Source: Actinoplanes derwentensis
GTDB taxonomy: Bacteria > Actinomycetota > Actinomycetes > Mycobacteriales > Micromonosporaceae
NCBI RefSeq assembly: GCF_900104725.1
Contig: NZ_LT629758.1
Location: forward strand, 310,001 to 374,000
Direction of reading: 5' to 3'
Length of the DNA: 64,000 nt
A program made the position numbers and the translations under genes. Shown piece after piece: positions 1 through 64,000 of this stretch. Position 1 is the stretch's first letter. Each line of letters opens with the position of its first letter. The notes under the pieces are model-generated. The model did no database searches, had not been told where the DNA came from, and worked only from the letters and a program-made list of their open reading frames with translations.

Positions 1-1
1 T

Positions 2-1264
2 CTGATCGTCGACGGCACCGGCGGGCCCGAGCACGTCTTCACCGCGCGGATCACCACCGTGCCCAGCGCCACCGCCACCCGGAGGATGATGCGCGGCTTC
101 GTGCTCAACATCGATCCGCTGGGGCCGCTGCTGGCCAAACGGATCGCCGACGGGGACCAGGTCGTGACCAAGCTGGTCGACGGGGTGGGCATCGCGGCTG
201 CCGCGGCGTACCGGAAACTGGGTCTGGAGAAGCCCGTCGAACCGTCCCTGCTCGCCGACGCCTCCGCCGGAATCGAAGCGTCCGTCACCTATGACGGCTC
301 CGTCGTCCGCCTCGAGTCCCGGGTGCCGCGCGACGACGTCGGGCCCGCCCACCTGCGCGCCTTCGTCACGCTGCTGCTGCAGGCCGTCACCGAGATCGCC
401 GGGCCCGCCTCACTGACCGGGCGCCATTTCGTGGTCAGCCGCGACAACCTGCCCCGCGACACGCCCACCACCCAGGACGTCACCCTCGACATGGTCGGTG
501 GTCTCGCCGAGGTGGTCGCCGAGCTGCGCCAGGTCGCGGTCTCGTTCCGGCATCCGGAGGCGATGGCCCGGTGGGGTGCGCGCCGGCCGCAGGGCATCCT
601 GATGTTCGGCCCGCCCGGCACCGGGAAGACCATGCTGTCGCGCGCTCTGGCCAACGAGATCGGCGCCGACTTCCGGGAGATCCGGACCCCGGAGATCCTC
701 GACAAATGGCTCGGCGGGTCGGAGAAGAACATCAAGGAGATCTTCCGCGCGGCCCGTAGATACCGGACGCCGACTCTGATCCTTTTCGACGAGTTCGACT
801 CGATCGTCAGTTACGCCGGAATGGGCGGCGACGCGGCCAGCCAGGCACTGAACGCGGTCGCCGGCATCTTCAAGCAGGAGATGAACGACCTGATCGAGGA
901 GAACCCGAACGTCATCATCGTGGCCACCACCAACTTCCCGCAGCGGGTCGACGAGTCACTGATCAGATCCGGTCGTTTCGACGTGAAGATCAGCGTCCCG
1001 AAACCGGATGACAACGCCCGCGCGGAGATCTTCCGGAAGATGATCCGCGGCCTGATCGGGGTCCATGAACGGTCCGGTTTCCGGATGTTCGCCGAAGACC
1101 TCGACGTGGCGGTCCTCGGCTCCGCGAGCGCCGGGATGACCGGCGCGGACATCAAGGAGGTGCTGCGCCGGGTGCAGCTGGCCAAGGCGATGCAGGACGC
1201 GCGCGGGGCCACGGTCACCCCGATCTCCCAGGAGGACCTTTTAACGGCGATCAGGACCCTTTGA
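2..1264 (+). CDS. AAA-family ATPase, 5' end outside the window
   Basis: The frame is open from base 2, so the gene starts upstream; an internal GTG at 59 is not needed as the start. The visible 420 residues hold one complete AAA module: Walker A GPPGTGKT (about 607-630), Walker B LILFDEFDS (about 778-804), sensor-1 VATTN (about 919-933) and an arginine-finger motif RSGRFD (about 967-984), followed by the helical lid. The N-terminal part (about 170 residues) is not recognised and probably supplies substrate binding. The family are ring ATPases that remodel or unfold proteins; the substrate cannot be told here. The stop codon overlaps by 14 bases the end of the convergent GGDEF-EAL gene. The AAA fold is certain, the role unknown. 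Confidence 0.85.
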   Translation: MIVDGTGGPEHVFTARITTVPSATATRRMMRGFVLNIDPLGPLLAKRIADGDQVVTKLVDGVGIAAAAAYRKLGLEKPVEPSLLADASAGIEASVTYDGSVVRLESRVPRDDVGPAHLRAFVTLLLQAVTEIAGPASLTGRHFVVSRDNLPRDTPTTQDVTLDMVGGLAEVVAELRQVAVSFRHPEAMARWGARRPQGILMFGPPGTGKTMLSRALANEIGADFREIRTPEILDKWLGGSEKNIKEIFRAARRYRTPTLILFDEFDSIVSYAGMGGDAASQALNAVAGIFKQEMNDLIEENPNVIIVATTNFPQRVDESLIRSGRFDVKISVPKPDDNARAEIFRKMIRGLIGVHERSGFRMFAEDLDVAVLGSASAGMTGADIKEVLRRVQLAKAMQDARGATVTPISQEDLLTAIRTL

Positions 1265-3554
1265 TCGTACGGTCGGCCAAAGCCCTGTCCGCACCGCGCG
1301 AGGTGGCGCCGCCCTCACGGTCGCCCCGCGACCGCCGGGCGGAAGCGTTGCCGTCCATCGCGGCCGCTGGGGCGGGGCGACCGAAGTGGTACCCCTGAGC
1401 GCGGCGGTAACCGAGCCGGTACAGCTCGGCTGCCTGTTCGGCCGTCTCGACACCTTCGGCCACCGCGACCAGGCCCAGACCGTTGGCGACCTGGATCAGC
1501 GAGGTCGCGATGACGGCGTGCCGGCCGGCCATCGTCACGTTCTCGACGAACGACTTGTCGACCTTGAGGATCCGGACCGGGAGGGTCTGCAGCAGGCCCA
1601 GCGACGAGTGGCCGGTGCCGAAGTCGTCGAGGGCGATGGAGATACCCAGATCGCTGAGTTCCCGCACGGCCCGGACCGCCGCGCCGCCACCGAAGACGGC
1701 GGTCTCGGTGACCTCGATGACCAGGCGGGTGGGGTGCACCCCGGTCTCGGCGAGGATGGCGGCGACGATGTCGGTGAAGGCGGGTTCGGCGAGTTGGCGG
1801 GCGGAGACGTTGACGCCGATGCGTTCCGGAGCGACACCGGCGTGCCACCAGTCGGCGTACTGCAGGCAGGCGGTCCGCAGAATCCATTCGCCGAGTTCGA
1901 CGATGAGGCCGTTGCGTTCGGCCACCGGGATGAAATCGTTCGGCGCGACGTTGCCGCGTTCCGGGTGTGTCCAGCGGATCAGGCTCTCGACGGCGTTCAC
2001 CCGGCCGTCCGGGAGTTCGACGATGGGCTGGTAGACGAGGTGGAACTGGCCCCGGTCGAGAGCGGTCCGCAGGTCGGCGCCGAGGCGGGCCTCCTCACCG
2101 GCGGCGTCGTCGAGGTCGTCGGCGTAGGTGCGGTACCGGCCGCCGTCGGCTTTCGCGGCGTACATCGCGACGTCGGCGCGCCGCAGGATCTCCACCGGGT
2201 CGCCGGCGGCCGCCCCGACCGGTTCGGCGATGCCGATGCTGGCGCCGACGAGCAGGTCCTGGCCACCCGCGCGAATCGGCCGGTGGATCGCTGACCGTAG
2301 CCGTACCGCAAGATCCTCGGGGTTCGCGGTTTCGGTGTCGGACGGCAGCAGAACGGCGAACTCGTCGCCGCCCATCCGGGCCGCCAGCGAACCGGCCGGG
2401 GCCTCGGCCGCGATCCGCTGCCCGACCGCGACCAGCAGTTCGTCGCCGACGGCGTGCCCGAACCGGTCGTTGACGGTTTTGAAACCGTTCAGATCGAGCA
2501 GCAGCACGGTCGGCGAGACGGAGGCGACGGCCGCGGTGAGCGCCTGTTCGAAGGCGCGCCGGTTGGCCAGCCCGGTGAGCGCGTCGTGCATGGCCAGGTC
2601 ACCGAGGCGGGCGGCCTGGGTCTTCACCTGCTGGACCAGGCCCCACATCCGGAACACGACGAGCAGGAACAGGACGACGGCGCCGATCCCGAGGGATTCC
2701 CAGGCGATGGCGGCCGGGTCGGCGGCACCCTGGATGAAGAGCAGGGCGGGCGCGATCAACGTGAAGATCATCAGGAGGGCGAGCCGGCCGCGGCCGATCT
2801 GCTGGGCGGTCAGCGAGGTGTCCGGCCGCTGCCGCATCGACGGGTGCAGGGCGGCGGCGCCCCAGCAGGCGTACGCCATCAGGAACACCGAGTCGATGTA
2901 GCCGCCGGTGTACTCGCCGGTGCTGGAGAGCGTCGTGTAGACGAGGTCGCCGGAGAGCATCAGGACCGCACCGGCCGACATCAGGCGCAGGCTGGGGGTG
3001 CGGTTCTCCGGCCGGGTCAGCATCCGGGCGACGGCCGTGGTGAGCAGCACGTCGGCGAGCGGATAGCCGATGGTGACGAGCCGTTCCAAGATCGGCGACC
3101 CGGCGTCGGCGAGGGTGGGCCCGACGACGGTGACCCAGAAGATCAGGCCGATGCCGGTGGAGATGACGGCAGCGTCGATGATCCCGCCGCGGTCCCGTTC
3201 GCCGTGACCGCGGCCGAGCCGCGACAGAGCCACCCAGAGCAGCGGGTACGCCGACAGGTACAGCAGATCCGCCCAGTACGGGTACGGGTACTCGCCCAGC
3301 CGCAGCTCGGTCACGTCGTACGTGATGTCGCCGGAGACGAAAGTCAGCACCCCGACCGCGAACAGCAGCCACGCGCTCCGGTGCTCGGGCCGGTTGCGCA
3401 GCACGCCGACGATCATCGCGATGACCCCGGAGAGCCCGACCGTGTTGACGTAGATCTTGGCTTGCAGGCTGTCGTCGGGCACGAGAGGGAAGCACAGAGC
3501 GGCGACGAACGCCACCGCCAGCCATCCCGCCCACAGCGGTACCCGCATCCTCAC
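1251..3554 (-). CDS. Membrane GGDEF-EAL protein (c-di-GMP synthesis/breakdown)
   Basis: A 767-residue protein with about ten hydrophobic helices (residues 5-310), then a GGDEF domain with an intact GGDEF signature (near residue 393) and an EAL domain (near residues 510-750). The EAL motif reads ESL, which keeps the metal-binding Glu; the DDFGTG loop (near residue 643) and the later AEGVET motif are present. The RxxD product-inhibition site expected just before GGDEF is absent. Both halves look catalytically possible, so it may make or degrade c-di-GMP according to a signal sensed in the membrane. GTG start at 3554; an ATG two codons in is an alternative. It lies divergent, 77 bp, from an MCP gene, which suggests shared control. 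Confidence 0.9.
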   Translation of the reverse strand: MRMRVPLWAGWLAVAFVAALCFPLVPDDSLQAKIYVNTVGLSGVIAMIVGVLRNRPEHRSAWLLFAVGVLTFVSGDITYDVTELRLGEYPYPYWADLLYLSAYPLLWVALSRLGRGHGERDRGGIIDAAVISTGIGLIFWVTVVGPTLADAGSPILERLVTIGYPLADVLLTTAVARMLTRPENRTPSLRLMSAGAVLMLSGDLVYTTLSSTGEYTGGYIDSVFLMAYACWGAAALHPSMRQRPDTSLTAQQIGRGRLALLMIFTLIAPALLFIQGAADPAAIAWESLGIGAVVLFLLVVFRMWGLVQQVKTQAARLGDLAMHDALTGLANRRAFEQALTAAVASVSPTVLLLDLNGFKTVNDRFGHAVGDELLVAVGQRIAAEAPAGSLAARMGGDEFAVLLPSDTETANPEDLAVRLRSAIHRPIRAGGQDLLVGASIGIAEPVGAAAGDPVEILRRADVAMYAAKADGGRYRTYADDLDDAAGEEARLGADLRTALDRGQFHLVYQPIVELPDGRVNAVESLIRWTHPERGNVAPNDFIPVAERNGLIVELGEWILRTACLQYADWWHAGVAPERIGVNVSARQLAEPAFTDIVAAILAETGVHPTRLVIEVTETAVFGGGAAVRAVRELSDLGISIALDDFGTGHSSLGLLQTLPVRILKVDKSFVENVTMAGRHAVIATSLIQVANGLGLVAVAEGVETAEQAAELYRLGYRRAQGYHFGRPAPAAAMDGNASARRSRGDREGGATSRGADRALADRTIKGS

Positions 3555-3608
3555 GTCCAGCGCAATCGGCTGCCCGCCGGGCGGGTTGAATAAAGGCTCA
3601 GCAGGTCC

Positions 3609-3625
3609 CCGTTCATGCCGAACGG
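3609..3625. promoter_or_regulatory. Inverted repeat in front of the MCP gene
   Basis: CCGTTC-N5-GAACGG lies 7 bases before the GTG start of the MCP gene, inside the 77-bp space shared with the divergent GGDEF-EAL gene. It could be an operator or a hairpin over the ribosome site. No clear -10/-35 pair was seen, and an apparent TAAA...GCCG pair has the wrong spacing for a motility sigma factor. Confidence 0.3.
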
Positions 3626-3631
3626 ACCGGT

Positions 3632-5404
3632 GTGGGGCGATTCCGGCCTGCTGCGGCCTTCCGGCGGGGCGAATGGCTGCCCGTGCTCGGTCTTGTCGCT
3701 GTCATGCTGATCGTCCTCGGGATACCGGTCTATCTCGTCACCGTGTCGGGTTTCGACCGCCTGGAGCGTACCCAGGTCGGCAAGGACGCGGAGGAACTAC
3801 GGGTGGCGATCGGCGCCCAGGCCCAGCGCCTGCAGGATTTCGGGGTGACGAACTCGATCTGGACGTCGCTCTACCGGAATCTGGCGGACGCGGACACCGT
3901 ACAGTTCGCGGTCGATCTGCCGCCGGCCGTGCTGACCCGCGAGTACGGCTTCTCCGGCGCCCTGCTGACCGACCGGCGGGGCCGGATCCGGGCGGGTGGC
4001 CTGATCGACGGCGAGGTGTACCGGCCGGCTCCGGAACCACTGGACGATCCCGCGGTGCTGGCCGGCTATCTGCGTACCGGCGAAGCGGGTTCGTCGTTCT
4101 GTGGCCTGACCAGCGTGACCGGCACGCCCACCCAGTTCTGCTCGTTCCCGGTCTACCGCGATGAAGGTCTCGGCACCTCGAACGGTTCGCTGCTGGTCTT
4201 CCGGTCGCTGGACGCGGCGGGCCTGGACTCGCTGGCGCGGGCGACCGACGACGCGATCACCATGCGGCCGGAACCGCGGGCCGGGGCCGAGGTGCTGCGC
4301 GAGCTGGACAGCGCGTTCGGCACGATCACCGTCTCCACCGTGCTGGTCGGCGACGAGATCGCGGTGGCCTGCACGATCACCGGTGTGGACCGGGTGCCGG
4401 TCACGTTCGAAGGGCTCAGCACCCGCCCGATCCGGGCACGGGCGCAGATCACCATGGCCCAGCTGGCGGTGGTGATGCTGTTCGCGGTGGCGATCGCCAG
4501 CCTGGTGATCAGCATGGCGATGCGGCGGGCCGTCCGGCACCACGTGCAGCCACTGTGGCACACCACCGAGAAGATCATGGCCGAGGGCGATCTGGACCTG
4601 CGGGTCCCACCGTCCGGCGACCCCGACATCGACGGGCTCGGCGCCGCCATCAACGACATGCTGGCGGCGATCGATCAGCACAGCCGGGACTTGGCCGAGC
4701 TACGGGCCCGGGAGTCGGCGGAACGCGAGGAACAGGTCCGCGACCGGGAGACCGAACGCGACGACGTACTGCGCCGGGTGGAGATCGAGTCGGAGCAGGT
4801 CATCGGCGGGGTGACCTACCAGCTCAGCGACGCGGTCCACGAGGTGGACGCGATGAAGGCGTCGGTGCACGAGGTCAACACCGGGGCGGCGACCGCGTAC
4901 GAGGCCACCGAACAGATGGCCGAACAAGCGCTGCGCGCCGATCAGGCGGCCGAGGCGTTGACGGTCAGCCTGCCGGCCACCCGCGAGATGGTGGCGGTGA
5001 TCGCGGCGATCGCCGGCCAGACCCGGATGCTGGCCCTGAACGCGACGATCGAGGCGGCCCGAGCCGGCGAGTCCGGCCTGGGTTTCGCGGTGGTAGCCGA
5101 CGAGGTCCGCAAACTGGCCGACGACACCGCCGAGTCCACCGAACGAATAACGGCCACTCTGAACACCCTGACCGCCACCGCCACCGACGTATCAAGCGCG
5201 GTAGCCACCATGAACGACACGCTACGCGGCGTCCGCACCGCGATCGGCCAGGTCCGCACGGTAGCCGGAGCCCAGCACCACACCATCACCGGTCTGGTGG
5301 ACCAGGTCCAGAACGCGATCGGCCAGATCAACGACTACTCCACCGACCGAACCCGACTGGCCGAACACCCCGAAGCCCAGTCCGGCGACCTGGAACTCTT
5401 CTGA
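3632..5404 (+). CDS. Methyl-accepting chemotaxis protein
   Basis: 590 residues with classic MCP layout: a first membrane helix (about 15-40), an extracytoplasmic sensor region of about 230 residues resembling CHASE-type domains, a second membrane helix (about 275-297), a HAMP-like linker, and a long coiled-coil signalling domain. The tip carries the family hallmark around [13 protein letters not shown] and [13 protein letters not shown], which contacts CheA and CheW. A charged coiled coil (about residues 355-390) precedes it. The ligand is unknown. GTG start at 3632 with no strong ribosome site. No che gene is adjacent; the nearest partners are the CheA/CheW set at 33-42 kb, and pairing with that set or another elsewhere in the genome cannot be decided. 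Confidence 0.92.
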
Positions 5405-5442
5405 CAGGAGCTTCGCAGCTTGCCATGGGGTAATGGTTCGTC

Positions 5443-6294
5443 ATGCGGCTTGAACCACCTTTTGTCACCCCACCCGACCCCCCTTCCGGCACACCTGTCG
5501 ACCCACCTCCGGCCTCACCGTCCGGCAGGCCTGTCGACCCACCTTCCGGCCTATCTCCGGGTTCGTCGTCCGGCACGCCGCTTGACCCGCCGCCGGGCGC
5601 GCCTTCCGGCACGCCTCGCGGCGCGCCTTTTGTCATGCCTTTTGTCAGAGCCCGGACGGCGCTCTTGCCCTTGGCCCCGTTCGCACTGCTAGCGGCCTTG
5701 ATGGCGGCCGGTTGGTCCCCGCTGCACGACTTCGACCGCTGGGTGACCGCACGCTTGCACGAGGCCGCTCATGCAAGCCCCGAGCTGACCACGGCGATGA
5801 CCTGGCTGACCAACATCTTCCAGCCGAACGTCTTCCGCCTGGCCTCCCTGATCCTGGTGATCTGGCTACTCCGCCGAGGCGCCCGCCGCACGGCAGCCTG
5901 GGTGACGGTGACGATGATCGCCGGCGGCGCATTGGGCGCCCTGCTGAAACTCCTGTTCACCCGTGCCCGCCCCGAATTCCCCGAGCCGATCTCCTGGGCA
6001 GCCGGTTACGCCTTCCCCTCCGGCCACACCTTGAACGCGGTCCTGGGCGTAGCAGTCTTCGCCCTGGTCTTCCCCCGCTCATGGTCGCTGTGGCTGATCC
6101 CGCCACTGGTAGCGGTAACCCGGGTAGTCCTAGGCGTCCACTGGACCACCGACGTCGTAGCCGGCCTACTGCTCGGCGCCACAGTGCTCCTGGCGACGCT
6201 ACGAGCTTTCCGGCCCCAACCCCAACCCCACCCCGGTTCCGGCACGCCCGTTGAAGTCCCCACTCCACCCCCACCAGGCAGGCGAAACACTTGA
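5443..6294 (+). CDS. PAP2-family membrane phosphatase with Pro-rich N-terminus
   Basis: The C-terminal 220 residues are a PAP2 lipid-phosphatase domain with all three signature motifs: KLLFTRARP, PSGH, and TRVVLGVHWTTD, and five to six membrane helices. Such enzymes dephosphorylate lipid phosphates such as undecaprenyl pyrophosphate or phosphatidate at the membrane. The first 64 residues are a low-complexity run of Pro, Gly, Ser and Asp repeats. An internal ATG at 5635 begins just before the first hydrophobic helix and is a credible alternative start, in which case 5443-5634 is repetitive noncoding DNA. The gene follows the MCP gene closely but shares no obvious function with it. Confidence 0.88.
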   Translation: MRLEPPFVTPPDPPSGTPVDPPPASPSGRPVDPPSGLSPGSSSGTPLDPPPGAPSGTPRGAPFVMPFVRARTALLPLAPFALLAALMAAGWSPLHDFDRWVTARLHEAAHASPELTTAMTWLTNIFQPNVFRLASLILVIWLLRRGARRTAAWVTVTMIAGGALGALLKLLFTRARPEFPEPISWAAGYAFPSGHTLNAVLGVAVFALVFPRSWSLWLIPPLVAVTRVVLGVHWTTDVVAGLLLGATVLLATLRAFRPQPQPHPGSGTPVEVPTPPPPGRRNT

Positions 6295-7277
6295 CCAGAG
6301 CCCGCAAGACTGGTCGAGCGTTCAGGGCAACCTGCCGACGGACGGGTGATAGCGGAATTGTAAGTAGCCCTAAATTTGCCGTTGCCGATTCGCTCCGCCA
6401 GCGTGGGAACGCGAATCGCGTTGGTCCGGCCCGGAGCGGCGACACCGTAGTTTCTCCGCAAATGGCCTATCGAATATGGGCTAATACGATGCCCGATTGA
6501 TTTTGACCACACCATTATCGGGAATTCCCGAGCGAAGCGCAGAGGGCCCAACAAAGACCTGCCAGGTTGTTCCTCGAACATCGCACTGTGACCATCGCAG
6601 ACGCGGTCATTCGGAACCACGCCGAGTGTCACCGTGACCGACGCCCGGCCCTCACCACAATCATTCAATAAAGAATCACCCCGATCCGATCGAAGCAGCG
6701 ACGTTCCCGGCCGAGGGTCGATCGGCGCAAGAGCGAGCCGGGTCAGCCGATCCATGTCCACGGATCGCCGCTCGAAATCTTCGGACCGCGACACAGCGAC
6801 CGAAGTCGCCGCCGCCACCCGAGAAGTCACCATCGCCACCTGAGTAGCTGCCGCGTCGCAGGGTGGACGCACCGACCCCGACTCCGACGTTGACGTTGAC
6901 GTTGACGTCGACCCTGGCTTTGGCTTCGGCGGCACGGGTGTAAGCGAACTCTGCGGTGAGGCAGGTTCGAGCGAATTCCGCGATGGCGCGGCTACGGGCC
7001 GAGTTTGGGGCAGCGCGGGTAGCGGCCGAGCCTGGGACGGCGCGGGTTCGGGCCGAGTCTGGGGCGCGAGTGAAGCCAGCCATTCCCGATCCTCGCGGGA
7101 GAGGGGCATGGAGTCGCGTTCACGGATACGGCGAAGCTTTTCGGCGTGGCGGCTTTTAAGGCCCCACGCGCGACGTATCGCGTGATCGCGACGAAACTCA
7201 TCATGGTCGGGACAGTAGTTCCTCGACTTGGTCCGGTCTCGCATTCCGGCAACGCTGAACAAAGCTGGCTGGCTCAT
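6006..7277 (-). CDS. Hypothetical protein; conserved-looking N-terminus, doubtful 3' part
   Basis: The ATG at 7277 has a GGAAG element about nine bases upstream. The first ~55 residues look like a real folded or nucleic-acid-binding segment, rich in Arg, His and Lys (for example RNYCPDHDEFRRDHAIRRAWGL). Then comes a Pro/Gln/Arg-rich stretch and an ST dipeptide run encoded by four 6-bp repeats at 6886-6909. No in-frame stop occurs until 6006, inside the convergent PAP2 gene, giving a 289-base overlap that is unlikely to be natural. The true gene may be shorter through a frameshift, or decayed. Base composition between about 6340 and 6700 is less GC-rich than its surroundings. Function unknown. 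Confidence 0.4.
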   Translation of the reverse strand: MSQPALFSVAGMRDRTKSRNYCPDHDEFRRDHAIRRAWGLKSRHAEKLRRIRERDSMPLSREDREWLASLAPQTRPEPAPSQARPLPALPQTRPVAAPSRNSLEPASPQSSLTPVPPKPKPGSTSTSTSTSESGSVRPPCDAAATQVAMVTSRVAAATSVAVSRSEDFERRSVDMDRLTRLALAPIDPRPGTSLLRSDRGDSLLNDCGEGRASVTVTLGVVPNDRVCDGHSAMFEEQPGRSLLGPLRFAREFPIMVWSKSIGHRISPYSIGHLRRNYGVAAPGRTNAIRVPTLAERIGNGKFRATYNSAITRPSAGCPERSTSLAGSGQVFRLPGGGGVGTSTGVPEPGWGWGWGRKARSVARSTVAPSSRPATTSVVQWTPRTTRVTATSGGISHSDHERGKTRAKTATPRTAFKVWPEGKA

Positions 7278-7316
7278 GCATGAATTCTTCCGCACCCTCG
7301 CCGAAAAGTGTAAGCG

Positions 7317-7347
7317 GTTGATCATGCCAAACTGTTGATCATGCCAA
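7317..7347. repeat. Tandem 14-bp direct repeat upstream of the hypothetical gene
   Basis: GTTGATCATGCCAA occurs at 7317-7330 and again at 7334-7347, a 17-bp period. Each copy contains the palindrome TGATCA. The pair lies 40-70 bases upstream of the minus-strand start at 7277, the position of a promoter or operator. A regulator bound there is inferred. Confidence 0.5.
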
Positions 7348-7494
7348 CCAGGGGAGCGGCGGATCTGCGCTGAAACATTCTTATTAAGAAGCAGATTCAG
7401 GTGGCAATATTCCTGCGTGTCGGACGCTGTCGAAATGGCGTTCGGCCATCGGCAGGACGGTTCTTGCGAAGGAGTCAAGTCCGCTTATGCAAGA

Positions 7495-8196
7495 TCAGGT
7501 TGGCCGGCCGGATCTCGTTGGCATCGTTCGATTCGCTTGCCGGGCGAGGGCGGCCAAGACCTCGTCGAGCGGCAGGTCTGCTGCGCTGGGCAGGAGGAGG
7601 TTCGCGTTCGTGAAGCGGCCGTGGTCGGCGTGGGTGTTCGGGACGGCCACGCAAGGTATGCCGGCCGCCTGCGCTGCGGCCACTCCGTGTGCGGTGTCCT
7701 CGAACGCGACCGCCTCGAGTGCCGACAGCCCGAGCCGGTTCAAAGCCAGCAGGTAGACCGCCGGATCCGGCTTGTGCGCAGTCACCTCATCACCGGTCGC
7801 CACGACCTCGAACCGTGTCCTCAGCCCTACTCGGTCCAGCATCGTGCCCACGTGGCTGACATCGGAACTGCTCGCCACCGCCAGCCGCAACCCGAGTTCA
7901 GCGGCGCGTTTCAGCCAGCTGACGATGCCAGGCGCAGGTTCCAGCGCCGCGTTCAGTTCCGCTCGGTACCCCATGCGTAGCGCGTGGCTCGACGCCCGGT
8001 CGTACGCGGGCCCGACGGCCTCGGCGAGCGCTGCATAGCGCGGTTCGTTCGCGTCGCCGCCGTGGTCGGCGAAGAAGCCGGCCGGGTCGAGATCCATGCC
8101 GTGCCGCCGCCACTCCCAGCGCCAACTCTCCAGCAGCGTGGTCTCGGTATCCATCAGCAGGCCGTCGAAGTCGAAGATCAGCGCCTTGATCGTCAC
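7495..8196 (-). CDS. HAD-superfamily phosphatase, beta-phosphoglucomutase-like
   Basis: 233 residues with the HAD motifs in order: motif I DFDGLLMDTE at the N-terminus (nucleophile Asp8 or so and acid/base Asp), motif II in AVASSSDVSH, motif III Lys in KPDP, and motif IV in FEDTAHGVAAA. The helical cap between motifs I and II is the small type of subclass IA. Relatives hydrolyse sugar phosphates or interconvert beta-glucose phosphates; the substrate cannot be read from sequence. GTG start at 8196. A lone gene, with a decayed stretch upstream. Confidence 0.9.
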   Translation of the reverse strand: MTIKALIFDFDGLLMDTETTLLESWRWEWRRHGMDLDPAGFFADHGGDANEPRYAALAEAVGPAYDRASSHALRMGYRAELNAALEPAPGIVSWLKRAAELGLRLAVASSSDVSHVGTMLDRVGLRTRFEVVATGDEVTAHKPDPAVYLLALNRLGLSALEAVAFEDTAHGVAAAQAAGIPCVAVPNTHADHGRFTNANLLLPSAADLPLDEVLAALARQANRTMPTRSGRPT

Positions 8197-8244
8197 AGCG
8201 GCCAGTATCCCAATCCCGGCCTGACGCCCGACTGGCCTGCCCCC

Positions 8245-8642
8245 TCATCGCCAGACAGCGGACGGCCCTCGCTGACCCCACGTGTCACCACTACACCTTG
8301 GCTTCTGCTGAAGGCGACATCTCTGGTCGGCGCGCTGCCCCTGGGCCACATGCAGTCGCGGGACATCGGCGACGGGCTCGGCGGGCGGCGAGACCTCCCG
8401 GTCAAAGGACTCGGCGACCACCTGGACGCCATCCTGCAGGAAGGCCCGCGCCCGCTTCTTCGGCCAGTACCGGCGAACCGGAACACCCAGGACCTCCTCA
8501 CCGAAGGTCCGCCATGACGCCCGTGGTCCGCCCAGGTGCTGGCAGCTCGGCGATAGAGATCGATGATCGCCTCGCCCAGTCCGGCATCGGATACGTCGTC
8601 GTCGATGGTGATCCCGGTGGTACCGAGCCCGTGCGTGACCAT
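8245..8642 (-). pseudogene. Frameshifted small gene, function unknown
   Basis: Two consecutive minus-strand frames look like halves of one protein. From ATG 8642 the first frame encodes a sensible start (through DDDVSDAGLGEAIIDLYRR). About 110 bases in, that frame becomes low-quality, while another frame picks up with SWRTFGEEVLGVPVRRYWPKK and continues through QDGVQVVAESF to a TGA at 8247-8245. The switch needs a net change of one base lost (or two gained) near 8520-8540. The family was not identified. A frameshift mutation, sequencing error or two overlapping genes are all possible. Confidence 0.4.
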
Positions 8643-8751
8643 CGTCCGGCCCGGGAAGACATGAGCCTCGCCCTACGACATCGGCGAAGGCTACCGGCGA
8701 TCGCCTCTGGACAGCGCCGCGGTCACCGCCGGGCCCGGACGGCGCAGTGGA

Positions 8752-8883
8752 TCACCGCCGGGCTCGGACGGCGCGGCAGGTCGCCGGACCGGACCGCTCG
8801 TAGACGACGCCCTGGTCGAGGACGAAGGAGGCCAAACGGAGCCGTCCGTCACGAGACCGGGACCGAAATCGGGCGGGGATCAT
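8752..8883 (-). CDS. Possible 43-residue coupled ORF
   Basis: Its ATG (8883-8881) overlaps the TGA of the DUF1905 gene (8882-8880) as ATGA, the usual sign of translational coupling. It encodes 43 Arg-rich residues including LASFVLDQGVVYERSG and no recognised domain. It may be a decayed remnant of a longer gene, like the frameshifted gene just downstream. Weak support beyond the overlap. Confidence 0.25.
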   Translation of the reverse strand: MIPARFRSRSRDGRLRLASFVLDQGVVYERSGPATCRAVRARR

Positions 8884-9176
8884 AGGTCGAGCAGTTCGAC
8901 CGTCACGGCTGTCACCGAACCGGGCGTCAGCGATTCGGCCTTGCGGATGGACCGCTTCACCGGGAGGACGTAGGTGTTCCGACCTCGGTCCGGGAAGACT
9001 GAGGTCGTCCAGGAACTGCCGCCCACGGCGGCCCGGACCCGCAGCGATCCGAAACCCCGGGTCAGGCCGGCGGCCCGGTCCCGGATCTCCTCCGACGCCT
9101 CCTCGGGCAGGCTGACGAACGTCCAGCTCTCATCACGGCGTGCCTCCCAGATCCACAGTTCGCTCTCGAATTCCAC
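8880..9176 (-). CDS. DUF1905 family protein
   Basis: A 98-residue protein matching the DUF1905 pattern: an N-terminal strand with ESELWIWE, then SWTFVSLPEE, GFGSLRVRAAVGGSSW, and a C-terminal YVLPVKRSIRKAE followed by TVTVELLDL. Members are small beta-barrel proteins of unknown role. The GTG at 9176 is chosen because GGGAG lies five bases upstream; a GTG at 9182 would overlap that ribosome site. The open frame upstream to 9425 runs through repetitive DNA and is unlikely to be coding. Confidence 0.75.
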   Translation of the reverse strand: MEFESELWIWEARRDESWTFVSLPEEASEEIRDRAAGLTRGFGSLRVRAAVGGSSWTTSVFPDRGRNTYVLPVKRSIRKAESLTPGSVTAVTVELLDL

Positions 9177-9285
9177 TCGCACTCCCGCAGCATGCCACCG
9201 GGGTATGACATTCCGAGCCAGGCCTCGGCCTGCCTCGCTGCGCGTCACGACCGCAGCTGCACCGGGGCCGGGGGGACTGCCGGGC

Positions 9286-9353
9286 AGAGCTGTCGTGCAG
9301 AGCTGTCGTGCAGAGCTGTCGGGCAGGGAGCTGTGGGGCGGGAGCTGTCGGGC
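9286..9353. repeat. 13-15 bp tandem repeats (AGAGCTGTCGTGC type)
   Basis: AGAGCTGTCGTGC occurs at 9286 and 9299, then variants ending GGGC at 9312, 9325 and 9340. The array occupies the 280-bp space between the divergent DUF1905 and pterin dehydratase-VOC genes. The rest of that space shows no convincing gene. Confidence 0.6.
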
Positions 9354-9457
9354 GCAGGATGCCATGCGTCTCGGCGCGCGGGGTGTAAGCGCCGTCCGAC
9401 GTGGACCAATCGATGTCGTCAACATCGGGTCAACTCAGGCGGTGTAACCATGGAGGC

Positions 9458-10180
9458 ATGACGAAGCTGACTGCGCGGGAGATCGCGGCACGGGCGCCTC
9501 AGGGCTGGGTTCTGTTGCCGGGAGTGTTGCGGGCTCGGCTGCGGACCGGGAGCTTCGCGGTGGGGCTGGAACTGGTCAACGCGATCGGGGCGGCGGCTGA
9601 GAAGGCTGATCATCATCCGGATCTGGATCTGCGGTTCACGCATCTGGACGTAACGTTGAGCAGTCACGACGTGGGCCGGGTGACGGGGCGTGACCTGCGG
9701 ATGGCGGCTACGGTCAGCGAGTTGGCAGCGGGGGCGGGAGTGCCACTGGAGGCGGCTGGGGTCGTACGTCTGGAGCTGGCTCTTGATTCTCCGGCGAGAG
9801 CGACGGTGTTGCCGTTCTGGCGGGCGGTGCTGGGGATGGCGGTGCATTCCGACGAGTTCGGTGAGGATCTGCGGGACCCGTCCGGCGTGCTTCCGGCGGT
9901 GTGGTTTCAGGAGTCCGGTCTTGAGGGGTCGTGCCAGCGGTGGCATCCGGACCTGTGGGTCGATCCGTCCGAGGTGCCGGGGCGGATCGAGGCCGCGGTG
10001 GCAGCCGGCGGCACGCTGGTCAGTGACGCGGAGGCGCCGGCGTTCTGGGTGCTCGCCGACCCGGAGGGCAACCGGATGTGCCTGTGCACCTGGCAGCATC
10101 GCGAGGGCGAGGGGCCGGGGCAGGACAAGAACGGCGAGGGGCCGGGGCAGGACAAAAGCGGCGAGGAGCCAGGGGAGTAA
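9458..10180 (+). CDS. Pterin-4a-carbinolamine dehydratase domain fused to a VOC domain
   Basis: 240 residues in two parts. Residues 1-95 match pterin-4a-carbinolamine dehydratase, the enzyme that dehydrates the oxidised pterin cofactor, with the signature EKADHHPDLDLRF, then HLDVTLSSHDVGRVTGRDL. Residues 100-215 look like a glyoxalase/VOC fold (FWRAVLGMAV, then LADPEGNRMCLCTW). The last 25 residues are a repeat of EGPGQDK units encoded by a 27-bp direct repeat. Such fusions occur in Actinobacteria, but what the VOC half does is not known; the pterin part may act as a dehydratase or as a ligand-binding scaffold. The ATG at 9458 begins the domain; the GGAGG sits only one base upstream, so the start is not certain. 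Confidence 0.82.
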   Translation: MTKLTAREIAARAPQGWVLLPGVLRARLRTGSFAVGLELVNAIGAAAEKADHHPDLDLRFTHLDVTLSSHDVGRVTGRDLRMAATVSELAAGAGVPLEAAGVVRLELALDSPARATVLPFWRAVLGMAVHSDEFGEDLRDPSGVLPAVWFQESGLEGSCQRWHPDLWVDPSEVPGRIEAAVAAGGTLVSDAEAPAFWVLADPEGNRMCLCTWQHREGEGPGQDKNGEGPGQDKSGEEPGE

Positions 10181-10260
10181 AGGCGCCACGGGGAGACAAG
10201 GCGGCGATGCGCGGCGTGAGGCGGCGATGCGCGGCGATAGGCGGCGTGAGGTGGGCAAGG

Positions 10261-10295
10261 GCTGAGCGGGGTGGACCGAGACCACCCCGCTCAGC
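10261..10295. terminator. Bidirectional terminator
   Basis: A perfect 14-bp stem (GCTGAGCGGGGTGG with its complement) and 7-base loop lie between the convergent VOC-fusion gene and aceB. No long U-tract follows, as is common in high-GC genomes. It could end both transcripts. Confidence 0.75.
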
Positions 10296-10306
10296 CTCGC
10301 CGCCGA

Positions 10307-11929
10307 TCAGGCCGCGATCGGGGCCTGATCGGTGACCGGAGCCGGCGCCCCGCCGGACAGGTGCCGTAGGTAGGCCGGCAGGGTCAGGAACTCGGGGCAG
10401 GTCCGCTCGGTGAGCAGGACCGTCAACAGCGTCCGGGCCTGGCCGAAGCAGCGTGCCCCTTCCTCGTCCAGGGCGCCGGTCTCGCTGAGCACGTCGAGTT
10501 CCTCGCGCAGCATCCGGCCGACGAGGGCCGCCGTCACCGGCACGCCGTAGTCGGTGGGGGTGCCGGTGGAGATCCACTGCCAGAGTTGGGCCCGGCAGAT
10601 CTCGGCGGTCGCCGCGTCCTCCATCAGGCCGCCGAGTGCGACGGCGCCCCGGCCGCCGATCCAGGCGGCGATGTAACGCAGTGCCACGCTGGCGTTGGTG
10701 CGCAGCGCGACCTCGGTGACGGTGACGTCGGTGGACCGCACTTGCAGCAGGTCGGCGGCGGTGACTCGCACGTCGTCGCGTTTGCGCACGATCTGGTGCG
10801 GTTCGGCGCCGAGCCACTGGTCGAACACCTCACGGCAGGTTTCGACCAGGCCGGGGTGTGCGACCCAGGAGCCGTCGAAGCCGTCGCCGACTTCGCGCCG
10901 TTTGTCCTGGCGGACCTGGTTGAGGGCGCGTTTGGCGGCGACCGGGTCGCGGCTGGGCACGACCGCGGCCATACCGCCGATCGCGTGGGCGCCGCGCCGA
11001 TGGCAGGTGCGGACCAGTAGTTCGGTGTAGGCGCGCATGAACGGGGTGGTCATGGTGACCTGGGAGCGTTCGGGCAGGACCACGTCCGGACGGTTCTTGA
11101 TCATGCTGAACAGGTAGTCCCAGCGGCCCGCGTTCAGGCCGGCCGAGTGTTCGCGCAGTTCGTAGAGGATCTCCTCCATCTCGAACGCCGCGTTGATCGT
11201 CTCGATCAGGACGGTGGCCCGGATCGTGCCGCGGGGGATGCCGAGGTATTCCTGGGCGAAGACGAAGACGTCGTTCCAGAGGCGGGCCTCCAGGTGCGAC
11301 TCCAGTTTCGGCAGGTAGAAGTAGGGGCCGCTGCCCCGGTCGATCTGCCGCTGCCCGCAGTGGAACAGGTAGAGACCGAAATCGAACAGCGACGCCGACA
11401 CCGCCCGCCCGCCGATGCGCAGGTGGCTTTCGGGCAGGTGCCAGCCGCGCGGCCGGATCATGATCGTGGGAAGTTCGCCCGATATGCGATAAGTCCGATC
11501 TGCGCTGGCGAATTCCAGCGTCCCGTCCAGCGCGTCGCGCAGGTTGAGCTGCCCGAGGACGACGTTCTCCCAGGTGGGTGAGGTGGCGTCCTCGAAGTCA
11601 GCCATCCAGACGCGTGCACCCGAGTTGAGGGCGTTGATGGTCATCTTGCGTTCCGGCGGGCCGGTGATCTCGACCCGCCGGTCGCTGAGCCCCGGCGCAA
11701 GAGGGGCCACCCGCCAGGACGGATCGTCCCGGATGTGCGCGGTGCCGGTGAGGAAGTCCAGATCGGTGGTGCGGGTGGTCCGGCGGCGGCGACGGCGTTC
11801 CAGCAACTGGACCCGGCGGGCGCCGAACTCACGGTCGAGGGCCGCGATGAACGCGACGGCCTCGGGCGTCAGGATCTCGGCGTGACGGCCGGCGGTCGTA
11901 CCGGTGATGGTGATCTCTTCAGCGCCCAT
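10307..11929 (-). CDS. aceB: Malate synthase (glyoxylate shunt)
   Basis: 540 residues of the malate synthase A type, condensing glyoxylate with acetyl-CoA to malate. Family stretches are clear: the [11 protein letters not shown] block after NALNSGA (about 95-120), RPRGWHLPE (about 160) holding the catalytic Arg, and the [14 protein letters not shown] block (about 325). Length agrees with the family. It sits 13 bp downstream of aceA on the same strand, so the two genes of the glyoxylate bypass form an operon used on acetate or fatty acids. A RamB-like regulator gene is divergent from that operon. Confidence 0.95.
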
Positions 11930-11942
11930 GTCCGTCCCCTTC

Positions 11943-13223
<1,281 letters not shown>

Positions 13224-13286
13224 CAGAAATTTCCCTTCCCTTGCGTCAGGACCCCACTCTCACGCCTTTCAATGGAGGAGATGAAG

Positions 13287-13297
13287 GTTTTCGAAAC
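13287..13297. promoter_or_regulatory. Candidate operator between aceA and the RamB-like gene
   Basis: GTTTTCGAAAC (core palindrome TTTCGAAA) is followed by an A-rich run (GAAAGAAACG) in otherwise GC-rich DNA, midway between the divergent starts. RamB of Corynebacterium binds A/T-rich sites in front of aceA and its own gene, so this is the best candidate; the assignment is inference. Confidence 0.4.
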
Positions 13298-13323
13298 GAA
13301 AGAAACGCAGAATTTCTGGTACG

Positions 13324-14781
13324 TTGAAACTCGTGAGCGCTTCCGAAACAGAGCCGTCCGTCGATCTGGTAACTCTCGGGCAACGGCTGCGTCATCTCCG
13401 CAAAACGCGTGGAATGACCCTGGAGCAGCTCAGTGCCGCCGTCGGCCGGGCCCCGTCCCAGCTGTCGCTGATCGAGAACGGCAAGCGCGAGCCCAAACTG
13501 TCGGTGCTCCAGTCGATCGCGAGCGCGCTGGGCGTACCCATGCAGGATCTGCTCCGCCCGGAAGCGCCGAGCCGCCGCGCCGGCCTGGAGATCGAACTCG
13601 CCCGCGCCCAGCAGAGCCCCGGCTACGCCGCGCTCGGACTCCCCGCCGTCAAAACCGGGCGGCGGCTGCCCGCCGACGCCCTGGAATCACTGATCGGCCT
13701 GCACCGCGAACTCGGCCGGGTGCTCACCGAGCAGAGCGCCACCCCCGAGGTGGCCCGGCGCGCCAACGCGCAACTGCGCGCCGACATGCGGCAGCGCGAC
13801 AACTACTTCGCCGAGATCGAGGCGGCGGCGGCAGAAGTTCTTCGGTCGGTACGGCACGCCACCGGCCCGCTGTCGCAGCGCGGGATCCTCGACATCGCCG
13901 CCCAGATCGGGTTCAGCCTGCACTACGTCAACGACCTGCCGGCGTCCACCCGATCGGTCACCGACCTGAAGAACCGGCGCATCTACCTGCCCCAGGTGGC
14001 CAGCGGGAAAGGCCACGACCCGCGGGCCGTGGTGCTGCAGACCCTCGGGCACTTCGTGCTCGGGCACGCCGACCCGGCCGGTTACGGCGACTTCCTGCGA
14101 CAGCGGGTCGAGGTCAACTATTTCGCGGCGGCGCTGCTGATGCCGGAGAAGTTCGCCGTCGACTTCCTCGCCGCCGCGAAAGCCGACCGGGCGCTGGCCA
14201 TCGACGACTTCCGGGACGCGTTCGGGGTCTCCTACGAGACGGCGGCCCACCGGTTCACCAACCTGGCCACCCACCACTTCGGCATTCCGGTGCACTTCGC
14301 GCGGGTGCACGAGACCGGGATCGTCTACAAGGCGTACGAGAACGACAACGTGCGCTTCCCGTCCGATGTGACCGGCGCGATCGAGGGCCAGCCGGTGTGC
14401 CGCAAATGGGCGTCCCGGACGGTGTTCGAGGCCGAGGACCCGTATTCGTCGTTCTACCAGTTCACCGACACCACCGCCGGTACGTACTGGTGCACCGTGC
14501 ACGTCGAGTCGACCCGGGCGGGGGAGTTCTCGGTGACCGTCGGAACACCGTACGAGCATGCCCGCTGGTTCCGTGGCGGCGACGTGTCCGGGCGTACCGT
14601 CTCGAACTGCCCCGACCCGGACTGTTGCCGCCGCCCACCCGCCCACCTGGTGGACCGCTGGTCCGGAAACGCCTGGCCCAGCGCCCGCGTCCACTCGCAC
14701 CTGCTGGCCGCCCTGCCGCCGGGCACCTTCCCGGGCGTCGACAACCGTGACGTCTACGACTTCCTGGACCGGCGGGCCTAG
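13324..14781 (+). CDS. RamB-like XRE regulator with ImmA/IrrE-type and short-chain acyl-CoA regulator domains
   Basis: 485 residues. An N-terminal XRE helix-turn-helix (LGQRLRHLRKTRGMTLEQLSAAVG, split in the reading: about residues 18-75) with SQLSLIENGKREPK is followed by a region of the ImmA/IrrE type and a C-terminal Cys-containing domain (GRTVSNCPDPDCC) shared by RamB and related short-chain fatty acyl regulators. RamB represses acetate and glyoxylate-cycle genes in Corynebacterium. Position divergent from aceA supports the same role here. The zinc-protease motif HExxH of IrrE is not present (TLGHFVLGHADP stands there). TTG at 13324 or GTG at 13333 could be the start. Confidence 0.88.
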   Translation: MKLVSASETEPSVDLVTLGQRLRHLRKTRGMTLEQLSAAVGRAPSQLSLIENGKREPKLSVLQSIASALGVPMQDLLRPEAPSRRAGLEIELARAQQSPGYAALGLPAVKTGRRLPADALESLIGLHRELGRVLTEQSATPEVARRANAQLRADMRQRDNYFAEIEAAAAEVLRSVRHATGPLSQRGILDIAAQIGFSLHYVNDLPASTRSVTDLKNRRIYLPQVASGKGHDPRAVVLQTLGHFVLGHADPAGYGDFLRQRVEVNYFAAALLMPEKFAVDFLAAAKADRALAIDDFRDAFGVSYETAAHRFTNLATHHFGIPVHFARVHETGIVYKAYENDNVRFPSDVTGAIEGQPVCRKWASRTVFEAEDPYSSFYQFTDTTAGTYWCTVHVESTRAGEFSVTVGTPYEHARWFRGGDVSGRTVSNCPDPDCCRRPPAHLVDRWSGNAWPSARVHSHLLAALPPGTFPGVDNRDVYDFLDRRA

Positions 14782-14802
14782 AAGACCGGTACGCCTGGAG
14801 GG

Positions 14803-14838
14803 CCGCCCGAGTCTGAGAGTTCTCCCAGAGTCGGGCGG
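14803..14838. terminator. Hairpin after the RamB-like gene
   Basis: Arms of 13 bp (14803-14815 and 14826-14838) pair with one mismatch around a 10-base loop, 21 bases after the stop. It probably ends the regulator transcript before the two-component operon. No U-tract. Confidence 0.5.
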
Positions 14839-14869
14839 AGATGTCGTAGGTGGACGATAGCTTCGTCGC

Positions 14870-15531
<662 letters not shown>

Positions 15532-15535
<4 letters not shown>

Positions 15536-17286
15536 GTGACCCGGGCATGGCGGCGGTGCACCGCCCGATCCTGGGATCGTTGCGGGTCCGGCTGCTCGGG
15601 ATCACCCTGGTGCTGCTCACCGCCGGGCTGGTGACCAGCGGCGTGCTGGTGGCCGGGGTGCTCCGGCAGCATCTCGTCGACCGGGTGGACCGGCAGGTGT
15701 CCGCGCTGGCACAACTCATGGCCCGGCTCGACCCCACGCTGGTCCGGGCCTTGGACCAGACCGGGCGGGCCCGGCTCCTCGCCGGCCTCGACCTGGTCGG
15801 CGACATCGACGTGGTCTACCTCGACGACTCCGGCCGGGTCGTGCACCACACCGGCACCGTCACCGGCGGCGATTCGCCCCAGCCCCCACCACCGCCAGCG
15901 GTCCTCGCTGGCGCCCCGCCCACCGTCCTCGCCGGTGCCCCGCCTACCGCTCTCGCCGGTGCCCCGCCCGCCGTCTTCCCCGACGGCCCGCCCGTCGGGG
16001 AAGGAGGAGGACCGCACGCTGTGGAGGGAGGCGAGGGCTCGCACTGGCGGCGGGTGGTCGTCGCGCGGGACGACGGTGTGGTCGCGGTGTCCGCGTCCCT
16101 CGCCGCCGTCGACGCCATCATGACCCGGTTGCGACTGACCGGGCTGATCGCAGGTGTGGTTTTGATCCTCGTGCTAGGAGTGACCGGGTGGTTGGCGATC
16201 CGGGCGGCGTTCCGGCCGCTGCGGGCCATCGAGGAGACCGCCGCCGGGATCGCGGGCGGTGATCTGAGCCGGCGCATCCCCACCCTGGCCGCCGCCGGGT
16301 CGGAGACCGAACGCCTCACCACCGTGCTCAACGGCATGCTCGACCGGATCGAGGAGGGCGTCACGGCACGGGCCGAATCCGAGGCGCGGATGCGGCGGTT
16401 CGCCGCGGACGTCAGCCACGAGCTACGCACTCCACTGTTCGGTATCGCCGGCTCCGCCGAGTTGTATCTGATGAGCCGCGACACCGAACCGGACCAGGAC
16501 GGTCGCAGGGCGGAGGCGGACCAGGGCGGCCGCACGGCGGAGGCGGACCAGAGCGGCCGCATGGCAGAGGTGGACCAGGGTGGTCGCATGGCAGAGGTGG
16601 ACCGGGACGGCCGCATGGCGGAGGTGGACCGGGCCATGCGGCGGATCGACACCGAGGCCCGCCGGCTCACCAGCCTGGTCGAAGACCTGCTGCTCCTGGC
16701 GCGCCTCGACGAGGCGCGGGCCGGTGCCACCGGAGGCTCGCCGGGCCGGGCGCCGATGGACCTGCGTACTCTCGCGGTGGACGCCGTCGACGATCTGCAC
16801 GCCCTCGACCCGGAACGCCCGGTGAGCGTCACCGGTCTGTCCGGTACGGGCCCGCCCGAGGCCGCCCCGGTCCTGGGTGACGAGGCCCGGCTGCGGCAGA
16901 TCGTCACCAACCTGGCCGGTAACGTGCACGCGCACACCCCGCCGGGGTCACCGGTCCGGATCCGGACCGGCCGGGACGGTGCCGACGCTGTCCTGGAGTT
17001 CGCCGACAGCGGTCCCGGAATCCCGCCCGGGGAGTCCGAACTGGTCTTCGAACGTTTCCACCGCGGCGACACCGCCCGTTCCCGGCCGGGTGGGGCGGGC
17101 CTCGGCCTGGCCATCGTCCGTTCGCTGGTCACCGCTCACGGTGGGGTCGTGCGGGCGCTGAGCACACCCGGCGGCGGGGCGACCTTCCACCTGCGGATCC
17201 CGGTCCGGGAGAACACACCGGAATGCTGCGGATGTGCCCAGGTGGGCCCGGCAGGCTGCCCGGCATGCTCGAACTTCGTGGACTGA
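15532..17286 (+). CDS. Sensor histidine kinase with two tandem-repeat insertions
   Basis: 584 residues. Membrane helix 1 (about 15-42), an extracytoplasmic region, helix 2 (about 200-225), HAMP, then a DHp domain with DVSHELRTP (His near residue 296), and an ATPase domain with N-box TNLAGNVHAHTP, DSGPGIP and GGAGLGLAIV. Two oddities: the sensor region holds three VLAGAPPT repeats, and five 9-residue repeats (DQxGRMAEV) are inserted in the DHp hairpin just after the His helix (residues 321-365). The insertion keeps the frame and is strongly charged, so it may lengthen or loop the hairpin. Overlaps the regulator upstream and the ABC ATPase downstream by 22 bases. Confidence 0.93.
15901..15972 (+). 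repeat. Three 24-bp tandem repeats in the kinase sensor region
   Basis: Three exact-length 24-bp units (15901, 15925, 15949) encode VLAGAPPT-type octapeptides, preceded by a Pro run. The region lies outside the membrane and would be an extended Pro/Ala linker. Confidence 0.85.
16492..16626 (+). repeat. Five 27-bp tandem repeats in the kinase DHp domain
   Basis: Five 27-bp units start at 16492, 16519, 16546, 16573 and 16600. They encode D-Q/R-x-G-R-x-A-E-A/V nonapeptides. The last two differ least; the first differs most, as expected for a growing array. Copy number would be expected to vary between strains. Confidence 0.9.
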
Positions 17287-18161
17287 CGAAACGATACGGA
17301 CCGATGACCGCCGTCGACGCTCTCACCGTCGAGTTCCGGCCGGGAGCGGTCACCGGCTTTCTCGGGCCCAACGGGGCCGGTAAGACCACCACGATGCTGA
17401 TGGTGCTCGGGCTGCTCCGGCCGACCGCCGGGACGGCGCGGGTCGGTGGCCGCCCTTACCACGACCTCGCGGAGCCGATGCGGGAGGTCGGGGCGATGCT
17501 GGACGCGCACGCCGTACACCCGGGAAGGTCTGGCCGGGCTCATCTGCGTGCCCTCGCCGCGGGCAACCGGCTGCCGCGCGCCCGTGTCGACGAGGTCTTG
17601 GACCGGGTGGGGTTGAGCGCGGTGGCCGGGCGCCCGGCCGGGGTGTATTCGCTCGGCATGCGACAGCGGCTCGGTCTGGCCGCCGCTCTGCTCGGCGATC
17701 CGGCCGTGCTGCTGCTGGACGAGCCGGTGAACGGTCTCGATCCGGCCGGGATCGCCTGGTTGCGGACCCTGCTGCGGGATCTCGCGGGGGAGGGCCGCAC
17801 GGTCGTGCTGTCCAGTCATCTGATGTCCGAGATGGAACTCACCGCCGACCGGCTGGTCGTCATCGGTCACGGTCGGCTCGTCGCCGACACCACTCTGGCC
17901 GCCTTCCTGGACCGGGCCGCGCCCGCGGCGCTGCTGGTCCGGGCCGCCGGTGATCCGGTTTTCGATGCGGCGCTGCGTGCCGCCGGTGGGGCGGTCCGTG
18001 ACCTTCCGGAGGGCGGGTGGCTGGTGTCCGGGCTCGCCGCGTACGAGGTGGGCCGCCTCGCTCTCGCCCACGGCACCGTGCTGACCGAGCTGACCTCCCG
18101 CCGGGATTCGCTGGAGGACGTCTTCATGTCCGTCACGTCGTTCGCCGGAGACCTCCGATGA
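17265..18161 (+). CDS. ABC transporter ATP-binding protein
   Basis: 298 residues from ATG 17265, chosen because the domain starts there (MLELRGLTKRYG); an upstream ATG at 17223 would add 14 residues without domain content. Walker A GPNGAGKTT, signature SLGMRQRLGLA, Walker B VLLLDEPVNGLDP and the switch His (SSHLMSE) are intact. The C-terminal third resembles the extension of BcrA/NatA-type exporters. It pairs with the permease gene that overlaps its stop by four bases (ATGA), and with the two-component genes before it. Such sets often export antimicrobials or lipids. Confidence 0.94.
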   Translation: MLELRGLTKRYGPMTAVDALTVEFRPGAVTGFLGPNGAGKTTTMLMVLGLLRPTAGTARVGGRPYHDLAEPMREVGAMLDAHAVHPGRSGRAHLRALAAGNRLPRARVDEVLDRVGLSAVAGRPAGVYSLGMRQRLGLAAALLGDPAVLLLDEPVNGLDPAGIAWLRTLLRDLAGEGRTVVLSSHLMSEMELTADRLVVIGHGRLVADTTLAAFLDRAAPAALLVRAAGDPVFDAALRAAGGAVRDLPEGGWLVSGLAAYEVGRLALAHGTVLTELTSRRDSLEDVFMSVTSFAGDLR

Positions 18162-18943
18162 CCGCCACCGCCCGCCTCGGGTGGATCTCATCGGTCGCCG
18201 CTGTCCGGTCCGAGGGGGTCAGGTTCTGGTCGCTGCGGGCTCCGGCGGTGCTTGTGGTCGCCGTGGTCGTGGTGACCGGCGCGTTCGCCGCGTTGATGGC
18301 GTTCGCTCAGGCCCGCCAGTGGGACGGCGGGGCTTTCGACCCGGCCCGGGTGAGCCTGGCCGGGATCATGATGACGCAGATCGCGGCGGGTGCCCTCGGG
18401 GTCCTGGCGTTCACCACCGAAACCGCCTCCGGGACGATCCGCTCCACGCTGGCCGCGATCCCGCGCCGGAGCCGGGTCCTGACCGCGAAGATCGTCACGG
18501 TGGGCCTCGCCGCCATGGCGGCCGGAATCGTTGCCGCCTTCACCGCTTTCCTCATCGCGCGCCCGGTGCTTCGCACCCAGGGTGCCCCGGTTGCGGCACT
18601 GACCGATCCCGGTGTCTTCCGGGCCGTTCTCGGTGCCGCGTTCTACCTGACCGCGGCCGCTCTGGTGGGTTTGGCGCTCGGCGTGCTCACCGGTTCCACG
18701 GCGGCCTCCTTGTCGATCATGACCGGTGTCCTGTTGATCGTCCCGATCTTCATCCCGACCCTGCCGGCCGGGCTCGCCCGGTGGGCGATGAAGTACTGGC
18801 CGTCCACCGCCGGCCTCCGGGTCACCGCTACGGCCCACGATCCCGCGCTGCTGGCGCCCTGGGCCGGGTTCGCGGTCCTGGCGGCCACCACGGCCACCCT
18901 GCTGGCGGTGGCCTTTCTGGCCCTGCATCGTCGGGACGTGTGA
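18158..18943 (+). CDS. ABC-2-type permease
   Basis: 261 residues from ATG 18158 (ATGA overlap with the ATPase stop). About six hydrophobic helices, including VLVVAVVVVTGAFAALMAF, IAAGALGVLAFTTE and AALVGLALGVLTG. The TASGTIRSTLAA loop after helix 2 is typical of ABC-2 export permeases of the bacitracin-resistance type. It should form a dimer with the preceding ATPase. The substrate is unknown. Confidence 0.9.
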   Translation: MTATARLGWISSVAAVRSEGVRFWSLRAPAVLVVAVVVVTGAFAALMAFAQARQWDGGAFDPARVSLAGIMMTQIAAGALGVLAFTTETASGTIRSTLAAIPRRSRVLTAKIVTVGLAAMAAGIVAAFTAFLIARPVLRTQGAPVAALTDPGVFRAVLGAAFYLTAAALVGLALGVLTGSTAASLSIMTGVLLIVPIFIPTLPAGLARWAMKYWPSTAGLRVTATAHDPALLAPWAGFAVLAATTATLLAVAFLALHRRDV

Positions 18944-18948
18944 CACCG

Positions 18949-19455
18949 TCAACCGGTGGCGAAACCGGCCAGTCGCTGCCGGGCCGCGGTCTCGAACGGC
19001 TGGACGCCCGCGGTCAGCCGGGTCACCAGTTCGTCGGTGGTGGCCCGGGCCTGCTCGATCACCTCCGGCGGGTAGCCGTAGAGCACCTGGTGGTCGGCGA
19101 ACTCGTCCTCGTCGAGCACCCGCACCTCGCCGTCCCACAGCCGGATCACGTCCAGGTCGAGGTCCACGGCGTGGATCGCCTCGTCGTCGACCCGCGGCCG
19201 GGTGGTGACGTCGATGTAGACGGCGATCGGGGTGTCCGCCCCGGCCGCGTTGAACCAGGCGATCCAGGAGCCGGTGGCCGGCACCAGCGTGACGAAGTCG
19301 TGCGGCTGTACGACCGGTGGATCCTCACCACGGCGCATCACGGTTCCGCTGCGCCCGCCGAACCACTGGCCGTGCTCGTCCTCGCCGAGGCGCTCCAGCC
19401 GGTAGACCCAGTGCCGGCGCCCGCCCCACTTGGTGAACCGCATCTCCACGTTCAT
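18949..19455 (-). CDS. DUF402 family protein
   Basis: 168 residues. The family pattern is visible: W-rich N-terminus, PPVVQPHDFV, VPATGSWIAWFN, AVYIDVTTRP and a DLDLDVI run with paired Asp residues that bind metal in characterised relatives. Known DUF402 proteins include nucleoside di- and triphosphatases and the FomD hydrolase. The enzyme could act on a nucleotide, but the substrate is unknown. It overlaps the RidA-like gene by four bases (ATGA), so the two are co-translated. Confidence 0.85.
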   Translation of the reverse strand: MNVEMRFTKWGGRRHWVYRLERLGEDEHGQWFGGRSGTVMRRGEDPPVVQPHDFVTLVPATGSWIAWFNAAGADTPIAVYIDVTTRPRVDDEAIHAVDLDLDVIRLWDGEVRVLDEDEFADHQVLYGYPPEVIEQARATTDELVTRLTAGVQPFETAARQRLAGFATG

Positions 19456-19838
19456 GAGGCGATGGCGGCGACGGCCTCGATCTCGATCAGCAGGTCTGGC
19501 CGGAACAGCCCGGCCACCTGGACCAGCGAACTGGCCGGCGGCTGCGTGACGTCGACGAACTCGTCACGGACCCGCCGCACCAGCGGCAACTCGTCGACGC
19601 CGGTGACGAAGTAGGTCAGTTTGACCACGTCGCCCCAGCCCGCCCCGGCGGACGCGAGGACCGCACCGAGGTTCTGGAAGACCAGCCGGGTCTGCTCCTC
19701 CCAGCCTTCCGGGACCTTGCCGTCGGCGTCGACGGCCACCTGACCCGAGGTGTGCACGATCCGGCTGCCCGCTCCGACGACGGCGACGTTGCTGTATCCG
19801 TTCGCGGCGGGTGTTCCAGGGAACTCGATGGTCGGCAT
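19452..19838 (-). CDS. RidA-family protein lacking the catalytic Arg
   Basis: 128 residues of the YjgF/RidA fold, with VVGAGSRIVHTSGQVAVDADG at the N-terminus (read in two parts) and LIEIEAVAAI at the C-terminus. Classical RidA hydrolyses reactive enamines using an Arg in the block before LVQVAG; here that block reads PASSLVQVAG, with Ser in place of Arg. Relatives without that Arg lack imine deaminase activity, so this is probably a Rid-like protein of another role. Upstream of and coupled to the DUF402 gene. Confidence 0.88.
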   Translation of the reverse strand: MPTIEFPGTPAANGYSNVAVVGAGSRIVHTSGQVAVDADGKVPEGWEEQTRLVFQNLGAVLASAGAGWGDVVKLTYFVTGVDELPLVRRVRDEFVDVTQPPASSLVQVAGLFRPDLLIEIEAVAAIAS

Positions 19839-19897
19839 TCGTCCACCTTAGAGATCGGCCCTACGGCGGCAACCCGGTTTCCGGTCCCTGAAAATTA

Positions 19898-19917
19898 TTA
19901 ACAATGTTTACTGTTAA
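19898..19917. promoter_or_regulatory. Inverted repeat in front of the LPMO gene
   Basis: TTAACA-N8-TGTTAA, a perfect 6+6 repeat in a strikingly A/T-rich stretch (about 19888-19933) 54 bases before the LPMO start. It is likely an operator for a LacI- or GntR-type regulator of polysaccharide genes. It does not resemble the DasR consensus. Confidence 0.55.
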
Positions 19918-19970
19918 GGATATTTAATTTACGTTGGTGAACACGTCCCCCACTGTTCGAGGAGCTGAGC

Positions 19971-20708
19971 ATGAGGCGCAGGTTCACCCTCTCCGTGCTG
20001 ACCGGGACCGCGGTCGCCGGTTCCCTCCTGGTGGCCGTCTCCCCGGCGTCCGCCCACGGCTACATCTCGTCCCCGCCCAGCCGCCAAGCCAACTGCGCCA
20101 GCGGCGCGGTCTCCGGCTGCGGCGACATCGTCTACGAACCGCAGAGCGTGGAAGCCCCGAAAGGCTCGACGCAGTGCAACGGCGGCGGCAGCCGGTTCGC
20201 CGTCCTCAACGACACGTCGAAGAACTGGCCGGCCGCGACCGTCGGCACCAGCGTCACCTTCAACTGGGTGCTGACCGCCCGGCACTCCACCTCGACCTGG
20301 GAATACTTCATCGGCGGCACCCGGGTCGCGTCGTTCAACGACGGCGGCGCCCAGCCGGGTGCCACCAAGTCGCACACGGTGAGCCTGGCCGGGTTCAGTG
20401 GCCGGCAGACGGTGCTGGCCCGCTGGAACATCGCCGACACGATCAACGCGTTCTACTCGTGCGTCGACGTGAACATCGGCGGCGGCGGCACTCCGACGCC
20501 GACCCCGACCCCCACCCCGACGGTCAGCCCGACCCCCACCCCGACGCCGACGGCCTCCAGTGGGACGACGACGTGGACGGCCGGGACCGCGTACCAGGTC
20601 GGCGCCCGGGTGACCTACAACGGCGTCAGCTACCAGTGCCGGCAGGCGCACACCGCGCTCGCCGGCTGGGAACCCCCGTACACCGCGGCGCTGTGGGCCG
20701 CGGTCTAG
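19971..20708 (+). CDS. Secreted AA10 lytic polysaccharide monooxygenase with CBM5/12 domain
   Basis: 245 residues. A signal peptide of 28 residues ends ASA, exposing the His that becomes the N-terminal half of the copper histidine brace (HGYISSPPSR). The second brace His is His105 (ARHSTSTWE), and the axial Phe is in DTINAFYSC. A Thr-Pro linker (TPTPTP) follows, then a C-terminal CBM5/12 chitin-binding module (about 200-245; WTAGTAYQVGARVTYNG). AA10 enzymes cleave chitin or cellulose oxidatively; the C-terminal module argues for chitin. AGGAG lies eight bases before the ATG. The next gene starts inside this one's end. Confidence 0.95.
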   Translation: MRRRFTLSVLTGTAVAGSLLVAVSPASAHGYISSPPSRQANCASGAVSGCGDIVYEPQSVEAPKGSTQCNGGGSRFAVLNDTSKNWPAATVGTSVTFNWVLTARHSTSTWEYFIGGTRVASFNDGGAQPGATKSHTVSLAGFSGRQTVLARWNIADTINAFYSCVDVNIGGGGTPTPTPTPTPTVSPTPTPTPTASSGTTTWTAGTAYQVGARVTYNGVSYQCRQAHTALAGWEPPYTAALWAAV

Positions 20709-21262
20709 CGCTCCGGGCCGCCCTCGTACTCCTGCTGAGCGTTGCGGCCTGCGGGACACCGCCGGCCGCGGCGCCCAACGGCACCGATGTGATGTTCCTG
20801 CAGATGGGGCTGGTGCAGATCGCCGAGGGGGACCGGGTCGCCCAGGTCACCGAGCGGAGGGCGGCCGATCCGGAGATCCGGGCGGTCGCCACCGAACTGC
20901 GCGCCGCGTGGCGTACCGAGGTTCCGATGATGCGCGGCTGGCTGCAGGAGTGGGGGAAGCCACGGGAAGCCGATCCCGGCGACGGGCCGCACGCCGGGCA
21001 CGGTGCCCTGCACGCGTTGCGTGAGGAGGACTTCGCCGGGCTGAGCGAGTTCGAGGGAAGTGAGTTCGACCGGGCCGCGGTGGCGTTGCTGCTCGGTAAC
21101 CTGCACAACGCGATGGAGACCATCCGGATGCAGGCGGCCGATGGTTCGTACCCGCAAGCGGTTGATCTCGCCGAACGCATGACCGAGTCGCGGCAGCATC
21201 AGATCCAGCGCCTGCTCGCGCTGGCCGCGGGCGAAAAACCCGAGGGCGAACAAGACGATTGA
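20693..21262 (+). CDS. DUF305 lipoprotein
   Basis: 189 residues from GTG 20693, which overlaps the end of the LPMO gene by 16 bases. A signal sequence (LALRAALVLLLSVAAC) ends in a lipobox Cys, followed by a four-helix DUF305 domain with MFLQMG, the HxxxM-rich segment GPHAGHGALHALREEDFAGL and HNAMETIRMQA. Family members are periplasmic or surface copper/ferritin-like proteins of unclear role. Being coupled to a copper-dependent LPMO, it could help supply or handle copper; this is inference. Confidence 0.83.
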   Translation: MGRGLALRAALVLLLSVAACGTPPAAAPNGTDVMFLQMGLVQIAEGDRVAQVTERRAADPEIRAVATELRAAWRTEVPMMRGWLQEWGKPREADPGDGPHAGHGALHALREEDFAGLSEFEGSEFDRAAVALLLGNLHNAMETIRMQAADGSYPQAVDLAERMTESRQHQIQRLLALAAGEKPEGEQDD

Positions 21263-21278
21263 TGGGTACGTTCGGCGC

Positions 21279-21794
21279 GTGCCCGAACTGATCACACCGA
21301 CCACGCGACTGTACGAATCCTGGACCGAGTCCCGCGACGAGTGGGGCCACGACGAGCACCCGCCCGGCGCGGGTCTGCGGGCCACCGACGAGGTCGGCAC
21401 GGCTGCCGGGTTCGCCGCCTGGGTCGCCCGCCTGCGTGCGGCGGAGGTGAGCGTGCCCGACGGCTGGGTGCGGTGCTCGTTCCGCTGGATCGTCGAGGGC
21501 GATCGTTATCTGGGCGCGATCGCCCTGCGTCACGAGCTGAACGACTTCCTACTCGACGCCGGCGGCCACATCGGGTACGGCATCCGCCCGTCGGAACGCA
21601 AGCGGGGCCTGGCCACATGGGCGCTGGCCGAAGTCCTGCCGCTGGCCCGTGAGCTGGGGCTGGACCGGGTGCTGATCACCTGTGACGACGACAATCCCGC
21701 CTCGGCGCGGGTGATCGAGCGCCACGGCGGTGTCCTGGAGGACGTGCGGGACACGACGCTCGGCATCGTCCGGCGTTACTGGATCACGCTGTAG
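21279..21794 (+). CDS. GNAT-family N-acetyltransferase
   Basis: 171 residues with the GNAT core: strand and acetyl-CoA loop IGYGIRPSERKRGLATWAL (Q/RxxGxG/A region is SERKRGLAT), followed by VLITCDDDNPASARVIERHGG. Length is typical. Substrate unknown. GTG start at 21279. Its end overlaps by 11 bases the end of the convergent LysR gene. Confidence 0.9.
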   Translation: MPELITPTTRLYESWTESRDEWGHDEHPPGAGLRATDEVGTAAGFAAWVARLRAAEVSVPDGWVRCSFRWIVEGDRYLGAIALRHELNDFLLDAGGHIGYGIRPSERKRGLATWALAEVLPLARELGLDRVLITCDDDNPASARVIERHGGVLEDVRDTTLGIVRRYWITL

Positions 21795-22701
21795 CCAGGG
21801 GAGTGGCGGGCAGGGCGCCGACGGTGGCGCGCAGCGTCTGCAGCAGGGCCGTGACCAGGGGGTCGGTGCGGCGGCGTTTCGAGGTGGCCGCACCGACGTA
21901 CCGGCACGGCGCGGGTGGGGCGACCCGGGCCGCGGTCAGCCCGGAGGCGTCGGCGGTGAGCGCCACCTCCGGGATCATCGCGATGCCCACGCCGGCCCGG
22001 ACCAGGGACTGCGCGAACTGGTAGTCGGTGCCCCGGCACGCGGTCTCCACCTGGAATCCGGCCAGGGCCGCGTAGTGGTCGAGCATCTCGCTGATCGACA
22101 TGCAGCCGTGCACCCAGCGTTCCCCGGCGAGTTCGGCGATGGCTACCGAGGTGCGCCCGGCGTGCCGGTGCCCGGCCGGCAGGACGATCCACATCGGGTC
22201 GTCCAGCAGTGGCAGCCAGTCCAGTCCGGCGGGGATCGGCGGTGGCCCGTCGAAGTGGTAGACCAGCGCCAGGTCGGCCGCCCCGGAGCGGACCAGCGGC
22301 AGGCTCTCCTCCGGTTCGCTCTCGATCACGGTCAGTTCGACCGCCGGATGGCCGGTGGTGAACCCGATCAGCGCGTGCGGCAGGATCCGCTGCCCGCCGC
22401 TGGTGAAGGTGGCCACGGTGAGGCTCTCGACGCGTTCGGTGGCGAGCCGGGCGATCTCGCGTTCGGCGGTCAGCAGCTCGGCGTCGATGGTCTCCGCGGC
22501 GCCGATGAGGACCCGGCCGGCGTCGGTGAGTTCGACGCCGCGGGTGCTGCGCCGGACGACGGCCGTGCCGACGGCTCGTTCCAGGGCGCTGATCTGCTGG
22601 GAGACCGCGGACGGGGTGAGGCGCAGCCCGGCGGCCGCGCGGTTGAAGCTGCCGTGCCGGGCGACCTCGCTGAGCACGCGCAGACGACGCGGATCGATCA
22701 T
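21784..22701 (-). CDS. LysR-family transcriptional regulator
   Basis: 305 residues. N-terminal winged helix (LRVLSEVARHGSFNRAAAGL, read within residues 6-30; TPSAVSQQISALE) and a C-terminal substrate-binding fold. The start ATG is 22701. The gene is divergent from a DMT transporter with 70 bases between the starts, the usual arrangement for a LysR regulator and its target exporter. Confidence 0.95.
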   Translation of the reverse strand: MIDPRRLRVLSEVARHGSFNRAAAGLRLTPSAVSQQISALERAVGTAVVRRSTRGVELTDAGRVLIGAAETIDAELLTAEREIARLATERVESLTVATFTSGGQRILPHALIGFTTGHPAVELTVIESEPEESLPLVRSGAADLALVYHFDGPPPIPAGLDWLPLLDDPMWIVLPAGHRHAGRTSVAIAELAGERWVHGCMSISEMLDHYAALAGFQVETACRGTDYQFAQSLVRAGVGIAMIPEVALTADASGLTAARVAPPAPCRYVGAATSKRRRTDPLVTALLQTLRATVGALPATPLATA

Positions 22702-22771
22702 CAGTTTTCCTTAACACGGCATCAGTAAGTAGCCACTTCCGCTTACCACCGTACGGGTCCAGGGTGAAGAG

Positions 22772-23644
22772 GTGAATCGTCTCGCCTGGTATCTCTTCGC
22801 CGCGGTCTCCGTCCTGTGGGGGATTCCGTACTTCCTCATCAAGATCGCGATCGAGGACCTGTCGCCGCTGCTGGTGGTCGCCGGTCGCGCCGCGATCGCC
22901 GCCGCCGTCCTGATCCCGGTCGCCCTGCTCCGCGGCACCCTCGGCTCGCTGCACGGCAACTTCCGGACCGTCGCGCTGATCTCGGCCGTGCACATCATCG
23001 GCCCGTTCCTGCTGATCACCTACGGCGAGCAGCACATCACCTCGTCGCTGACCGGCATCCTGATCGCCGTCGAACCGGTGGTCATCGCATTGATGATGGC
23101 GCGGACCGAGCCGCTCACCCCGATGCGGACGGCCGGGCTGCTGACCGGGTTCGCCGGTGTGGTCGTGCTGGTCGGGGTGGATCTGGGCGGCGACCGCTGG
23201 GGTCTGCTCGGTGCCGGGATGGTGCTGCTCGCCGCGATCAGTTACGCCTGGGCCGTCATGCTCGTGCAACGCCGGGCCGCGCATCTGCCGCCGGAGGCGC
23301 TCACCGTCGGCACCACGGTGACCACCACGGTCGTGCTGGCCCCGCTCAGTCTGCTGGTGCTGCCGACCGGGCCGGTGGGACTGGACGCCTGGGGTGCGCT
23401 GATCGCTCTCGGGGTGCTCTGCACGGCGGTGGCGCTGCTCGCGTTCTACCGTCTGATCGCCCTGGCCGGGTCGAACCGGGCGGGCCTGGTCACCTATGTC
23501 AACCCGGTGGTGGCGGTGCTGCTCGGTGTGGTCCTGCTCAATGAGCCGATCGGGGTGGGCACAGTGGCCGGTTTCGCGCTGGTGGTGGCCGGATGCTGGT
23601 TGTCCACCCGGCCGACGGTGGCACTGACCAGGTCCTCTGTCTAA
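22772..23644 (+). CDS. DMT-family (EamA) transporter
   Basis: 290 residues, ten membrane helices in two EamA halves (WYLFAAVSVLWGIPYFLIK at the start; the second half has NPVVAVLLGVVLLNEP). These are drug/metabolite exporters, often of amino acids. GTG start at 22772 after GGTGAAGAG. The divergent LysR gene is the likely regulator. Confidence 0.93.
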   Translation: MNRLAWYLFAAVSVLWGIPYFLIKIAIEDLSPLLVVAGRAAIAAAVLIPVALLRGTLGSLHGNFRTVALISAVHIIGPFLLITYGEQHITSSLTGILIAVEPVVIALMMARTEPLTPMRTAGLLTGFAGVVVLVGVDLGGDRWGLLGAGMVLLAAISYAWAVMLVQRRAAHLPPEALTVGTTVTTTVVLAPLSLLVLPTGPVGLDAWGALIALGVLCTAVALLAFYRLIALAGSNRAGLVTYVNPVVAVLLGVVLLNEPIGVGTVAGFALVVAGCWLSTRPTVALTRSSV

Positions 23645-23820
23645 CCGCTGCGATATTGCCAGCCAACTCACAGCAAGTCGACAGCTGACAAACCTGTCCT
23701 GCACAGGATTTTTGCGAAACCTTTGCCAAGTCTTCAAGATCAGTGGGAAGACCTGGAGAAGGAGCGCCATGCGGCAGTCGGGGACGACAGAACCGGTCGA
23801 AGCGATCTACGGTGGTCGTC

Positions 23821-24822
23821 ATGTCGAGTGACCGCCCGATCTTCGTCGTCGGTTGTCCCCGGTCCGGTACGACGATGCTGCAACTGATGTTGCACGCGCA
23901 TCCGCGGATCGCGCTGCCGCCGGAGACCCGCTTCCTGCTCGCGGGCTACCAGAAGCGCGCCGAGTTCGGTGACCTCACCGAGGCCGCCAACCGGGAGGAG
24001 CTGGCCCGCTTCATCGTCACGTCGGCACACTTCGAGGACCTGGGCCTGGACCCCGAGCAGACCGCCGAGGCGATCGTGGCCGGCCCGCCCACGCTCGGTT
24101 CGGCGTTCGGCGTCGTCTTCCGGATGTACTCGGAGCGGTTCGGCAAACCCCGCTGGGGCGACAAACGGCCGCTCTACCTGCGGCATCTGCCGACGATCCG
24201 GCGGCTCTTCCCGGACGCGCAGATCATCAACATCATGCGGGACGGGCGGGACTGCGTGGCTTCGCTCAAGGAGACGCCGTGGAAACCGTCCGAGTTCGAC
24301 ACCCTCATCGACTACTGGGCCAAGTCGGCCGACGCGTCGCTGATGGCCGCCCGGCGCTACCCGAAGGACGTCTTCCACCAGGTGCGTTATGAGGACCTGG
24401 TCGCCGACCCGGAACCGCATCTGCGCCGGATCTGTGACTTCCTGGAGGAGGACTACGACCCGGCGATGAGTACGCCGAACAAGCTCGCGTCGGTGGCCGT
24501 GCCCGAGTACAAGACCTGGCACACCCTCACCCACCAGGCGCCCACCACCGAACGGATCCAGAGCTGGCGCACCCGCCTCACCGACGAGGAACTGCGCCGG
24601 TGCGAGGCGGCGTTCGGTGAGCAGCTCACCAAGTTCGGGTACCGCCCGTCGATCCCGGTGCCACGCACCGCCCGGATGCGCTCGGACGCCAAACTGATCG
24701 CCCGGCACCGGCTCGGCCCGGCACGGCAGGCGGCCCGCAACCTGTTCCGCCCGGCCGAGGTGGCCGAGCCGCCGGTCGCCGCGCTGCTCACCAAGGGCCA
24801 GCTCAAAGGAGTCGCCGCCTAG
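23821..24822 (+). CDS. PAPS-type sulfotransferase family protein
   Basis: 333 residues from ATG 23821. It opens with FVVGCPRSGTTMLQL, the phosphate-binding loop for the PAPS sulfuryl donor, and has the 3'-phosphate segment near VRYEDLVADPEPHLRRI. Prokaryotic members sulfate sugars, lipids or natural products. The acceptor is unknown and no sulfate-activation gene lies nearby. The gene ends before a hairpin that also faces the two-component genes. Confidence 0.9.
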   Translation: MSSDRPIFVVGCPRSGTTMLQLMLHAHPRIALPPETRFLLAGYQKRAEFGDLTEAANREELARFIVTSAHFEDLGLDPEQTAEAIVAGPPTLGSAFGVVFRMYSERFGKPRWGDKRPLYLRHLPTIRRLFPDAQIINIMRDGRDCVASLKETPWKPSEFDTLIDYWAKSADASLMAARRYPKDVFHQVRYEDLVADPEPHLRRICDFLEEDYDPAMSTPNKLASVAVPEYKTWHTLTHQAPTTERIQSWRTRLTDEELRRCEAAFGEQLTKFGYRPSIPVPRTARMRSDAKLIARHRLGPARQAARNLFRPAEVAEPPVAALLTKGQLKGVAA

Positions 24823-24835
24823 GGAGATGCCCGAG

Positions 24836-24860
24836 GCCGGGGTGTGATTCGCACCCCGGC
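24836..24860. terminator. Bidirectional terminator
   Basis: GCCGGGGTG and CACCCCGGC, a perfect 9-bp stem with a 7-base loop, 14 bases after the sulfotransferase stop and just beyond the stop of the convergent response regulator. Confidence 0.7.
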
Positions 24861-24864
24861 TCCT

Positions 24865-25502
24865 CTAGGACACCAGCCGCCGCTCCCAGGCCCACGCGGC
24901 GATCTCCACCCGGTTCCGGGTGCCCAGCTTGGTGTGGATGCTGCCGAGATGGGTCTTCACGGTGCCGACCGAGATGAACAGCCCACCGGCGATCTCCGCG
25001 TTGGTCTGGCCGCGGGCGGTCAGGCGGACCACCTCCAACTCCCGGGGGACAGCCCGCCGTCGCCCCCGACCGGAACCGGAGCCGCCAGATGACGCAGCAG
25101 CCGGACCGTGATCGACGGGCTGACCAGCGCGTCCCCGGAGGCGGCCGCCCGCACCGCCTCGATCAGCAGAGCCGGGCCGGAGTCCTTGAGCAGGAAACCG
25201 GCCGCGCCGCCGAGCAGGGCCTGATGCACGTACTCGTCGAGGTCGAAGGTGGTCACCACGACCACCTTCACCGGGTCCGGCACGTCCGGCCCGGCCAGTA
25301 GCCGCAGCGCCTGCAGACCGTCCATCCGCGGCATCCGGATGTCCATCAGCGCCACGTCCGGTTTCAGTCGCCGCGCCTCGGCGACCGCCTTCACCCCGTC
25401 CGCGGCCTCGCCGACGACCTCCATGTCCGGCTGCGCGCCGAGGATCATGCCGAAACCGGTCCGGACCATCGCCTGGTCGTCGGCGATCAACACCCTGATC
25501 AC
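24865..25502 (-). pseudogene. NarL/LuxR-type response regulator, frameshifted in a C-tract
   Basis: The receiver domain starts at GTG 25502 (IRVLIADDQAMVRTGFGMIL) with Asp in ALMDIRMPRMDG and Lys in FLLKDSG. The DNA-binding domain (RELEVVRLTARGQTNAEIAG, then SVGTVKTHLGSIHTKL) is in another frame, ending at TAG 24867-24865. The two join at 25041-25048, where the coding strand has five C before GGG; six C would give LSPRELEV and a full-length protein. So one base is missing in a homopolymer: real mutation, phase-variable switch or sequencing error. Without the repair the receiver would run into unrelated residues and stop near 25020. Start overlaps the kinase stop (GTGA). Confidence 0.9.
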
Positions 25503-26668
25503 GAAACACTCCACTCCAGTGGCAACACCGCGTCGACCACCCATCCGCCTGCGACACCCGGTCCCGCGGTGATCTTCCCGCCGACCGTGCGGACCCGCTC
25601 GGTGAGGCCGACGAGACCATATCCGGGGCGTTCGCGCGGTGTGGGCGGGCGGGGTGCGGGTCCGTCGTCGCTCACTCTGACTGCCAACTGCCCGGCCGTA
25701 CGAGTGAGCTGCACCTCCACCCTGCCCGCCTCCGGGGCGTGCTGTCTGATGTTGGTGAGAGCCTCCATCACCACCCGGTACACCGAGGTGGAGACCTCCA
25801 CCGGCAGTCCGGTCATGTCGCCGTCGAGGTGCAGCCGGGCCACCGCCCCACCAGCCGCGGTGAACTGCCCGACCAGGGTCTCCAGATCGCCGACCCCGGC
25901 GACCGGAGCGAGCGGCGCGTCCGGCCGGGACTCCGGGTCCCGCAGCACCCCGACCATCCGCCGCATCGACGCCATCGTCTCGCTGCCCGCCTGCTCGATC
26001 TGCTCCAGGGCCAGCAGCACCCGTTTCGGGTCCTGCTCGGCGATGAACCGGGCCCCCTGCGCCTGCACGACGATGCCGGTGACGTGATGGGCGATGAAGT
26101 CGTGCAGGTCGCGGGCGAACTCGGCGCGCTGCTCGGCCCGGACCGCGTCGACCGCCCGCTGCCGGTTGCTCTCCAGCGTGCGCAGGTAGACCCCGATGCC
26201 GATGGCGGCCGCCCCGGCCAGCGCCTGGATCAGGCCGAAGGTGACCACATAACCACTGTCCAGCTGGCCGGACCGCAGTGGCACCAGGCCCACGGCCAGC
26301 AGCAGCACCGCCACCGCCGGGACCGCCCACACCGCCCGGCCCCGGCGCGCCACCACCATCAGCGTCCCGAGCAGGGCCACCGACTCGGCCAGACCCCAGA
26401 GCGTGTTGGCCGCCCCGTGCCGGTAGAGGAACACACTCAGCACCATCGAGTGCAGGCCCAGCACGAGCGCCGCTCCCGGCAGGACCACCGAGTCCTGCCG
26501 GTGGGCGGGCAGCCAGACCGCCGCGGCGATCATCGCGGCCGCCACCCGCCAGAGGGCGACCGAGACACTGTCACCGGCCAGGCCCCCTTTCACGTCGACG
26601 ATGCCGAGGAGAGCCAGCAGCCCGAGGGCGGAGAGCTGGCCCATGCGGAGCAGGGCGAGGTTCATCAT
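25499..26668 (-). CDS. NarL-type sensor histidine kinase
   Basis: 389 residues from ATG 26668, the first Met before the membrane region. Six or so helices (about 10-170) form the sensor; a coiled coil leads to the HisKA_3 motif EFARDLHDFIAHHVTGIVVQ (His in RDLHD), then an ATPase domain with NIRQHAPEAGRVEV and DDGPAPRPP; GYGLVGLTERV is the glycine-rich loop. It is coupled to the frameshifted regulator (GTGA overlap). The pair is divergent from an ABC ATPase and permease, probably the target genes. Confidence 0.93.
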   Translation of the reverse strand: MMNLALLRMGQLSALGLLALLGIVDVKGGLAGDSVSVALWRVAAAMIAAAVWLPAHRQDSVVLPGAALVLGLHSMVLSVFLYRHGAANTLWGLAESVALLGTLMVVARRGRAVWAVPAVAVLLLAVGLVPLRSGQLDSGYVVTFGLIQALAGAAAIGIGVYLRTLESNRQRAVDAVRAEQRAEFARDLHDFIAHHVTGIVVQAQGARFIAEQDPKRVLLALEQIEQAGSETMASMRRMVGVLRDPESRPDAPLAPVAGVGDLETLVGQFTAAGGAVARLHLDGDMTGLPVEVSTSVYRVVMEALTNIRQHAPEAGRVEVQLTRTAGQLAVRVSDDGPAPRPPTPRERPGYGLVGLTERVRTVGGKITAGPGVAGGWVVDAVLPLEWSVS

Positions 26669-26810
26669 CGTGACCCAGCGTAGGCGGCCGGATGTCGGTC
26701 TCCATCGGCCGAAAGTAATAGCCCGGTCCCTGACTTGCGAGGGATGCGGCGGGGTGTCGCGTTCGGCCAGGATCGATCGTGTCCGATCCCCGTGAGCTTG
26801 GAGTTCCCGC

Positions 26811-27578
26811 ATGCAGAGGCAGTCCGCACCCGTCACCGACCGCGATGGCCTGGCCGCGGTCGCGGCGGTGGACCTGGTGAAGGTCTACGGCACCGGCGAC
26901 ACCGCGGTCCGCGCGCTCGACGGCGTGACCGTGGGGTTCCAGCGTGGCCGGTTCACCGCGATCATGGGCCCGTCCGGCTCCGGCAAGTCGACGCTCATGC
27001 ACTGCCTGGCCGGTCTGGACACGGCCACCACGGGCCAGGTGCTGCTCGGTGGCACCGACCTGACGAAACAGCCGGACAAGGTGCTCACCAAGGCCCGGCG
27101 GGAGCGGATCGGTTTCGTCTTCCAGTCGTTCAACCTGCTGCCGCAGCTCACCGCGGCCGCCAACATCACGCTCCCGCTCGACCTGGCCGGCCGTCAACCG
27201 GACGCCGCCTTCCTGGACCGGCTGATCACCACCCTCGGGCTGGCCGGCCGACTCGGTCACCTGCCCAGCGAACTCTCCGGCGGCCAGCAGCAGCGGGTCG
27301 CCCTGGCCCGGGCCCTGGCCTCCCGCCCCGAGGTGGTCTTCGCCGACGAGCCGACCGGCAACCTCGACTCCCGCTCCGGCGCCGAAGTGCTCAACCTGCT
27401 CCGGGACTCGGCCCGCGACCTGGGCCAGACCATCGTCATGGTCACCCACGACCCGGGCGCCGCCGCTTACGCCGACCGGGTCGTCCTGCTCGCCGACGGG
27501 CGGCTGGCCGGCGAGATCCACGGTCCGGACACCGCCTCCGTCACCGCCGCCCTGCAGAGCCTGGCGGCCGGCCGATGA
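26811..27578 (+). CDS. MacB/LolD-type ABC ATP-binding protein
   Basis: 255 residues: Walker [11 protein letters not shown]-loop [12 protein letters not shown], signature [12 protein letters not shown], Walker [13 protein letters not shown], switch His in VTHDPGA. This is the MacB/FtsE subclass that works with FtsX-like permeases, which act by coupling ATP binding to outer-face movement. The partner permease follows; a 16-codon ORF lies between. ATG 26811 was taken as start. Confidence 0.94.
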
Positions 27579-27625
27579 GCGAGCCCGTGACCGTCTCCGC
27601 CGGCGCCGGGCAGGTGGCGCGATGA
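27575..27625 (+). CDS. 16-residue coupling ORF between ABC ATPase and permease
   Basis: [16 protein letters not shown] is enclosed by an ATGA overlap with the ATPase stop (27575-27578) and an ATGA overlap with the permease start (27622-27625). The chain of overlaps would let ribosomes pass from one gene to the next. It may be a translational coupler rather than a functional peptide. Confidence 0.45.
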   Translation: MSEPVTVSAGAGQVAR

Positions 27626-30126
27626 GTGTCGTGCTGCGTACCCAGCTCGCCGGAGTCGGCCGGCGTCCGGCCCGGCTGCTGCTCACCGGGCTGGCGGTGC
27701 TGGTCGCCTCGTTCGTCGTCTACGCCACCGTGCTGGCCCAGCAGATCACCGAGCGCAGCGTCCTCAACGGGCTCAGCGGCACCCCGGAAGCCGCCGGCCT
27801 GGTGGTGCGCGACGGCGACCTGCGGGCCGCCGACCTCACCGCGATCAGCGGGCTGCCCGGAGTCGCCGAGGCGGTCGCCCGCACCGACTCCTACGTGCGG
27901 ACACCCGGCGGGGACCTGGTCGTCGCCACCGATCCCGGCAGCGGGCCACTGAGCACGGTGACGGTCACCGCGGGCCGCTATCCACGGGCGCCCGGCGAGA
28001 TCGCGGTCACCCCACGGACCGCGGAGCGGATGGATCTGCAGGTCGGCGCCACCGTGCCGGTCACCGTGGGGGAGAACGGCAATCAGACTCTGACCGTGGT
28101 CGGGACGGTGCTGCCGCGCGACGACGTCGGATTCCTGGCGTACTCCGGGCTCGACACGGTCCGGGCGCTCTCCGGCGGTAACGACTTCGTGAGCCGGATC
28201 GACGTGCGGCTCGACGGCAAAGGGGACTCGTCCGGCGTACGGCAGAAGGTCCTTGATCTGCTCCGAGGCCGGGAGGTCGTGCCGGAGGTCAGCACGGGAC
28301 AGGCGACCCGGCTGGCCGAGGCGCGGGCGGCGGCCGACGAGATCGACCAGCTCTTCATCGTGGTCCGGGTGTTCGTCGCGGTCGCCGTGATCGCGGCCGG
28401 GCTGATCGCCGCCTCCACGTTCCGGATCGTCTTCGCCCAGCGGATGCGGCAACTCGCCCTGCTCCGCGCGGTCGGCGCCGGCCGGGGTGCGCTGGCCCGC
28501 GCGCTCGCCGCCGAAGGTGCCCTGACCGGCCTGGTCGCCGGGCTCACCGGGGTACTGGCCGCGCTCGCCGTCGGCCACCTGCTCCCACCGGTGCTGTCCG
28601 CCTTCGGATTCGCCCTGGCCCGACCCGGCTTCCCGCTCGTCGAGGCGGTCCTCACCGTCCTGCTGGCTGTGCTGATCACCGTCGTGGCGGTGCTCGCCCC
28701 GGCCTTCTCCGCCGCCCGGGTGGCGCCGCTGGAAGCGCTGCGCTCGGCCGCGACCACCGGCGCCCGGCCGGGCATCGGAGTACCGCGCCTGGTCACCGGG
28801 CTGCTCTTCGCCGCGGCTGCGGCCGGAGCCGCCGCCCTGGTCTGGAGCAACCTGCCCAGCCCGGGGGAGGACTACGACCGGGGCGAAGCGATGCTGCTCG
28901 GCGTCGTCGGGTCCGGCGGACTGGCCTTCATCGCCCTGATCGCGCTCGGCCCGGTGCTGGTCCGGCCGGTCCTCGCGGTCGCCGGCTGGCCGCTGCGGCG
29001 CCTCGGCCCGGTCGGGCGGCTAGCCGTCGGCGGGGTCGGCGGCAGCACCCGGCGGGCCGCGGCGGTGTCGGTGGTGGTCGCGCTCGGCGTCACCCTGGTC
29101 ACCGGCGTGCTCGTCGGCGGCGACTCGATCCGGGTGCTCGCCACCCGGGAAGCCGTGGCCGCCGCCCCGGCCGACTTCGAACTGCGCGGCCCGGCCGGGG
29201 TCGCCCTGACCGACGGGGTGGCCGCGAGAGTCCGGCAGAGTCCCGAGGTCACCCGGGTCGTCACCTACCGCTGGGCCGACGGGATCACCATCGGCGGCAT
29301 GGAGGGCTGGGCGGCCACCGACGTCCCGGTGGCGTCGGTGCCCCGGCTCGCCGACCTCGACGCCCAGTCGGGTTCGGTCGCCGACCTGGCCCCCGGCCGG
29401 GCCGTCCTCAGCAGCATCGTCGCGGAGGTCGACGGGCTCGGCGCGGGCGACCAGGTCACGGTCGGGCTCGGCGGCACGGCGATCCGGGTGACGGTCGCCG
29501 CCGTCGTCGGCGGGGAGACGCCGCTGCACACCGGTGTCCTGCTCGACCCCGCCGACCTGACGAGACTCGGGGTGTCCGCCGCGCCGACCGGGCTGCTCGC
29601 CGACGCCGCCGAAACCGGTGAGTCCGGCCGTACCGCCGGGCTGCGGGCGCTACGCACCGCCGCCACCGCTCAGGCGGACCTGGCCGTCGCTGTCCTCGCC
29701 GACCAGTACGACCAGGTCAACGACGCCCTCGCGGTGCTGCTGACGGTCGCGCTGGCCCTGATCGGCCTCACCGTGCTGATCGCCGTCGTCGGGGTCGGCG
29801 CCACCACGGCCCTGTCGGTGGTGGAACGGTCCCGTGAATCGGGCCTGCTGCGGGCTGTCGGCATGTCGCGGGGCGGGCTGCACACCATGCTCACCACCGA
29901 GTCCGCGCTCTACGGGGTGATCGGCGCGGTGCTCGGGGTGCTGCTCGGTGTGCCGTACGCCTGGCTCGCCGTCTCCGCGATCGGCCTGGACGCCCCGCTG
30001 ACCCTGCCGGGACGGCAGCTCCTCGCGGTCTTCGCCGTGCTCGTCACCCTGACCGCGCTGGCCGGTGTCCTACCGGCCCGTAGAGCGGCGAGAACCAGCC
30101 CGGTGACCGCCCTCGGCACCGACTGA
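27622..30126 (+). CDS. FtsX-like ABC permease
   Basis: 834 residues with two FtsX-type domains. Membrane helices lie near residues 15-40, 250-275, 300-330, 345-375, then 390-410, 430-455, 480-505 and three near the C-terminus. Two large extracellular loops (about 50-240 and 510-690) are typical of the MacB family. The conserved segment RQLALLRAVGAGRGAL precedes helix 3 and recurs as SGLLRAVGMSRGGL in the second half. Substrate unknown; the regulatory two-component pair is divergent. Confidence 0.93.
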   Translation: MSVVLRTQLAGVGRRPARLLLTGLAVLVASFVVYATVLAQQITERSVLNGLSGTPEAAGLVVRDGDLRAADLTAISGLPGVAEAVARTDSYVRTPGGDLVVATDPGSGPLSTVTVTAGRYPRAPGEIAVTPRTAERMDLQVGATVPVTVGENGNQTLTVVGTVLPRDDVGFLAYSGLDTVRALSGGNDFVSRIDVRLDGKGDSSGVRQKVLDLLRGREVVPEVSTGQATRLAEARAAADEIDQLFIVVRVFVAVAVIAAGLIAASTFRIVFAQRMRQLALLRAVGAGRGALARALAAEGALTGLVAGLTGVLAALAVGHLLPPVLSAFGFALARPGFPLVEAVLTVLLAVLITVVAVLAPAFSAARVAPLEALRSAATTGARPGIGVPRLVTGLLFAAAAAGAAALVWSNLPSPGEDYDRGEAMLLGVVGSGGLAFIALIALGPVLVRPVLAVAGWPLRRLGPVGRLAVGGVGGSTRRAAAVSVVVALGVTLVTGVLVGGDSIRVLATREAVAAAPADFELRGPAGVALTDGVAARVRQSPEVTRVVTYRWADGITIGGMEGWAATDVPVASVPRLADLDAQSGSVADLAPGRAVLSSIVAEVDGLGAGDQVTVGLGGTAIRVTVAAVVGGETPLHTGVLLDPADLTRLGVSAAPTGLLADAAETGESGRTAGLRALRTAATAQADLAVAVLADQYDQVNDALAVLLTVALALIGLTVLIAVVGVGATTALSVVERSRESGLLRAVGMSRGGLHTMLTTESALYGVIGAVLGVLLGVPYAWLAVSAIGLDAPLTLPGRQLLAVFAVLVTLTALAGVLPARRAARTSPVTALGTD

Positions 30127-30146
30127 CCCCCATCCGAGTCACCATC

Positions 30147-30202
30147 GAACCCCGGATCTCCACGCGGCGGTGGTGCTTGCTGTGTGTGGTGAGCCGGGGT
30201 TC
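30147..30202. terminator. Nested hairpin after the ABC permease
   Basis: Outer arms GAACCCCGG (30147-30155) and CCGGGGTTC (30194-30202) enclose a smaller CCAC...GTGG hairpin. It is 20 bases past the permease stop. The remaining ~180 bases to the next gene show no clear promoter or riboswitch. Confidence 0.45.
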
Positions 30203-30380
30203 TGGCTTTCCATACTGGACTGTGGGAAAAGCCGGGGGAGGGATCGGCGAGGGCTGATGGGTTGGCGGGGGTGTGAGGTTGTCTACAGCGGCCCGGTGAA
30301 GCGGCCCTACGGGACAGAACGGATCCGGAACGTCCGGTATGGTTCGCCCGCTATCGACGGGTGATCACTGCGGGGGACGG

Positions 30381-32747
30381 ATGAGACGCAAGCTGGCTAT
30401 CGGGATCGGGACGGCTACCGCCGTGCTGGCCGCGGGCGGTGGAGTGGCCGCACTGACCTGGCCTTCCGGGTCGGGGGCGGCAGCGCCGGCGGCGGTGCCG
30501 GCCGCCGAGCCGGTCACCGTGACCGGCACCCTCGCGCCGGACCCGAATCCCGCGCCGCCCCGGGTGAAGACCACGCTGCGCTCGGTGGACCTGACGGTCT
30601 CCGGCACCAAGGCCGATCTGCCGCAGCGGACCACGAAACGGTTCAGCCTGCTCGGGGTCACCTGGAACGACGGCCGCAGCGCTCCGGACGGCACCCTCGA
30701 AGTGCGGACCCGCAGCGTCGCCACCGGCGAGTGGTCCGGCTGGCAGGCCCTGCAGTTGCGCGACGACGCCCCCGACGGGGCGGAGGCGGCCGACCTCGGC
30801 CGCGGCGCCACCGCCCCGCTCTGGGTCGGCCCTTCCGACGGAGTGGCCGCCCGGATCGCCGGTAAGGGCTCCGGCCTGCCTGCCGGCCTGCGGATCGACA
30901 TGATCGACCCGGGGAGCGACAGCGGCGGCAAGGGCGGTGGTGAGCCGGCCCCGAGAGCGTCGGCACCGGCCCCGGAGTCCCCGGCGCCCACCCTGTCGAC
31001 CGAGGCCCCGGCCCCGGCGGAACCCTCCGAGGAGCCGACCGAACCGGTCGTCGAAGAGCCTGTACCGGGCGAGCCGGTCACCGGGACGCCCGCGCCGGCC
31101 GGCCCGGCCGTCGAGGAGACGGAACCCGCCGAGGACGGCAGCAAGGTCGACGACCTGACCGATGAGGTGGTCACCCCGGCGGCCGAGTCCGGCAAGGACT
31201 CCGCCAAGGCGTCCATCACGGCGGCCACCACCGTGCCGGTCGCGGCTCAGTTCCCGACCTACTACTCGCGGGCGGCGTGGAGCGCCGACGAGACCATCGT
31301 CAAACGTGACCAGATCGTGGAGGCCAGCAGCGTCCAGGTGGTCTGGCTGCACCACACCGCGCACGCGGCGAACACCGCCAACGACTACCAGTGCTCTGAG
31401 GCTCCGGCGATCGTCCGGTCGATCCAGGCCTGGGACATCAAGGGCGACGGATATTCCGACATCGGCTACAACTACCTGGTCGACAAGTGCGGCCGACTTT
31501 ACGAGGGCCGGGTCGGGGGCGTGGAGAAAGCGATCGTTCCCGCCGCGGTCAAGGGCTTCAACACCGGTTACGCCTCGATCGCGGTGATCGGCAACTACGA
31601 GACCGCCGCGTCCACCGCCGCGGTCGAGACGATCGTCGCGCAGGTCGCCGCGGCCCGCCTCGGTAAGTACGGGTTCAACCCGACCAGCATGGTCACGCTC
31701 AAGGCGTCCATCGCCAACGACAAGTTCAAGCCGGGTGACACGTTCACCGTGGCGCGGCTGGCCGGTCACAAGGACGCCGACGCCACCCTCTGCCCGGGAG
31801 TGAACCTCTACGCCCGGCTGCCCGAGATCCGCGCCAAGTCGCAGCAGATGGTGACCGGCCTGTCGATGAAGCCGGTGACCGGCGGCGGGCTGGCCGCGGG
31901 CGCCTACCACGTGAAGAAGTCCGCGACGCTCAACTGGGCGGTCGGCACCGCCTCCGCCGAGATCGCCGGGTTCGACATCCTGGTCGACGGGGCGGTGGCC
32001 GCCACGGTCGCCGGGGACAAGCGCACCGCCACGGTGGCGCTCACCGCCGGCCGGCACAACGTCACGGTGCTGGCCCGGCACATCGCCGGCAGCACCGCCC
32101 GGGTCGGCGTGGTGATCTACGGCGACGTGACCGCTCCGACGTACGCCAAGGTCGTGGGGTTGTCCTTGCGTACCGGCACCTACAGCGCGACAGTGGTCCC
32201 GGTGCGGCTCACCCCGAACGGCGCCGACAACCTGAAACTGGCCGGTTACCAGGTCAGCCGGCCGAAGCCGGCGACGCTCGGGCCGGTCAGCAGCTGGGCG
32301 ACCACGGTGAAACCCGGCGCGAATGTCTGGACGGTCACCGCGAAGGACGTGGCCGGCAACACCCGGGCCGCCTCGATCACCCGGAAGGTGGTCCTCTCCC
32401 CGGAGACCGCCGCGAAGAAGACCGGCACATGGACGAAGAAGACCCACACCGCGTACCTCGGTGGCAAGAGCCTCACCGCGTCGGCGAAGAACGCGAAGCT
32501 GACCTGGGCGTTCACCGGCCGGTCGGCGTCGCTGCTGTTCTCCCGGGTGGCCAAGAGCGGCAAGGTGGCGATCTACGTGGACGGTAAGAAGGTCACCACG
32601 ATCGACCTGAAGTCCACCAAGACACTGAACCGGCAGGCGGTGTGGACCCGCGACCTGGCCTACGGCAAACACACCGTGGCCATCGTCGTTCAGGGCACGT
32701 CGGGGCGCCCGGCCGTGGTGTCCGACGGTCTGGCGTACATCAAGTAG
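30381..32747 (+). CDS. Secreted PGRP/N-acetylmuramoyl-L-alanine amidase-type protein
   Basis: 788 residues from ATG 30381 (GGGGGAC lies a few bases upstream). N-terminal signal or membrane helix; a 190-290 linker rich in Pro, Glu and Ala; then a PGRP/amidase-2 domain (about 295-490) with zinc ligands in WLHHTAH, AGHKD and the Cys of TLCPG, which favours amidase activity cleaving the lactyl-amide bond of peptidoglycan. Two beta-rich repeats follow (about 500-690), and a C-terminal domain with SLLFSRVAKSGKVAIYVDG. It ends eight bases into the convergent hybrid kinase gene. Function in wall turnover is inferred from the domain. Confidence 0.9.
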   Translation: MRRKLAIGIGTATAVLAAGGGVAALTWPSGSGAAAPAAVPAAEPVTVTGTLAPDPNPAPPRVKTTLRSVDLTVSGTKADLPQRTTKRFSLLGVTWNDGRSAPDGTLEVRTRSVATGEWSGWQALQLRDDAPDGAEAADLGRGATAPLWVGPSDGVAARIAGKGSGLPAGLRIDMIDPGSDSGGKGGGEPAPRASAPAPESPAPTLSTEAPAPAEPSEEPTEPVVEEPVPGEPVTGTPAPAGPAVEETEPAEDGSKVDDLTDEVVTPAAESGKDSAKASITAATTVPVAAQFPTYYSRAAWSADETIVKRDQIVEASSVQVVWLHHTAHAANTANDYQCSEAPAIVRSIQAWDIKGDGYSDIGYNYLVDKCGRLYEGRVGGVEKAIVPAAVKGFNTGYASIAVIGNYETAASTAAVETIVAQVAAARLGKYGFNPTSMVTLKASIANDKFKPGDTFTVARLAGHKDADATLCPGVNLYARLPEIRAKSQQMVTGLSMKPVTGGGLAAGAYHVKKSATLNWAVGTASAEIAGFDILVDGAVAATVAGDKRTATVALTAGRHNVTVLARHIAGSTARVGVVIYGDVTAPTYAKVVGLSLRTGTYSATVVPVRLTPNGADNLKLAGYQVSRPKPATLGPVSSWATTVKPGANVWTVTAKDVAGNTRAASITRKVVLSPETAAKKTGTWTKKTHTAYLGGKSLTASAKNAKLTWAFTGRSASLLFSRVAKSGKVAIYVDGKKVTTIDLKSTKTLNRQAVWTRDLAYGKHTVAIVVQGTSGRPAVVSDGLAYIK

Positions 32748-34731
32748 TTCGTCGAGGGTTGTCGCGCCGCTCCGGACCGGGATGGTCCGGCGGCGCCGGG
32801 GGCAGGGTGAACGAGAACGTCGCGCCCTGCCCCTCCTCGCTCTCCGCCCAGATCTCCCCGCCGTGCCGTTCCACCGCCCGGTGCACGGTGGTCAGCCCGA
32901 TGCCGGTGCCGGGGAAGTCGCGGGCGTCGTGCAGCCGGGCGAACGGGCGGAACAACGAGCCCGCCTGATCGGCCGGGAACCCGGCACCGTTGTCGTGGAT
33001 GTGGAACCGGGCGCCGTCGCCACCGATCTCGACGGCCGGGTGCTCGACCTTGCGGGTGAACTTCACCGCGTTGGTGATCAGGTTCTCCAGGATGACCCGG
33101 ACCAGTCCCTCGTCCCCGTCGGCGGACATGCCCTCCCGGACGGTGAACGCGACCTGCCGGTCCGGGTCGCGGGCCGCGACGTCGGCGATCACCTGATGTG
33201 CCGTCGCCGTCATGTCGAAGATCTCCCGGCGCAGTTCGCCACGGCTGGCGCGGGCCAGGATCAGCAGCGACTCCACCAGGTCGGCCATCCGCATCGCCGC
33301 CGCGTGAATGCGGGTCAGCCGGTGTTTGGTGGCCTCGCCGAGCGGCTCCTCGATCTCCTCCAGCATGTGCTCGGCGAAACTGCTGATCACCTGCAGCGGG
33401 CCGCGCAGGTCGTGCGAGACCGAGCCGGAGAAGGCCTCCAGCTCCCGGTTGCGCCACTCCAGTTCCTCGACCAGTGCCGCCCGGGTCTCGGCGAGCTGCC
33501 GGGCGGCCCGTTCCTCGGCCGCGTCGAGTTCGCGGCGCATCAGCTCCTCCCGGATGCGGCGGGCCTCGTCGTGCGACTGCTTGCGGCGGATCTGCGCCCG
33601 CACGTGCACCCGCAGGCCCTCCTGCACATCGGCGTCGCGCACGTAGTCGTCGGCCCCGGCCGCCAGACAGTCCAGCATCCGGTCCTCATGCCCGGTCATC
33701 ACCAGCGGCAGATCCCCGGCCTGCGGGGCGCCACGCAGTCGACGGCATTCCTCGCGGGCCCGTTCCAGGTCGTCGCCGAGCCCGAGGACGATGCAGTCGA
33801 CCGGCTGGGCGGCCAGCAGTTCGACGGTGTCGTCCATGGTGGTGGCCTGCACGATGTCGTAGCCGTCGGCGCGCAGCGGTTCGGCCCAGCGTTCCAGTTC
33901 GGCCCGGTCGGTGCCGACGATCATCACCTTGCCCGGCCCGTGCAGACCACTGATCGCCTCGAGCGGCAGCTGTTCGGCGCTCTGCCGCAGCACCACCGCC
34001 AGTTTCGCCAGCACCACCGCCATGTCCTGCTGTTTGCGGACGAACGCGTCGGCACCGGCGTCGAGCATCTGCATCTCGGTCGCGTAGTCGTCGGCGGCCG
34101 TCATCAGCAGGCACGGGGTGTCGCGCAGGGCCGGGTCGAGGCGGATCCGGCGGATCACGGTGGCGCCGTCGATGCCCGGCATCACCCCGTCGACGATGAT
34201 CGCGTGCGGCCGGCGGTCGGCGGCCATCCGCAGCCCCTCCTCACCGCCGGTCGCGGTCAGCACCGCGTAACCTTCCGGTTCGAGCAGTTCGCGCAGCTGT
34301 TCCCGGAAGGTCATGCTGTCGTCGATGACCAGGATGATGGTGCGGTCGCCGGCCCGGTCCGGGATCTCCCCGAGCAACTGGCGGGTACGGGCCACCACAT
34401 AACCGGCGTCGTACGGCTTGCCCACGTACTCGTCCGCACCGGTCCGCAGTCCGGCGAGCCGGTCGGACACCTCGCTCTCACTGGACAGCAGCATGGTGAT
34501 CACCCCGTCCCGTCCGGGGGTGCGCCGCAGTTCGGTGAGCAGTTCCAGTCCGTCGGCATCGGGCAGCAGCACGTCCAGGACGGCCGCGTCGAACGGTTTG
34601 GCCGCGAACGCCGACCGCGCCTCGGCCCCGGTGGCGCAGAGGATGGTGACGAACCCGTCGTCGGAGAACGCCTCGTGCAGGTCCATCCGCACGGTCAGGC
34701 TGTCGTCTACGATCAGCACGGTCGGTGTCAT
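32740..34731 (-). CDS. Triple-receiver hybrid histidine kinase (last gene of the chemosensory operon)
   Basis: 663 residues: receiver 1 (1-120, Asp in AAVLDVLLPDADG, Lys in YVGKPYD), receiver 2 (about 130-250, Asp in IIVDGVMPG), a third receiver-like domain (about 270-385) that lacks the acceptor Asp (CIVLGLGDDLE), a coiled coil, and a kinase core with SVSHDLRGPL, N-box NLITNAVKF, DNGAGF and GTGIGL. It can take phosphate from CheA and may pass a signal onward through its own kinase. It overlaps cheB by four bases, so it is the last gene of the operon. The usual Wsp output (a diguanylate cyclase) is absent. Confidence 0.92.
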   Translation of the reverse strand: MTPTVLIVDDSLTVRMDLHEAFSDDGFVTILCATGAEARSAFAAKPFDAAVLDVLLPDADGLELLTELRRTPGRDGVITMLLSSESEVSDRLAGLRTGADEYVGKPYDAGYVVARTRQLLGEIPDRAGDRTIILVIDDSMTFREQLRELLEPEGYAVLTATGGEEGLRMAADRRPHAIIVDGVMPGIDGATVIRRIRLDPALRDTPCLLMTAADDYATEMQMLDAGADAFVRKQQDMAVVLAKLAVVLRQSAEQLPLEAISGLHGPGKVMIVGTDRAELERWAEPLRADGYDIVQATTMDDTVELLAAQPVDCIVLGLGDDLERAREECRRLRGAPQAGDLPLVMTGHEDRMLDCLAAGADDYVRDADVQEGLRVHVRAQIRRKQSHDEARRIREELMRRELDAAEERAARQLAETRAALVEELEWRNRELEAFSGSVSHDLRGPLQVISSFAEHMLEEIEEPLGEATKHRLTRIHAAAMRMADLVESLLILARASRGELRREIFDMTATAHQVIADVAARDPDRQVAFTVREGMSADGDEGLVRVILENLITNAVKFTRKVEHPAVEIGGDGARFHIHDNGAGFPADQAGSLFRPFARLHDARDFPGTGIGLTTVHRAVERHGGEIWAESEEGQGATFSFTLPPAPPDHPGPERRDNPRRTT

Positions 34732-35795
34732 CGGTGGACCGCCGAGGACAGTTCGGCGACGCGGGTGGCGATCCGGGCGGGCGGGAGCACATGTTGCGCG
34801 GCCCCGAGCAGCGCCGCTTCCCTGGGCATGCCGTAGACGACGCAGCTCCCCTCGTCCTGGGCGAACGTGACCGCGCCCCGGTTGCGCATCTGCAGCAGCC
34901 CGGCCGCCCCGTCCCGGCCCATCCCGGTGAGCAGGCAGCCGATCGCGGACGGCCCGAACTCGTCGGCGACCGATTCGAACAGCACGTCCACCGACGGCCG
35001 GCAGGAGTGCCGTTGCGGGCCGTCGCTGAGCCGCAGCAGCTGATCCCGGACGAGCACGTGCCGGTCCGGGGGCGCGAGCAGGATCTGGCCGGCGGCCCGG
35101 CTGACCGGGGTGCCGTCGGTGGCGTACCGGACGTTGCGGCCGGTCTGCCCGGCCAGCCAGTCGGAGAACGCCACCGCGAACTGTTCACTGGTCGCGATGT
35201 GCTGCACGATCAGGATCGGGGTGGAGAAGTTCGGCGGCAGCGAGCACAGCAGTTCGGTGAGCGCGCCGGGGCCGCCGGTGGAGGCGCCGACCGCGACCAC
35301 GGACACCCCGCCACCTCGCACCGGTGCCGGCATCGGGACCGGCAGCGGGGCCGGTGCCGCGCCGGTGGTCCGCTGGCCCAGCCGGGCCCGTGGGTGGGTG
35401 ATCACCCGGATCCGCGCGACCAGCCGCAGCGACGTGCGCAGGCGCACCGCCCAGTCCGCGTCCGAGGCGTCACCGCGGGGCTTCTCCAGCACGTCGACGG
35501 CCCCGGCGGCCAGGGCGTTGTACGTGCTGAACAGCTCCTGCCGGTCCGCTGACGACACCACCAGGATCGGTGTCGGATGGGCGGCCATGATCTGCTCGGT
35601 GGCCTCCAGCCCGCTGATCCCGGGCAGCATCATGTCCATCGTGATCACGTCGGGCCGCAGCCGGGCGGTCATCTGCACGGCCCGTTCACCGTCCAGAGCC
35701 TCCCCGACGATCTCCAGGTCCGGATCCGGGGCGAGTGCCTCCCGCAGGTGGTGCCGCATGGTGGAGGAGTCCTCGACGATCAGCACCCGGGTCAT
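34728..35795 (-). CDS. cheB: CheB chemotaxis methylesterase/deamidase
   Basis: 355 residues: an N-terminal receiver (Asp in VITMDMMLPG, Lys in VLEKPRG), a linker, and a C-terminal esterase with catalytic Ser (VGASTGG), His (IVQHIA) and Asp (TGMGRDGA). CheB removes methyl groups from MCP receptors. Overlaps both neighbours by four bases. Confidence 0.95.
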   Translation of the reverse strand: MTRVLIVEDSSTMRHHLREALAPDPDLEIVGEALDGERAVQMTARLRPDVITMDMMLPGISGLEATEQIMAAHPTPILVVSSADRQELFSTYNALAAGAVDVLEKPRGDASDADWAVRLRTSLRLVARIRVITHPRARLGQRTTGAAPAPLPVPMPAPVRGGGVSVVAVGASTGGPGALTELLCSLPPNFSTPILIVQHIATSEQFAVAFSDWLAGQTGRNVRYATDGTPVSRAAGQILLAPPDRHVLVRDQLLRLSDGPQRHSCRPSVDVLFESVADEFGPSAIGCLLTGMGRDGAAGLLQMRNRGAVTFAQDEGSCVVYGMPREAALLGAAQHVLPPARIATRVAELSSAVHR

Positions 35796-37891
35796 GAACG
35801 GACCACCAATCGCCGGATGTGACCGAGCAGCTGCTGCTGGTCGAACTCGCCTTTGACCACGTACGCGCTGGCTCCGGCGTCGCGGCCCCGGTCCCGGTCG
35901 GCGGCGCTGGCCCGGGAACTGACCAGGATCGCCGGCACCACGGCCAGTTTCGGATCGGCGCGGGTCCGTTCGACGAACGTGAAACCGTCGATGCCGGGCA
36001 TGTCGATGTCGGTGAGGAACAGTCCGTACCGCCGGGCCCGGGCCTTCTCCAGGCCCTCCTCACCGGACGCGGCCAGGTCCACCTCGTAGCCGGCCGACTC
36101 CAGGATGCTGCGTTCCAGCATCCGGGTGGTCAGCGAGTCGTCGACGACCAGGATCGGCAGTGGCGCGGCGACCGTGGCGGCGACCGGCCGGGCACCCTCC
36201 TGATGGCCGCGGAACACCTCGTCGGCCAGGCCCTGCGGGTCCAGCACCAGGCGCGGGTTGCCGTCGGCGTCCACCGACACGCTGCCGACCACCGCCGACG
36301 CCGGGGCCAGCTCCGGCAGCGGACGGGCCACCAGACCGGACGTGCCGGCCAGCCGGTCCACCCCGATCGCGAAGGTGCCGCCGGTGGTGTTCACCACGAC
36401 CGCGGCGCCGATGCCCGGCGTCTCCGGGACGGTCGAACCGGTGTAGAGGGCTTCGGCGAGCGGCAGGAACGGGGCGGCGCTGCCGTCGTAGACGATCCGG
36501 CCGGACACCGCGGCGGCGGCCGCCTCCTCCGGGCTCAGCCGCACACACGCCCGGACCACGTCCAGCGGCAACGTTGCCACCGTGCCTCCGGCCTCCACGT
36601 TCAGCCCGGTCATCGCGAGCAGCGCGAGCGGGAAGATCAGCTCCACGGTGGCGCCCCGGCCGGGGACACTGTGCACCTGCACCTCGCCTTGGAGCTGGGC
36701 GGCGACCTCGCGGACCGCGTCCATGCCGATGCCCCGCCCGGACACCTCGGTCACCGCCGGGGACGTGCTGATCCCGCCGTGCAGGACCAGGCCGAGCAGC
36801 TGGTCACTGTCCGGCGGCCCGCTTCCGGTCTCCAGCAGGCCACGTTCCTCGGCGGTACGGCGTAACGCGTCCAGATCGAACCCACGGCCGTCGTCGACGC
36901 ACCGGAACCGGGCGAACCGCCCGCGCCGTTCCACCTCGACGGTGATCGTCCCCTCGGCCGGTTTCCCCGCGGCCAACCGTTCGGCCTCCGATTCGATGCC
37001 GTGCACCACCGCGTTGCGCACCACGTGCAGGAAACCGCCGCTGACCGGGCTGAGCAGGTGCGCCCCCATCCGGAGCCCGACGCCGCGAGCCTCGAACCGG
37101 ACCCGTTTGCCCTCCCCGTCGGCGGCGTCGCGCACCGCCCGCCGCAGGGTGGTGAAGACCGAACTGACCGGGACCAGCCGCAGCCCCTCGGCCCGGGACC
37201 GGACGTCCTCCAGCTCCCGTTCGATCTGGTCGACCGAGTCGGTGAACCGGCGGCCCGCCGACCCGAGTTCGGCGGCCAGCCGTTCCGCCGCCGCCCGGGT
37301 CGCCGTCGCGCCGCCCCGGCCCACCCGGAGCTGGTCGGCGAGGTTCTCGGCGGCCCGGTGCAGCCGTTCGACGGTGGCGCATCCGGTGCGCAGCGGCGCC
37401 ATCCGGGTGTTGGTCTCACCGATCGCGTCCAGCAGTTCGTCCAGGTCGGCGGTGGCCGTCTTGGGCGCGAGCGAGATCTCCTCCCGCTGCTCCACCTTGG
37501 CGGGCTTCTCCGCCGCCGTCTCCGCCGAATGCGAAGGCGACGGCGAGGCCGACGCGGCCGGGGGCGCGGCCGGATTCTCGATCATGGTGACACAGGCCGC
37601 GATCGCGTCGTTGAGTCGCAGCAGCTCCCGCATCTGTTCGGCGGCCAGCGGCGCCGCGTCGTCGCCCCGGTGCGGGACCAGCACCTCCTCGAACGCGTGC
37701 GCGTGGTCGGCGATCTCCTTCTGCTTGACCACCCGGGCCGCGCCCTTGAGCGTGTGCGCGACCCGCAGCAGCATCGCCACCGGTTCCGGGCCGGGCCGCT
37801 GGTCCAGGTCCAGCACACCGGCGCTGATCTGATCGACCAGTTCGCGCGCCTCGACCCGGAAGTACCGCAGCGGATCCTTGCCCTCGGCCAT
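35792..37891 (-). CDS. cheA: CheA histidine kinase with C-terminal receiver
   Basis: 699 residues from ATG 37891, which shares one base with the MCP stop (TGATG); the open frame continues upstream only as an antisense shadow. P1 phosphotransfer domain with the His in VAHTLKGAARV; a Pro/Ala/Ser linker (about 110-150) with no clear P2; dimerisation; ATPase domain with HVVRNAVVHGIE, DDGRGF and GRGIGMDAV; a CheW-like regulatory domain; and a C-terminal receiver (about 580-699, ILVVDDS, FLTDIDMPG). The fused receiver is the WspE/FrzE type and acts as a response element or phosphate sink. Confidence 0.95.
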   Translation of the reverse strand: MAEGKDPLRYFRVEARELVDQISAGVLDLDQRPGPEPVAMLLRVAHTLKGAARVVKQKEIADHAHAFEEVLVPHRGDDAAPLAAEQMRELLRLNDAIAACVTMIENPAAPPAASASPSPSHSAETAAEKPAKVEQREEISLAPKTATADLDELLDAIGETNTRMAPLRTGCATVERLHRAAENLADQLRVGRGGATATRAAAERLAAELGSAGRRFTDSVDQIERELEDVRSRAEGLRLVPVSSVFTTLRRAVRDAADGEGKRVRFEARGVGLRMGAHLLSPVSGGFLHVVRNAVVHGIESEAERLAAGKPAEGTITVEVERRGRFARFRCVDDGRGFDLDALRRTAEERGLLETGSGPPDSDQLLGLVLHGGISTSPAVTEVSGRGIGMDAVREVAAQLQGEVQVHSVPGRGATVELIFPLALLAMTGLNVEAGGTVATLPLDVVRACVRLSPEEAAAAAVSGRIVYDGSAAPFLPLAEALYTGSTVPETPGIGAAVVVNTTGGTFAIGVDRLAGTSGLVARPLPELAPASAVVGSVSVDADGNPRLVLDPQGLADEVFRGHQEGARPVAATVAAPLPILVVDDSLTTRMLERSILESAGYEVDLAASGEEGLEKARARRYGLFLTDIDMPGIDGFTFVERTRADPKLAVVPAILVSSRASAADRDRGRDAGASAYVVKGEFDQQQLLGHIRRLVVRS

Positions 37892-39366
37892 CAGTGGCGT
37901 CCGGTGCCGACGAGTTCCAGCAGGTCCCCGGAGAGGGTGGAGAGGTGGGCCGCGGTCTGTTTGGTCTGCACCGCGCTGGCCTCGGTCTCCCGGGACACCC
38001 GTGCGGTGTCCGAGACGGCCACGTTGACCTGCTCGACGGCGGTGGTCTGCTGCTTGGTGGAGAGTTCGATCTCCCGGGTGGCGTCGTTGGTGGTGGAGAC
38101 GAGCTGGGCGATCGCCCGGAACGAACTGGTGGCCGCGTCGAACTGCCGGGACCCGGCATCGACCGCCTTGGCCCCGATCTCGGTGGCCATCACGGTGGTG
38201 TTGACCGCGCCGCGGACGTCCTCGATCAGGGCCCGGATCTCCTTGGCCGACCCGGCGGTCCGGTCCGCGAGCTTGCGGATCTCCTCGGCCACCACGGCGA
38301 ACCGGCGGCCCCACTCGCCGGCGCCGCTCGCCTCGATGGTGGCGTTGATGGCCAGGATGTTGGTCTGTTCGGCCAGCTCCGACACCAGATCCGCGACCAG
38401 GCCGATCTGCTGCGACTTCTCGCCCAGCGCCAGCATGTGCTGCACGATCTGGTCGACCTGGGAACGGATCGCGGTGATCGAGGTCCGGGTCTGGTCGATG
38501 GTGGAGTCGCCGTTGCGGGCCGCCGACTCGGTGTCCTCAGCGATCCGGGACACCCGCTGTGCCGCCTCGGAGATCTGCCGCGAGGTGATCAGCAGCTCGG
38601 AGATGGTCGTGGTGATCTCACTCATCGCACTGGCCTGGTCCCGGCCGCCGCTGACCTGCTGGGCAGCCGCCGCCTCCAGCTCGGCCGACGAGCTCTGGAT
38701 GTGGCCGACCGCGGCGCCCACCTCACGCTTGAGGTCCCGGCTGAGCCGCCAGGCCACCGCGCTCGCGCTCGCCGTGGTGAGCAGACCCAGCACGATGATG
38801 ACCACGATGGCCTGGGTGGCCCGCGTCGACGCCGCGTCCCGGGCCACCCTGACATCGGCGGTGACCTGGGTTACCAGCGAGGTCAGCGCGTTCTGCAGCT
38901 CGACCCGGACCGGTTTGACCTTGTCCTGGTTCAGCTTGACGATGTCGTCGATCCGGGCGGTGCTCGTGTCGGCGGCGCGCACCGCCATGATCTCCTTGAC
39001 CGCGGCCGCGTGCCGGTCGTCGATACCGGCGATCTCCATCAGCAGCTTCTGCAGGTCCGGATCGGTCAGGGACGTCTGCAACTCGCTGAGCTGGCGCCGG
39101 AACTCGGTGTGGTTGTCGTCGGTGAGCGCCAGGTTCTCGGCCGTCGGGAGCAGCAGGTAGGCGCGGTAGTCGGCGATCCGTGCCTCCATGTAGACCTTCA
39201 GGTTCTGCGCCCCGGTCAGATTCTCGGTCGCCGAAGCGATGGCGGCGTCCTTGGCGTTCACCACGAACACCAGGCCGACCACCGACGTGATGATGGTGAG
39301 CAGGGTGAACAGAACGGTGATTCCGACACCGAAGGCGAGTTTGCCTCCGAACGTGCGTCCGGCCAT
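37891..39366 (-). CDS. Methyl-accepting chemotaxis protein of the operon
   Basis: 491 residues. Helix 1 (about 9-33), a four-helix-bundle sensor (about 40-190), helix 2 (about 195-218), no clear HAMP domain, then a signalling coiled coil with [20 protein letters not shown] and [20 protein letters not shown] start at 39366 shares one base with the CheW stop (TGATG). The sensor is short and its ligand unknown; WspA-type receptors sense surface contact, and this one sits in the same gene order, so a surface signal is possible. Confidence 0.94.
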
Positions 39367-39896
39367 CACGGGATCTCCTCGGGAACGGGCTGGTGTCCGG
39401 CCAGCTGGTGGACGAGCGCGCGGACAGCCGCAACGTCGATGATCGGGCGGTCGCCGTCCGGCAGCCGGACCAGCCCCTGCAGGCAGCCGCGCTGCCCGTC
39501 GTCGGTGGAGGCGGTGACCACGTCGCCGAGCGGCACCCGCAGATGCCGGTCCAGCTCGTGGAAGGCCAGCGCCAGCGGCGGGGTCCCGGCGGTGAGCAGC
39601 AGCCATCGGGGCCGCTGCGGGATGCTGTGCCCGAGCAGGGCCGCCAAGTCGTAGACCGGCACCACGGTGCCGGCGAAACCGGCCACCCCGAGCAGCGCCC
39701 GTACCGTCGTCGGCAGTGCCATCACCGGCCGGTCCGGGTGCACCCCGGAGGCCTCGGACAGGCGCAGCGCGTACGGCCGCCCACCGGCCCCGACCGCGAG
39801 CAACTCGATCGACTCGCCGTCCATGGTGCGAGCCGGCTGGGCGAACGACCTGTCGAAATCCGCCCGCAGCTCCTCGACCCGGCCCGCCACACTCAT
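39366..39896 (-). CDS. CheW-like adaptor with N-terminal extension
   Basis: 176 residues from ATG 39896 (ATGA overlap with cheR). CheW-type beta-barrel (about 30-165: [21 protein letters not shown], read in two parts; then [10 protein letters not shown] and IDVAAVRAL) with an N-terminal extension of about 25 residues. Comparable to WspD. It couples receptor to CheA. Confidence 0.9.
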
Positions 39897-41272
39897 CGCC
39901 GCACCCCGCACGCGTCCAGTTCGGTACGGCACAGGGTGGTCAGGGCGAGCCGCCCGAACCCGCCACCGAACAACATGATCCGCTCCTCGGACTCGGCCGC
40001 GAGCAGCCGCAGCGCCGCCTCGAGATGATCGGCCGCCCCGGTGTCGTCACCGCGCCGCCGGGCCAGCAGGCCCATCCGCAGCCGGGGCATCGCGAACTGC
40101 GAATCCAGGTAGGCGGCCAGCTTGTACTGCCCGGTCGCCTGGTCGGCGCAGTCCAGCTCGTGACAGATCCCGAGCAGATGGTGGGCGTCCGGCTGCGGCC
40201 CGCCGACGTCGATCAGCCGGTGCGCGGTGGCGCGGGCCTCGTCGACCCGGCCGAGCTGGGCCAGCAGCACCCCGCGCAGCAGCACCTCCCGGTCACCGAG
40301 GGCGTCGAGGGCCTCGGCGAACCGGTCGTCGCGCAACAGCCCGAGCGCCCGCCGGTACGCGTCCGCCCCGAGGTCCGGGCCGGCCATCGGCGGTCGGGCG
40401 ACCCGGACTGCCGGCGGCGACGCGGGCGCCGGCGCCGGCTCGGGGGCGGCCGGGGTTACCTGCCGCTGGTAGTAGACGGTGCCGCCGACGTGACACACGA
40501 CCATGCCGTCGGGGCGCGGACCCATCGAATCGGTGTGCCCGAGGAAGAGATACCCGCCGTCGGCCAGCGCCCGGGTCATCTTCCGGTACAGGTTCGCCCG
40601 CACGTCGTCGGTCAGGTACATCAGCAGGTTGCGGCAGAAGATCAGGTCGTAGCCGGCGGTACGCCACAACTGCGGGTCCTCACCGGCCACGTTGTGCTCG
40701 GCGAACCGGACCGTGGCGGCCACCCGCTCGTCCACCCGGTAACCGTCCGAGGTACGCCGGAACCACCGGGTGCGGACGTCCTCCGGGGTGTCCCGCAGCG
40801 ACCACGGCGAATAGGACGCCGACCGGGCCTTCGCCAGCACCTGCCGGTTGGCGTCGACACCGACCACCGTGACGATCCAGTCGTCGGCGGGTTTCGCCGT
40901 CGCCGCGGCGATCGCCAGCGAGTACGCCTCCTCACCGGACGAGCAGCCGACCGAGAAGATCCGCAGCACCCGCTGCCCGGCACGGGACTCGATCAGGTCC
41001 GGCAGCACCCGCTCCTGGAGGACCCGGAACTGTTCCTCGTGCCGGAAGAAATAGGTCTCGGTGATGCTCAGCGCCTGGGCCAGTTCGGCGATCTCGGCGG
41101 TCCACCGCCGCCCGTCCAACCGGTCCAGATAGTCGCGTTCGCTCAGCCCGTGCGCCTTGGCGCGGGTGGTCAGCACGGTGGCCGTCTGGGTGAGGTCGTT
41201 GTCGGCGAACGTCCAGCCGAGCCGCTTCTGCAACAGGTCCCGGAAGCGGGCCAGGGATTTCGATCCGGTCAT
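39893..41272 (-). CDS. cheR: CheR methyltransferase with C-terminal TPR-like domain
   Basis: 459 residues. An N-terminal helical domain, a SAM-binding domain with [15 protein letters not shown] and the [10 protein letters not shown] motif, then a Pro/Ala linker and an alpha-helical C-terminal part (about 310-455) resembling TPR repeats. CheR methylates the MCP receptor; the extra TPR-like part matches WspC and FrzF, which methylate receptors of alternative systems. Overlaps the CheW gene upstream by four bases. Confidence 0.94.
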
Positions 41273-41760
41273 GAGCCGTCCTCCGGTGGGCTGCCGGCCG
41301 CCTCCCAGACCTCGTCGGGGACCGCCTGGATGCTGCGCAGCAGGATCAACGGCTCGGTGCCGATCGTGCCGACGCCGGCGATCAGGGCCTTGGCGGCGCC
41401 GGTGAGCAGCGCGGCCGGGCCCTCCGGCGGTTCCACCTGGACCTCCTGGACACCGATGACCGGCCCGGTGGCGCAGACGATCATCCCGCGCCCGGCCTGC
41501 ACCGCCACGTAGCGCTCGATCTGGCCGGTGATCCCGGTGAGCAGCCGGGTCACGTCGATCACCGGGGACGGCGTACCGCGCACGATGGTCAGGCCGCGGA
41601 CATAGGGTGGAGGGCCGGCGAGCGGCCGGGTCGCCAGTGGCCGCATGGTCTCCACCACCTCGTCGAGTGGCAGCGCGCAGTAGAGCGGCCCGGCACGGAA
41701 GAGCAGCGCCAGGACGCCCGCGTCCACCGCCTGTGCCACGCCGCCCGGTTGCCCCGCCAC
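41269..41760 (-). CDS. CheW-like adaptor, first gene of the operon
   Basis: 163 residues, CheW fold (LYCALPLDEVVETMRPLA, PYVRGLTIVRGTPSPVIDV). GTG start at 41760. As the first of seven overlapping genes it is the promoter-proximal member; the 99 bases upstream contain a short GCGAG/CTCGC hairpin (41784-41798) and no obvious promoter. Comparable to WspB. Confidence 0.88.
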   Translation of the reverse strand: MAGQPGGVAQAVDAGVLALLFRAGPLYCALPLDEVVETMRPLATRPLAGPPPYVRGLTIVRGTPSPVIDVTRLLTGITGQIERYVAVQAGRGMIVCATGPVIGVQEVQVEPPEGPAALLTGAAKALIAGVGTIGTEPLILLRSIQAVPDEVWEAAGSPPEDGS

Positions 41761-41859
41761 GGCCTCAGGCTAGTCACCGTTTTGCGAGCTTCGCTCGCTT
41801 TCAGGCCATCCGGCCGGTCCCGGCCCGCGGCTGTCCTCCGCGTGCCGGGACCGCCCTGT

Positions 41860-43077
41860 TCAGGGGGCCTTGCCGTCGCTGCCGGTGAACCGGACCGGCA
41901 GCGACGGGGCGCGGTGCCGGGGGATCCGCACCGATTCCGGCGGCCGTCCCGCCACCGGCAGGTCATGCCCAGTGGCGGGCGGCCACAGCCGGGGTGGCCG
42001 CCGGGCCGCCAGGTCCTCGGCCCAGCCGAAGGCCAGCACCGCCAGCCCGGTCAGCAGCACCGCCGTGACCAGGGTGACCGGCTTCTCCATCCGGCCCAGG
42101 TCGTCCACGGTCAGCCAGGTGAGCAGTGGCCAGATCGCCGCGACGGCCAGGTTGTGCCACAGGTAGACGGTGACCGCGCGGGAGTTGAGCACCTCCACCG
42201 CCCGCTCCAGCGGCCGGAACCGGGACAGCGCCGAGACGTCCGGCTGCCAGCGCAGCACCAGCAGCACGAACGCCAGGGACCAGAGGGCCTGCGACTCGGG
42301 CACGTCGTTGAGGTCCCAGGGGTGTTCGTCGCCGGGGTGGCCGCTCTGCCAGTAGAGCGCGGCGCCACCCAGCACCGCCACGATCGTCAGCACCCGGCCG
42401 GGCCGCAGCCGGGCCAGCAGCCCGTCGCGGTGCGCGAAACCGGCGATCCAGCAGGCCCCGTAGGTGATCAGGTCCCACATCACCGCGTCCACCGGCTCCG
42501 GCAGTTCGAGGTTGCTCTTGTCGATCACCGCTATCGCCAGGACCGGGGCGGCCACCAGCAGCCAGGCGGCGCCGCCCAGGGTGCGCCACGCGGCCCAGAG
42601 CAGCGGTGACAGCAGCACGAACCAGAGGTAGGCGCGGATGTACCAGAGCGTCTCCCAGGCGTCGATGCCCGCCTCGCTGCCCGGCGGGTCGCTCAACGGC
42701 AGGACCCAGAAGATCAACTTCCAGGGGGTGTACGGGTGACTCCCGCCCTGCTCCAGCGTCCAGCCGGTGGCGATCATGGCCGGGACCGCGATCGCGCCGA
42801 GCAGCCACAGTGGGGGCAGCAGTCGGCGCAGCCGGGACGTGACCACCGGGCCGGCCGATCGTTTCTGCAACGACGCGGCGGTCAGGGAGCCGGCCACCGC
42901 GAACATCACGCCCATCGCCGGGAACACGATGGACAGCCACGGCCAGCCGAAGAGGTGATATACGACCACCCGGACGATGGCGGCGGCACGGAGTATGTCC
43001 AGGTATCGATTGCGCACCGGGGAACCGTAGCGACGGAATCGGTCCACTAGGGACCACCGGCCGGGCGGCAGATCCAC
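41860..43077 (-). CDS. Acyltransferase-3 family membrane protein
   Basis: 405 residues, about ten membrane helices, opening RYLDILRAAAIVRVVVYHLFGWPW, read in parts: the His in YHLFG is the family's conserved catalytic His. These integral membrane enzymes O-acylate polysaccharides, peptidoglycan or macrolides. GTG start at 43077. A perfect hairpin (41873-41907) covers its last codons. Divergent from the SCP gene. Confidence 0.87.
   Translation of the reverse strand: MDLPPGRWSLVDRFRRYGSPVRNRYLDILRAAAIVRVVVYHLFGWPWLSIVFPAMGVMFAVAGSLTAASLQKRSAGPVVTSRLRRLLPPLWLLGAIAVPAMIATGWTLEQGGSHPYTPWKLIFWVLPLSDPPGSEAGIDAWETLWYIRAYLWFVLLSPLLWAAWRTLGGAAWLLVAAPVLAIAVIDKSNLELPEPVDAVMWDLITYGACWIAGFAHRDGLLARLRPGRVLTIVAVLGGAALYWQSGHPGDEHPWDLNDVPESQALWSLAFVLLVLRWQPDVSALSRFRPLERAVEVLNSRAVTVYLWHNLAVAAIWPLLTWLTVDDLGRMEKPVTLVTAVLLTGLAVLAFGWAEDLAARRPPRLWPPATGHDLPVAGRPPESVRIPRHRAPSLPVRFTGSDGKAP
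41873..41907. terminator. Perfect hairpin inside the 3' end of the acyltransferase gene
   Basis: CCGTCGCTGCCGGT and its complement form a 14-bp stem with a 7-base loop, lying within the last ~15 codons of the acyltransferase gene. It may end the transcript or protect its 3' end. Perfect pairing across coding sequence is unusual. Confidence 0.6.
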
Positions 43078-43222
43078 CGGATGGGATTACCCCGACAGGG
43101 GGAGTGGCGCCGGAATCCTGTGCGTCTGTGCGACGTGTGTGCGTGACCGGGACCGGAGGCGTGCCGTTGGTCAGACGGCGAGCGCCCCGGACCGGCCGGA
43201 GCGCCCGAGCATAGGGATCGAC

Positions 43223-43741
43223 ATGCGGAAACCTCTGGTAGTGCTCGGTCTGGCCGTGGGTCTGCTGCTGGGTGCACCGGCCTGGGCCGGAGTGGATCCG
43301 ATCGTGGCGTCCCGGACCGGGGTGACCGCCGACTCCGTCTCGTCGAGCCCGCTGGCGCCGTTCCAGCAGCAGGTGCTCGCTCTGGTCAACCAGAACCGCC
43401 GCCGGGCCGGTTGCGGGGCCCTCACGCTCGACCAGCGGCTGATCGCGGCCGCCAACCGGCACGCCGCCGACATGGCCCGGCGGGAGTATTTCGACCACGA
43501 GTCGCCGGGTGGCCGGGACGTCGGCGAGCGGGTCACCGGGGCCGGGTACTCGTGGAGCCGGTACTCGGAGAACATCGCCAAGGGGCAGGACAGCCCGTTC
43601 CAGGTGGTGAACGCCTGGATGGACAGCCCCGGTCACCGGCGCAACATCCTCGACTGCGCCCTCGACGAGATGGGCACCGGCTTGGCGGTGGCGTCCGACC
43701 GGACGACGTACTGGGTGCAGGACTTCGCGTCGCCCCGCTGA
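43223..43741 (+). CDS. Secreted SCP/CAP-domain protein
   Basis: 172 residues. A signal peptide (MRKPLVVLGLAVGLLLG with WA cleavage region) and a CAP domain with the RHAADMA His, SENIAKG, MDSPGHRRNILD and a final YWVQDFA. Bacterial CAP proteins are secreted wall-associated proteins of unclear activity. ATG at 43223. Followed by a gap of 146 bases and a wall-active transpeptidase. Confidence 0.9.
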   Translation: MRKPLVVLGLAVGLLLGAPAWAGVDPIVASRTGVTADSVSSSPLAPFQQQVLALVNQNRRRAGCGALTLDQRLIAAANRHAADMARREYFDHESPGGRDVGERVTGAGYSWSRYSENIAKGQDSPFQVVNAWMDSPGHRRNILDCALDEMGTGLAVASDRTTYWVQDFASPR

Positions 43742-43887
43742 CCCGGTTTCCCGGAGTGGTTTCGTCTCAAGCCGGTGGCTCCGGGTGCCGATGGCATACC
43801 GGTTTCGTGTCACCGCCCTTCCCCGGTACGTGATTTCTGGGGTGGCTGTGCTTCGATGTGCGGACATCAACTCCTGGGGAGGACGTT

Positions 43888-44634
43888 GTGGCAAGGAGAC
43901 GGGTTACCGCCCGCCTCGTCGGCACCGTGACGGCGGTGCTGGTCGGCAGCGGGATCGGCGCGTTCGCGCTGACGCCGGCGAGCGCGGCTCCGGTGACCGC
44001 TGCCGTGACCACCACGGTGGTCACCAAGGCGGCTGCCGCGTCGTGCGCGACGGGCAAGTACCAGAAGCAGGTCGAGGGCTACCTCAAGAAGCTGGGCGGG
44101 TTCGGTGCGGTGACGGTGGACGGCAAGCAGTCCGCCGCCGACTGTGCCGCGATCGTGAAGTTCCAGAAGCGTTACGGGATCCAGCCCGCGAAGGGCCTGG
44201 CCGGCCCGACCACGGTCGACGTGGCGAAGCGGCTGGCGTCGACGAAGACGGCGGCCTGCAAGGCCAAGAAGTCGGGCACCACCTTCTGTGTCAACCTGAC
44301 TCAGCAGACCAGCTGGGTCATGAAGAACGGCAAGGTGCTCTACAAGCCCACCATCGTCCGGACCGGGTACGAGGGGTACCGGACGCCGGCGGGCACCTAC
44401 AAGATCAACAAGCGGACGAAGAAGGAATGGTCCGACCCGTACGAGGTGTGGCTGCCGTACTGGCAGCGTTTCATCGGCGGGATCGGGTTCCACCAGACCA
44501 CGACCTACATCCACGACAAGTGGCGCGGGTCGCACGGCTGCGTGAACCTTCTCCAGGCCGATGCCAAGGCGTACTACAGCGTCGGCAAGATCGGTATGAC
44601 GGTGAAGACGTTCGGGCGCCGTCCCGGCACCTGA
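43888..44634 (+). CDS. Secreted L,D-transpeptidase (YkuD)
   Basis: 248 residues from GTG 43888 with GGGGAGG five to six bases upstream. A signal peptide ends near SAAPV; an N-terminal peptidoglycan-binding-like domain (about 60-125, KYQKQVEGYL, GIQPAKGLAGPTTVDVAKRL) precedes the YkuD domain with the catalytic Cys in GSHGCVNL and an upstream His in GFHQTTTYIH. It forms 3-3 crosslinks in peptidoglycan or attaches proteins. Ends before a strong hairpin. Confidence 0.92.
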   Translation: MARRRVTARLVGTVTAVLVGSGIGAFALTPASAAPVTAAVTTTVVTKAAAASCATGKYQKQVEGYLKKLGGFGAVTVDGKQSAADCAAIVKFQKRYGIQPAKGLAGPTTVDVAKRLASTKTAACKAKKSGTTFCVNLTQQTSWVMKNGKVLYKPTIVRTGYEGYRTPAGTYKINKRTKKEWSDPYEVWLPYWQRFIGGIGFHQTTTYIHDKWRGSHGCVNLLQADAKAYYSVGKIGMTVKTFGRRPGT

Positions 44635-44648
44635 TCCCTCATCGTCTG

Positions 44649-44678
44649 CGGGCCGTCCCCTTCCATCGGGGCGGCCCG
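44649..44678 (+). terminator. Terminator after the L,D-transpeptidase
   Basis: CGGGCCGTCCCC pairs with GGGGCGGCCCG (one bulged T) around a 7-base loop, followed by TTTCC. It lies 15 bases after the stop. Confidence 0.8.
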
Positions 44679-44803
44679 TTTCCGTGCCCACCGCATTCGG
44701 CCCGGCGGTCGCGGGGTGACCCCGCGCCGCGCGGACCCCGCGTGCGGGTACGGGACCGTTTCGTCGACCGTACGAGATAGGCGTTCTTGATTTTCGGCAT
44801 AGA

Positions 44804-46132
44804 GTGGCCACTGTGCATCGCAGCCGCTCACGTGCAGTGATCATCGCCGGTGTCGTGCTCCTGGCATCGCAGACCGCCGTCTCGTGCGACGAGGAGACCA
44901 GCGCGGTCCGGCTGGGTAACGCCGAGGTCGCGACGATCGACGAGATCGTCGAGGCGCCCGGCACGGTGACCGCGCGGACCGCCGCCACCCTCACCGCGCC
45001 GGCCGCCGGCACGCTGGGTGAACTCCACGCCGAGCCGGGGCAGCGGGTCCGTAAGGGCGACGTGCTCGCCGTCATCGACTCGCCCGACCTGACCCGCCGC
45101 CGCGACGCCGCCCGCGAGGCCCTCGCCCAGCTGCCCTCCGGCTCGCCGGCCGGCATCGGCGGGATCTCCGAGTTCACCGCCGTCCGCCGGCGCACCGACG
45201 AACAGGCGGCGAAAGCCTTCGAACAGGCCCGCGAGTCCGCCGCCGCGATCGCCGACCCACAGGTCCGTAAAGCCCTGCTGGACCAGGTCGGCGCCGCCGA
45301 AGCCGGCTACCGGACCGCCTCGTCGGCGTCGGCCGCCGCCCTGCGGTCGGTGCAGAGCGGCGTCGCCTCCCTGGGCCGGGCGATGGGCTCGCTCTCCGCG
45401 GCGCAACGGCTGCAGGCCGAGCAGGCGTACGAGCTGGCCGACGCCGCCGTCGACGCCCTCACCCTGCGCGCCCCGGTCGACGGCGTGGTGCAGCTCGGCG
45501 GCCCGGCCCAGCCCGCCTCCGGGGGTTCCCTCGCCGGGCTGCTGGCGGGCGGCCAGGCCCCGGCGGTGGCCGGCGGTGCCGTCGCGGGCGTGGACCCGGC
45601 GGTACCCGAAGGCGGCTACCTGGCGGCCGGGACCCCGGTGGTGACCGTCGTCGACACCGGCCGTCTCGGGCTGACCGCCGAGGTCGACGAGACCGACGTG
45701 CTGCTCGTCGGCGACGGCATCGGCGCCGACATCGAACTCGACGCGGCACCCGGAGCGGTGTTCACCGCGAAGGTCCGGTCGGTCGACCTGCTGCCCACCA
45801 CCTCGGCCCGCGGCGGCGTCTCCTACCAGGTGCGCCTCGACCTGGGCCCGCTGGAAAAAGGATCACCGACCCCTCGGCCCGGGATGAGCGCGATCATCCG
45901 GCTCAAGGTGCGCCAGGCGGCCGACGCGATCACCGTGCCCGCCTCGGCGATCGTCAGCACCGGCGGCCGGGAGAGCGTCTGGACCGTGCGCGCCGGGCGC
46001 TACGAGGCGGTTCCGGTCCGGCTCGGGGTGCAGGGCGAGGACACCGTGCAGATCACCTCCGGGGTGAACGCGGGGGAGCGGGTCGTGATCGCCGGAGCCG
46101 ACCAGGTCACCGCCGGTGCGGAGGCGCCGTGA
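44804..46132 (+). CDS. HlyD/MacA-type efflux adaptor
   Basis: 442 residues from GTG 44804 (GTG 44813 is an alternative). An N-terminal hydrophobic segment ends in a Cys (TAVSC), so it may be a lipoprotein. Then a lipoyl-like motif APAAGTLGELHAEPGQRVRKGDVLAVID (read in parts), an alpha-helical hairpin, a second lipoyl half with LRAPVDGVVQLGG, and a beta-barrel. Such adaptors link a membrane ABC transporter to the outer wall. Overlaps the ATPase gene by four bases (GTGA). Confidence 0.9.
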   Translation: MATVHRSRSRAVIIAGVVLLASQTAVSCDEETSAVRLGNAEVATIDEIVEAPGTVTARTAATLTAPAAGTLGELHAEPGQRVRKGDVLAVIDSPDLTRRRDAAREALAQLPSGSPAGIGGISEFTAVRRRTDEQAAKAFEQARESAAAIADPQVRKALLDQVGAAEAGYRTASSASAAALRSVQSGVASLGRAMGSLSAAQRLQAEQAYELADAAVDALTLRAPVDGVVQLGGPAQPASGGSLAGLLAGGQAPAVAGGAVAGVDPAVPEGGYLAAGTPVVTVVDTGRLGLTAEVDETDVLLVGDGIGADIELDAAPGAVFTAKVRSVDLLPTTSARGGVSYQVRLDLGPLEKGSPTPRPGMSAIIRLKVRQAADAITVPASAIVSTGGRESVWTVRAGRYEAVPVRLGVQGEDTVQITSGVNAGERVVIAGADQVTAGAEAP

Positions 46133-46803
46133 GCGCCATCGTCGCCACCGACGTCAGCCGGACCTACGAACTCGACGGCGTCTCGGTGCAGGCCCTGCGT
46201 GGGGTGTCACTGACCGTCGAACCCGGCGACTACCTGGCCATCATCGGCACCTCCGGCTCCGGCAAGTCCACCCTGATGCACCTACTCGGCGGCCTGGACC
46301 GGCCCACCGGCGGAACCCTGCTGATCGGCGGGCGCGACGTCTCCCGGCTCACCCCGAACGAGATGGCCGAACTGCGCAACACCACCATCGGATTCGTCTT
46401 CCAGTCGTTCCACCTGCTCGCCCGCACCACCGCCCAGGACAACGTCGGCCTGCCCCTGGTCTACCGCGGCGCCGGCCGCCGGGAACGCCGCGAACGCGCC
46501 ACCGCCATGCTGGACCGCGTCGGCCTCGGCCACCGGATCACCCACCGGCCCAACCAGATGTCCGGCGGCGAGCAACAGCGCGTCGCCATCGCCCGTGCCC
46601 TGGTCACCGGCCCGTCCGTGCTGCTCGCCGACGAACCCACCGGCAACCTCGACTCGGCCACCGGTTCCGACGTCCTGGGACTGCTGGAGACGCTGGTCGC
46701 CGACGGGGTAGCCGTCGTCCTGGTCACCCACGACCGGGAGGTCGCGGCCCGCGCCCACCGGCAGATCCGGATGAAGGACGGGCTGATCGTTGAGACTCGC
46801 TGA
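46129..46803 (+). CDS. MacB-type ABC ATP-binding protein
   Basis: 224 residues: Walker A GTSGSGKST, FVFQSFHLLART, signature MSGGEQQRVAIA, Walker [20 protein letters not shown]. Middle gene of an adaptor-ATPase-permease set; GTG start at 46129 overlaps the adaptor stop. Confidence 0.95.
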   Translation: MSAIVATDVSRTYELDGVSVQALRGVSLTVEPGDYLAIIGTSGSGKSTLMHLLGGLDRPTGGTLLIGGRDVSRLTPNEMAELRNTTIGFVFQSFHLLARTTAQDNVGLPLVYRGAGRRERRERATAMLDRVGLGHRITHRPNQMSGGEQQRVAIARALVTGPSVLLADEPTGNLDSATGSDVLGLLETLVADGVAVVLVTHDREVAARAHRQIRMKDGLIVETR

Positions 46804-47974
46804 AGCCTGGCGGGTCGCTCTCGACGCGCTACGCGCCAACCGGCTCCGCAGCATGCTCACCATGCTCGGCGTCATCATCGGGGTGGCCGCCGTGGTCGCT
46901 CTCGTCGCCATCGGCACCGGCACCAAACAGCAGATCGAGAACCAGGTCGAAGGCCTCGGCTCCAACCTGCTGATCGTCGTCCCCGGCCGCCTCGAAGCCG
47001 GTGCCGCGCCCACCTCGTCACCGCTCACCCTGGACGACGTCGACGTGGTCAACCGGGTCGTCGGCGACCGCAGCCGGGTCGCGGTCACCATCTCCTCCGG
47101 CGAGACGATCCGGGCCGGCCGCCGCAGCGGATACGCCAGCATGCAGGGCGTCTTCGAAACCACCCCGACGGTCTTCGTCCGACGGCTCGACCGGGGCGCC
47201 TACTTCACCCGCACCGACGTCAACACCGGCCGCCGGGTCGCCGTCCTCGGTGCCGGAGTGGCCGGCGACCTGTTCGGCGACCGTGACCCGATCGGCCGGC
47301 AGATCACCATCGGCGGAGTCCGGTTCCGGGTCGTCGGCGTCTTCGAACAACTCGGCCAGAGCCTCGGCGTCGACCGCGACGGCGAGGTCCACGTGCCGGT
47401 CACCGCCGCCCAGCGCCTGCTCGGCACCGAACGCATCGACGGCCTCGCCATCCGCGCCCCCGACCGGGAACGCATCGGCGAACTCTCCGCGGCGGTCGTC
47501 GCCGCCCTGGCCGAACGGCACCCCGACACCGACTTCTCCGCCGTCACCCAGGAACAGATCCTCGGCGTGCTCGGCGACATCCTCGGCGTCCTCACCGGGG
47601 TCCTGGCCGCCATCGCCGGCATCAGCCTGCTGGTCGGCGGCGTCGGCGTCTCCAACATCATGCTGGTCTCGGTCCGCGAACGCACCAAGGAGATCGGGCT
47701 GCGCAAAGCCGTCGGTGCCCGCCCCCGCGACATCGGCGTCCAGTTCCTCCTGGAAGCGGTACTGCTCACCACCACCGGCGGCGTCCTCGGCATGGCCCTC
47801 GGCGCCGGCACGGCGTTCCTGGTGGACCGGCTGACCCCGGTCCCCGCAGCCATCACCTGGTGGTCGATGACCCTGGCCTTCGGCGTCTCCGCGGCCGTCG
47901 GCATCGTCTTCGGCGTCGTCCCCGCTCAGCGGGCCGGCCGCCTCGACCCGGTCGTCGCGCTGCGGACTGAATAG
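46790..47974 (+). CDS. MacB-type ABC permease
   Basis: 394 residues: helix 1 (LTMLGVIIGVAAVVALVAIG), a periplasmic MacB_PCD loop (about 45-260), then three helices (about 265-385) including MLVSVRERTKEIGLRKAVGA. With the adaptor and ATPase it forms a MacAB-like exporter of peptides or macrolides. TTG start at 46790 inside the ATPase end. Stops at TAG 47972 within a hairpin. Confidence 0.93.
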   Translation: MRLAEAWRVALDALRANRLRSMLTMLGVIIGVAAVVALVAIGTGTKQQIENQVEGLGSNLLIVVPGRLEAGAAPTSSPLTLDDVDVVNRVVGDRSRVAVTISSGETIRAGRRSGYASMQGVFETTPTVFVRRLDRGAYFTRTDVNTGRRVAVLGAGVAGDLFGDRDPIGRQITIGGVRFRVVGVFEQLGQSLGVDRDGEVHVPVTAAQRLLGTERIDGLAIRAPDRERIGELSAAVVAALAERHPDTDFSAVTQEQILGVLGDILGVLTGVLAAIAGISLLVGGVGVSNIMLVSVRERTKEIGLRKAVGARPRDIGVQFLLEAVLLTTTGGVLGMALGAGTAFLVDRLTPVPAAITWWSMTLAFGVSAAVGIVFGVVPAQRAGRLDPVVALRTE

Positions 47975-47989
47975 CGTTGTTCAGTCCGC
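47962..47989. terminator. Bidirectional terminator
   Basis: GCGGACTGAA and TTCAGTCCGC form a perfect 10-bp stem with an 8-base loop containing the permease stop codon. It lies just before the stop of the convergent giant gene, so serves both. Confidence 0.75.
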
Positions 47990-47990
47990 G

Positions 47991-50900
47991 TCAACCGCCC
48001 TGCTTTCCGGTGAGAGGGGCCAAGATCTCCGGAGACCTGCGGGGGTACGGACCCCAACCGTCCCGCAGCACGTGGATGTAGACGGCCTCGAGACAGACCC
48101 CGATCCGTTCGACCAGGTCGCTGTCCTCCTGCGAACCCAGCCGGATCGCCCGCGCGAAATGATCCAGGGCTTCCATGTGCCGCCCCTGATCGAAACAGCT
48201 CCGTCCGGCGTTCTCGTGCACCACACTGCGTACCGCCGGAGCCACCTCGGCCTCCACCGCCCGCTGGAACAGCCGGTCCGCCTCCATGTGGTCGCCCCGC
48301 AACCGCAGTACATGCGCCAACTCGGCCTGCGCGATCACCTGCGACTGCAGATCCTGCGCCGACTCGGCGTGCGCCAGCGCCAGCCGGCTCGCCGCGGCCG
48401 CCATCCCCAACTCCCCGAGCAGGCGGTACACCTCGGCCCGCACACTGAGCAGCCCCGCCTTGACGATGTTGTCGGCCTCGTCGGTCAGCGGGCCGTCCAG
48501 GCGCTCACCCAGCGCCCGCAGAGCGTCCCGGTCATCGACGACCTCACGCAGGGTCCCCCCGTCCAGCCGCCACCGGATCGCGGAGAGATCATCGGCGGTC
48601 AGTGGCAGATGCGGCGCCAGTTCCGGCCCCGGCTGGTCCTTCTGTCCCCGTTGTCCCGGCTGTCCCGGCCGTGGGGAGTCGGCCTTTCCGGCAGTGGTCT
48701 CGTTCTGTTCCTTGTGCTGACCGGTGCCGGCGGGCTGCTGCCCGGACGTGCCGTCGATCCCGGTCTCCCGGCCGTCCGCGGTATCCCGCTGCTCAGCAGT
48801 TACCGAGACATCCGCCGCGGCCCTGTCCGTGCCTGATCCGTCCGTGCGGGACTCATCCGGTGCTGACGCGGTTGCGTCCGGCCCGGTCTCGGCCGATCCG
48901 TTCGCTGCCGGGCCGGTGCCGGTCAGACCTTCAGTGATCTTCGCGGCGGTCGTCTTGGCAGCGGGCGCCCCGCCCCCGCCCTCGCCGTCACCATCGCCAC
49001 GCACCGCGCCCGGCTCGTCGTCATCCGACACCTTGGTGACGAACCAGCCACTCCCGAACGCGCTGTCCCCCGACCGTCGCGGCTCGGTAGGCCCGGAATT
49101 CTCCAGCTGAGCGATCGGCCGAAGATTGTGCAGAGTCCCGTCCGGATCCATGTAGGGCATGTCCGCCGGGAACCGCTCATCCGGCCCGGCCGGCGGCTGG
49201 CTCTCCGCCTTGCCGGCGGCTTCTGCCTTGCCCGCGGCTTCTGCTCTACCCGCGGCTTCCGGCCGTTCCTGTACGTCATCCGCAGGCGGATTCGCGGCAC
49301 TCTTGGCCCCGGCACGAGGCCAGTTGTCGATCTCCGCCCCGACACGCGGCCAACTACCGGTCCCAGCCTGAACACCGGCCGCAGCCTGCCCCGCACCCGA
49401 AGCCTCGACGCTCGCGGCCCCCGGAATCCCGGTCTGCGTAGTCCCCGAAGTCCCGGCACGCGCCCGGTCGTCCGTCGCGGGCCCGCTCTCGGCCGCCTGC
49501 CCGGGCCGGATGAGCGGGAACCCGATCTTCTCCCGCCCGGCCCCGTTCTCGCTGTCCGAGTCCCCGGACTCCGCCTTCTGCGGCCGGCCCGGTTTCGGCA
49601 GAGCGATAGTGGGCCGCTCGGTGACCGGCCTGAAGTCCGCGTCCTGCCCGTCCGTATGCCGTCCGTCTCCGGATTGTCCGTCCGCGTGCGGTTGGTCCTG
49701 GAGCCGTTCGTCCTCGAGCCGTCCGCCCGCATGCCGTCCGGTCGTGCCGGCCGGCATGCTCTCGCTCAGCCATCCGTCCAGGGTCCGGCCTTCTTCCGGC
49801 CGTCCCGAAACGGGCGCGGCCGTCGAACTGTTCTGCCCGGCCGTGGCCATGGGCTGCCGAGCATCCGGCCACGCCGCCCCCGGGGCGGGTGCCCCGGACC
49901 GGGGCATGACGCCGTCCCACACCGAACCAGCCTGCCCGGCCGAACCGTGCTGGTCTCCGCCCGAGGCGTGCGCGGGTGGCGCCGACCGGGGAGCGGTCCC
50001 AGCCTGCCCGGCGGAACCGGGCTGCTCTCCACCAGCGGCGTGGGCGGGAGGTGCCGACCGGGGAGCGGCTCCACCGGAGGTGGGCGTGACCGCGGTCCCG
50101 TCCCATCCGGTACCGGACCGCGGCATGGACCCGTGACGCCCGACACCACTCCACTCATCGGTAGGAGCGGCGTGTGCCCCACCGGCCTGACGCGCGGGCG
50201 GCGCGGACCGTGACACAGCCCCGCCCGAGGTGGGTGCCGATCCCGGCAGTCTTCCGTCCGGCGCCGGAACCGTTCCCGGCACATTCCCGCCGGAGGTGGG
50301 TGCGACCGCGCTTCCGTCCCAGCCGGTACCCGCCTGTGGCTCGGACGAGTGCCGTCCGTCCCCGCTCCAGCCGGCCTGAGGAGCGGCGTGCGCGCCTCCC
50401 CCGGACCGGGGCGTCGCCCCACCGGCGTTGTTCCCACTCCAGCCACTGCCCGACTGCGGCGCCGTTCCCGGCCCGGCAGGCGCGACGTTCCGCCCACCGT
50501 CCGGAACCGGTCCCACCTGGGGCGCGGTCTCGTTCCGTCCGACGCCTGATCCGGCGACCTGGGGTGCGGCAGTCTCCTGGAAAGGCGATGCCGATGCCGG
50601 CGTCGGTCTGTTCCATCCAGCGGCCGGTTCTTGCCGAACCACAGCCGGTTCTTGCCGAACCACAGCCGGTTCTTGCCGAGCCGCGGGCGGCCAGGCGTTC
50701 TCCGGCGCGGACGCTCCAGGCTGCGACCCTACGGCCGGACCCTGTCCCGTCGTCTGAGGGTTCTGCGCAGCGGGCGGCCAAGGCTCCACGCCCGGCCTTC
50801 CCGCTGCCAAAGGCATCCCACCCGGTGTAGGTGCCCCGCTCTGCGGCCGGTCTCCGGGCTGCACGGGCCGAGCGGCCGGCGGCCAAGCCTGTTCCGGCGC

Positions 50901-53900
50901 GGGATAGCCACCGGGCGGTCCCGCCGTGGCCGGTTGCCCCATACCGGGGTTCCACTCACCCGGAACCTGCGGCCGAGCCGGCGAAACCGGCCGAGACCCG
51001 GCCGGAGGCTGCGACGCGTCGGGAACCATCGCCCAGGGCCCGTCCCCCTCTTCCAGGAACACATGAGCGGTCCGAGGCGTCTTCCGCGAACGCTGCTGCG
51101 GAACGTCCGACCAGCCCTCACCCTGCGGAGCCCAGCCCTCATCACCACCGCGACGCCCGTCCGCCGGATGAGCCCAGCCCTCGCCGCCACCGTGACGCCC
51201 GTCCGCCGGTCCCGGATAGCCACCCGGAACACCCGGCACACGCCCGTCCTCACCGGGACGCCCACCAGCGATCTGACCGCTCTCGTTCGGCCATCCCGCT
51301 GAACCACGCCCGTCTCCACCGGCCCATCCACCGCCGACTTGGTCACCCGCACCCGGGCGAGCACCAGCCACCCGGCCATCCACACCAGCCGGCCCACCGG
51401 CCACCCGCCCATCGGCTCCGACCGGACCGCCGGGCGCGCGCCGATCGGCACCCGGAACAGTCCCGGCAGCACGGCCACCCTGGTTCGGCACACCGGCAGG
51501 GAACCCCGTACCGGCGGGCCAGCCACCACTGGAATCAGCCCGACCGTCGGGAGACGTCTCGGCCCATCCGGGTTGTTGCGGTCCGTTCGCCCCGGTCACC
51601 CGGGTCGGCGGCACCGGAGCCGGTGCGGCCAGGACACGCGGCGCAACCGGCGGCTCGGCCTTGACGACACGCGGCGCGGGAGGCGGTGCGGACTTACTGA
51701 CAACCTTCGGCTGTACGGGTGGGTCAGCGCGCCGGACCACCCTCGGCCCGTCCGCACTCGTTCCGTTGTCCGGTCCGGTGCGCCCGGTGTTGTCGCCGAC
51801 GCCGTGCGGTACCCGTCCCACGGAGCCCTCGGCCGGTTCGGCGGGCACATCGCCACCGGTGTGCCGCTGCCCGGGAACGAGCCGAGCCATGGCGGCCCGC
51901 CAGCCACCTTTGTGCCCGTCCTCGCGCTCCCCGGCCGCATGCCCCTGCTGCGTCGGATCGTGAGCCGCGGCCCCGTGCTGAACCGGCCCGTTCGAAGCCA
52001 CTCCGTGCTGAACCGGCGCCTGATAAGCACCTGGATACGCCGCTGATCCCGGCTGCTCCGGCCCACGCTGCGCGGTTCCTGGCTGCGCGGATCCGTGAGC
52101 CGCCGGCCCAGGCTGTTCCGGTCCGCGTTGTGCGGGTCCCTGTGGTGCCGACCCGTATGCCGCCGGTCCCTGCTGTGCCGGACTGTGCTCCGCCGCGCCC
52201 CGATCCGCGCCTCCGCGCAGAGCCGCGTCGCTCTCCGGCTGCCCCGTCCCGGCGTGTCCCGGCTGCGCGCGGTCGGTCGCCTCCGGCGTGCGTTCGCCAC
52301 GTTCCCACAGTTCACGGGCCGCCGCATGGTCGGCTGCCGGTGTCTCACGCCCGTTCGGTCCAGCCGGGGCGTCACTACGAGCGCCCCGGACCTCGCGAAC
52401 GTTTCCGCCCTCAGGACCACCCGGAACGACCGGAGCACCCGGAACGACCGGAGCACCCGGAACGACCGGACCACCCGGAACGACCGGAACACCCACGCGT
52501 CCTTGCGGCTTCACCGCTTCGACCGTGGGCATCTCCGGAACGTCCACCGGACGAGCCGGCGCCTCGGAGCCGGTGATCCCGCGACCGTTCGCCGCCCGTA
52601 CCGAATCGTCAGGCTTGTGACCCTCGTGGTTTCCGGCCACGGCGGGCTCGACGGCATCGCGAGCGCGGTCGCCGAGGTCGTCCGACACACGTGCCGCGAT
52701 CCCCTGGTCCCGGCCGCCGTCCACCGGCTCCGGAGCGGCGCCGCGTGAATCACGCTGACCCGGGGTCCCACGGTCGCTGTCCGGGCGCTCACCGGTACCC
52801 GGCTCGGCGAACCCGCGAACGCCCCGGCCGTCGTCCACGACCTGGTCCGCGATGGGCCCACCCGGAGTCCCGGAGGGTTCCGAACCCACACGGTCGGCAC
52901 CACCGGCGGTGACACGCCGGTCGTCCGTGCCGCGGTCCCCGACATCAGCCACCGGCCTGACACGGTCGCCAGCGTCGGCTGCGGGCCTATTGCGATCTCC
53001 TGCATCGACTACGGGCCTGCTGCGATCCCCGGCGTCCACCACAGGCCTGCTGCGGTCGCCAGCGTCGGCAGCGGGCCTGCCACGGTCCCCGGCGTCGGCG
53101 GCCGGCCGGATGTCGGGGCGGACCGGCGACGCGGTGCCGCGAACCGGCTGCGGAGTGTCGGTGCGCTGGTCGTCGGTTCCGGCGCTTCCCGGTACCTGGG
53201 CACGCCCGGTGACCGCCCGATCATCACGCCGTGCGGCGGGCCGGCGGGTGTCGGCGTCGTCGCGTCGCGGGCGCCGTCCGCCGACCGGCCGGATCGGGCC
53301 GAAGTCGTCGTCCTCCCAGGTCTGCGGAGCGCGTCCACGGTCGAACGGCGCGACGTCGCCCCGGGCGGAGCGGTCGGGCTCCTCCCAGTATTCGTCGGTA
53401 CCCAGCTCGATGGTCCGCGGCTGGTCGTCGTTACGAATCGGCTGTTCGCCGCGTTCGATGGTGCCTTCGTCGTCCCAGAGTTCGTCGGCCCCGATCTCGA
53501 CGGTGCGCCGTCCACGTCCACGGCGATCGTCCCGGCCGGGGGAGCGCCGGTCGTCGAGCTGCTCCCGCCGCTCGTCCCGCCGCTCGTCCCGGGGGTCGGC
53601 CCGATCCTCGCGGACCGGTTCCCGGCGCCCGTCGAGAACGGGTTCCCGATGGCCGTCACGGACCGGTTCCCGGCGGTCGTCGTGCGGGGCGCGCGGGTCG
53701 TACCCGGCCCAGCGCTCGTCGCTCCGGGCGGCCGGCTCGTCCCAGCGCGCGGGGGTGTCCTCCCGCGTGGTGCGGGGCTCCTCACGGCGGCGCCCGCGGC
53801 GGGACGGGGTCTCGTCCCAGCGCTCGCCGCGCCGGTCCCGGTCGTCACGGGGATCCCGGTCGTCCCGGCGGTCCCGGGCGGCGGGCAGATCCCGCAGATC

Positions 53901-54551
53901 GTCCCGGCGATCCCGGTCGTCCCGGCGACTGCGGTCGTCGCTCCGGACCCGATCATCCCGGACGTTCCGGTCGTCGACCCGGCCCCGGTCACCCCGGCGA
54001 TCCCGGTCGTCACGCCGATCCCGCAGATCGTCACGGCCCTGCAGATCGTCACGGTTCCAGACATCGCCCTGATAGCGGGCGGACGCGTACCGGTCGTCAA
54101 CACGGTCGTCAACACGGTCGTCGTCACGGCTCGAACCGGCCGTACGCTCATATCGATTGTCGCCGCGCGGCCCGGAGGCGCTGCGGCGAAGGTCCGGCCG
54201 AGCCGCCGGATCCACGATGGGGAAGTCGGGTTTGTCGAAGTCGACGCCCAGCTCGGGCCGGTTGAAGTCGATGTCGTCGAAGTCGTCGCCGACCAGGTTG
54301 TCGACGTTGGTGTCCACCGGCACGAAGTCGGGTTCGTCGAGCCAGCTGGGCCGCGCCGAGTCGAAGGAGGCTTTCCGCTGCCGCCGGGCCGCGAGCTCGT
54401 CCTCGGACATGCCGCTGCGGCCGCGCGTCGGCATGACGGCGTCCGGTACTTCACGCTTGGTGTAGTGCCGCTCCTGAATGACCGCCGAACTAGGCATGAT
54501 CGAGTACTCGTCGTACTCGTCGGCCCAGTATTCGTCGTCCTCGTAGCTCAT
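47991..54551 (-). CDS. Giant disordered repeat protein with C-terminal TPR-like domain
   Basis: 2,186 residues from ATG 54551 (the frame continues upstream without a better start). Acidic N-terminus (residues 1-130: EDDEYWADEYDEYS, DDIDFNRPELGVDFDKPDF); an R/D-rich polyampholyte (about 135-350: many RDDR and DRRD units); further D/R-rich and Pro/Gly/Ala/Gln low-complexity sequence with several repeat families (18-, 21- and 30-bp units); and a folded helical end (about 1985-2186: LAHAESAQDLQSQVIAQAE, RLFQRAVEAEV, NAGRSCFDQGRHMEALDHF) resembling TPR repeats. No signal peptide, membrane helix or catalytic motif was seen. The antisense frames are also open, an effect of high GC. Function unknown; a scaffold or condensate-forming protein is an inference. 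Confidence 0.8.
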   Translation of the reverse strand: MSYEDDEYWADEYDEYSIMPSSAVIQERHYTKREVPDAVMPTRGRSGMSEDELAARRQRKASFDSARPSWLDEPDFVPVDTNVDNLVGDDFDDIDFNRPELGVDFDKPDFPIVDPAARPDLRRSASGPRGDNRYERTAGSSRDDDRVDDRVDDRYASARYQGDVWNRDDLQGRDDLRDRRDDRDRRGDRGRVDDRNVRDDRVRSDDRSRRDDRDRRDDLRDLPAARDRRDDRDPRDDRDRRGERWDETPSRRGRRREEPRTTREDTPARWDEPAARSDERWAGYDPRAPHDDRREPVRDGHREPVLDGRREPVREDRADPRDERRDERREQLDDRRSPGRDDRRGRGRRTVEIGADELWDDEGTIERGEQPIRNDDQPRTIELGTDEYWEEPDRSARGDVAPFDRGRAPQTWEDDDFGPIRPVGGRRPRRDDADTRRPAARRDDRAVTGRAQVPGSAGTDDQRTDTPQPVRGTASPVRPDIRPAADAGDRGRPAADAGDRSRPVVDAGDRSRPVVDAGDRNRPAADAGDRVRPVADVGDRGTDDRRVTAGGADRVGSEPSGTPGGPIADQVVDDGRGVRGFAEPGTGERPDSDRGTPGQRDSRGAAPEPVDGGRDQGIAARVSDDLGDRARDAVEPAVAGNHEGHKPDDSVRAANGRGITGSEAPARPVDVPEMPTVEAVKPQGRVGVPVVPGGPVVPGAPVVPGAPVVPGGPEGGNVREVRGARSDAPAGPNGRETPAADHAAARELWERGERTPEATDRAQPGHAGTGQPESDAALRGGADRGAAEHSPAQQGPAAYGSAPQGPAQRGPEQPGPAAHGSAQPGTAQRGPEQPGSAAYPGAYQAPVQHGVASNGPVQHGAAAHDPTQQGHAAGEREDGHKGGWRAAMARLVPGQRHTGGDVPAEPAEGSVGRVPHGVGDNTGRTGPDNGTSADGPRVVRRADPPVQPKVVSKSAPPPAPRVVKAEPPVAPRVLAAPAPVPPTRVTGANGPQQPGWAETSPDGRADSSGGWPAGTGFPAGVPNQGGRAAGTVPGADRRAPGGPVGADGRVAGGPAGVDGRVAGARPGAGDQVGGGWAGGDGRGSAGWPNESGQIAGGRPGEDGRVPGVPGGYPGPADGRHGGGEGWAHPADGRRGGDEGWAPQGEGWSDVPQQRSRKTPRTAHVFLEEGDGPWAMVPDASQPPAGSRPVSPARPQVPGEWNPGMGQPATAGPPGGYPAPEQAWPPAARPVQPGDRPQSGAPTPGGMPLAAGRPGVEPWPPAAQNPQTTGQGPAVGSQPGASAPENAWPPAARQEPAVVRQEPAVVRQEPAAGWNRPTPASASPFQETAAPQVAGSGVGRNETAPQVGPVPDGGRNVAPAGPGTAPQSGSGWSGNNAGGATPRSGGGAHAAPQAGWSGDGRHSSEPQAGTGWDGSAVAPTSGGNVPGTVPAPDGRLPGSAPTSGGAVSRSAPPARQAGGAHAAPTDEWSGVGRHGSMPRSGTGWDGTAVTPTSGGAAPRSAPPAHAAGGEQPGSAGQAGTAPRSAPPAHASGGDQHGSAGQAGSVWDGVMPRSGAPAPGAAWPDARQPMATAGQNSSTAAPVSGRPEEGRTLDGWLSESMPAGTTGRHAGGRLEDERLQDQPHADGQSGDGRHTDGQDADFRPVTERPTIALPKPGRPQKAESGDSDSENGAGREKIGFPLIRPGQAAESGPATDDRARAGTSGTTQTGIPGAASVEASGAGQAAAGVQAGTGSWPRVGAEIDNWPRAGAKSAANPPADDVQERPEAAGRAEAAGKAEAAGKAESQPPAGPDERFPADMPYMDPDGTLHNLRPIAQLENSGPTEPRRSGDSAFGSGWFVTKVSDDDEPGAVRGDGDGEGGGGAPAAKTTAAKITEGLTGTGPAANGSAETGPDATASAPDESRTDGSGTDRAAADVSVTAEQRDTADGRETGIDGTSGQQPAGTGQHKEQNETTAGKADSPRPGQPGQRGQKDQPGPELAPHLPLTADDLSAIRWRLDGGTLREVVDDRDALRALGERLDGPLTDEADNIVKAGLLSVRAEVYRLLGELGMAAAASRLALAHAESAQDLQSQVIAQAELAHVLRLRGDHMEADRLFQRAVEAEVAPAVRSVVHENAGRSCFDQGRHMEALDHFARAIRLGSQEDSDLVERIGVCLEAVYIHVLRDGWGPYPRRSPEILAPLTGKQGG
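50624..50686 (-). repeat. Three 21-bp repeats in the giant gene
   Basis: CCGGTTCTTGCCGAACCACAG-type units start at 50624, 50645 and 50666 and encode RQEPAVV heptapeptides. The last unit has diverged. Confidence 0.85.
52418..52489 (-). repeat. Four 18-bp repeats in the giant gene
   Basis: Units CACCCGGAACGACCGGAG start at 52418, 52436, 52454 and 52472 and encode PVVPG[GA] hexapeptides, similar to elastin-like turns. Confidence 0.85.
52951..53100 (-). repeat. Five 30-bp repeats in the giant gene
   Basis: Five 30-bp units start at 52951, 52981, 53011, 53041 and 53071 and encode RPxxDAGDRx decapeptides. They differ at silent and coding sites. Confidence 0.85.
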
Positions 54552-54954
54552 GACGAGGCTCCGAACCGGCCGGGGGAGAACCCACCGCCCCGATGCCGCA
54601 TGGAAGCCACCGTCCTCACCCTGTACCACCTCCGCACACCGGTGCCCGCCCCTCGCGCTCCGGATCAACGCCTGCCACGTGGTGGATGTGGAAGGTTAAC
54701 CACGGATTTGCGCAGTGCGCCACCGCACCGCGGGCCCCCGTCACCGGCCGCGCGGACACTCCGCGAGCCTCGATCACACCGGCGCCGCAGTTCGCCGGAA
54801 GTACGCGATCACCCGGGTATACGTCCGGAAAGCCCTCCCGGTTCAATGGTTTGAGCAGTGACTATGACAAAGATCCCGAAGAGCCGCCGAGGCCCCCGGA
54901 ACGGCCGCTCCACCCAACGCGAACCGTCCCCGACCGGTCACGTCCCAGGTATCG

Positions 54955-54973
54955 GCTTAAGAATTTTTTAAGC
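54955..54973. promoter_or_regulatory. A/T-rich hairpin upstream of the giant gene
   Basis: GCTTAA-N7-TTAAGC surrounded by a low-GC patch (about 54950-54985) about 400 bases upstream of the giant gene start. It may be a promoter, nucleoid-protein site or terminator of a lost gene. Confidence 0.35.
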
Positions 54974-55896
54974 TTCTTTTCAGGCCAGCTAAGAACTTGC
55001 GGTTGACCCCGAACAGGTGACCCACCGTCACCCCCGTGCCCCCACTCATCCACACCCCGACTCCAGCGAACCCACCGCCACGCGTCGCCGGTCCACCACC
55101 ACAATCGGCACCGAAACGCCCGCCGAGCTCCCAGGTCGATCCCGGGGGTGGCGAAGGACACCCCCGGCATTCGCGGATCATGACAGGCGTCCCTGGCACG
55201 GTTGATGAGCGCCAGGCCCCATCCCAACCCACCCACCAAGACCGACAACCTCAAGATCAAACCCTTTTCTTGTACGGCTACCACCGCCCGCTCACCCCGC
55301 AGCCCACGCACCCCGCCCCACCCGCACGTCTCGACCACCACCTGCACGCCTCAGGCCATCCGCGCGTTGCGAGCCATCTGACCGCCTCGGATCACTCGGG
55401 TGCCTCGGATCACCTGGACGTCTCGGGCCATCTGGGCGCTGTGAACCACCCGGTCGGCGGCCGCCACCCCCCAACTCCTGGCGGTCGAATCGGACCCGAG
55501 AACACCGTGAAGGCGATCCCCCTCGCCCGTCACGGTCGGCGGATCTTGGTGCTCGGCCGGGGCCGGGAGACGGCGGCGGGAGCCCATCTCCCACCGCCGT
55601 CTCCTCCCACCGGCATCGGCCGGGTCGTCCCACGAGCGACCCCGCCGCGTGTTCCATCGAACGTTCCTGAAGGCCCCCGCCCCGAGCGCCACCCCGCCGG
55701 CGGACGAGGGGCCGCACCGTGCCCCGGAACCGCCGGCGAGACCCCCTCCTCGCAACGGTTCCGGGCGCGGTCAGGGAGGGCGCGGCAACGGAACCGGCCT
55801 TCCGTAGCCGCGCCCTCCTCACCCCCGTCAGACCTGAGCCAGTCCGTCGTGACTTCAGGCTCGTCCAACGCCGCAGCGCTGGGCCTTGCCTCTCCC

Positions 55897-56099
55897 TGAG
55901 CACCGCAACGGGAGGCACTCGGCCTTCTGAGCATCCGCCAAGGGGGGCGGTCCGGTTCCCGAGCATCCGCCAAGGGGCCGCGAACAGCCCGAAGGGACGT
56001 TCCATGTCCCGAGCATCGCGGGAGGGGCGCTCCGATTCCGGGCAACCGCCAGGGAGTATTCCAAGTCCCGGGCGCCGCCGAGGGAGCGCTCGGTTTCGG
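55897..56099. repeat. Degenerate ~30-bp tandem repeat array
   Basis: Six units, most opening with a variant of CGAGCATCCGCCAAGGG and ending in a TTC or GTC block, start at 55897, 55928, 55960, 56010, 56040 and 56069 (31, 32, 50, 30, 29 and 31 bp). The third is longer by a ~20-bp insertion. It is not a CRISPR array: no conserved repeat and unique spacer. It lies just downstream of the 56138-56575 gene. Confidence 0.6.
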
Positions 56100-56137
56100 C
56101 TGGGCAGTGGAAGTCGCCGCCTGTGGGCCGGGGTGGG

Positions 56138-56575
56138 TCAGGCGCGGCCGTCGAGGGTGAATCCGCCTACTCGGGACGGTAGGACCAGGCCGGCTGCGGC
56201 CAGGGCGCTGAGCAGGATGGACAGTTCCGCGCGGGTCAGCGTCGGGGCGCGATCCGGTTGGGGGTGGGGGACTTCGAGGGCGATGGCGGCTTCGATGGCG
56301 CACATGCCGATGGCTGTCTCGATCGCCCAGACCCGGTGGGTGCGGAGTCCGTTGTGGGCGGAGGCCGCGAGTTCGCCGTGCAGTCGTAGCAGCCGGCGCA
56401 GGTCGACGGCGAGTTGTTCGATCGGTAGTCCGTGCGGCATCGGTTCCGGGGTTCGCCGCTGTCGTCGTCGTTCGGCGGCGGTCGAGCACCAGCGTGTCAG
56501 GTAGCGGACTCCCGCCATCACCAGTCCAGCGGCGATGAGGACGAGAACGAGCCGACTGGCATCGAGGAGGGTCAC
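56138..56575 (-). CDS. Hypothetical single-pass membrane protein
   Basis: 145 residues from GTG 56575, selected because GGAGG lies eight bases upstream. One N-terminal membrane helix (LVLVLIAAGLVMAGV), an Arg-rich segment, then a soluble helical part (LPIEQLAVDLRRLLRLHGELAA) and a final winged-helix-like stretch (LTRAELSILLSALAAAGLVL). No recognised domain. Confidence 0.65.
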   Translation of the reverse strand: MTLLDASRLVLVLIAAGLVMAGVRYLTRWCSTAAERRRQRRTPEPMPHGLPIEQLAVDLRRLLRLHGELAASAHNGLRTHRVWAIETAIGMCAIEAAIALEVPHPQPDRAPTLTRAELSILLSALAAAGLVLPSRVGGFTLDGRA

Positions 56576-56730
56576 GGGTGTTTCCTCCACCAAAATATGG
56601 GTTGGTCTACCCCCGACCTTCCGCTGCCGCCCCGCCACCCGTCAACGGACTTTGTGCGACTCGGTGAACATCGCGGCGGAGCGTCCCCGAAAGCGGGATC
56701 GACCACCTGCGCCCGACGGCCCCGGGCGTC

Positions 56731-57243
56731 TCAGATGACGGCGCGGCGGGCGATTTCGAACAGGCCGCTCCGGTCGCCGAAGGTTCGGCGGACCGCCTCG
56801 CCCATCTGGGTGAACAGGGCGTCGCCGCCGAAGTCGCATTCGGTGATCGCGTTGACTTCGCCGACCAACAGGTGGACGGCGAGTTCGTCCTCGTGGCCGG
56901 TGGGCAGGTAGCCCTCGCCGGGCAGGTCGGTGCCGAAGACCCGGCCGGCCAGCCGGGCGTCACCGTCGGATGTGTCCGGTTCGGTGCCGTGCAGGTAGAG
57001 GAGTGCCGCGGTCTCCGGGCGCAGTATCCGCTGGAACACGCACGGTTCCAGGTCCTGGGTGTCGACGAGGGCTCCACCCCAGAACGGGTCGGTGACCTCG
57101 AAACCGGCGGCGGTCAGCGCGGCGGCGGCGGTACGGCCGCACGGGCCGTCGTCCCAGGTGATCACCGGGGGTATCCGCTGGTCGGCGCGGGGGTACAGGC
57201 CGGGAACGCCGGCCAGCGCCGTGAGGAGTCGGGCGGGCGTCAT
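56731..57243 (-). CDS. Hypothetical soluble protein
   Basis: 170 residues from ATG 57243. It opens TPARLLTALAGVPGLYPRAD and has a GDALFTQMGEAVRRTFGDRSGL end; no recognised domain or signal. A 15-bp direct repeat lies 40-80 bases upstream. Identity unknown; the composition looks like a genuine gene. Confidence 0.6.
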   Translation of the reverse strand: MTPARLLTALAGVPGLYPRADQRIPPVITWDDGPCGRTAAAALTAAGFEVTDPFWGGALVDTQDLEPCVFQRILRPETAALLYLHGTEPDTSDGDARLAGRVFGTDLPGEGYLPTGHEDELAVHLLVGEVNAITECDFGGDALFTQMGEAVRRTFGDRSGLFEIARRAVI

Positions 57244-57283
57244 CGGGTGATCATGGCAATCGCCCGCCGAAAGGTAAAGCGCC

Positions 57284-57324
57284 GCCGGTGAATACGAGGC
57301 CCACCGGCGGCCGGTGAATACGAG
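57284..57324. repeat. 15-bp direct repeat upstream of 56731-57243
   Basis: GCCGGTGAATACGAG occurs at 57284-57298 and 57310-57324 (26-bp period). On the minus strand these read CTCGTATTCACCGGC in front of the hypothetical gene, so they could be an operator. Confidence 0.45.
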
Positions 57325-57376
57325 ACGGTGGCCGGTGCGGGTCACGGGACTCGGGACGGACGTACCGGAAAGGAAG

Positions 57377-57802
57377 TCAGGGGTTTGGGCTCGCCGTGGT
57401 GTGCCGCAACGATGCCGATCCCAGGATCCGGGTCACCGTGACCTCGATGACGACCCGTTCCGGGTTGGGCCGGGGCACCCGGTAGCGGGCGGCGTAGCGC
57501 TGTTCCGCGTCGCCGACCGCGCCGGGGTCGTCGCGGATGACGGCGAGGCCTTCGACGGTGCTCCAGCGGGGGCCGTCGATCTGGCAGATCGCGACGCGGG
57601 TGGCACCGCGCCGCACGTTGCGGACCTTGGACGAGCCACCGGAGGTGATGATCCGGGCGATGCCGGTGCTGACGTCCAGGGTGGCGCCGACCGCGACCAC
57701 GTGGGGTGAGCCGTCGGCGCGCAGCGTGGTGAGGGTGCACAGGTGGCGTTCGGTCCAGAACTGGGCGAGCGCGGGCGAGTCGAGGGGGACGGTGCCGCTC
57801 AC
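57377..57802 (-). CDS. Pyridoxamine 5'-phosphate oxidase-fold (PPOX) protein
   Basis: 141 residues from GTG 57802 (GGAG eight bases upstream). Split-barrel flavin or F420 fold with [19 protein letters not shown], then [22 protein letters not shown] and [12 protein letters not shown]. Actinobacterial members often use F420 and reduce small molecules. It follows the DUF2252 gene by 22 bases, so it is probably co-transcribed. Confidence 0.85.
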
Positions 57803-57824
57803 GGGCGTACTCCAAAGGGGTTGG

Positions 57825-59243
57825 TCATGCGGTTTCGGCCGGGAGATCGCCGCGGTGGACGGCTGCGACAAGTGCCGCGTGGTCTTTTTCGACCTGGTCG
57901 GCGTACGCCCGGGCGAAGCGCGCCAGGGATTCGTCGAGTTTCGCCGAACCGCCGACGTAACCGGCGATCATCGAGGCCCCGCTGGTCCGGGCGTGGGATT
58001 TGGCGAGCAGGTAGCCGCAGATGCCGGCGTAGTCGGCGAGCGCGCCCGCGTTGACGTCCTCGATGAGGATGGCGCCTTTCATGTCGCGGAACTGCCGCAC
58101 GTAGTACTGGTGTTCACCGACCGTGGTCCAGCCGAGCAGCGGGTCGCTGACGGTCTGCAGCGCCTGCTGGTATTCGACGACCCGCTGTCCCTGATGCCGG
58201 TGCCAGGCCAGCGCGCCGTGCTGGTGTCTCGCGACGACCGAGCGGCGGGCCTGCTTGAGTTGCAGGAAGAGCACGTCGTCGGAGCTGCTTCCTTCACAGA
58301 GCGCGACGTACGCCCGGAGCCCGACCGATCCGACGCCGACGACCTTGTGCGCGATGTCGACGATCCGGTAACCGCCGAGGATCCGCGCCCAGTGTGGTTT
58401 GAGGGTGCTCAGGTAACCGTCGAGGGCTTCGGCGAGCTGGTCGCGTTCGTCGTCGGGCAGCCGGGTGATCAGTGGTGGTTCCTCGACGAGCCGGGCGGTG
58501 CCGTCGTGCCGTTCGGTGAACCGGGGCAGCGCCCGGTCGCTGGTGCGCCGGCGGGCCCGGCGGGCGGCGCGCCCGATCTCGTCGCGGAAACTGGCCCGGC
58601 TGGCGGCCGACTGCATCGCTTCGACGTCGAGCTGGTCGAAGGAGCGGCGCAGCAGTGGCTGTTCGGCCAGGTGCAGGATCTGTTCGCGGTACTCCTCGAC
58701 GCAGTGCTGGACGGCGTCGGCGCACGCGGACTCCCGGAACCCGTTGAAGCGGCCGGCGGTGTAGACGCTGACCACGAGCCGGCGCAGGTCCCATTCCCAG
58801 GGACCGGGGTGAGCCTCGTCGAAGTCGTTGAGGTCGAAGACCAGTGCGCGTTCGGGGGAGGCGTAGAAGCCGAAGTTGCCGAGGTGGGCGTCGCCGCAGA
58901 TCACCGGGGTGATGCCGGTGCAGGGCAGGTAGGCGAAGTCGTCGGCCATCAGTCCGGCGGTACCGCGCAGGAAGGCGTAGGGGGAGGCGATCATCCGGCC
59001 GATCCGGACCGGGACGAGCCGGTCGACCCGGCCCTCGTGCGCGGCGACCACCTGGGCGACCGGGTCGGGCCGCCGGTCGGGCTCGCGCCAGTGGGCCATG
59101 TCGGAGCGCGGCGACCGGTCCCGCAGCGAGCGGCCGATCTCGTAACGTTGGGCGCGGGGCGCGGCGGCCCGGCGCAACGAGGTGAAGCCCTCGTCCGCTA
59201 GGCTGCCGAGCACACTCGGGCCGTTGATCAACGGTGGTTCCAT
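57825..59243 (-). CDS. DUF2252 family protein
   Basis: 472 residues from ATG 59243. Its blocks resemble a kinase-like fold: [20 protein letters not shown] and the upstream [11 protein letters not shown], which parallel the catalytic HGD and D motifs of aminoglycoside-phosphotransferase folds. The family is widely distributed but its activity is not established. First gene of a pair with the PPOX gene; divergent from the LacI regulator gene, 129 bp apart. Confidence 0.86.
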
Positions 59244-59299
59244 CGCTGCCGAGCGTACGTGTCGCGGGACATCATCCGCGCGGGGCTCGTGAAAAACGG

Positions 59300-59315
59300 A
59301 TGTTATCGATAACAT
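59300..59315. promoter_or_regulatory. LacI operator between DUF2252 and the LacI gene
   Basis: ATGTTATCGATAACAT, a perfect 16-bp palindrome. The inner TGTTATCGATAACA differs by one base from the palindrome in front of araA. It lies about 55 bases upstream of the LacI gene start, as expected for self-regulation. Confidence 0.75.
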
Positions 59316-59371
59316 TTCGGCAACACGAGCGGTGACGCTCTCCTGGGAACCGGATCTGGCGAGGTACGCAA

Positions 59372-60388
59372 GTGGACAAGATCAGCCGCAGTCCGGCCAT
59401 GACCGACGTGGCCCGCCTCGCTGGAGTCTCGCACCAGACCGTCTCGCGTGTCCTCAACGACCATCCGAACGTCAAGGAACAGACCCGGATCCGGGTCCGC
59501 GCCGCCATCGCCGAGCTGGGCTACCGGCCGAACCGGGCGGCTCGTGCGCTGGTCACCGGCCGGTCCCAGCTGATCGGCGTGGTCGCCCGCAACAGTACGC
59601 TGTACGGCCCGGCCACCATGCTGAGCGAGTTCGAGCAGGCCGCCGCGGACTCCGGTTTCGCAGTGAGCGTCGGCAGCGTCCGCGAGCTGGACCGCTCCTC
59701 GATGGGCGCGGTGGTCGAGCGGCACCTGGATCAGCGGGTGGCCGGTCTGGTGGTCATCGCGAACACCGTGTCGGCGGTGGAGGCGCTAGCCGACATCCCC
59801 GAGGACCTGCCGGTGGTCTTCATCGACGGCGATCCGGCCAGCGGCCGGCCGTTGGTGACCGTGGACCAGGTGGCCGGTGCCCGGGCCGCGACCCGGCACC
59901 TGCTGGACGCCGGGCACGAGACGGTCTGGCACGTCTCCGGGCCGACGGACTGGTTCGACTCGGCCGGCCGGATCCAGGGCTGGCGGCAGACCCTGGAGGA
60001 GGCGGGCCGTGAGGTGCCGCCGCTGCTGTCGGCCGACTGGTCGGCCGCCGAGGGGTACCGCACCGGGCAGATGCTGGCCCGGATGCCGGAGGTCACGGCC
60101 ATCTTCACGGCGAACGATCACCTGGCCCTGGGCATCCTGCGGGCGCTGAGCGAGCGGGGCCGCCGGGTGCCGCACGACGTGGCGGTGGTCGGGTTCGACG
60201 ACGTGCCCGAGGCGGCCTACTTCATCCCGCCGCTGACCACCGTCCGGCAGGCCTTCGGTGACGTGGCCCGGGCGGCGTTGAGCCTGCTCCTGGGGCAGAT
60301 GGGTGACGAGGCGGGCACGGCCCGTCAGATCGTGGTGCCGGCGCAGCTGGTGGTCCGGGAGAGCGCGCCCTCGCGGGCTCGCGGGTAA
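59372..60388 (+). CDS. LacI-family regulator (probable arabinose regulator)
   Basis: 338 residues: N-terminal helix-turn-helix and hinge (MTDVARLAGVSHQTVSRVLN to the YRPNRAARAL segment), then a sugar-binding periplasmic-protein-like fold. GTG 59372 or ATG 59399. It precedes araA and a sugar-transport set and has a near-identical palindrome in front of itself and araA, so it is probably the repressor that responds to arabinose or a derivative. Confidence 0.9.
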   Translation: MDKISRSPAMTDVARLAGVSHQTVSRVLNDHPNVKEQTRIRVRAAIAELGYRPNRAARALVTGRSQLIGVVARNSTLYGPATMLSEFEQAAADSGFAVSVGSVRELDRSSMGAVVERHLDQRVAGLVVIANTVSAVEALADIPEDLPVVFIDGDPASGRPLVTVDQVAGARAATRHLLDAGHETVWHVSGPTDWFDSAGRIQGWRQTLEEAGREVPPLLSADWSAAEGYRTGQMLARMPEVTAIFTANDHLALGILRALSERGRRVPHDVAVVGFDDVPEAAYFIPPLTTVRQAFGDVARAALSLLLGQMGDEAGTARQIVVPAQLVVRESAPSRARG

Positions 60389-60470
60389 GTAAGGAACGCG
60401 CCCGCGCGCGCCCGAGTGATCTTGCCCGGCCCAGGTTAATGGGCCGTTACCTCGTTGTTGCCGAGGCCCG

Positions 60471-60497
60471 TTGACACCAGATTTGTTAGCGATAACA
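60471..60497 (+). promoter_or_regulatory. araA promoter and operator
   Basis: TTGACA (60471-60476) is followed 16 bases later by TAACAC (60493-60498). The palindrome TGTTAGCGATAACA (60484-60497) overlaps the -10 region, one base different from that at 59300-59315. A repressor there would block RNA polymerase. The transcript leader to 60799 is about 300 bases with no confirmed small gene. Confidence 0.7.
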
Positions 60498-60799
60498 CTG
60501 GGGTCGTTCCGCCGGAATGTGGCCGCTACCACGTCTCCGGCCGCGCCCTCCGGAGGTCCACCACCCATGATCATCGATATGACGGGGATTGGTTCCGGGG
60601 TGCATTACCTGCCATTGGGCGATTTCGGGGCCTTCTCCGACCGTAAGATCGACAAGTCGGTCACGGCCCGGGCCCGCCCTCGCCTGACTCTGTCGCGCGG
60701 CCAGGGCCGTACCATCGCGGACCCGGCGGCTCCGCTCGTCTCGCACGAGCCGGCGCCTGGTCACGAGTCCGTGCAGAACCATCGAACGAAGGAAAGCCG

Positions 60800-62284
60800 A
60801 TGACACCGCAGATCTGGTTCCTGACCGGTAGCCAGCATCTCTACGGCCCGGAGACCCTCCAGCAGGTCGCCGACCAGTCCGCCGAGATCCAGCGGACCCT
60901 GGCCCACGGCCTCTCCGGCGCCGAGATCGTCACCAAGCCGGTGCTCACCGACGCGGGCTCGATCAAGCAGGTCATGCTCGAGGCCAACGCCGACCGGGAC
61001 TGCATCGGCGTCATCGCCTGGATGCACACGTTCTCCCCGGCCAAGATGTGGATCGGTGGCCTGGACGCGCTGCGCAAGCCGCTGCTGCACCTGCACACCC
61101 AGCACAACCAGTCGCTGCCGTGGTCGACCATCGACATGGACTTCATGAACCTCAACCAGGCCGCCCACGGCGACCGGGAGTTCGGGTACATCCAGGCCCG
61201 CCTCGGTGTGCCGCGCAAGGTGGTCGCCGGTCACGTCGCCGACCCGTCGGTGGTCGCCCGGATCGACTCCTGGGCCCGTGCCGCGACGGGTGTGCAGCAC
61301 GTGCGCGGGCTGCGGCTGGCGCGATTCGGTGACAACATGCGCAACGTGGCGGTCACCGAGGGCGACAAGGTCGAGGCCGAGCTGCGCTTCGGCGTCTCGG
61401 TCAACACGTACGGCGTCAACGATCTCGTCGAGGTCGTGGACCAGGTCGCCGACGCCGAGATCGACAAGCTGGTCGCGGAGTACCGGGACCTGTTCGAGGT
61501 CGACGCCGCGCTGCTCGGCGACCGGATCGAGTCGCTGCGCTACGCCGCTCGCATCGAGGCCGGTCTGCGGCAGTTCCTCACCGAGGGCGGGTTCGGCGCC
61601 TTCACCACCAACTTCGAGGACCTCGGCGGCCTGCGCCAGCTCCCCGGCCTGGCCGTGCAACGCCTGATGGCGGACGGTTACGGCTTCGGCGGCGAGGGCG
61701 ACTGGAAGACCTCGGTCCTGGTCGCCACGGTCAAGGCGATGGGTTCCGGAACCGGCCGGGGTACCTCGTTCATGGAGGACTACACCTACCACTTCGGCCC
61801 GGGCGAGCCTAAGATCCTCGGCGCGCACATGCTCGAGGTCTGCCCGTCCATCGCGTCGTCGAAACCGCGAGCCGAGATCCACCCGCTGGGCATCGGTGGC
61901 CGGGAGGACCCCGTGCGCCTGGTCTTCGACGCGGCCCCCGGCCCGGCGGTGGTCATGGGTATGGCCGACATGGGCGACCGGTTCCGTCTGGTCGCGAACG
62001 AGATCGAGGTGATCCCGCCGGACGAGCCGCTGCCGAACCTGCCCGTGGCCCGTGCGGTGTGGAAGCCAGCCCCCTCGCTCTCGACCTCAGCCGAGTGCTG
62101 GATCATGGCCGGTGGTCCGCATCACACGGTGCTGACTCAGGCGGTCGGTGCTGAGACCCTGCGCGATTTTGCGGAAATGGTTCAGACCGAGCTCCTGCTG
62201 ATCGATGAGCGCACCACACCGGCCGACTTCTCCGACCGGGTGCGCTGGAACCAGGCGTACCACCGTCTGGCTCGCCCCCTGTAA
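60800..62284 (+). CDS. araA: L-arabinose isomerase
   Basis: 494 residues, the standard length. Opens [20 protein letters not shown]; blocks [45 protein letters not shown] and GEGDWKTS match the family; metal-binding Glu and His residues are present (for example FMEDYTYHF). It converts L-arabinose to L-ribulose. The genes for ribulokinase and epimerase are not in the window. Followed by a sugar-binding lipoprotein. Confidence 0.96.
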
Positions 62285-62310
62285 CACCGTTCTCAAAGAG
62301 GAGATCCACC

Positions 62311-63438
62311 GTGAAATTGAACCGGCTCGCGGCAGTCGTCACCGCCGTCGCGATGACCGCCACCATGGCGGCTTGTGGCAACGCGGAGAAGACCGCTGAC
62401 AAGGAAGCCGCCTCCGGCGGCGACAACACCGGTGCCCTGGTCGGCATCACCATGCCCACCCGCTCCTCGGAGCGGTGGATCCACGACGGCGACAACCTCA
62501 AGTCGCAGCTCGAGGGCCTGGGCTACAAGGTCGACCTGCAGTACGCGGAGAACGACATCCCGACCCAGACCCAGCAGCTGGACAGCCAGATCACCAAGGG
62601 CGCCAAGCTGCTGATCATCGCCTCCATCGACGGCGAGGCGATCACCAGCCAGCTGGAGAACGCGGCCTCGGCGGGCATCAAGGTCATCGCGTACGACCGC
62701 CTGATCCGTAAGAGCCCGAACGTGGACTACTACGCCACCTTCGACAACTTCAAGGTCGGTGTGCAGCAGGCGACCTCGCTGCTGACCGGTCTGAAGGTGC
62801 TCAAGGCCGACGGCTCCGACGCCGGCCTGAAGGGCCCGCTGAACGTCGAGCTGTTCGCCGGTTCGCCGGACGACAACAACGCGACCTTCTTCTTCAACGG
62901 CGCGATGAGCATCCTGCAGCCGTACATCGAGAAGGGCACCATCGTCATCAAGTCCGGCCAGAAGGACTTCGCGACGGTCGCCACCCTGCGCTGGGACCCG
63001 GAGACGGCCCAGAAGCGCATGGAGAACATCCTGACCTCCACCTACAAGGGTGGCGCCAAGGTCGACGGCGTTCTCTCGCCCTACGACGGCATCTCGATCG
63101 GTATCCTCTCGGCCCTGAAGTCGGCCGGTTACGGCACCGGTTCGGCCTACCCGATCGTCTCGGGCCAGGACGCCGAGCTCGCTTCGGTCAAGTCGATCAT
63201 CGCGGGTGAGCAGTACTCCACCATCTACAAGGACACCCGCCAGCTGGCGAAGACCACCGGTGAGATGGCCGACGCGGTCCTCAAGGGCCAGACCCCGGCG
63301 ACCAACAACACCAAGGACTACGACAACGGCAACAAGGTCGTTCCGGCCCAGCTCCTCGAGTCCCTGATCATCACCAAGGACAACTACCAGAAGGAACTGG
63401 TCGACAGCGGCTACTACAAGGCCGACCAGCTGAAGTAA
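62311..63438 (+). CDS. Sugar-binding lipoprotein of an ABC transporter (ChvE/XylF type)
   Basis: 375 residues from GTG 62311 (AGGAG upstream). A signal peptide ends in the lipobox MAAC. The mature part is a two-domain periplasmic-binding fold with [18 protein letters not shown] and AYDRLIRK, typical of the ChvE family for arabinose, galactose and xylose. Its place after araA suggests arabinose. A stem-loop follows the gene. Confidence 0.93.
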
Positions 63439-63446
63439 TCCGGGTT

Positions 63447-63480
63447 CCGCGCCCCGCCCGGCTCACCGGGTGGGGCGCGG
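63447..63480 (+). terminator. Intercistronic hairpin between binding protein and ATPase genes
   Basis: CCGCGCCCCGCCCGG pairs with CCGGGTGGGGCGCGG (one G-U pair), 15 bp, four-base loop. It may partially terminate or stabilise the upstream transcript, giving more binding protein than transporter. Confidence 0.75.
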
Positions 63481-63506
63481 CCCTCACCGGCCCAAGGAGG
63501 GTTGGC

Positions 63507-64000
63507 ATGACCGACACAATCCTGCGGATGAGCGGCATCACCAAGACGTTCCCGGGCGTCAAGGCGCTGCAGGACGTCAACCTGGAAGTACGCAGAGGAG
63601 AGATCCATTCCATCTGCGGGGAGAACGGGGCCGGCAAGTCGACCCTGATGAAGGTGCTGTCGGGTGTCTACCCGCACGGCACCTACGAAGGGGACATCGA
63701 GTTCGAGGGCGAACCCTGCAAGTTCTCCGGAATCCGCGACAGCGAGCACCGTGGCATCGTCATCATCCATCAGGAGCTGGCACTCGCGTCGAATCTTTCC
63801 ATCGCGGAGAACATTTTTCTCGGTAACGAGCAGTCGACCCGCGGCTGGATCGACTGGAACAAGACCAACGCCGCCGCCGACGAACTGCTGCGCCGGGTCG
63901 GCCTCTCGGAGAGCGGTGTCACGCCGGTCGTCGAGCTGGGTGTCGGCAAGCAGCAGTTGGTGGAGATCGCCAAGGCGCTCTCCAAGAAGGTGAAGCTGCT
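63507..64000 (+). CDS. Sugar ABC transporter ATP-binding protein, 3' end outside the window
   Basis: ATG 63507 with AAGGAGG (63494-63500) upstream; 164 residues are visible. It has Walker [18 protein letters not shown] (Q-loop) and [13 protein letters not shown] of the XylG/MglA type, the double-ATPase subunit of ChvE-type importers. The rest, with a second nucleotide-binding half, should follow. Confidence 0.93.

Follow-up and report, generated by a model that had tools for sequence, protein, structure and literature searches.

What does the largest gene seen in this stretch of DNA encode, and can a frame of such length and composition be trusted as a gene at all? The window, a 64,000-nt segment of the soil bacterium Actinoplanes derwentensis (NZ_LT629758.1, positions 310,001–374,000 of a single-contig, 10.65-Mb genome), carries a minus-strand frame at 47991–54551 that specifies 2,186 residues and a stop codon. 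The original prediction took its product for a mostly disordered scaffold with a partner-binding, TPR-like tail. We compared the frame with 20 Actinoplanes loci, fetched out of the 67 genomes of the genus, and asked which parts of the protein are conserved and what they might do.

Evidence for a conserved gene

Translation of the window gives no internal stop in the frame. The start MS[FY]EDDEYW, followed by an unbroken frame through to the TPR end, is shared by the window and 19 of the 20 fetched loci, so that homologues beginning at the same ATG do exist and the frame is split only in a single exception. In that locus (L054, genome G202) the N-terminal motif and the TPR end lie in separate frames, which may reflect either a sequencing error or a broken gene. 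We excluded it, leaving 19 intact orthologues (1,373–2,509 codons) that together with the window make up 20 sequences. The window-type gene was found in every genus genome searched (67/67). The deepest window-type row, from Spirilliplanes (L073), has a frame of 1,028 codons without the N-terminal motif.

Comparison with seven relatives gave NG86 dN/dS values of 0.07–0.16 for the TPR domain, 0.21–0.37 for residues 1–125, 0.10–0.60 for three further islands and 0.35–1.07 for the R/D-rich tract, the highest among the six regions compared; other spacers, of lower identity, lie outside this set. L065, which has diverged furthest among the seven relatives, supplies the highest value in each of the four region classes. 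Substitutions in the arm that precedes the TPR domain are most frequent at codon position 3 (for example, 128/133/273 against L053). Counting against coding is the unusual codon use of the arm, with a GC3 of only 0.67–0.83 in blocks 151–1980; a custom codon-use gene caller kept only 346 codons of the gene and predicted another one, on the plus strand, within it. Judged from sequence, with an uninterrupted frame, a conserved start and dN/dS below 1 in the TPR domain, the N-terminus and the three islands, the single long minus-strand frame that had been proposed is confirmed as a real, conserved gene.

Public annotation of the family can be far shorter than the frames. We compared two records in this way: P0208 (210 aa) is a stretch inside the intact 1,924-codon frame of L058, and P0167 (282 aa) a stretch inside the intact 1,428-codon frame of L062. 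Because both lie inside intact long frames, a short database entry is not evidence for a short gene. The disordered arm of both proteins was lost through gene calling.

The TPR domain and a WG-type paralogue

The TPR domain comprises residues 1985–2176 (48024–48599, minus strand). The Pfam TPR_12 model matches the tail with E = 9.1e-6 and 26.2 bits, below the gathering cut-off of 30.1, and relatives such as P0003–P0007 match PF13424. AlphaFold2 models the last 209 residues with a mean pLDDT of 89.5 as seven main helices, or about three and a half TPR repeats, in the stack of antiparallel helix pairs by which TPRs are recognized. Fold comparisons and a profile comparison with PDB sequences also identify the domain, and the anticipated TPR-like tail of about 200 residues was thus recovered. 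The domain is nearly frozen. Its closest named counterparts come from Actinoplanes couchii (94%) and from A. philippinensis and A. xinjiangensis (both 93%).

A search with the domain found homologues in 294 of 300 sampled Micromonosporaceae genomes. Its own genome contains a second copy at 5.8 Mb (49% identity, E = 1.9e-43) that belongs to a 2,086-codon frame (L090 6503–12760) in which WG repeats follow the TPR domain. This paralogue was overlooked by the original prediction and is new information. Both types occur in all 67 Actinoplanes genomes; the WG-type copy is matched over TPR and WG in one piece in 63 of them and is shorter or split in G152, G184, G218 and G228. All 19 WG-type loci that we fetched (L074–L092, own copy included) have an extension of 222–242 residues after the TPR domain. 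The WG-repeat family PF14903, which is listed in a repeat-modelling table in the available part of PMC8078820, was looked for and found in L090 and L151, and Pfam finds no such repeats in the window protein.

The two proteins therefore share a homologous TPR domain, with 46–52% identity between the window domain and six WG-type rows, and both have a long, low-complexity N-terminal arm. They differ in that the 'WG repeat-containing protein' (PF14903 plus TPR) has a WG part of roughly 240 residues, built of beta-repeats, which the window protein lacks, and in that it occupies a different locus. The WG-type neighbourhood includes MurA-like (17/19), CobU-like (19/19), CobS-like (19/19) and GcvT-like (14/19) genes, these names being drawn from sequence and some loci being cut short. 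In the arm of L090 a tryptophan-rich unit of the GGLSEADWGKAWSDWQ.FGG type occurs as three copies in tandem. A common origin of the N-terminal motifs RPSWLDEP and EPSWxxEP gains no support, as the N-terminal profiles of the two proteins give an hhalign probability of 0.23%, obtained with 16 of the 19 WG loci.

Beyond the family, matches thin out. A phylum-wide search with the TPR domain hit 17 of 296 genomes, two of them Micromonosporaceae and the other 15 weak (E 1e-6 to 8e-4), and a class-wide search with the WG–TPR profile hit 10 of 246, of which three are Micromonosporaceae, two have a free-standing TPR, one is WG-only and four are weak. Two free-standing TPR proteins from outside the Micromonosporaceae, L206 and L208 (with frames that span 171 and 187 aa), are apparent relatives of the window TPR domain in another actinobacterial family; further short TPR proteins are listed, one of them from Phytoactinopolyspora. 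Free-standing proteins of this kind, about 170 residues long (P0238 of Phytoactinopolyspora is an example), have the TLREV and LAHVL...EAD motifs in common with the window domain, but they lack both the arm and the DGWGPYPR tail, and L208 is 31–35% identical to Micromonosporaceae domains.

We built a tree from 79 rows: 29 of the window type, 30 of the Actinoplanes WG type, 17 of other WG types and 3 outgroup rows, with A. couchii left out. The window type and the Actinoplanes WG type are each set apart by a branch with 100/100 support. The window type is nested among WG types by weak placing branches (68–79%), with the bootstrap unsettled and the outgroup distant. By its TPR domain, the window gene is a paralogue of the WG–TPR protein, and the simplest reading of these sequences would be a duplication within the Micromonosporaceae followed by loss of the WG repeats in the window type. 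Among the matches listed for WG-repeat, tetratricopeptide and Actinoplanes literature, we found no study of this WG–TPR/TPR family.

The arm and its possible roles

The first half of the protein runs from an acidic N-terminus through an R/D polyampholyte, the motifs DELWDD, DEYWEE and WEDDDFGPIRP and a set of repeats to a proline-rich island; the second half continues with the island ...AHVFLEEGDGPWAMVPD, a G/P/A/S-rich spacer, the island PYMDPDGTLHNL...GWF and a charged spacer that leads into the TPR domain. Disorder was called from two composition measures: the mean TOP-IDP is 0.13–0.32 in 20 arm blocks versus 0.08–0.12 in TPR blocks, and a charge–hydropathy test scores 12 of the arm blocks as disordered and 6 as not, with 2 tied. 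By these measures the protein would be mostly unstructured, with a small folded C-terminal end. The highest 19-residue Kyte–Doolittle mean in the window protein is 1.27, where the usual membrane threshold is about 1.6, and no enzyme domain was found in it, as had been expected. The tandem repeats that had been described are also present, as 15 Tandem Repeats Finder rows (several for one same array) that include a 30-base repeat of about 4.8 copies in the arm at 52963–53107 (minus strand).

Mean identity between the window protein and its 19 orthologues is 0.02–0.3 in spacer blocks and 0.70–0.91 in TPR blocks. The arm diverges freely except in acidic islands with large hydrophobics near the N-terminus and in three inner islands. 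These conserved islands are new with respect to the original prediction, which overlooked them. Marked by orthologue identity and dN/dS and all on the minus strand, they are the acidic N-terminus itself, residues 1–125 (54177–54551; MSYEDDEYW..., RPSWLDEPDF and DFNRPELGVDFDKPDFP), the proline-rich island of PPVAPRV type at residues 935–985 (51597–51749), the island VPQQRSRKTPRTAHVFLEEGDGPWAMVPD at residues 1145–1195 (50967–51119) and the island PYMDPDGTLHNLRPIAQL...GWF at residues 1795–1840 (49032–49169). The acidic motifs DELWDD, DEYWEE and WEDDDFGPIRP, within residues 340–431 (53259–53534, minus strand), are found in many, not all, orthologues.

Such divergence might mean that function resides in the TPR end alone, the arm being a functionless extension that is prone to repeats and tolerated. 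Consistent with this, a large part of the arm has a mean identity below 0.2 to the 19 orthologues and contains tandem repeats, the related free-standing TPR proteins make do with about 170 residues, and the Spirilliplanes frame lacks the N-terminal motif. We nevertheless regard this as quite improbable: dN/dS is below 1 in the ordered islands and 0.21–0.37 at the N-terminus, and the shortest of the 19 intact orthologues still has 1,373 residues. Among the shorter frames listed, those of G152, G158, G186, G188, G226 and G258 reach a contig end, that of G218 is masked, and those of G182, G212 and G222 have 1,201–1,321 codons.

The polyampholyte, an R/D-rich tract of near-neutral net charge at residues 126–440 (53232–54176, minus strand), is not supported as the functional core of the protein; phase separation and nucleic-acid binding had been brought up as common activities of such tracts. 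It is fast-evolving, with the highest dN/dS of the six regions. Where both borders could be located, in 11 of 20 sequences, its length ranges from 174 to 415 residues; the other nine have an R+D fraction of 0.22–0.39 over residues 101–400. The charge-mixing value of the window tract is 0.058 versus 0.084 in shuffles (sd 0.014), making it slightly better mixed than chance, by about 1.8 sd. A blocky charge pattern is the one usually linked to demixing, and the window tract shows the opposite. The tract is the loosest of the six regions and its charges are slightly better mixed than in shuffles, so that neither phase separation nor nucleic-acid binding is supported; nothing in the analysis points to nucleic-acid binding by this tract, and the emphasis on the polyampholyte was probably misplaced. 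It is unlikely, in our judgement, that this is a condensate-forming protein in which demixing of the polyampholyte and the low-complexity arm would concentrate clients recruited by the TPR domain. The length and low complexity of the arm and its net charge near zero (−0.010 to −0.037 per residue in 20/20 sequences) would suit such a protein, as would the precedent of PodJ, a partly disordered scaffold from bacteria that phase separates in vitro according to the available part of PMC8980812, but the slightly better-than-shuffled mixing of charges in the window, the loose constraint on the tract and the R+D content of the nine border-less sequences all argue the other way.

Summed over the window and the 19 orthologues, tryptophan amid acidic residues occurs 96 times in residues 1–460 versus 41.2 expected (sd 5.8), and 76 times versus 33.4 in residues 21–460. 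Single sequences reach P<0.05 in 12 of 20 cases for residues 1–460 (13 of 20 in separate shuffles) and in 9 of 20 for residues 21–460, the orthologues not being independent of one another. Controls in acidic surroundings were enriched for F (118 versus 46.0) and L (106 versus 58.7) and near expectation for V and H; for residues 21–460 F and L follow W, and V and H do not. The F and L controls rule out a tryptophan-specific motif: what recurs is large hydrophobic residues in general set in an acidic environment.

These motifs could be ligands of the protein's own TPR groove, which would hold the acidic W/F/L segments of the same chain in an autoinhibited state, or those of other copies in a network, until a partner competes. 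The suggestion draws on the N-terminal enrichment and on Foldseek, which ranks kinesin light chain first among its matches to the TPR model. That protein, as the available part of PMC6224480 describes it, takes up tryptophan-acidic cargo on the concave face of its TPR and has its own LFP motif displaced and released. Like the window protein, it has a TPR solenoid, and its ligands include acidic-aromatic peptides as well as an internal motif (PMC6224480, same part); it is, however, a eukaryotic motor subunit with six TPRs as against about three and a half in the window model, any sign of homology is confined to the TPR repeat, and the type of ligand in the window protein is conjectural. Also in favour, the whole arms of WG-type proteins, a stretch that differs from the first 460 residues, show the tryptophan enrichment in only 4 of 19 loci. 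Against self-binding stand the lack of tryptophan specificity, the modest single-sequence counts, the net acidity of the TPR domain itself (23 K+R, 31 D+E) and the VIA-align ranking, in which kinesin chains fall under several other TPRs. On this analysis a kinesin-like mechanism would be open but weak, and we consider it doubtful. More speculative still is a self-linking scaffold in which the TPR clamp would grip acidic-aromatic motifs carried at the opposite tip of the long disordered arm of its own kind, forming a cytoplasmic network with a mesh set by the variable spacer; such a protein would have arisen in the Actinoplanes lineage when the WG beta domain was swapped for motif clusters.

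We favour, at a probability of roughly 55%, a soluble cytoplasmic scaffold or adaptor. An ancestral WG–TPR gene would have duplicated, and the window copy lost its WG repeats; the near-frozen TPR solenoid would hold a peptide ligand in its groove, and the arm of roughly 1,980 residues would act as a tether for which length and repeats are of little consequence. Short islands (the W/Y/F/L-containing acidic motifs near the N-terminus, the proline-rich island and two more) may dock other proteins, so that groove and islands would together bring partners into proximity. The scaffold that was originally proposed remains the most economical reading, although partner binding by its TPR end is inferred. 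PodJ, a Caulobacter scaffold, similarly combines a disordered region and a TPR in one polypeptide, but the available part of PMC8980812 also assigns it coiled coils, a membrane anchor, a periplasmic TPR and a peptidoglycan-binding domain. Neither a membrane stretch (maximum 1.27) nor a peptidoglycan-binding domain was found in the window protein. New here are the pairing of the gene with a paralogue, a frozen TPR joined to an arm that diverges freely, the presence of ordered islands and the truncation of public annotation. With a near-frozen TPR, a WG paralogue in each genus genome searched and natural length variants, the family is a good test case for the evolution of disordered scaffolds in bacteria.

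The genomic neighbourhood

Genes for a HlyD-type adaptor, an ABC ATPase and a MacB-type permease (44804–47974, plus strand; Pfam and gene calls) converge with the window gene and end 16 bases from it. The convergent efflux operon that had been pointed out is thus correct for the window, but 17 of the 20 fetched loci have a different gene directly past the stop, with a GGDEF motif in the one member read, and we treat the efflux genes as neighbours outside the system. The description of the gene as encoded alone agrees with our own gene calls, in which no same-strand gene lies directly downstream, the upstream same-strand gene is 1.6 kb off and no operon membership is seen. No Rfam match at the gathering score was found in 47000–57500 and no sigma-70-like promoter in 47900–56200; the single terminator-like site in the latter interval is within chance.

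A small upstream gene (56138–56638, minus strand) encodes 166 aa with a hydrophobic N-terminal stretch and no Pfam or NCBIfam match. It is present in 15 of the 20 fetched Actinoplanes loci, and reversed in three of them (L065, L066 and L071). A single-query search of 91 family genomes found it in three of five Actinoplanes (in G056 about 0.5 Mb from the orthologue), in Spirilliplanes and in none of 85 others. Missing in 5 of 20 loci and reversed in three, it was rejected as an operon partner and is a lead only. Adjoining the efflux set on its other side is an L,D-transpeptidase (YkuD) gene at 43858–44634 (plus strand) with a sub-threshold peptidoglycan-binding match, and a YkuD gene is present in 18 of the 20 fetched Actinoplanes loci.
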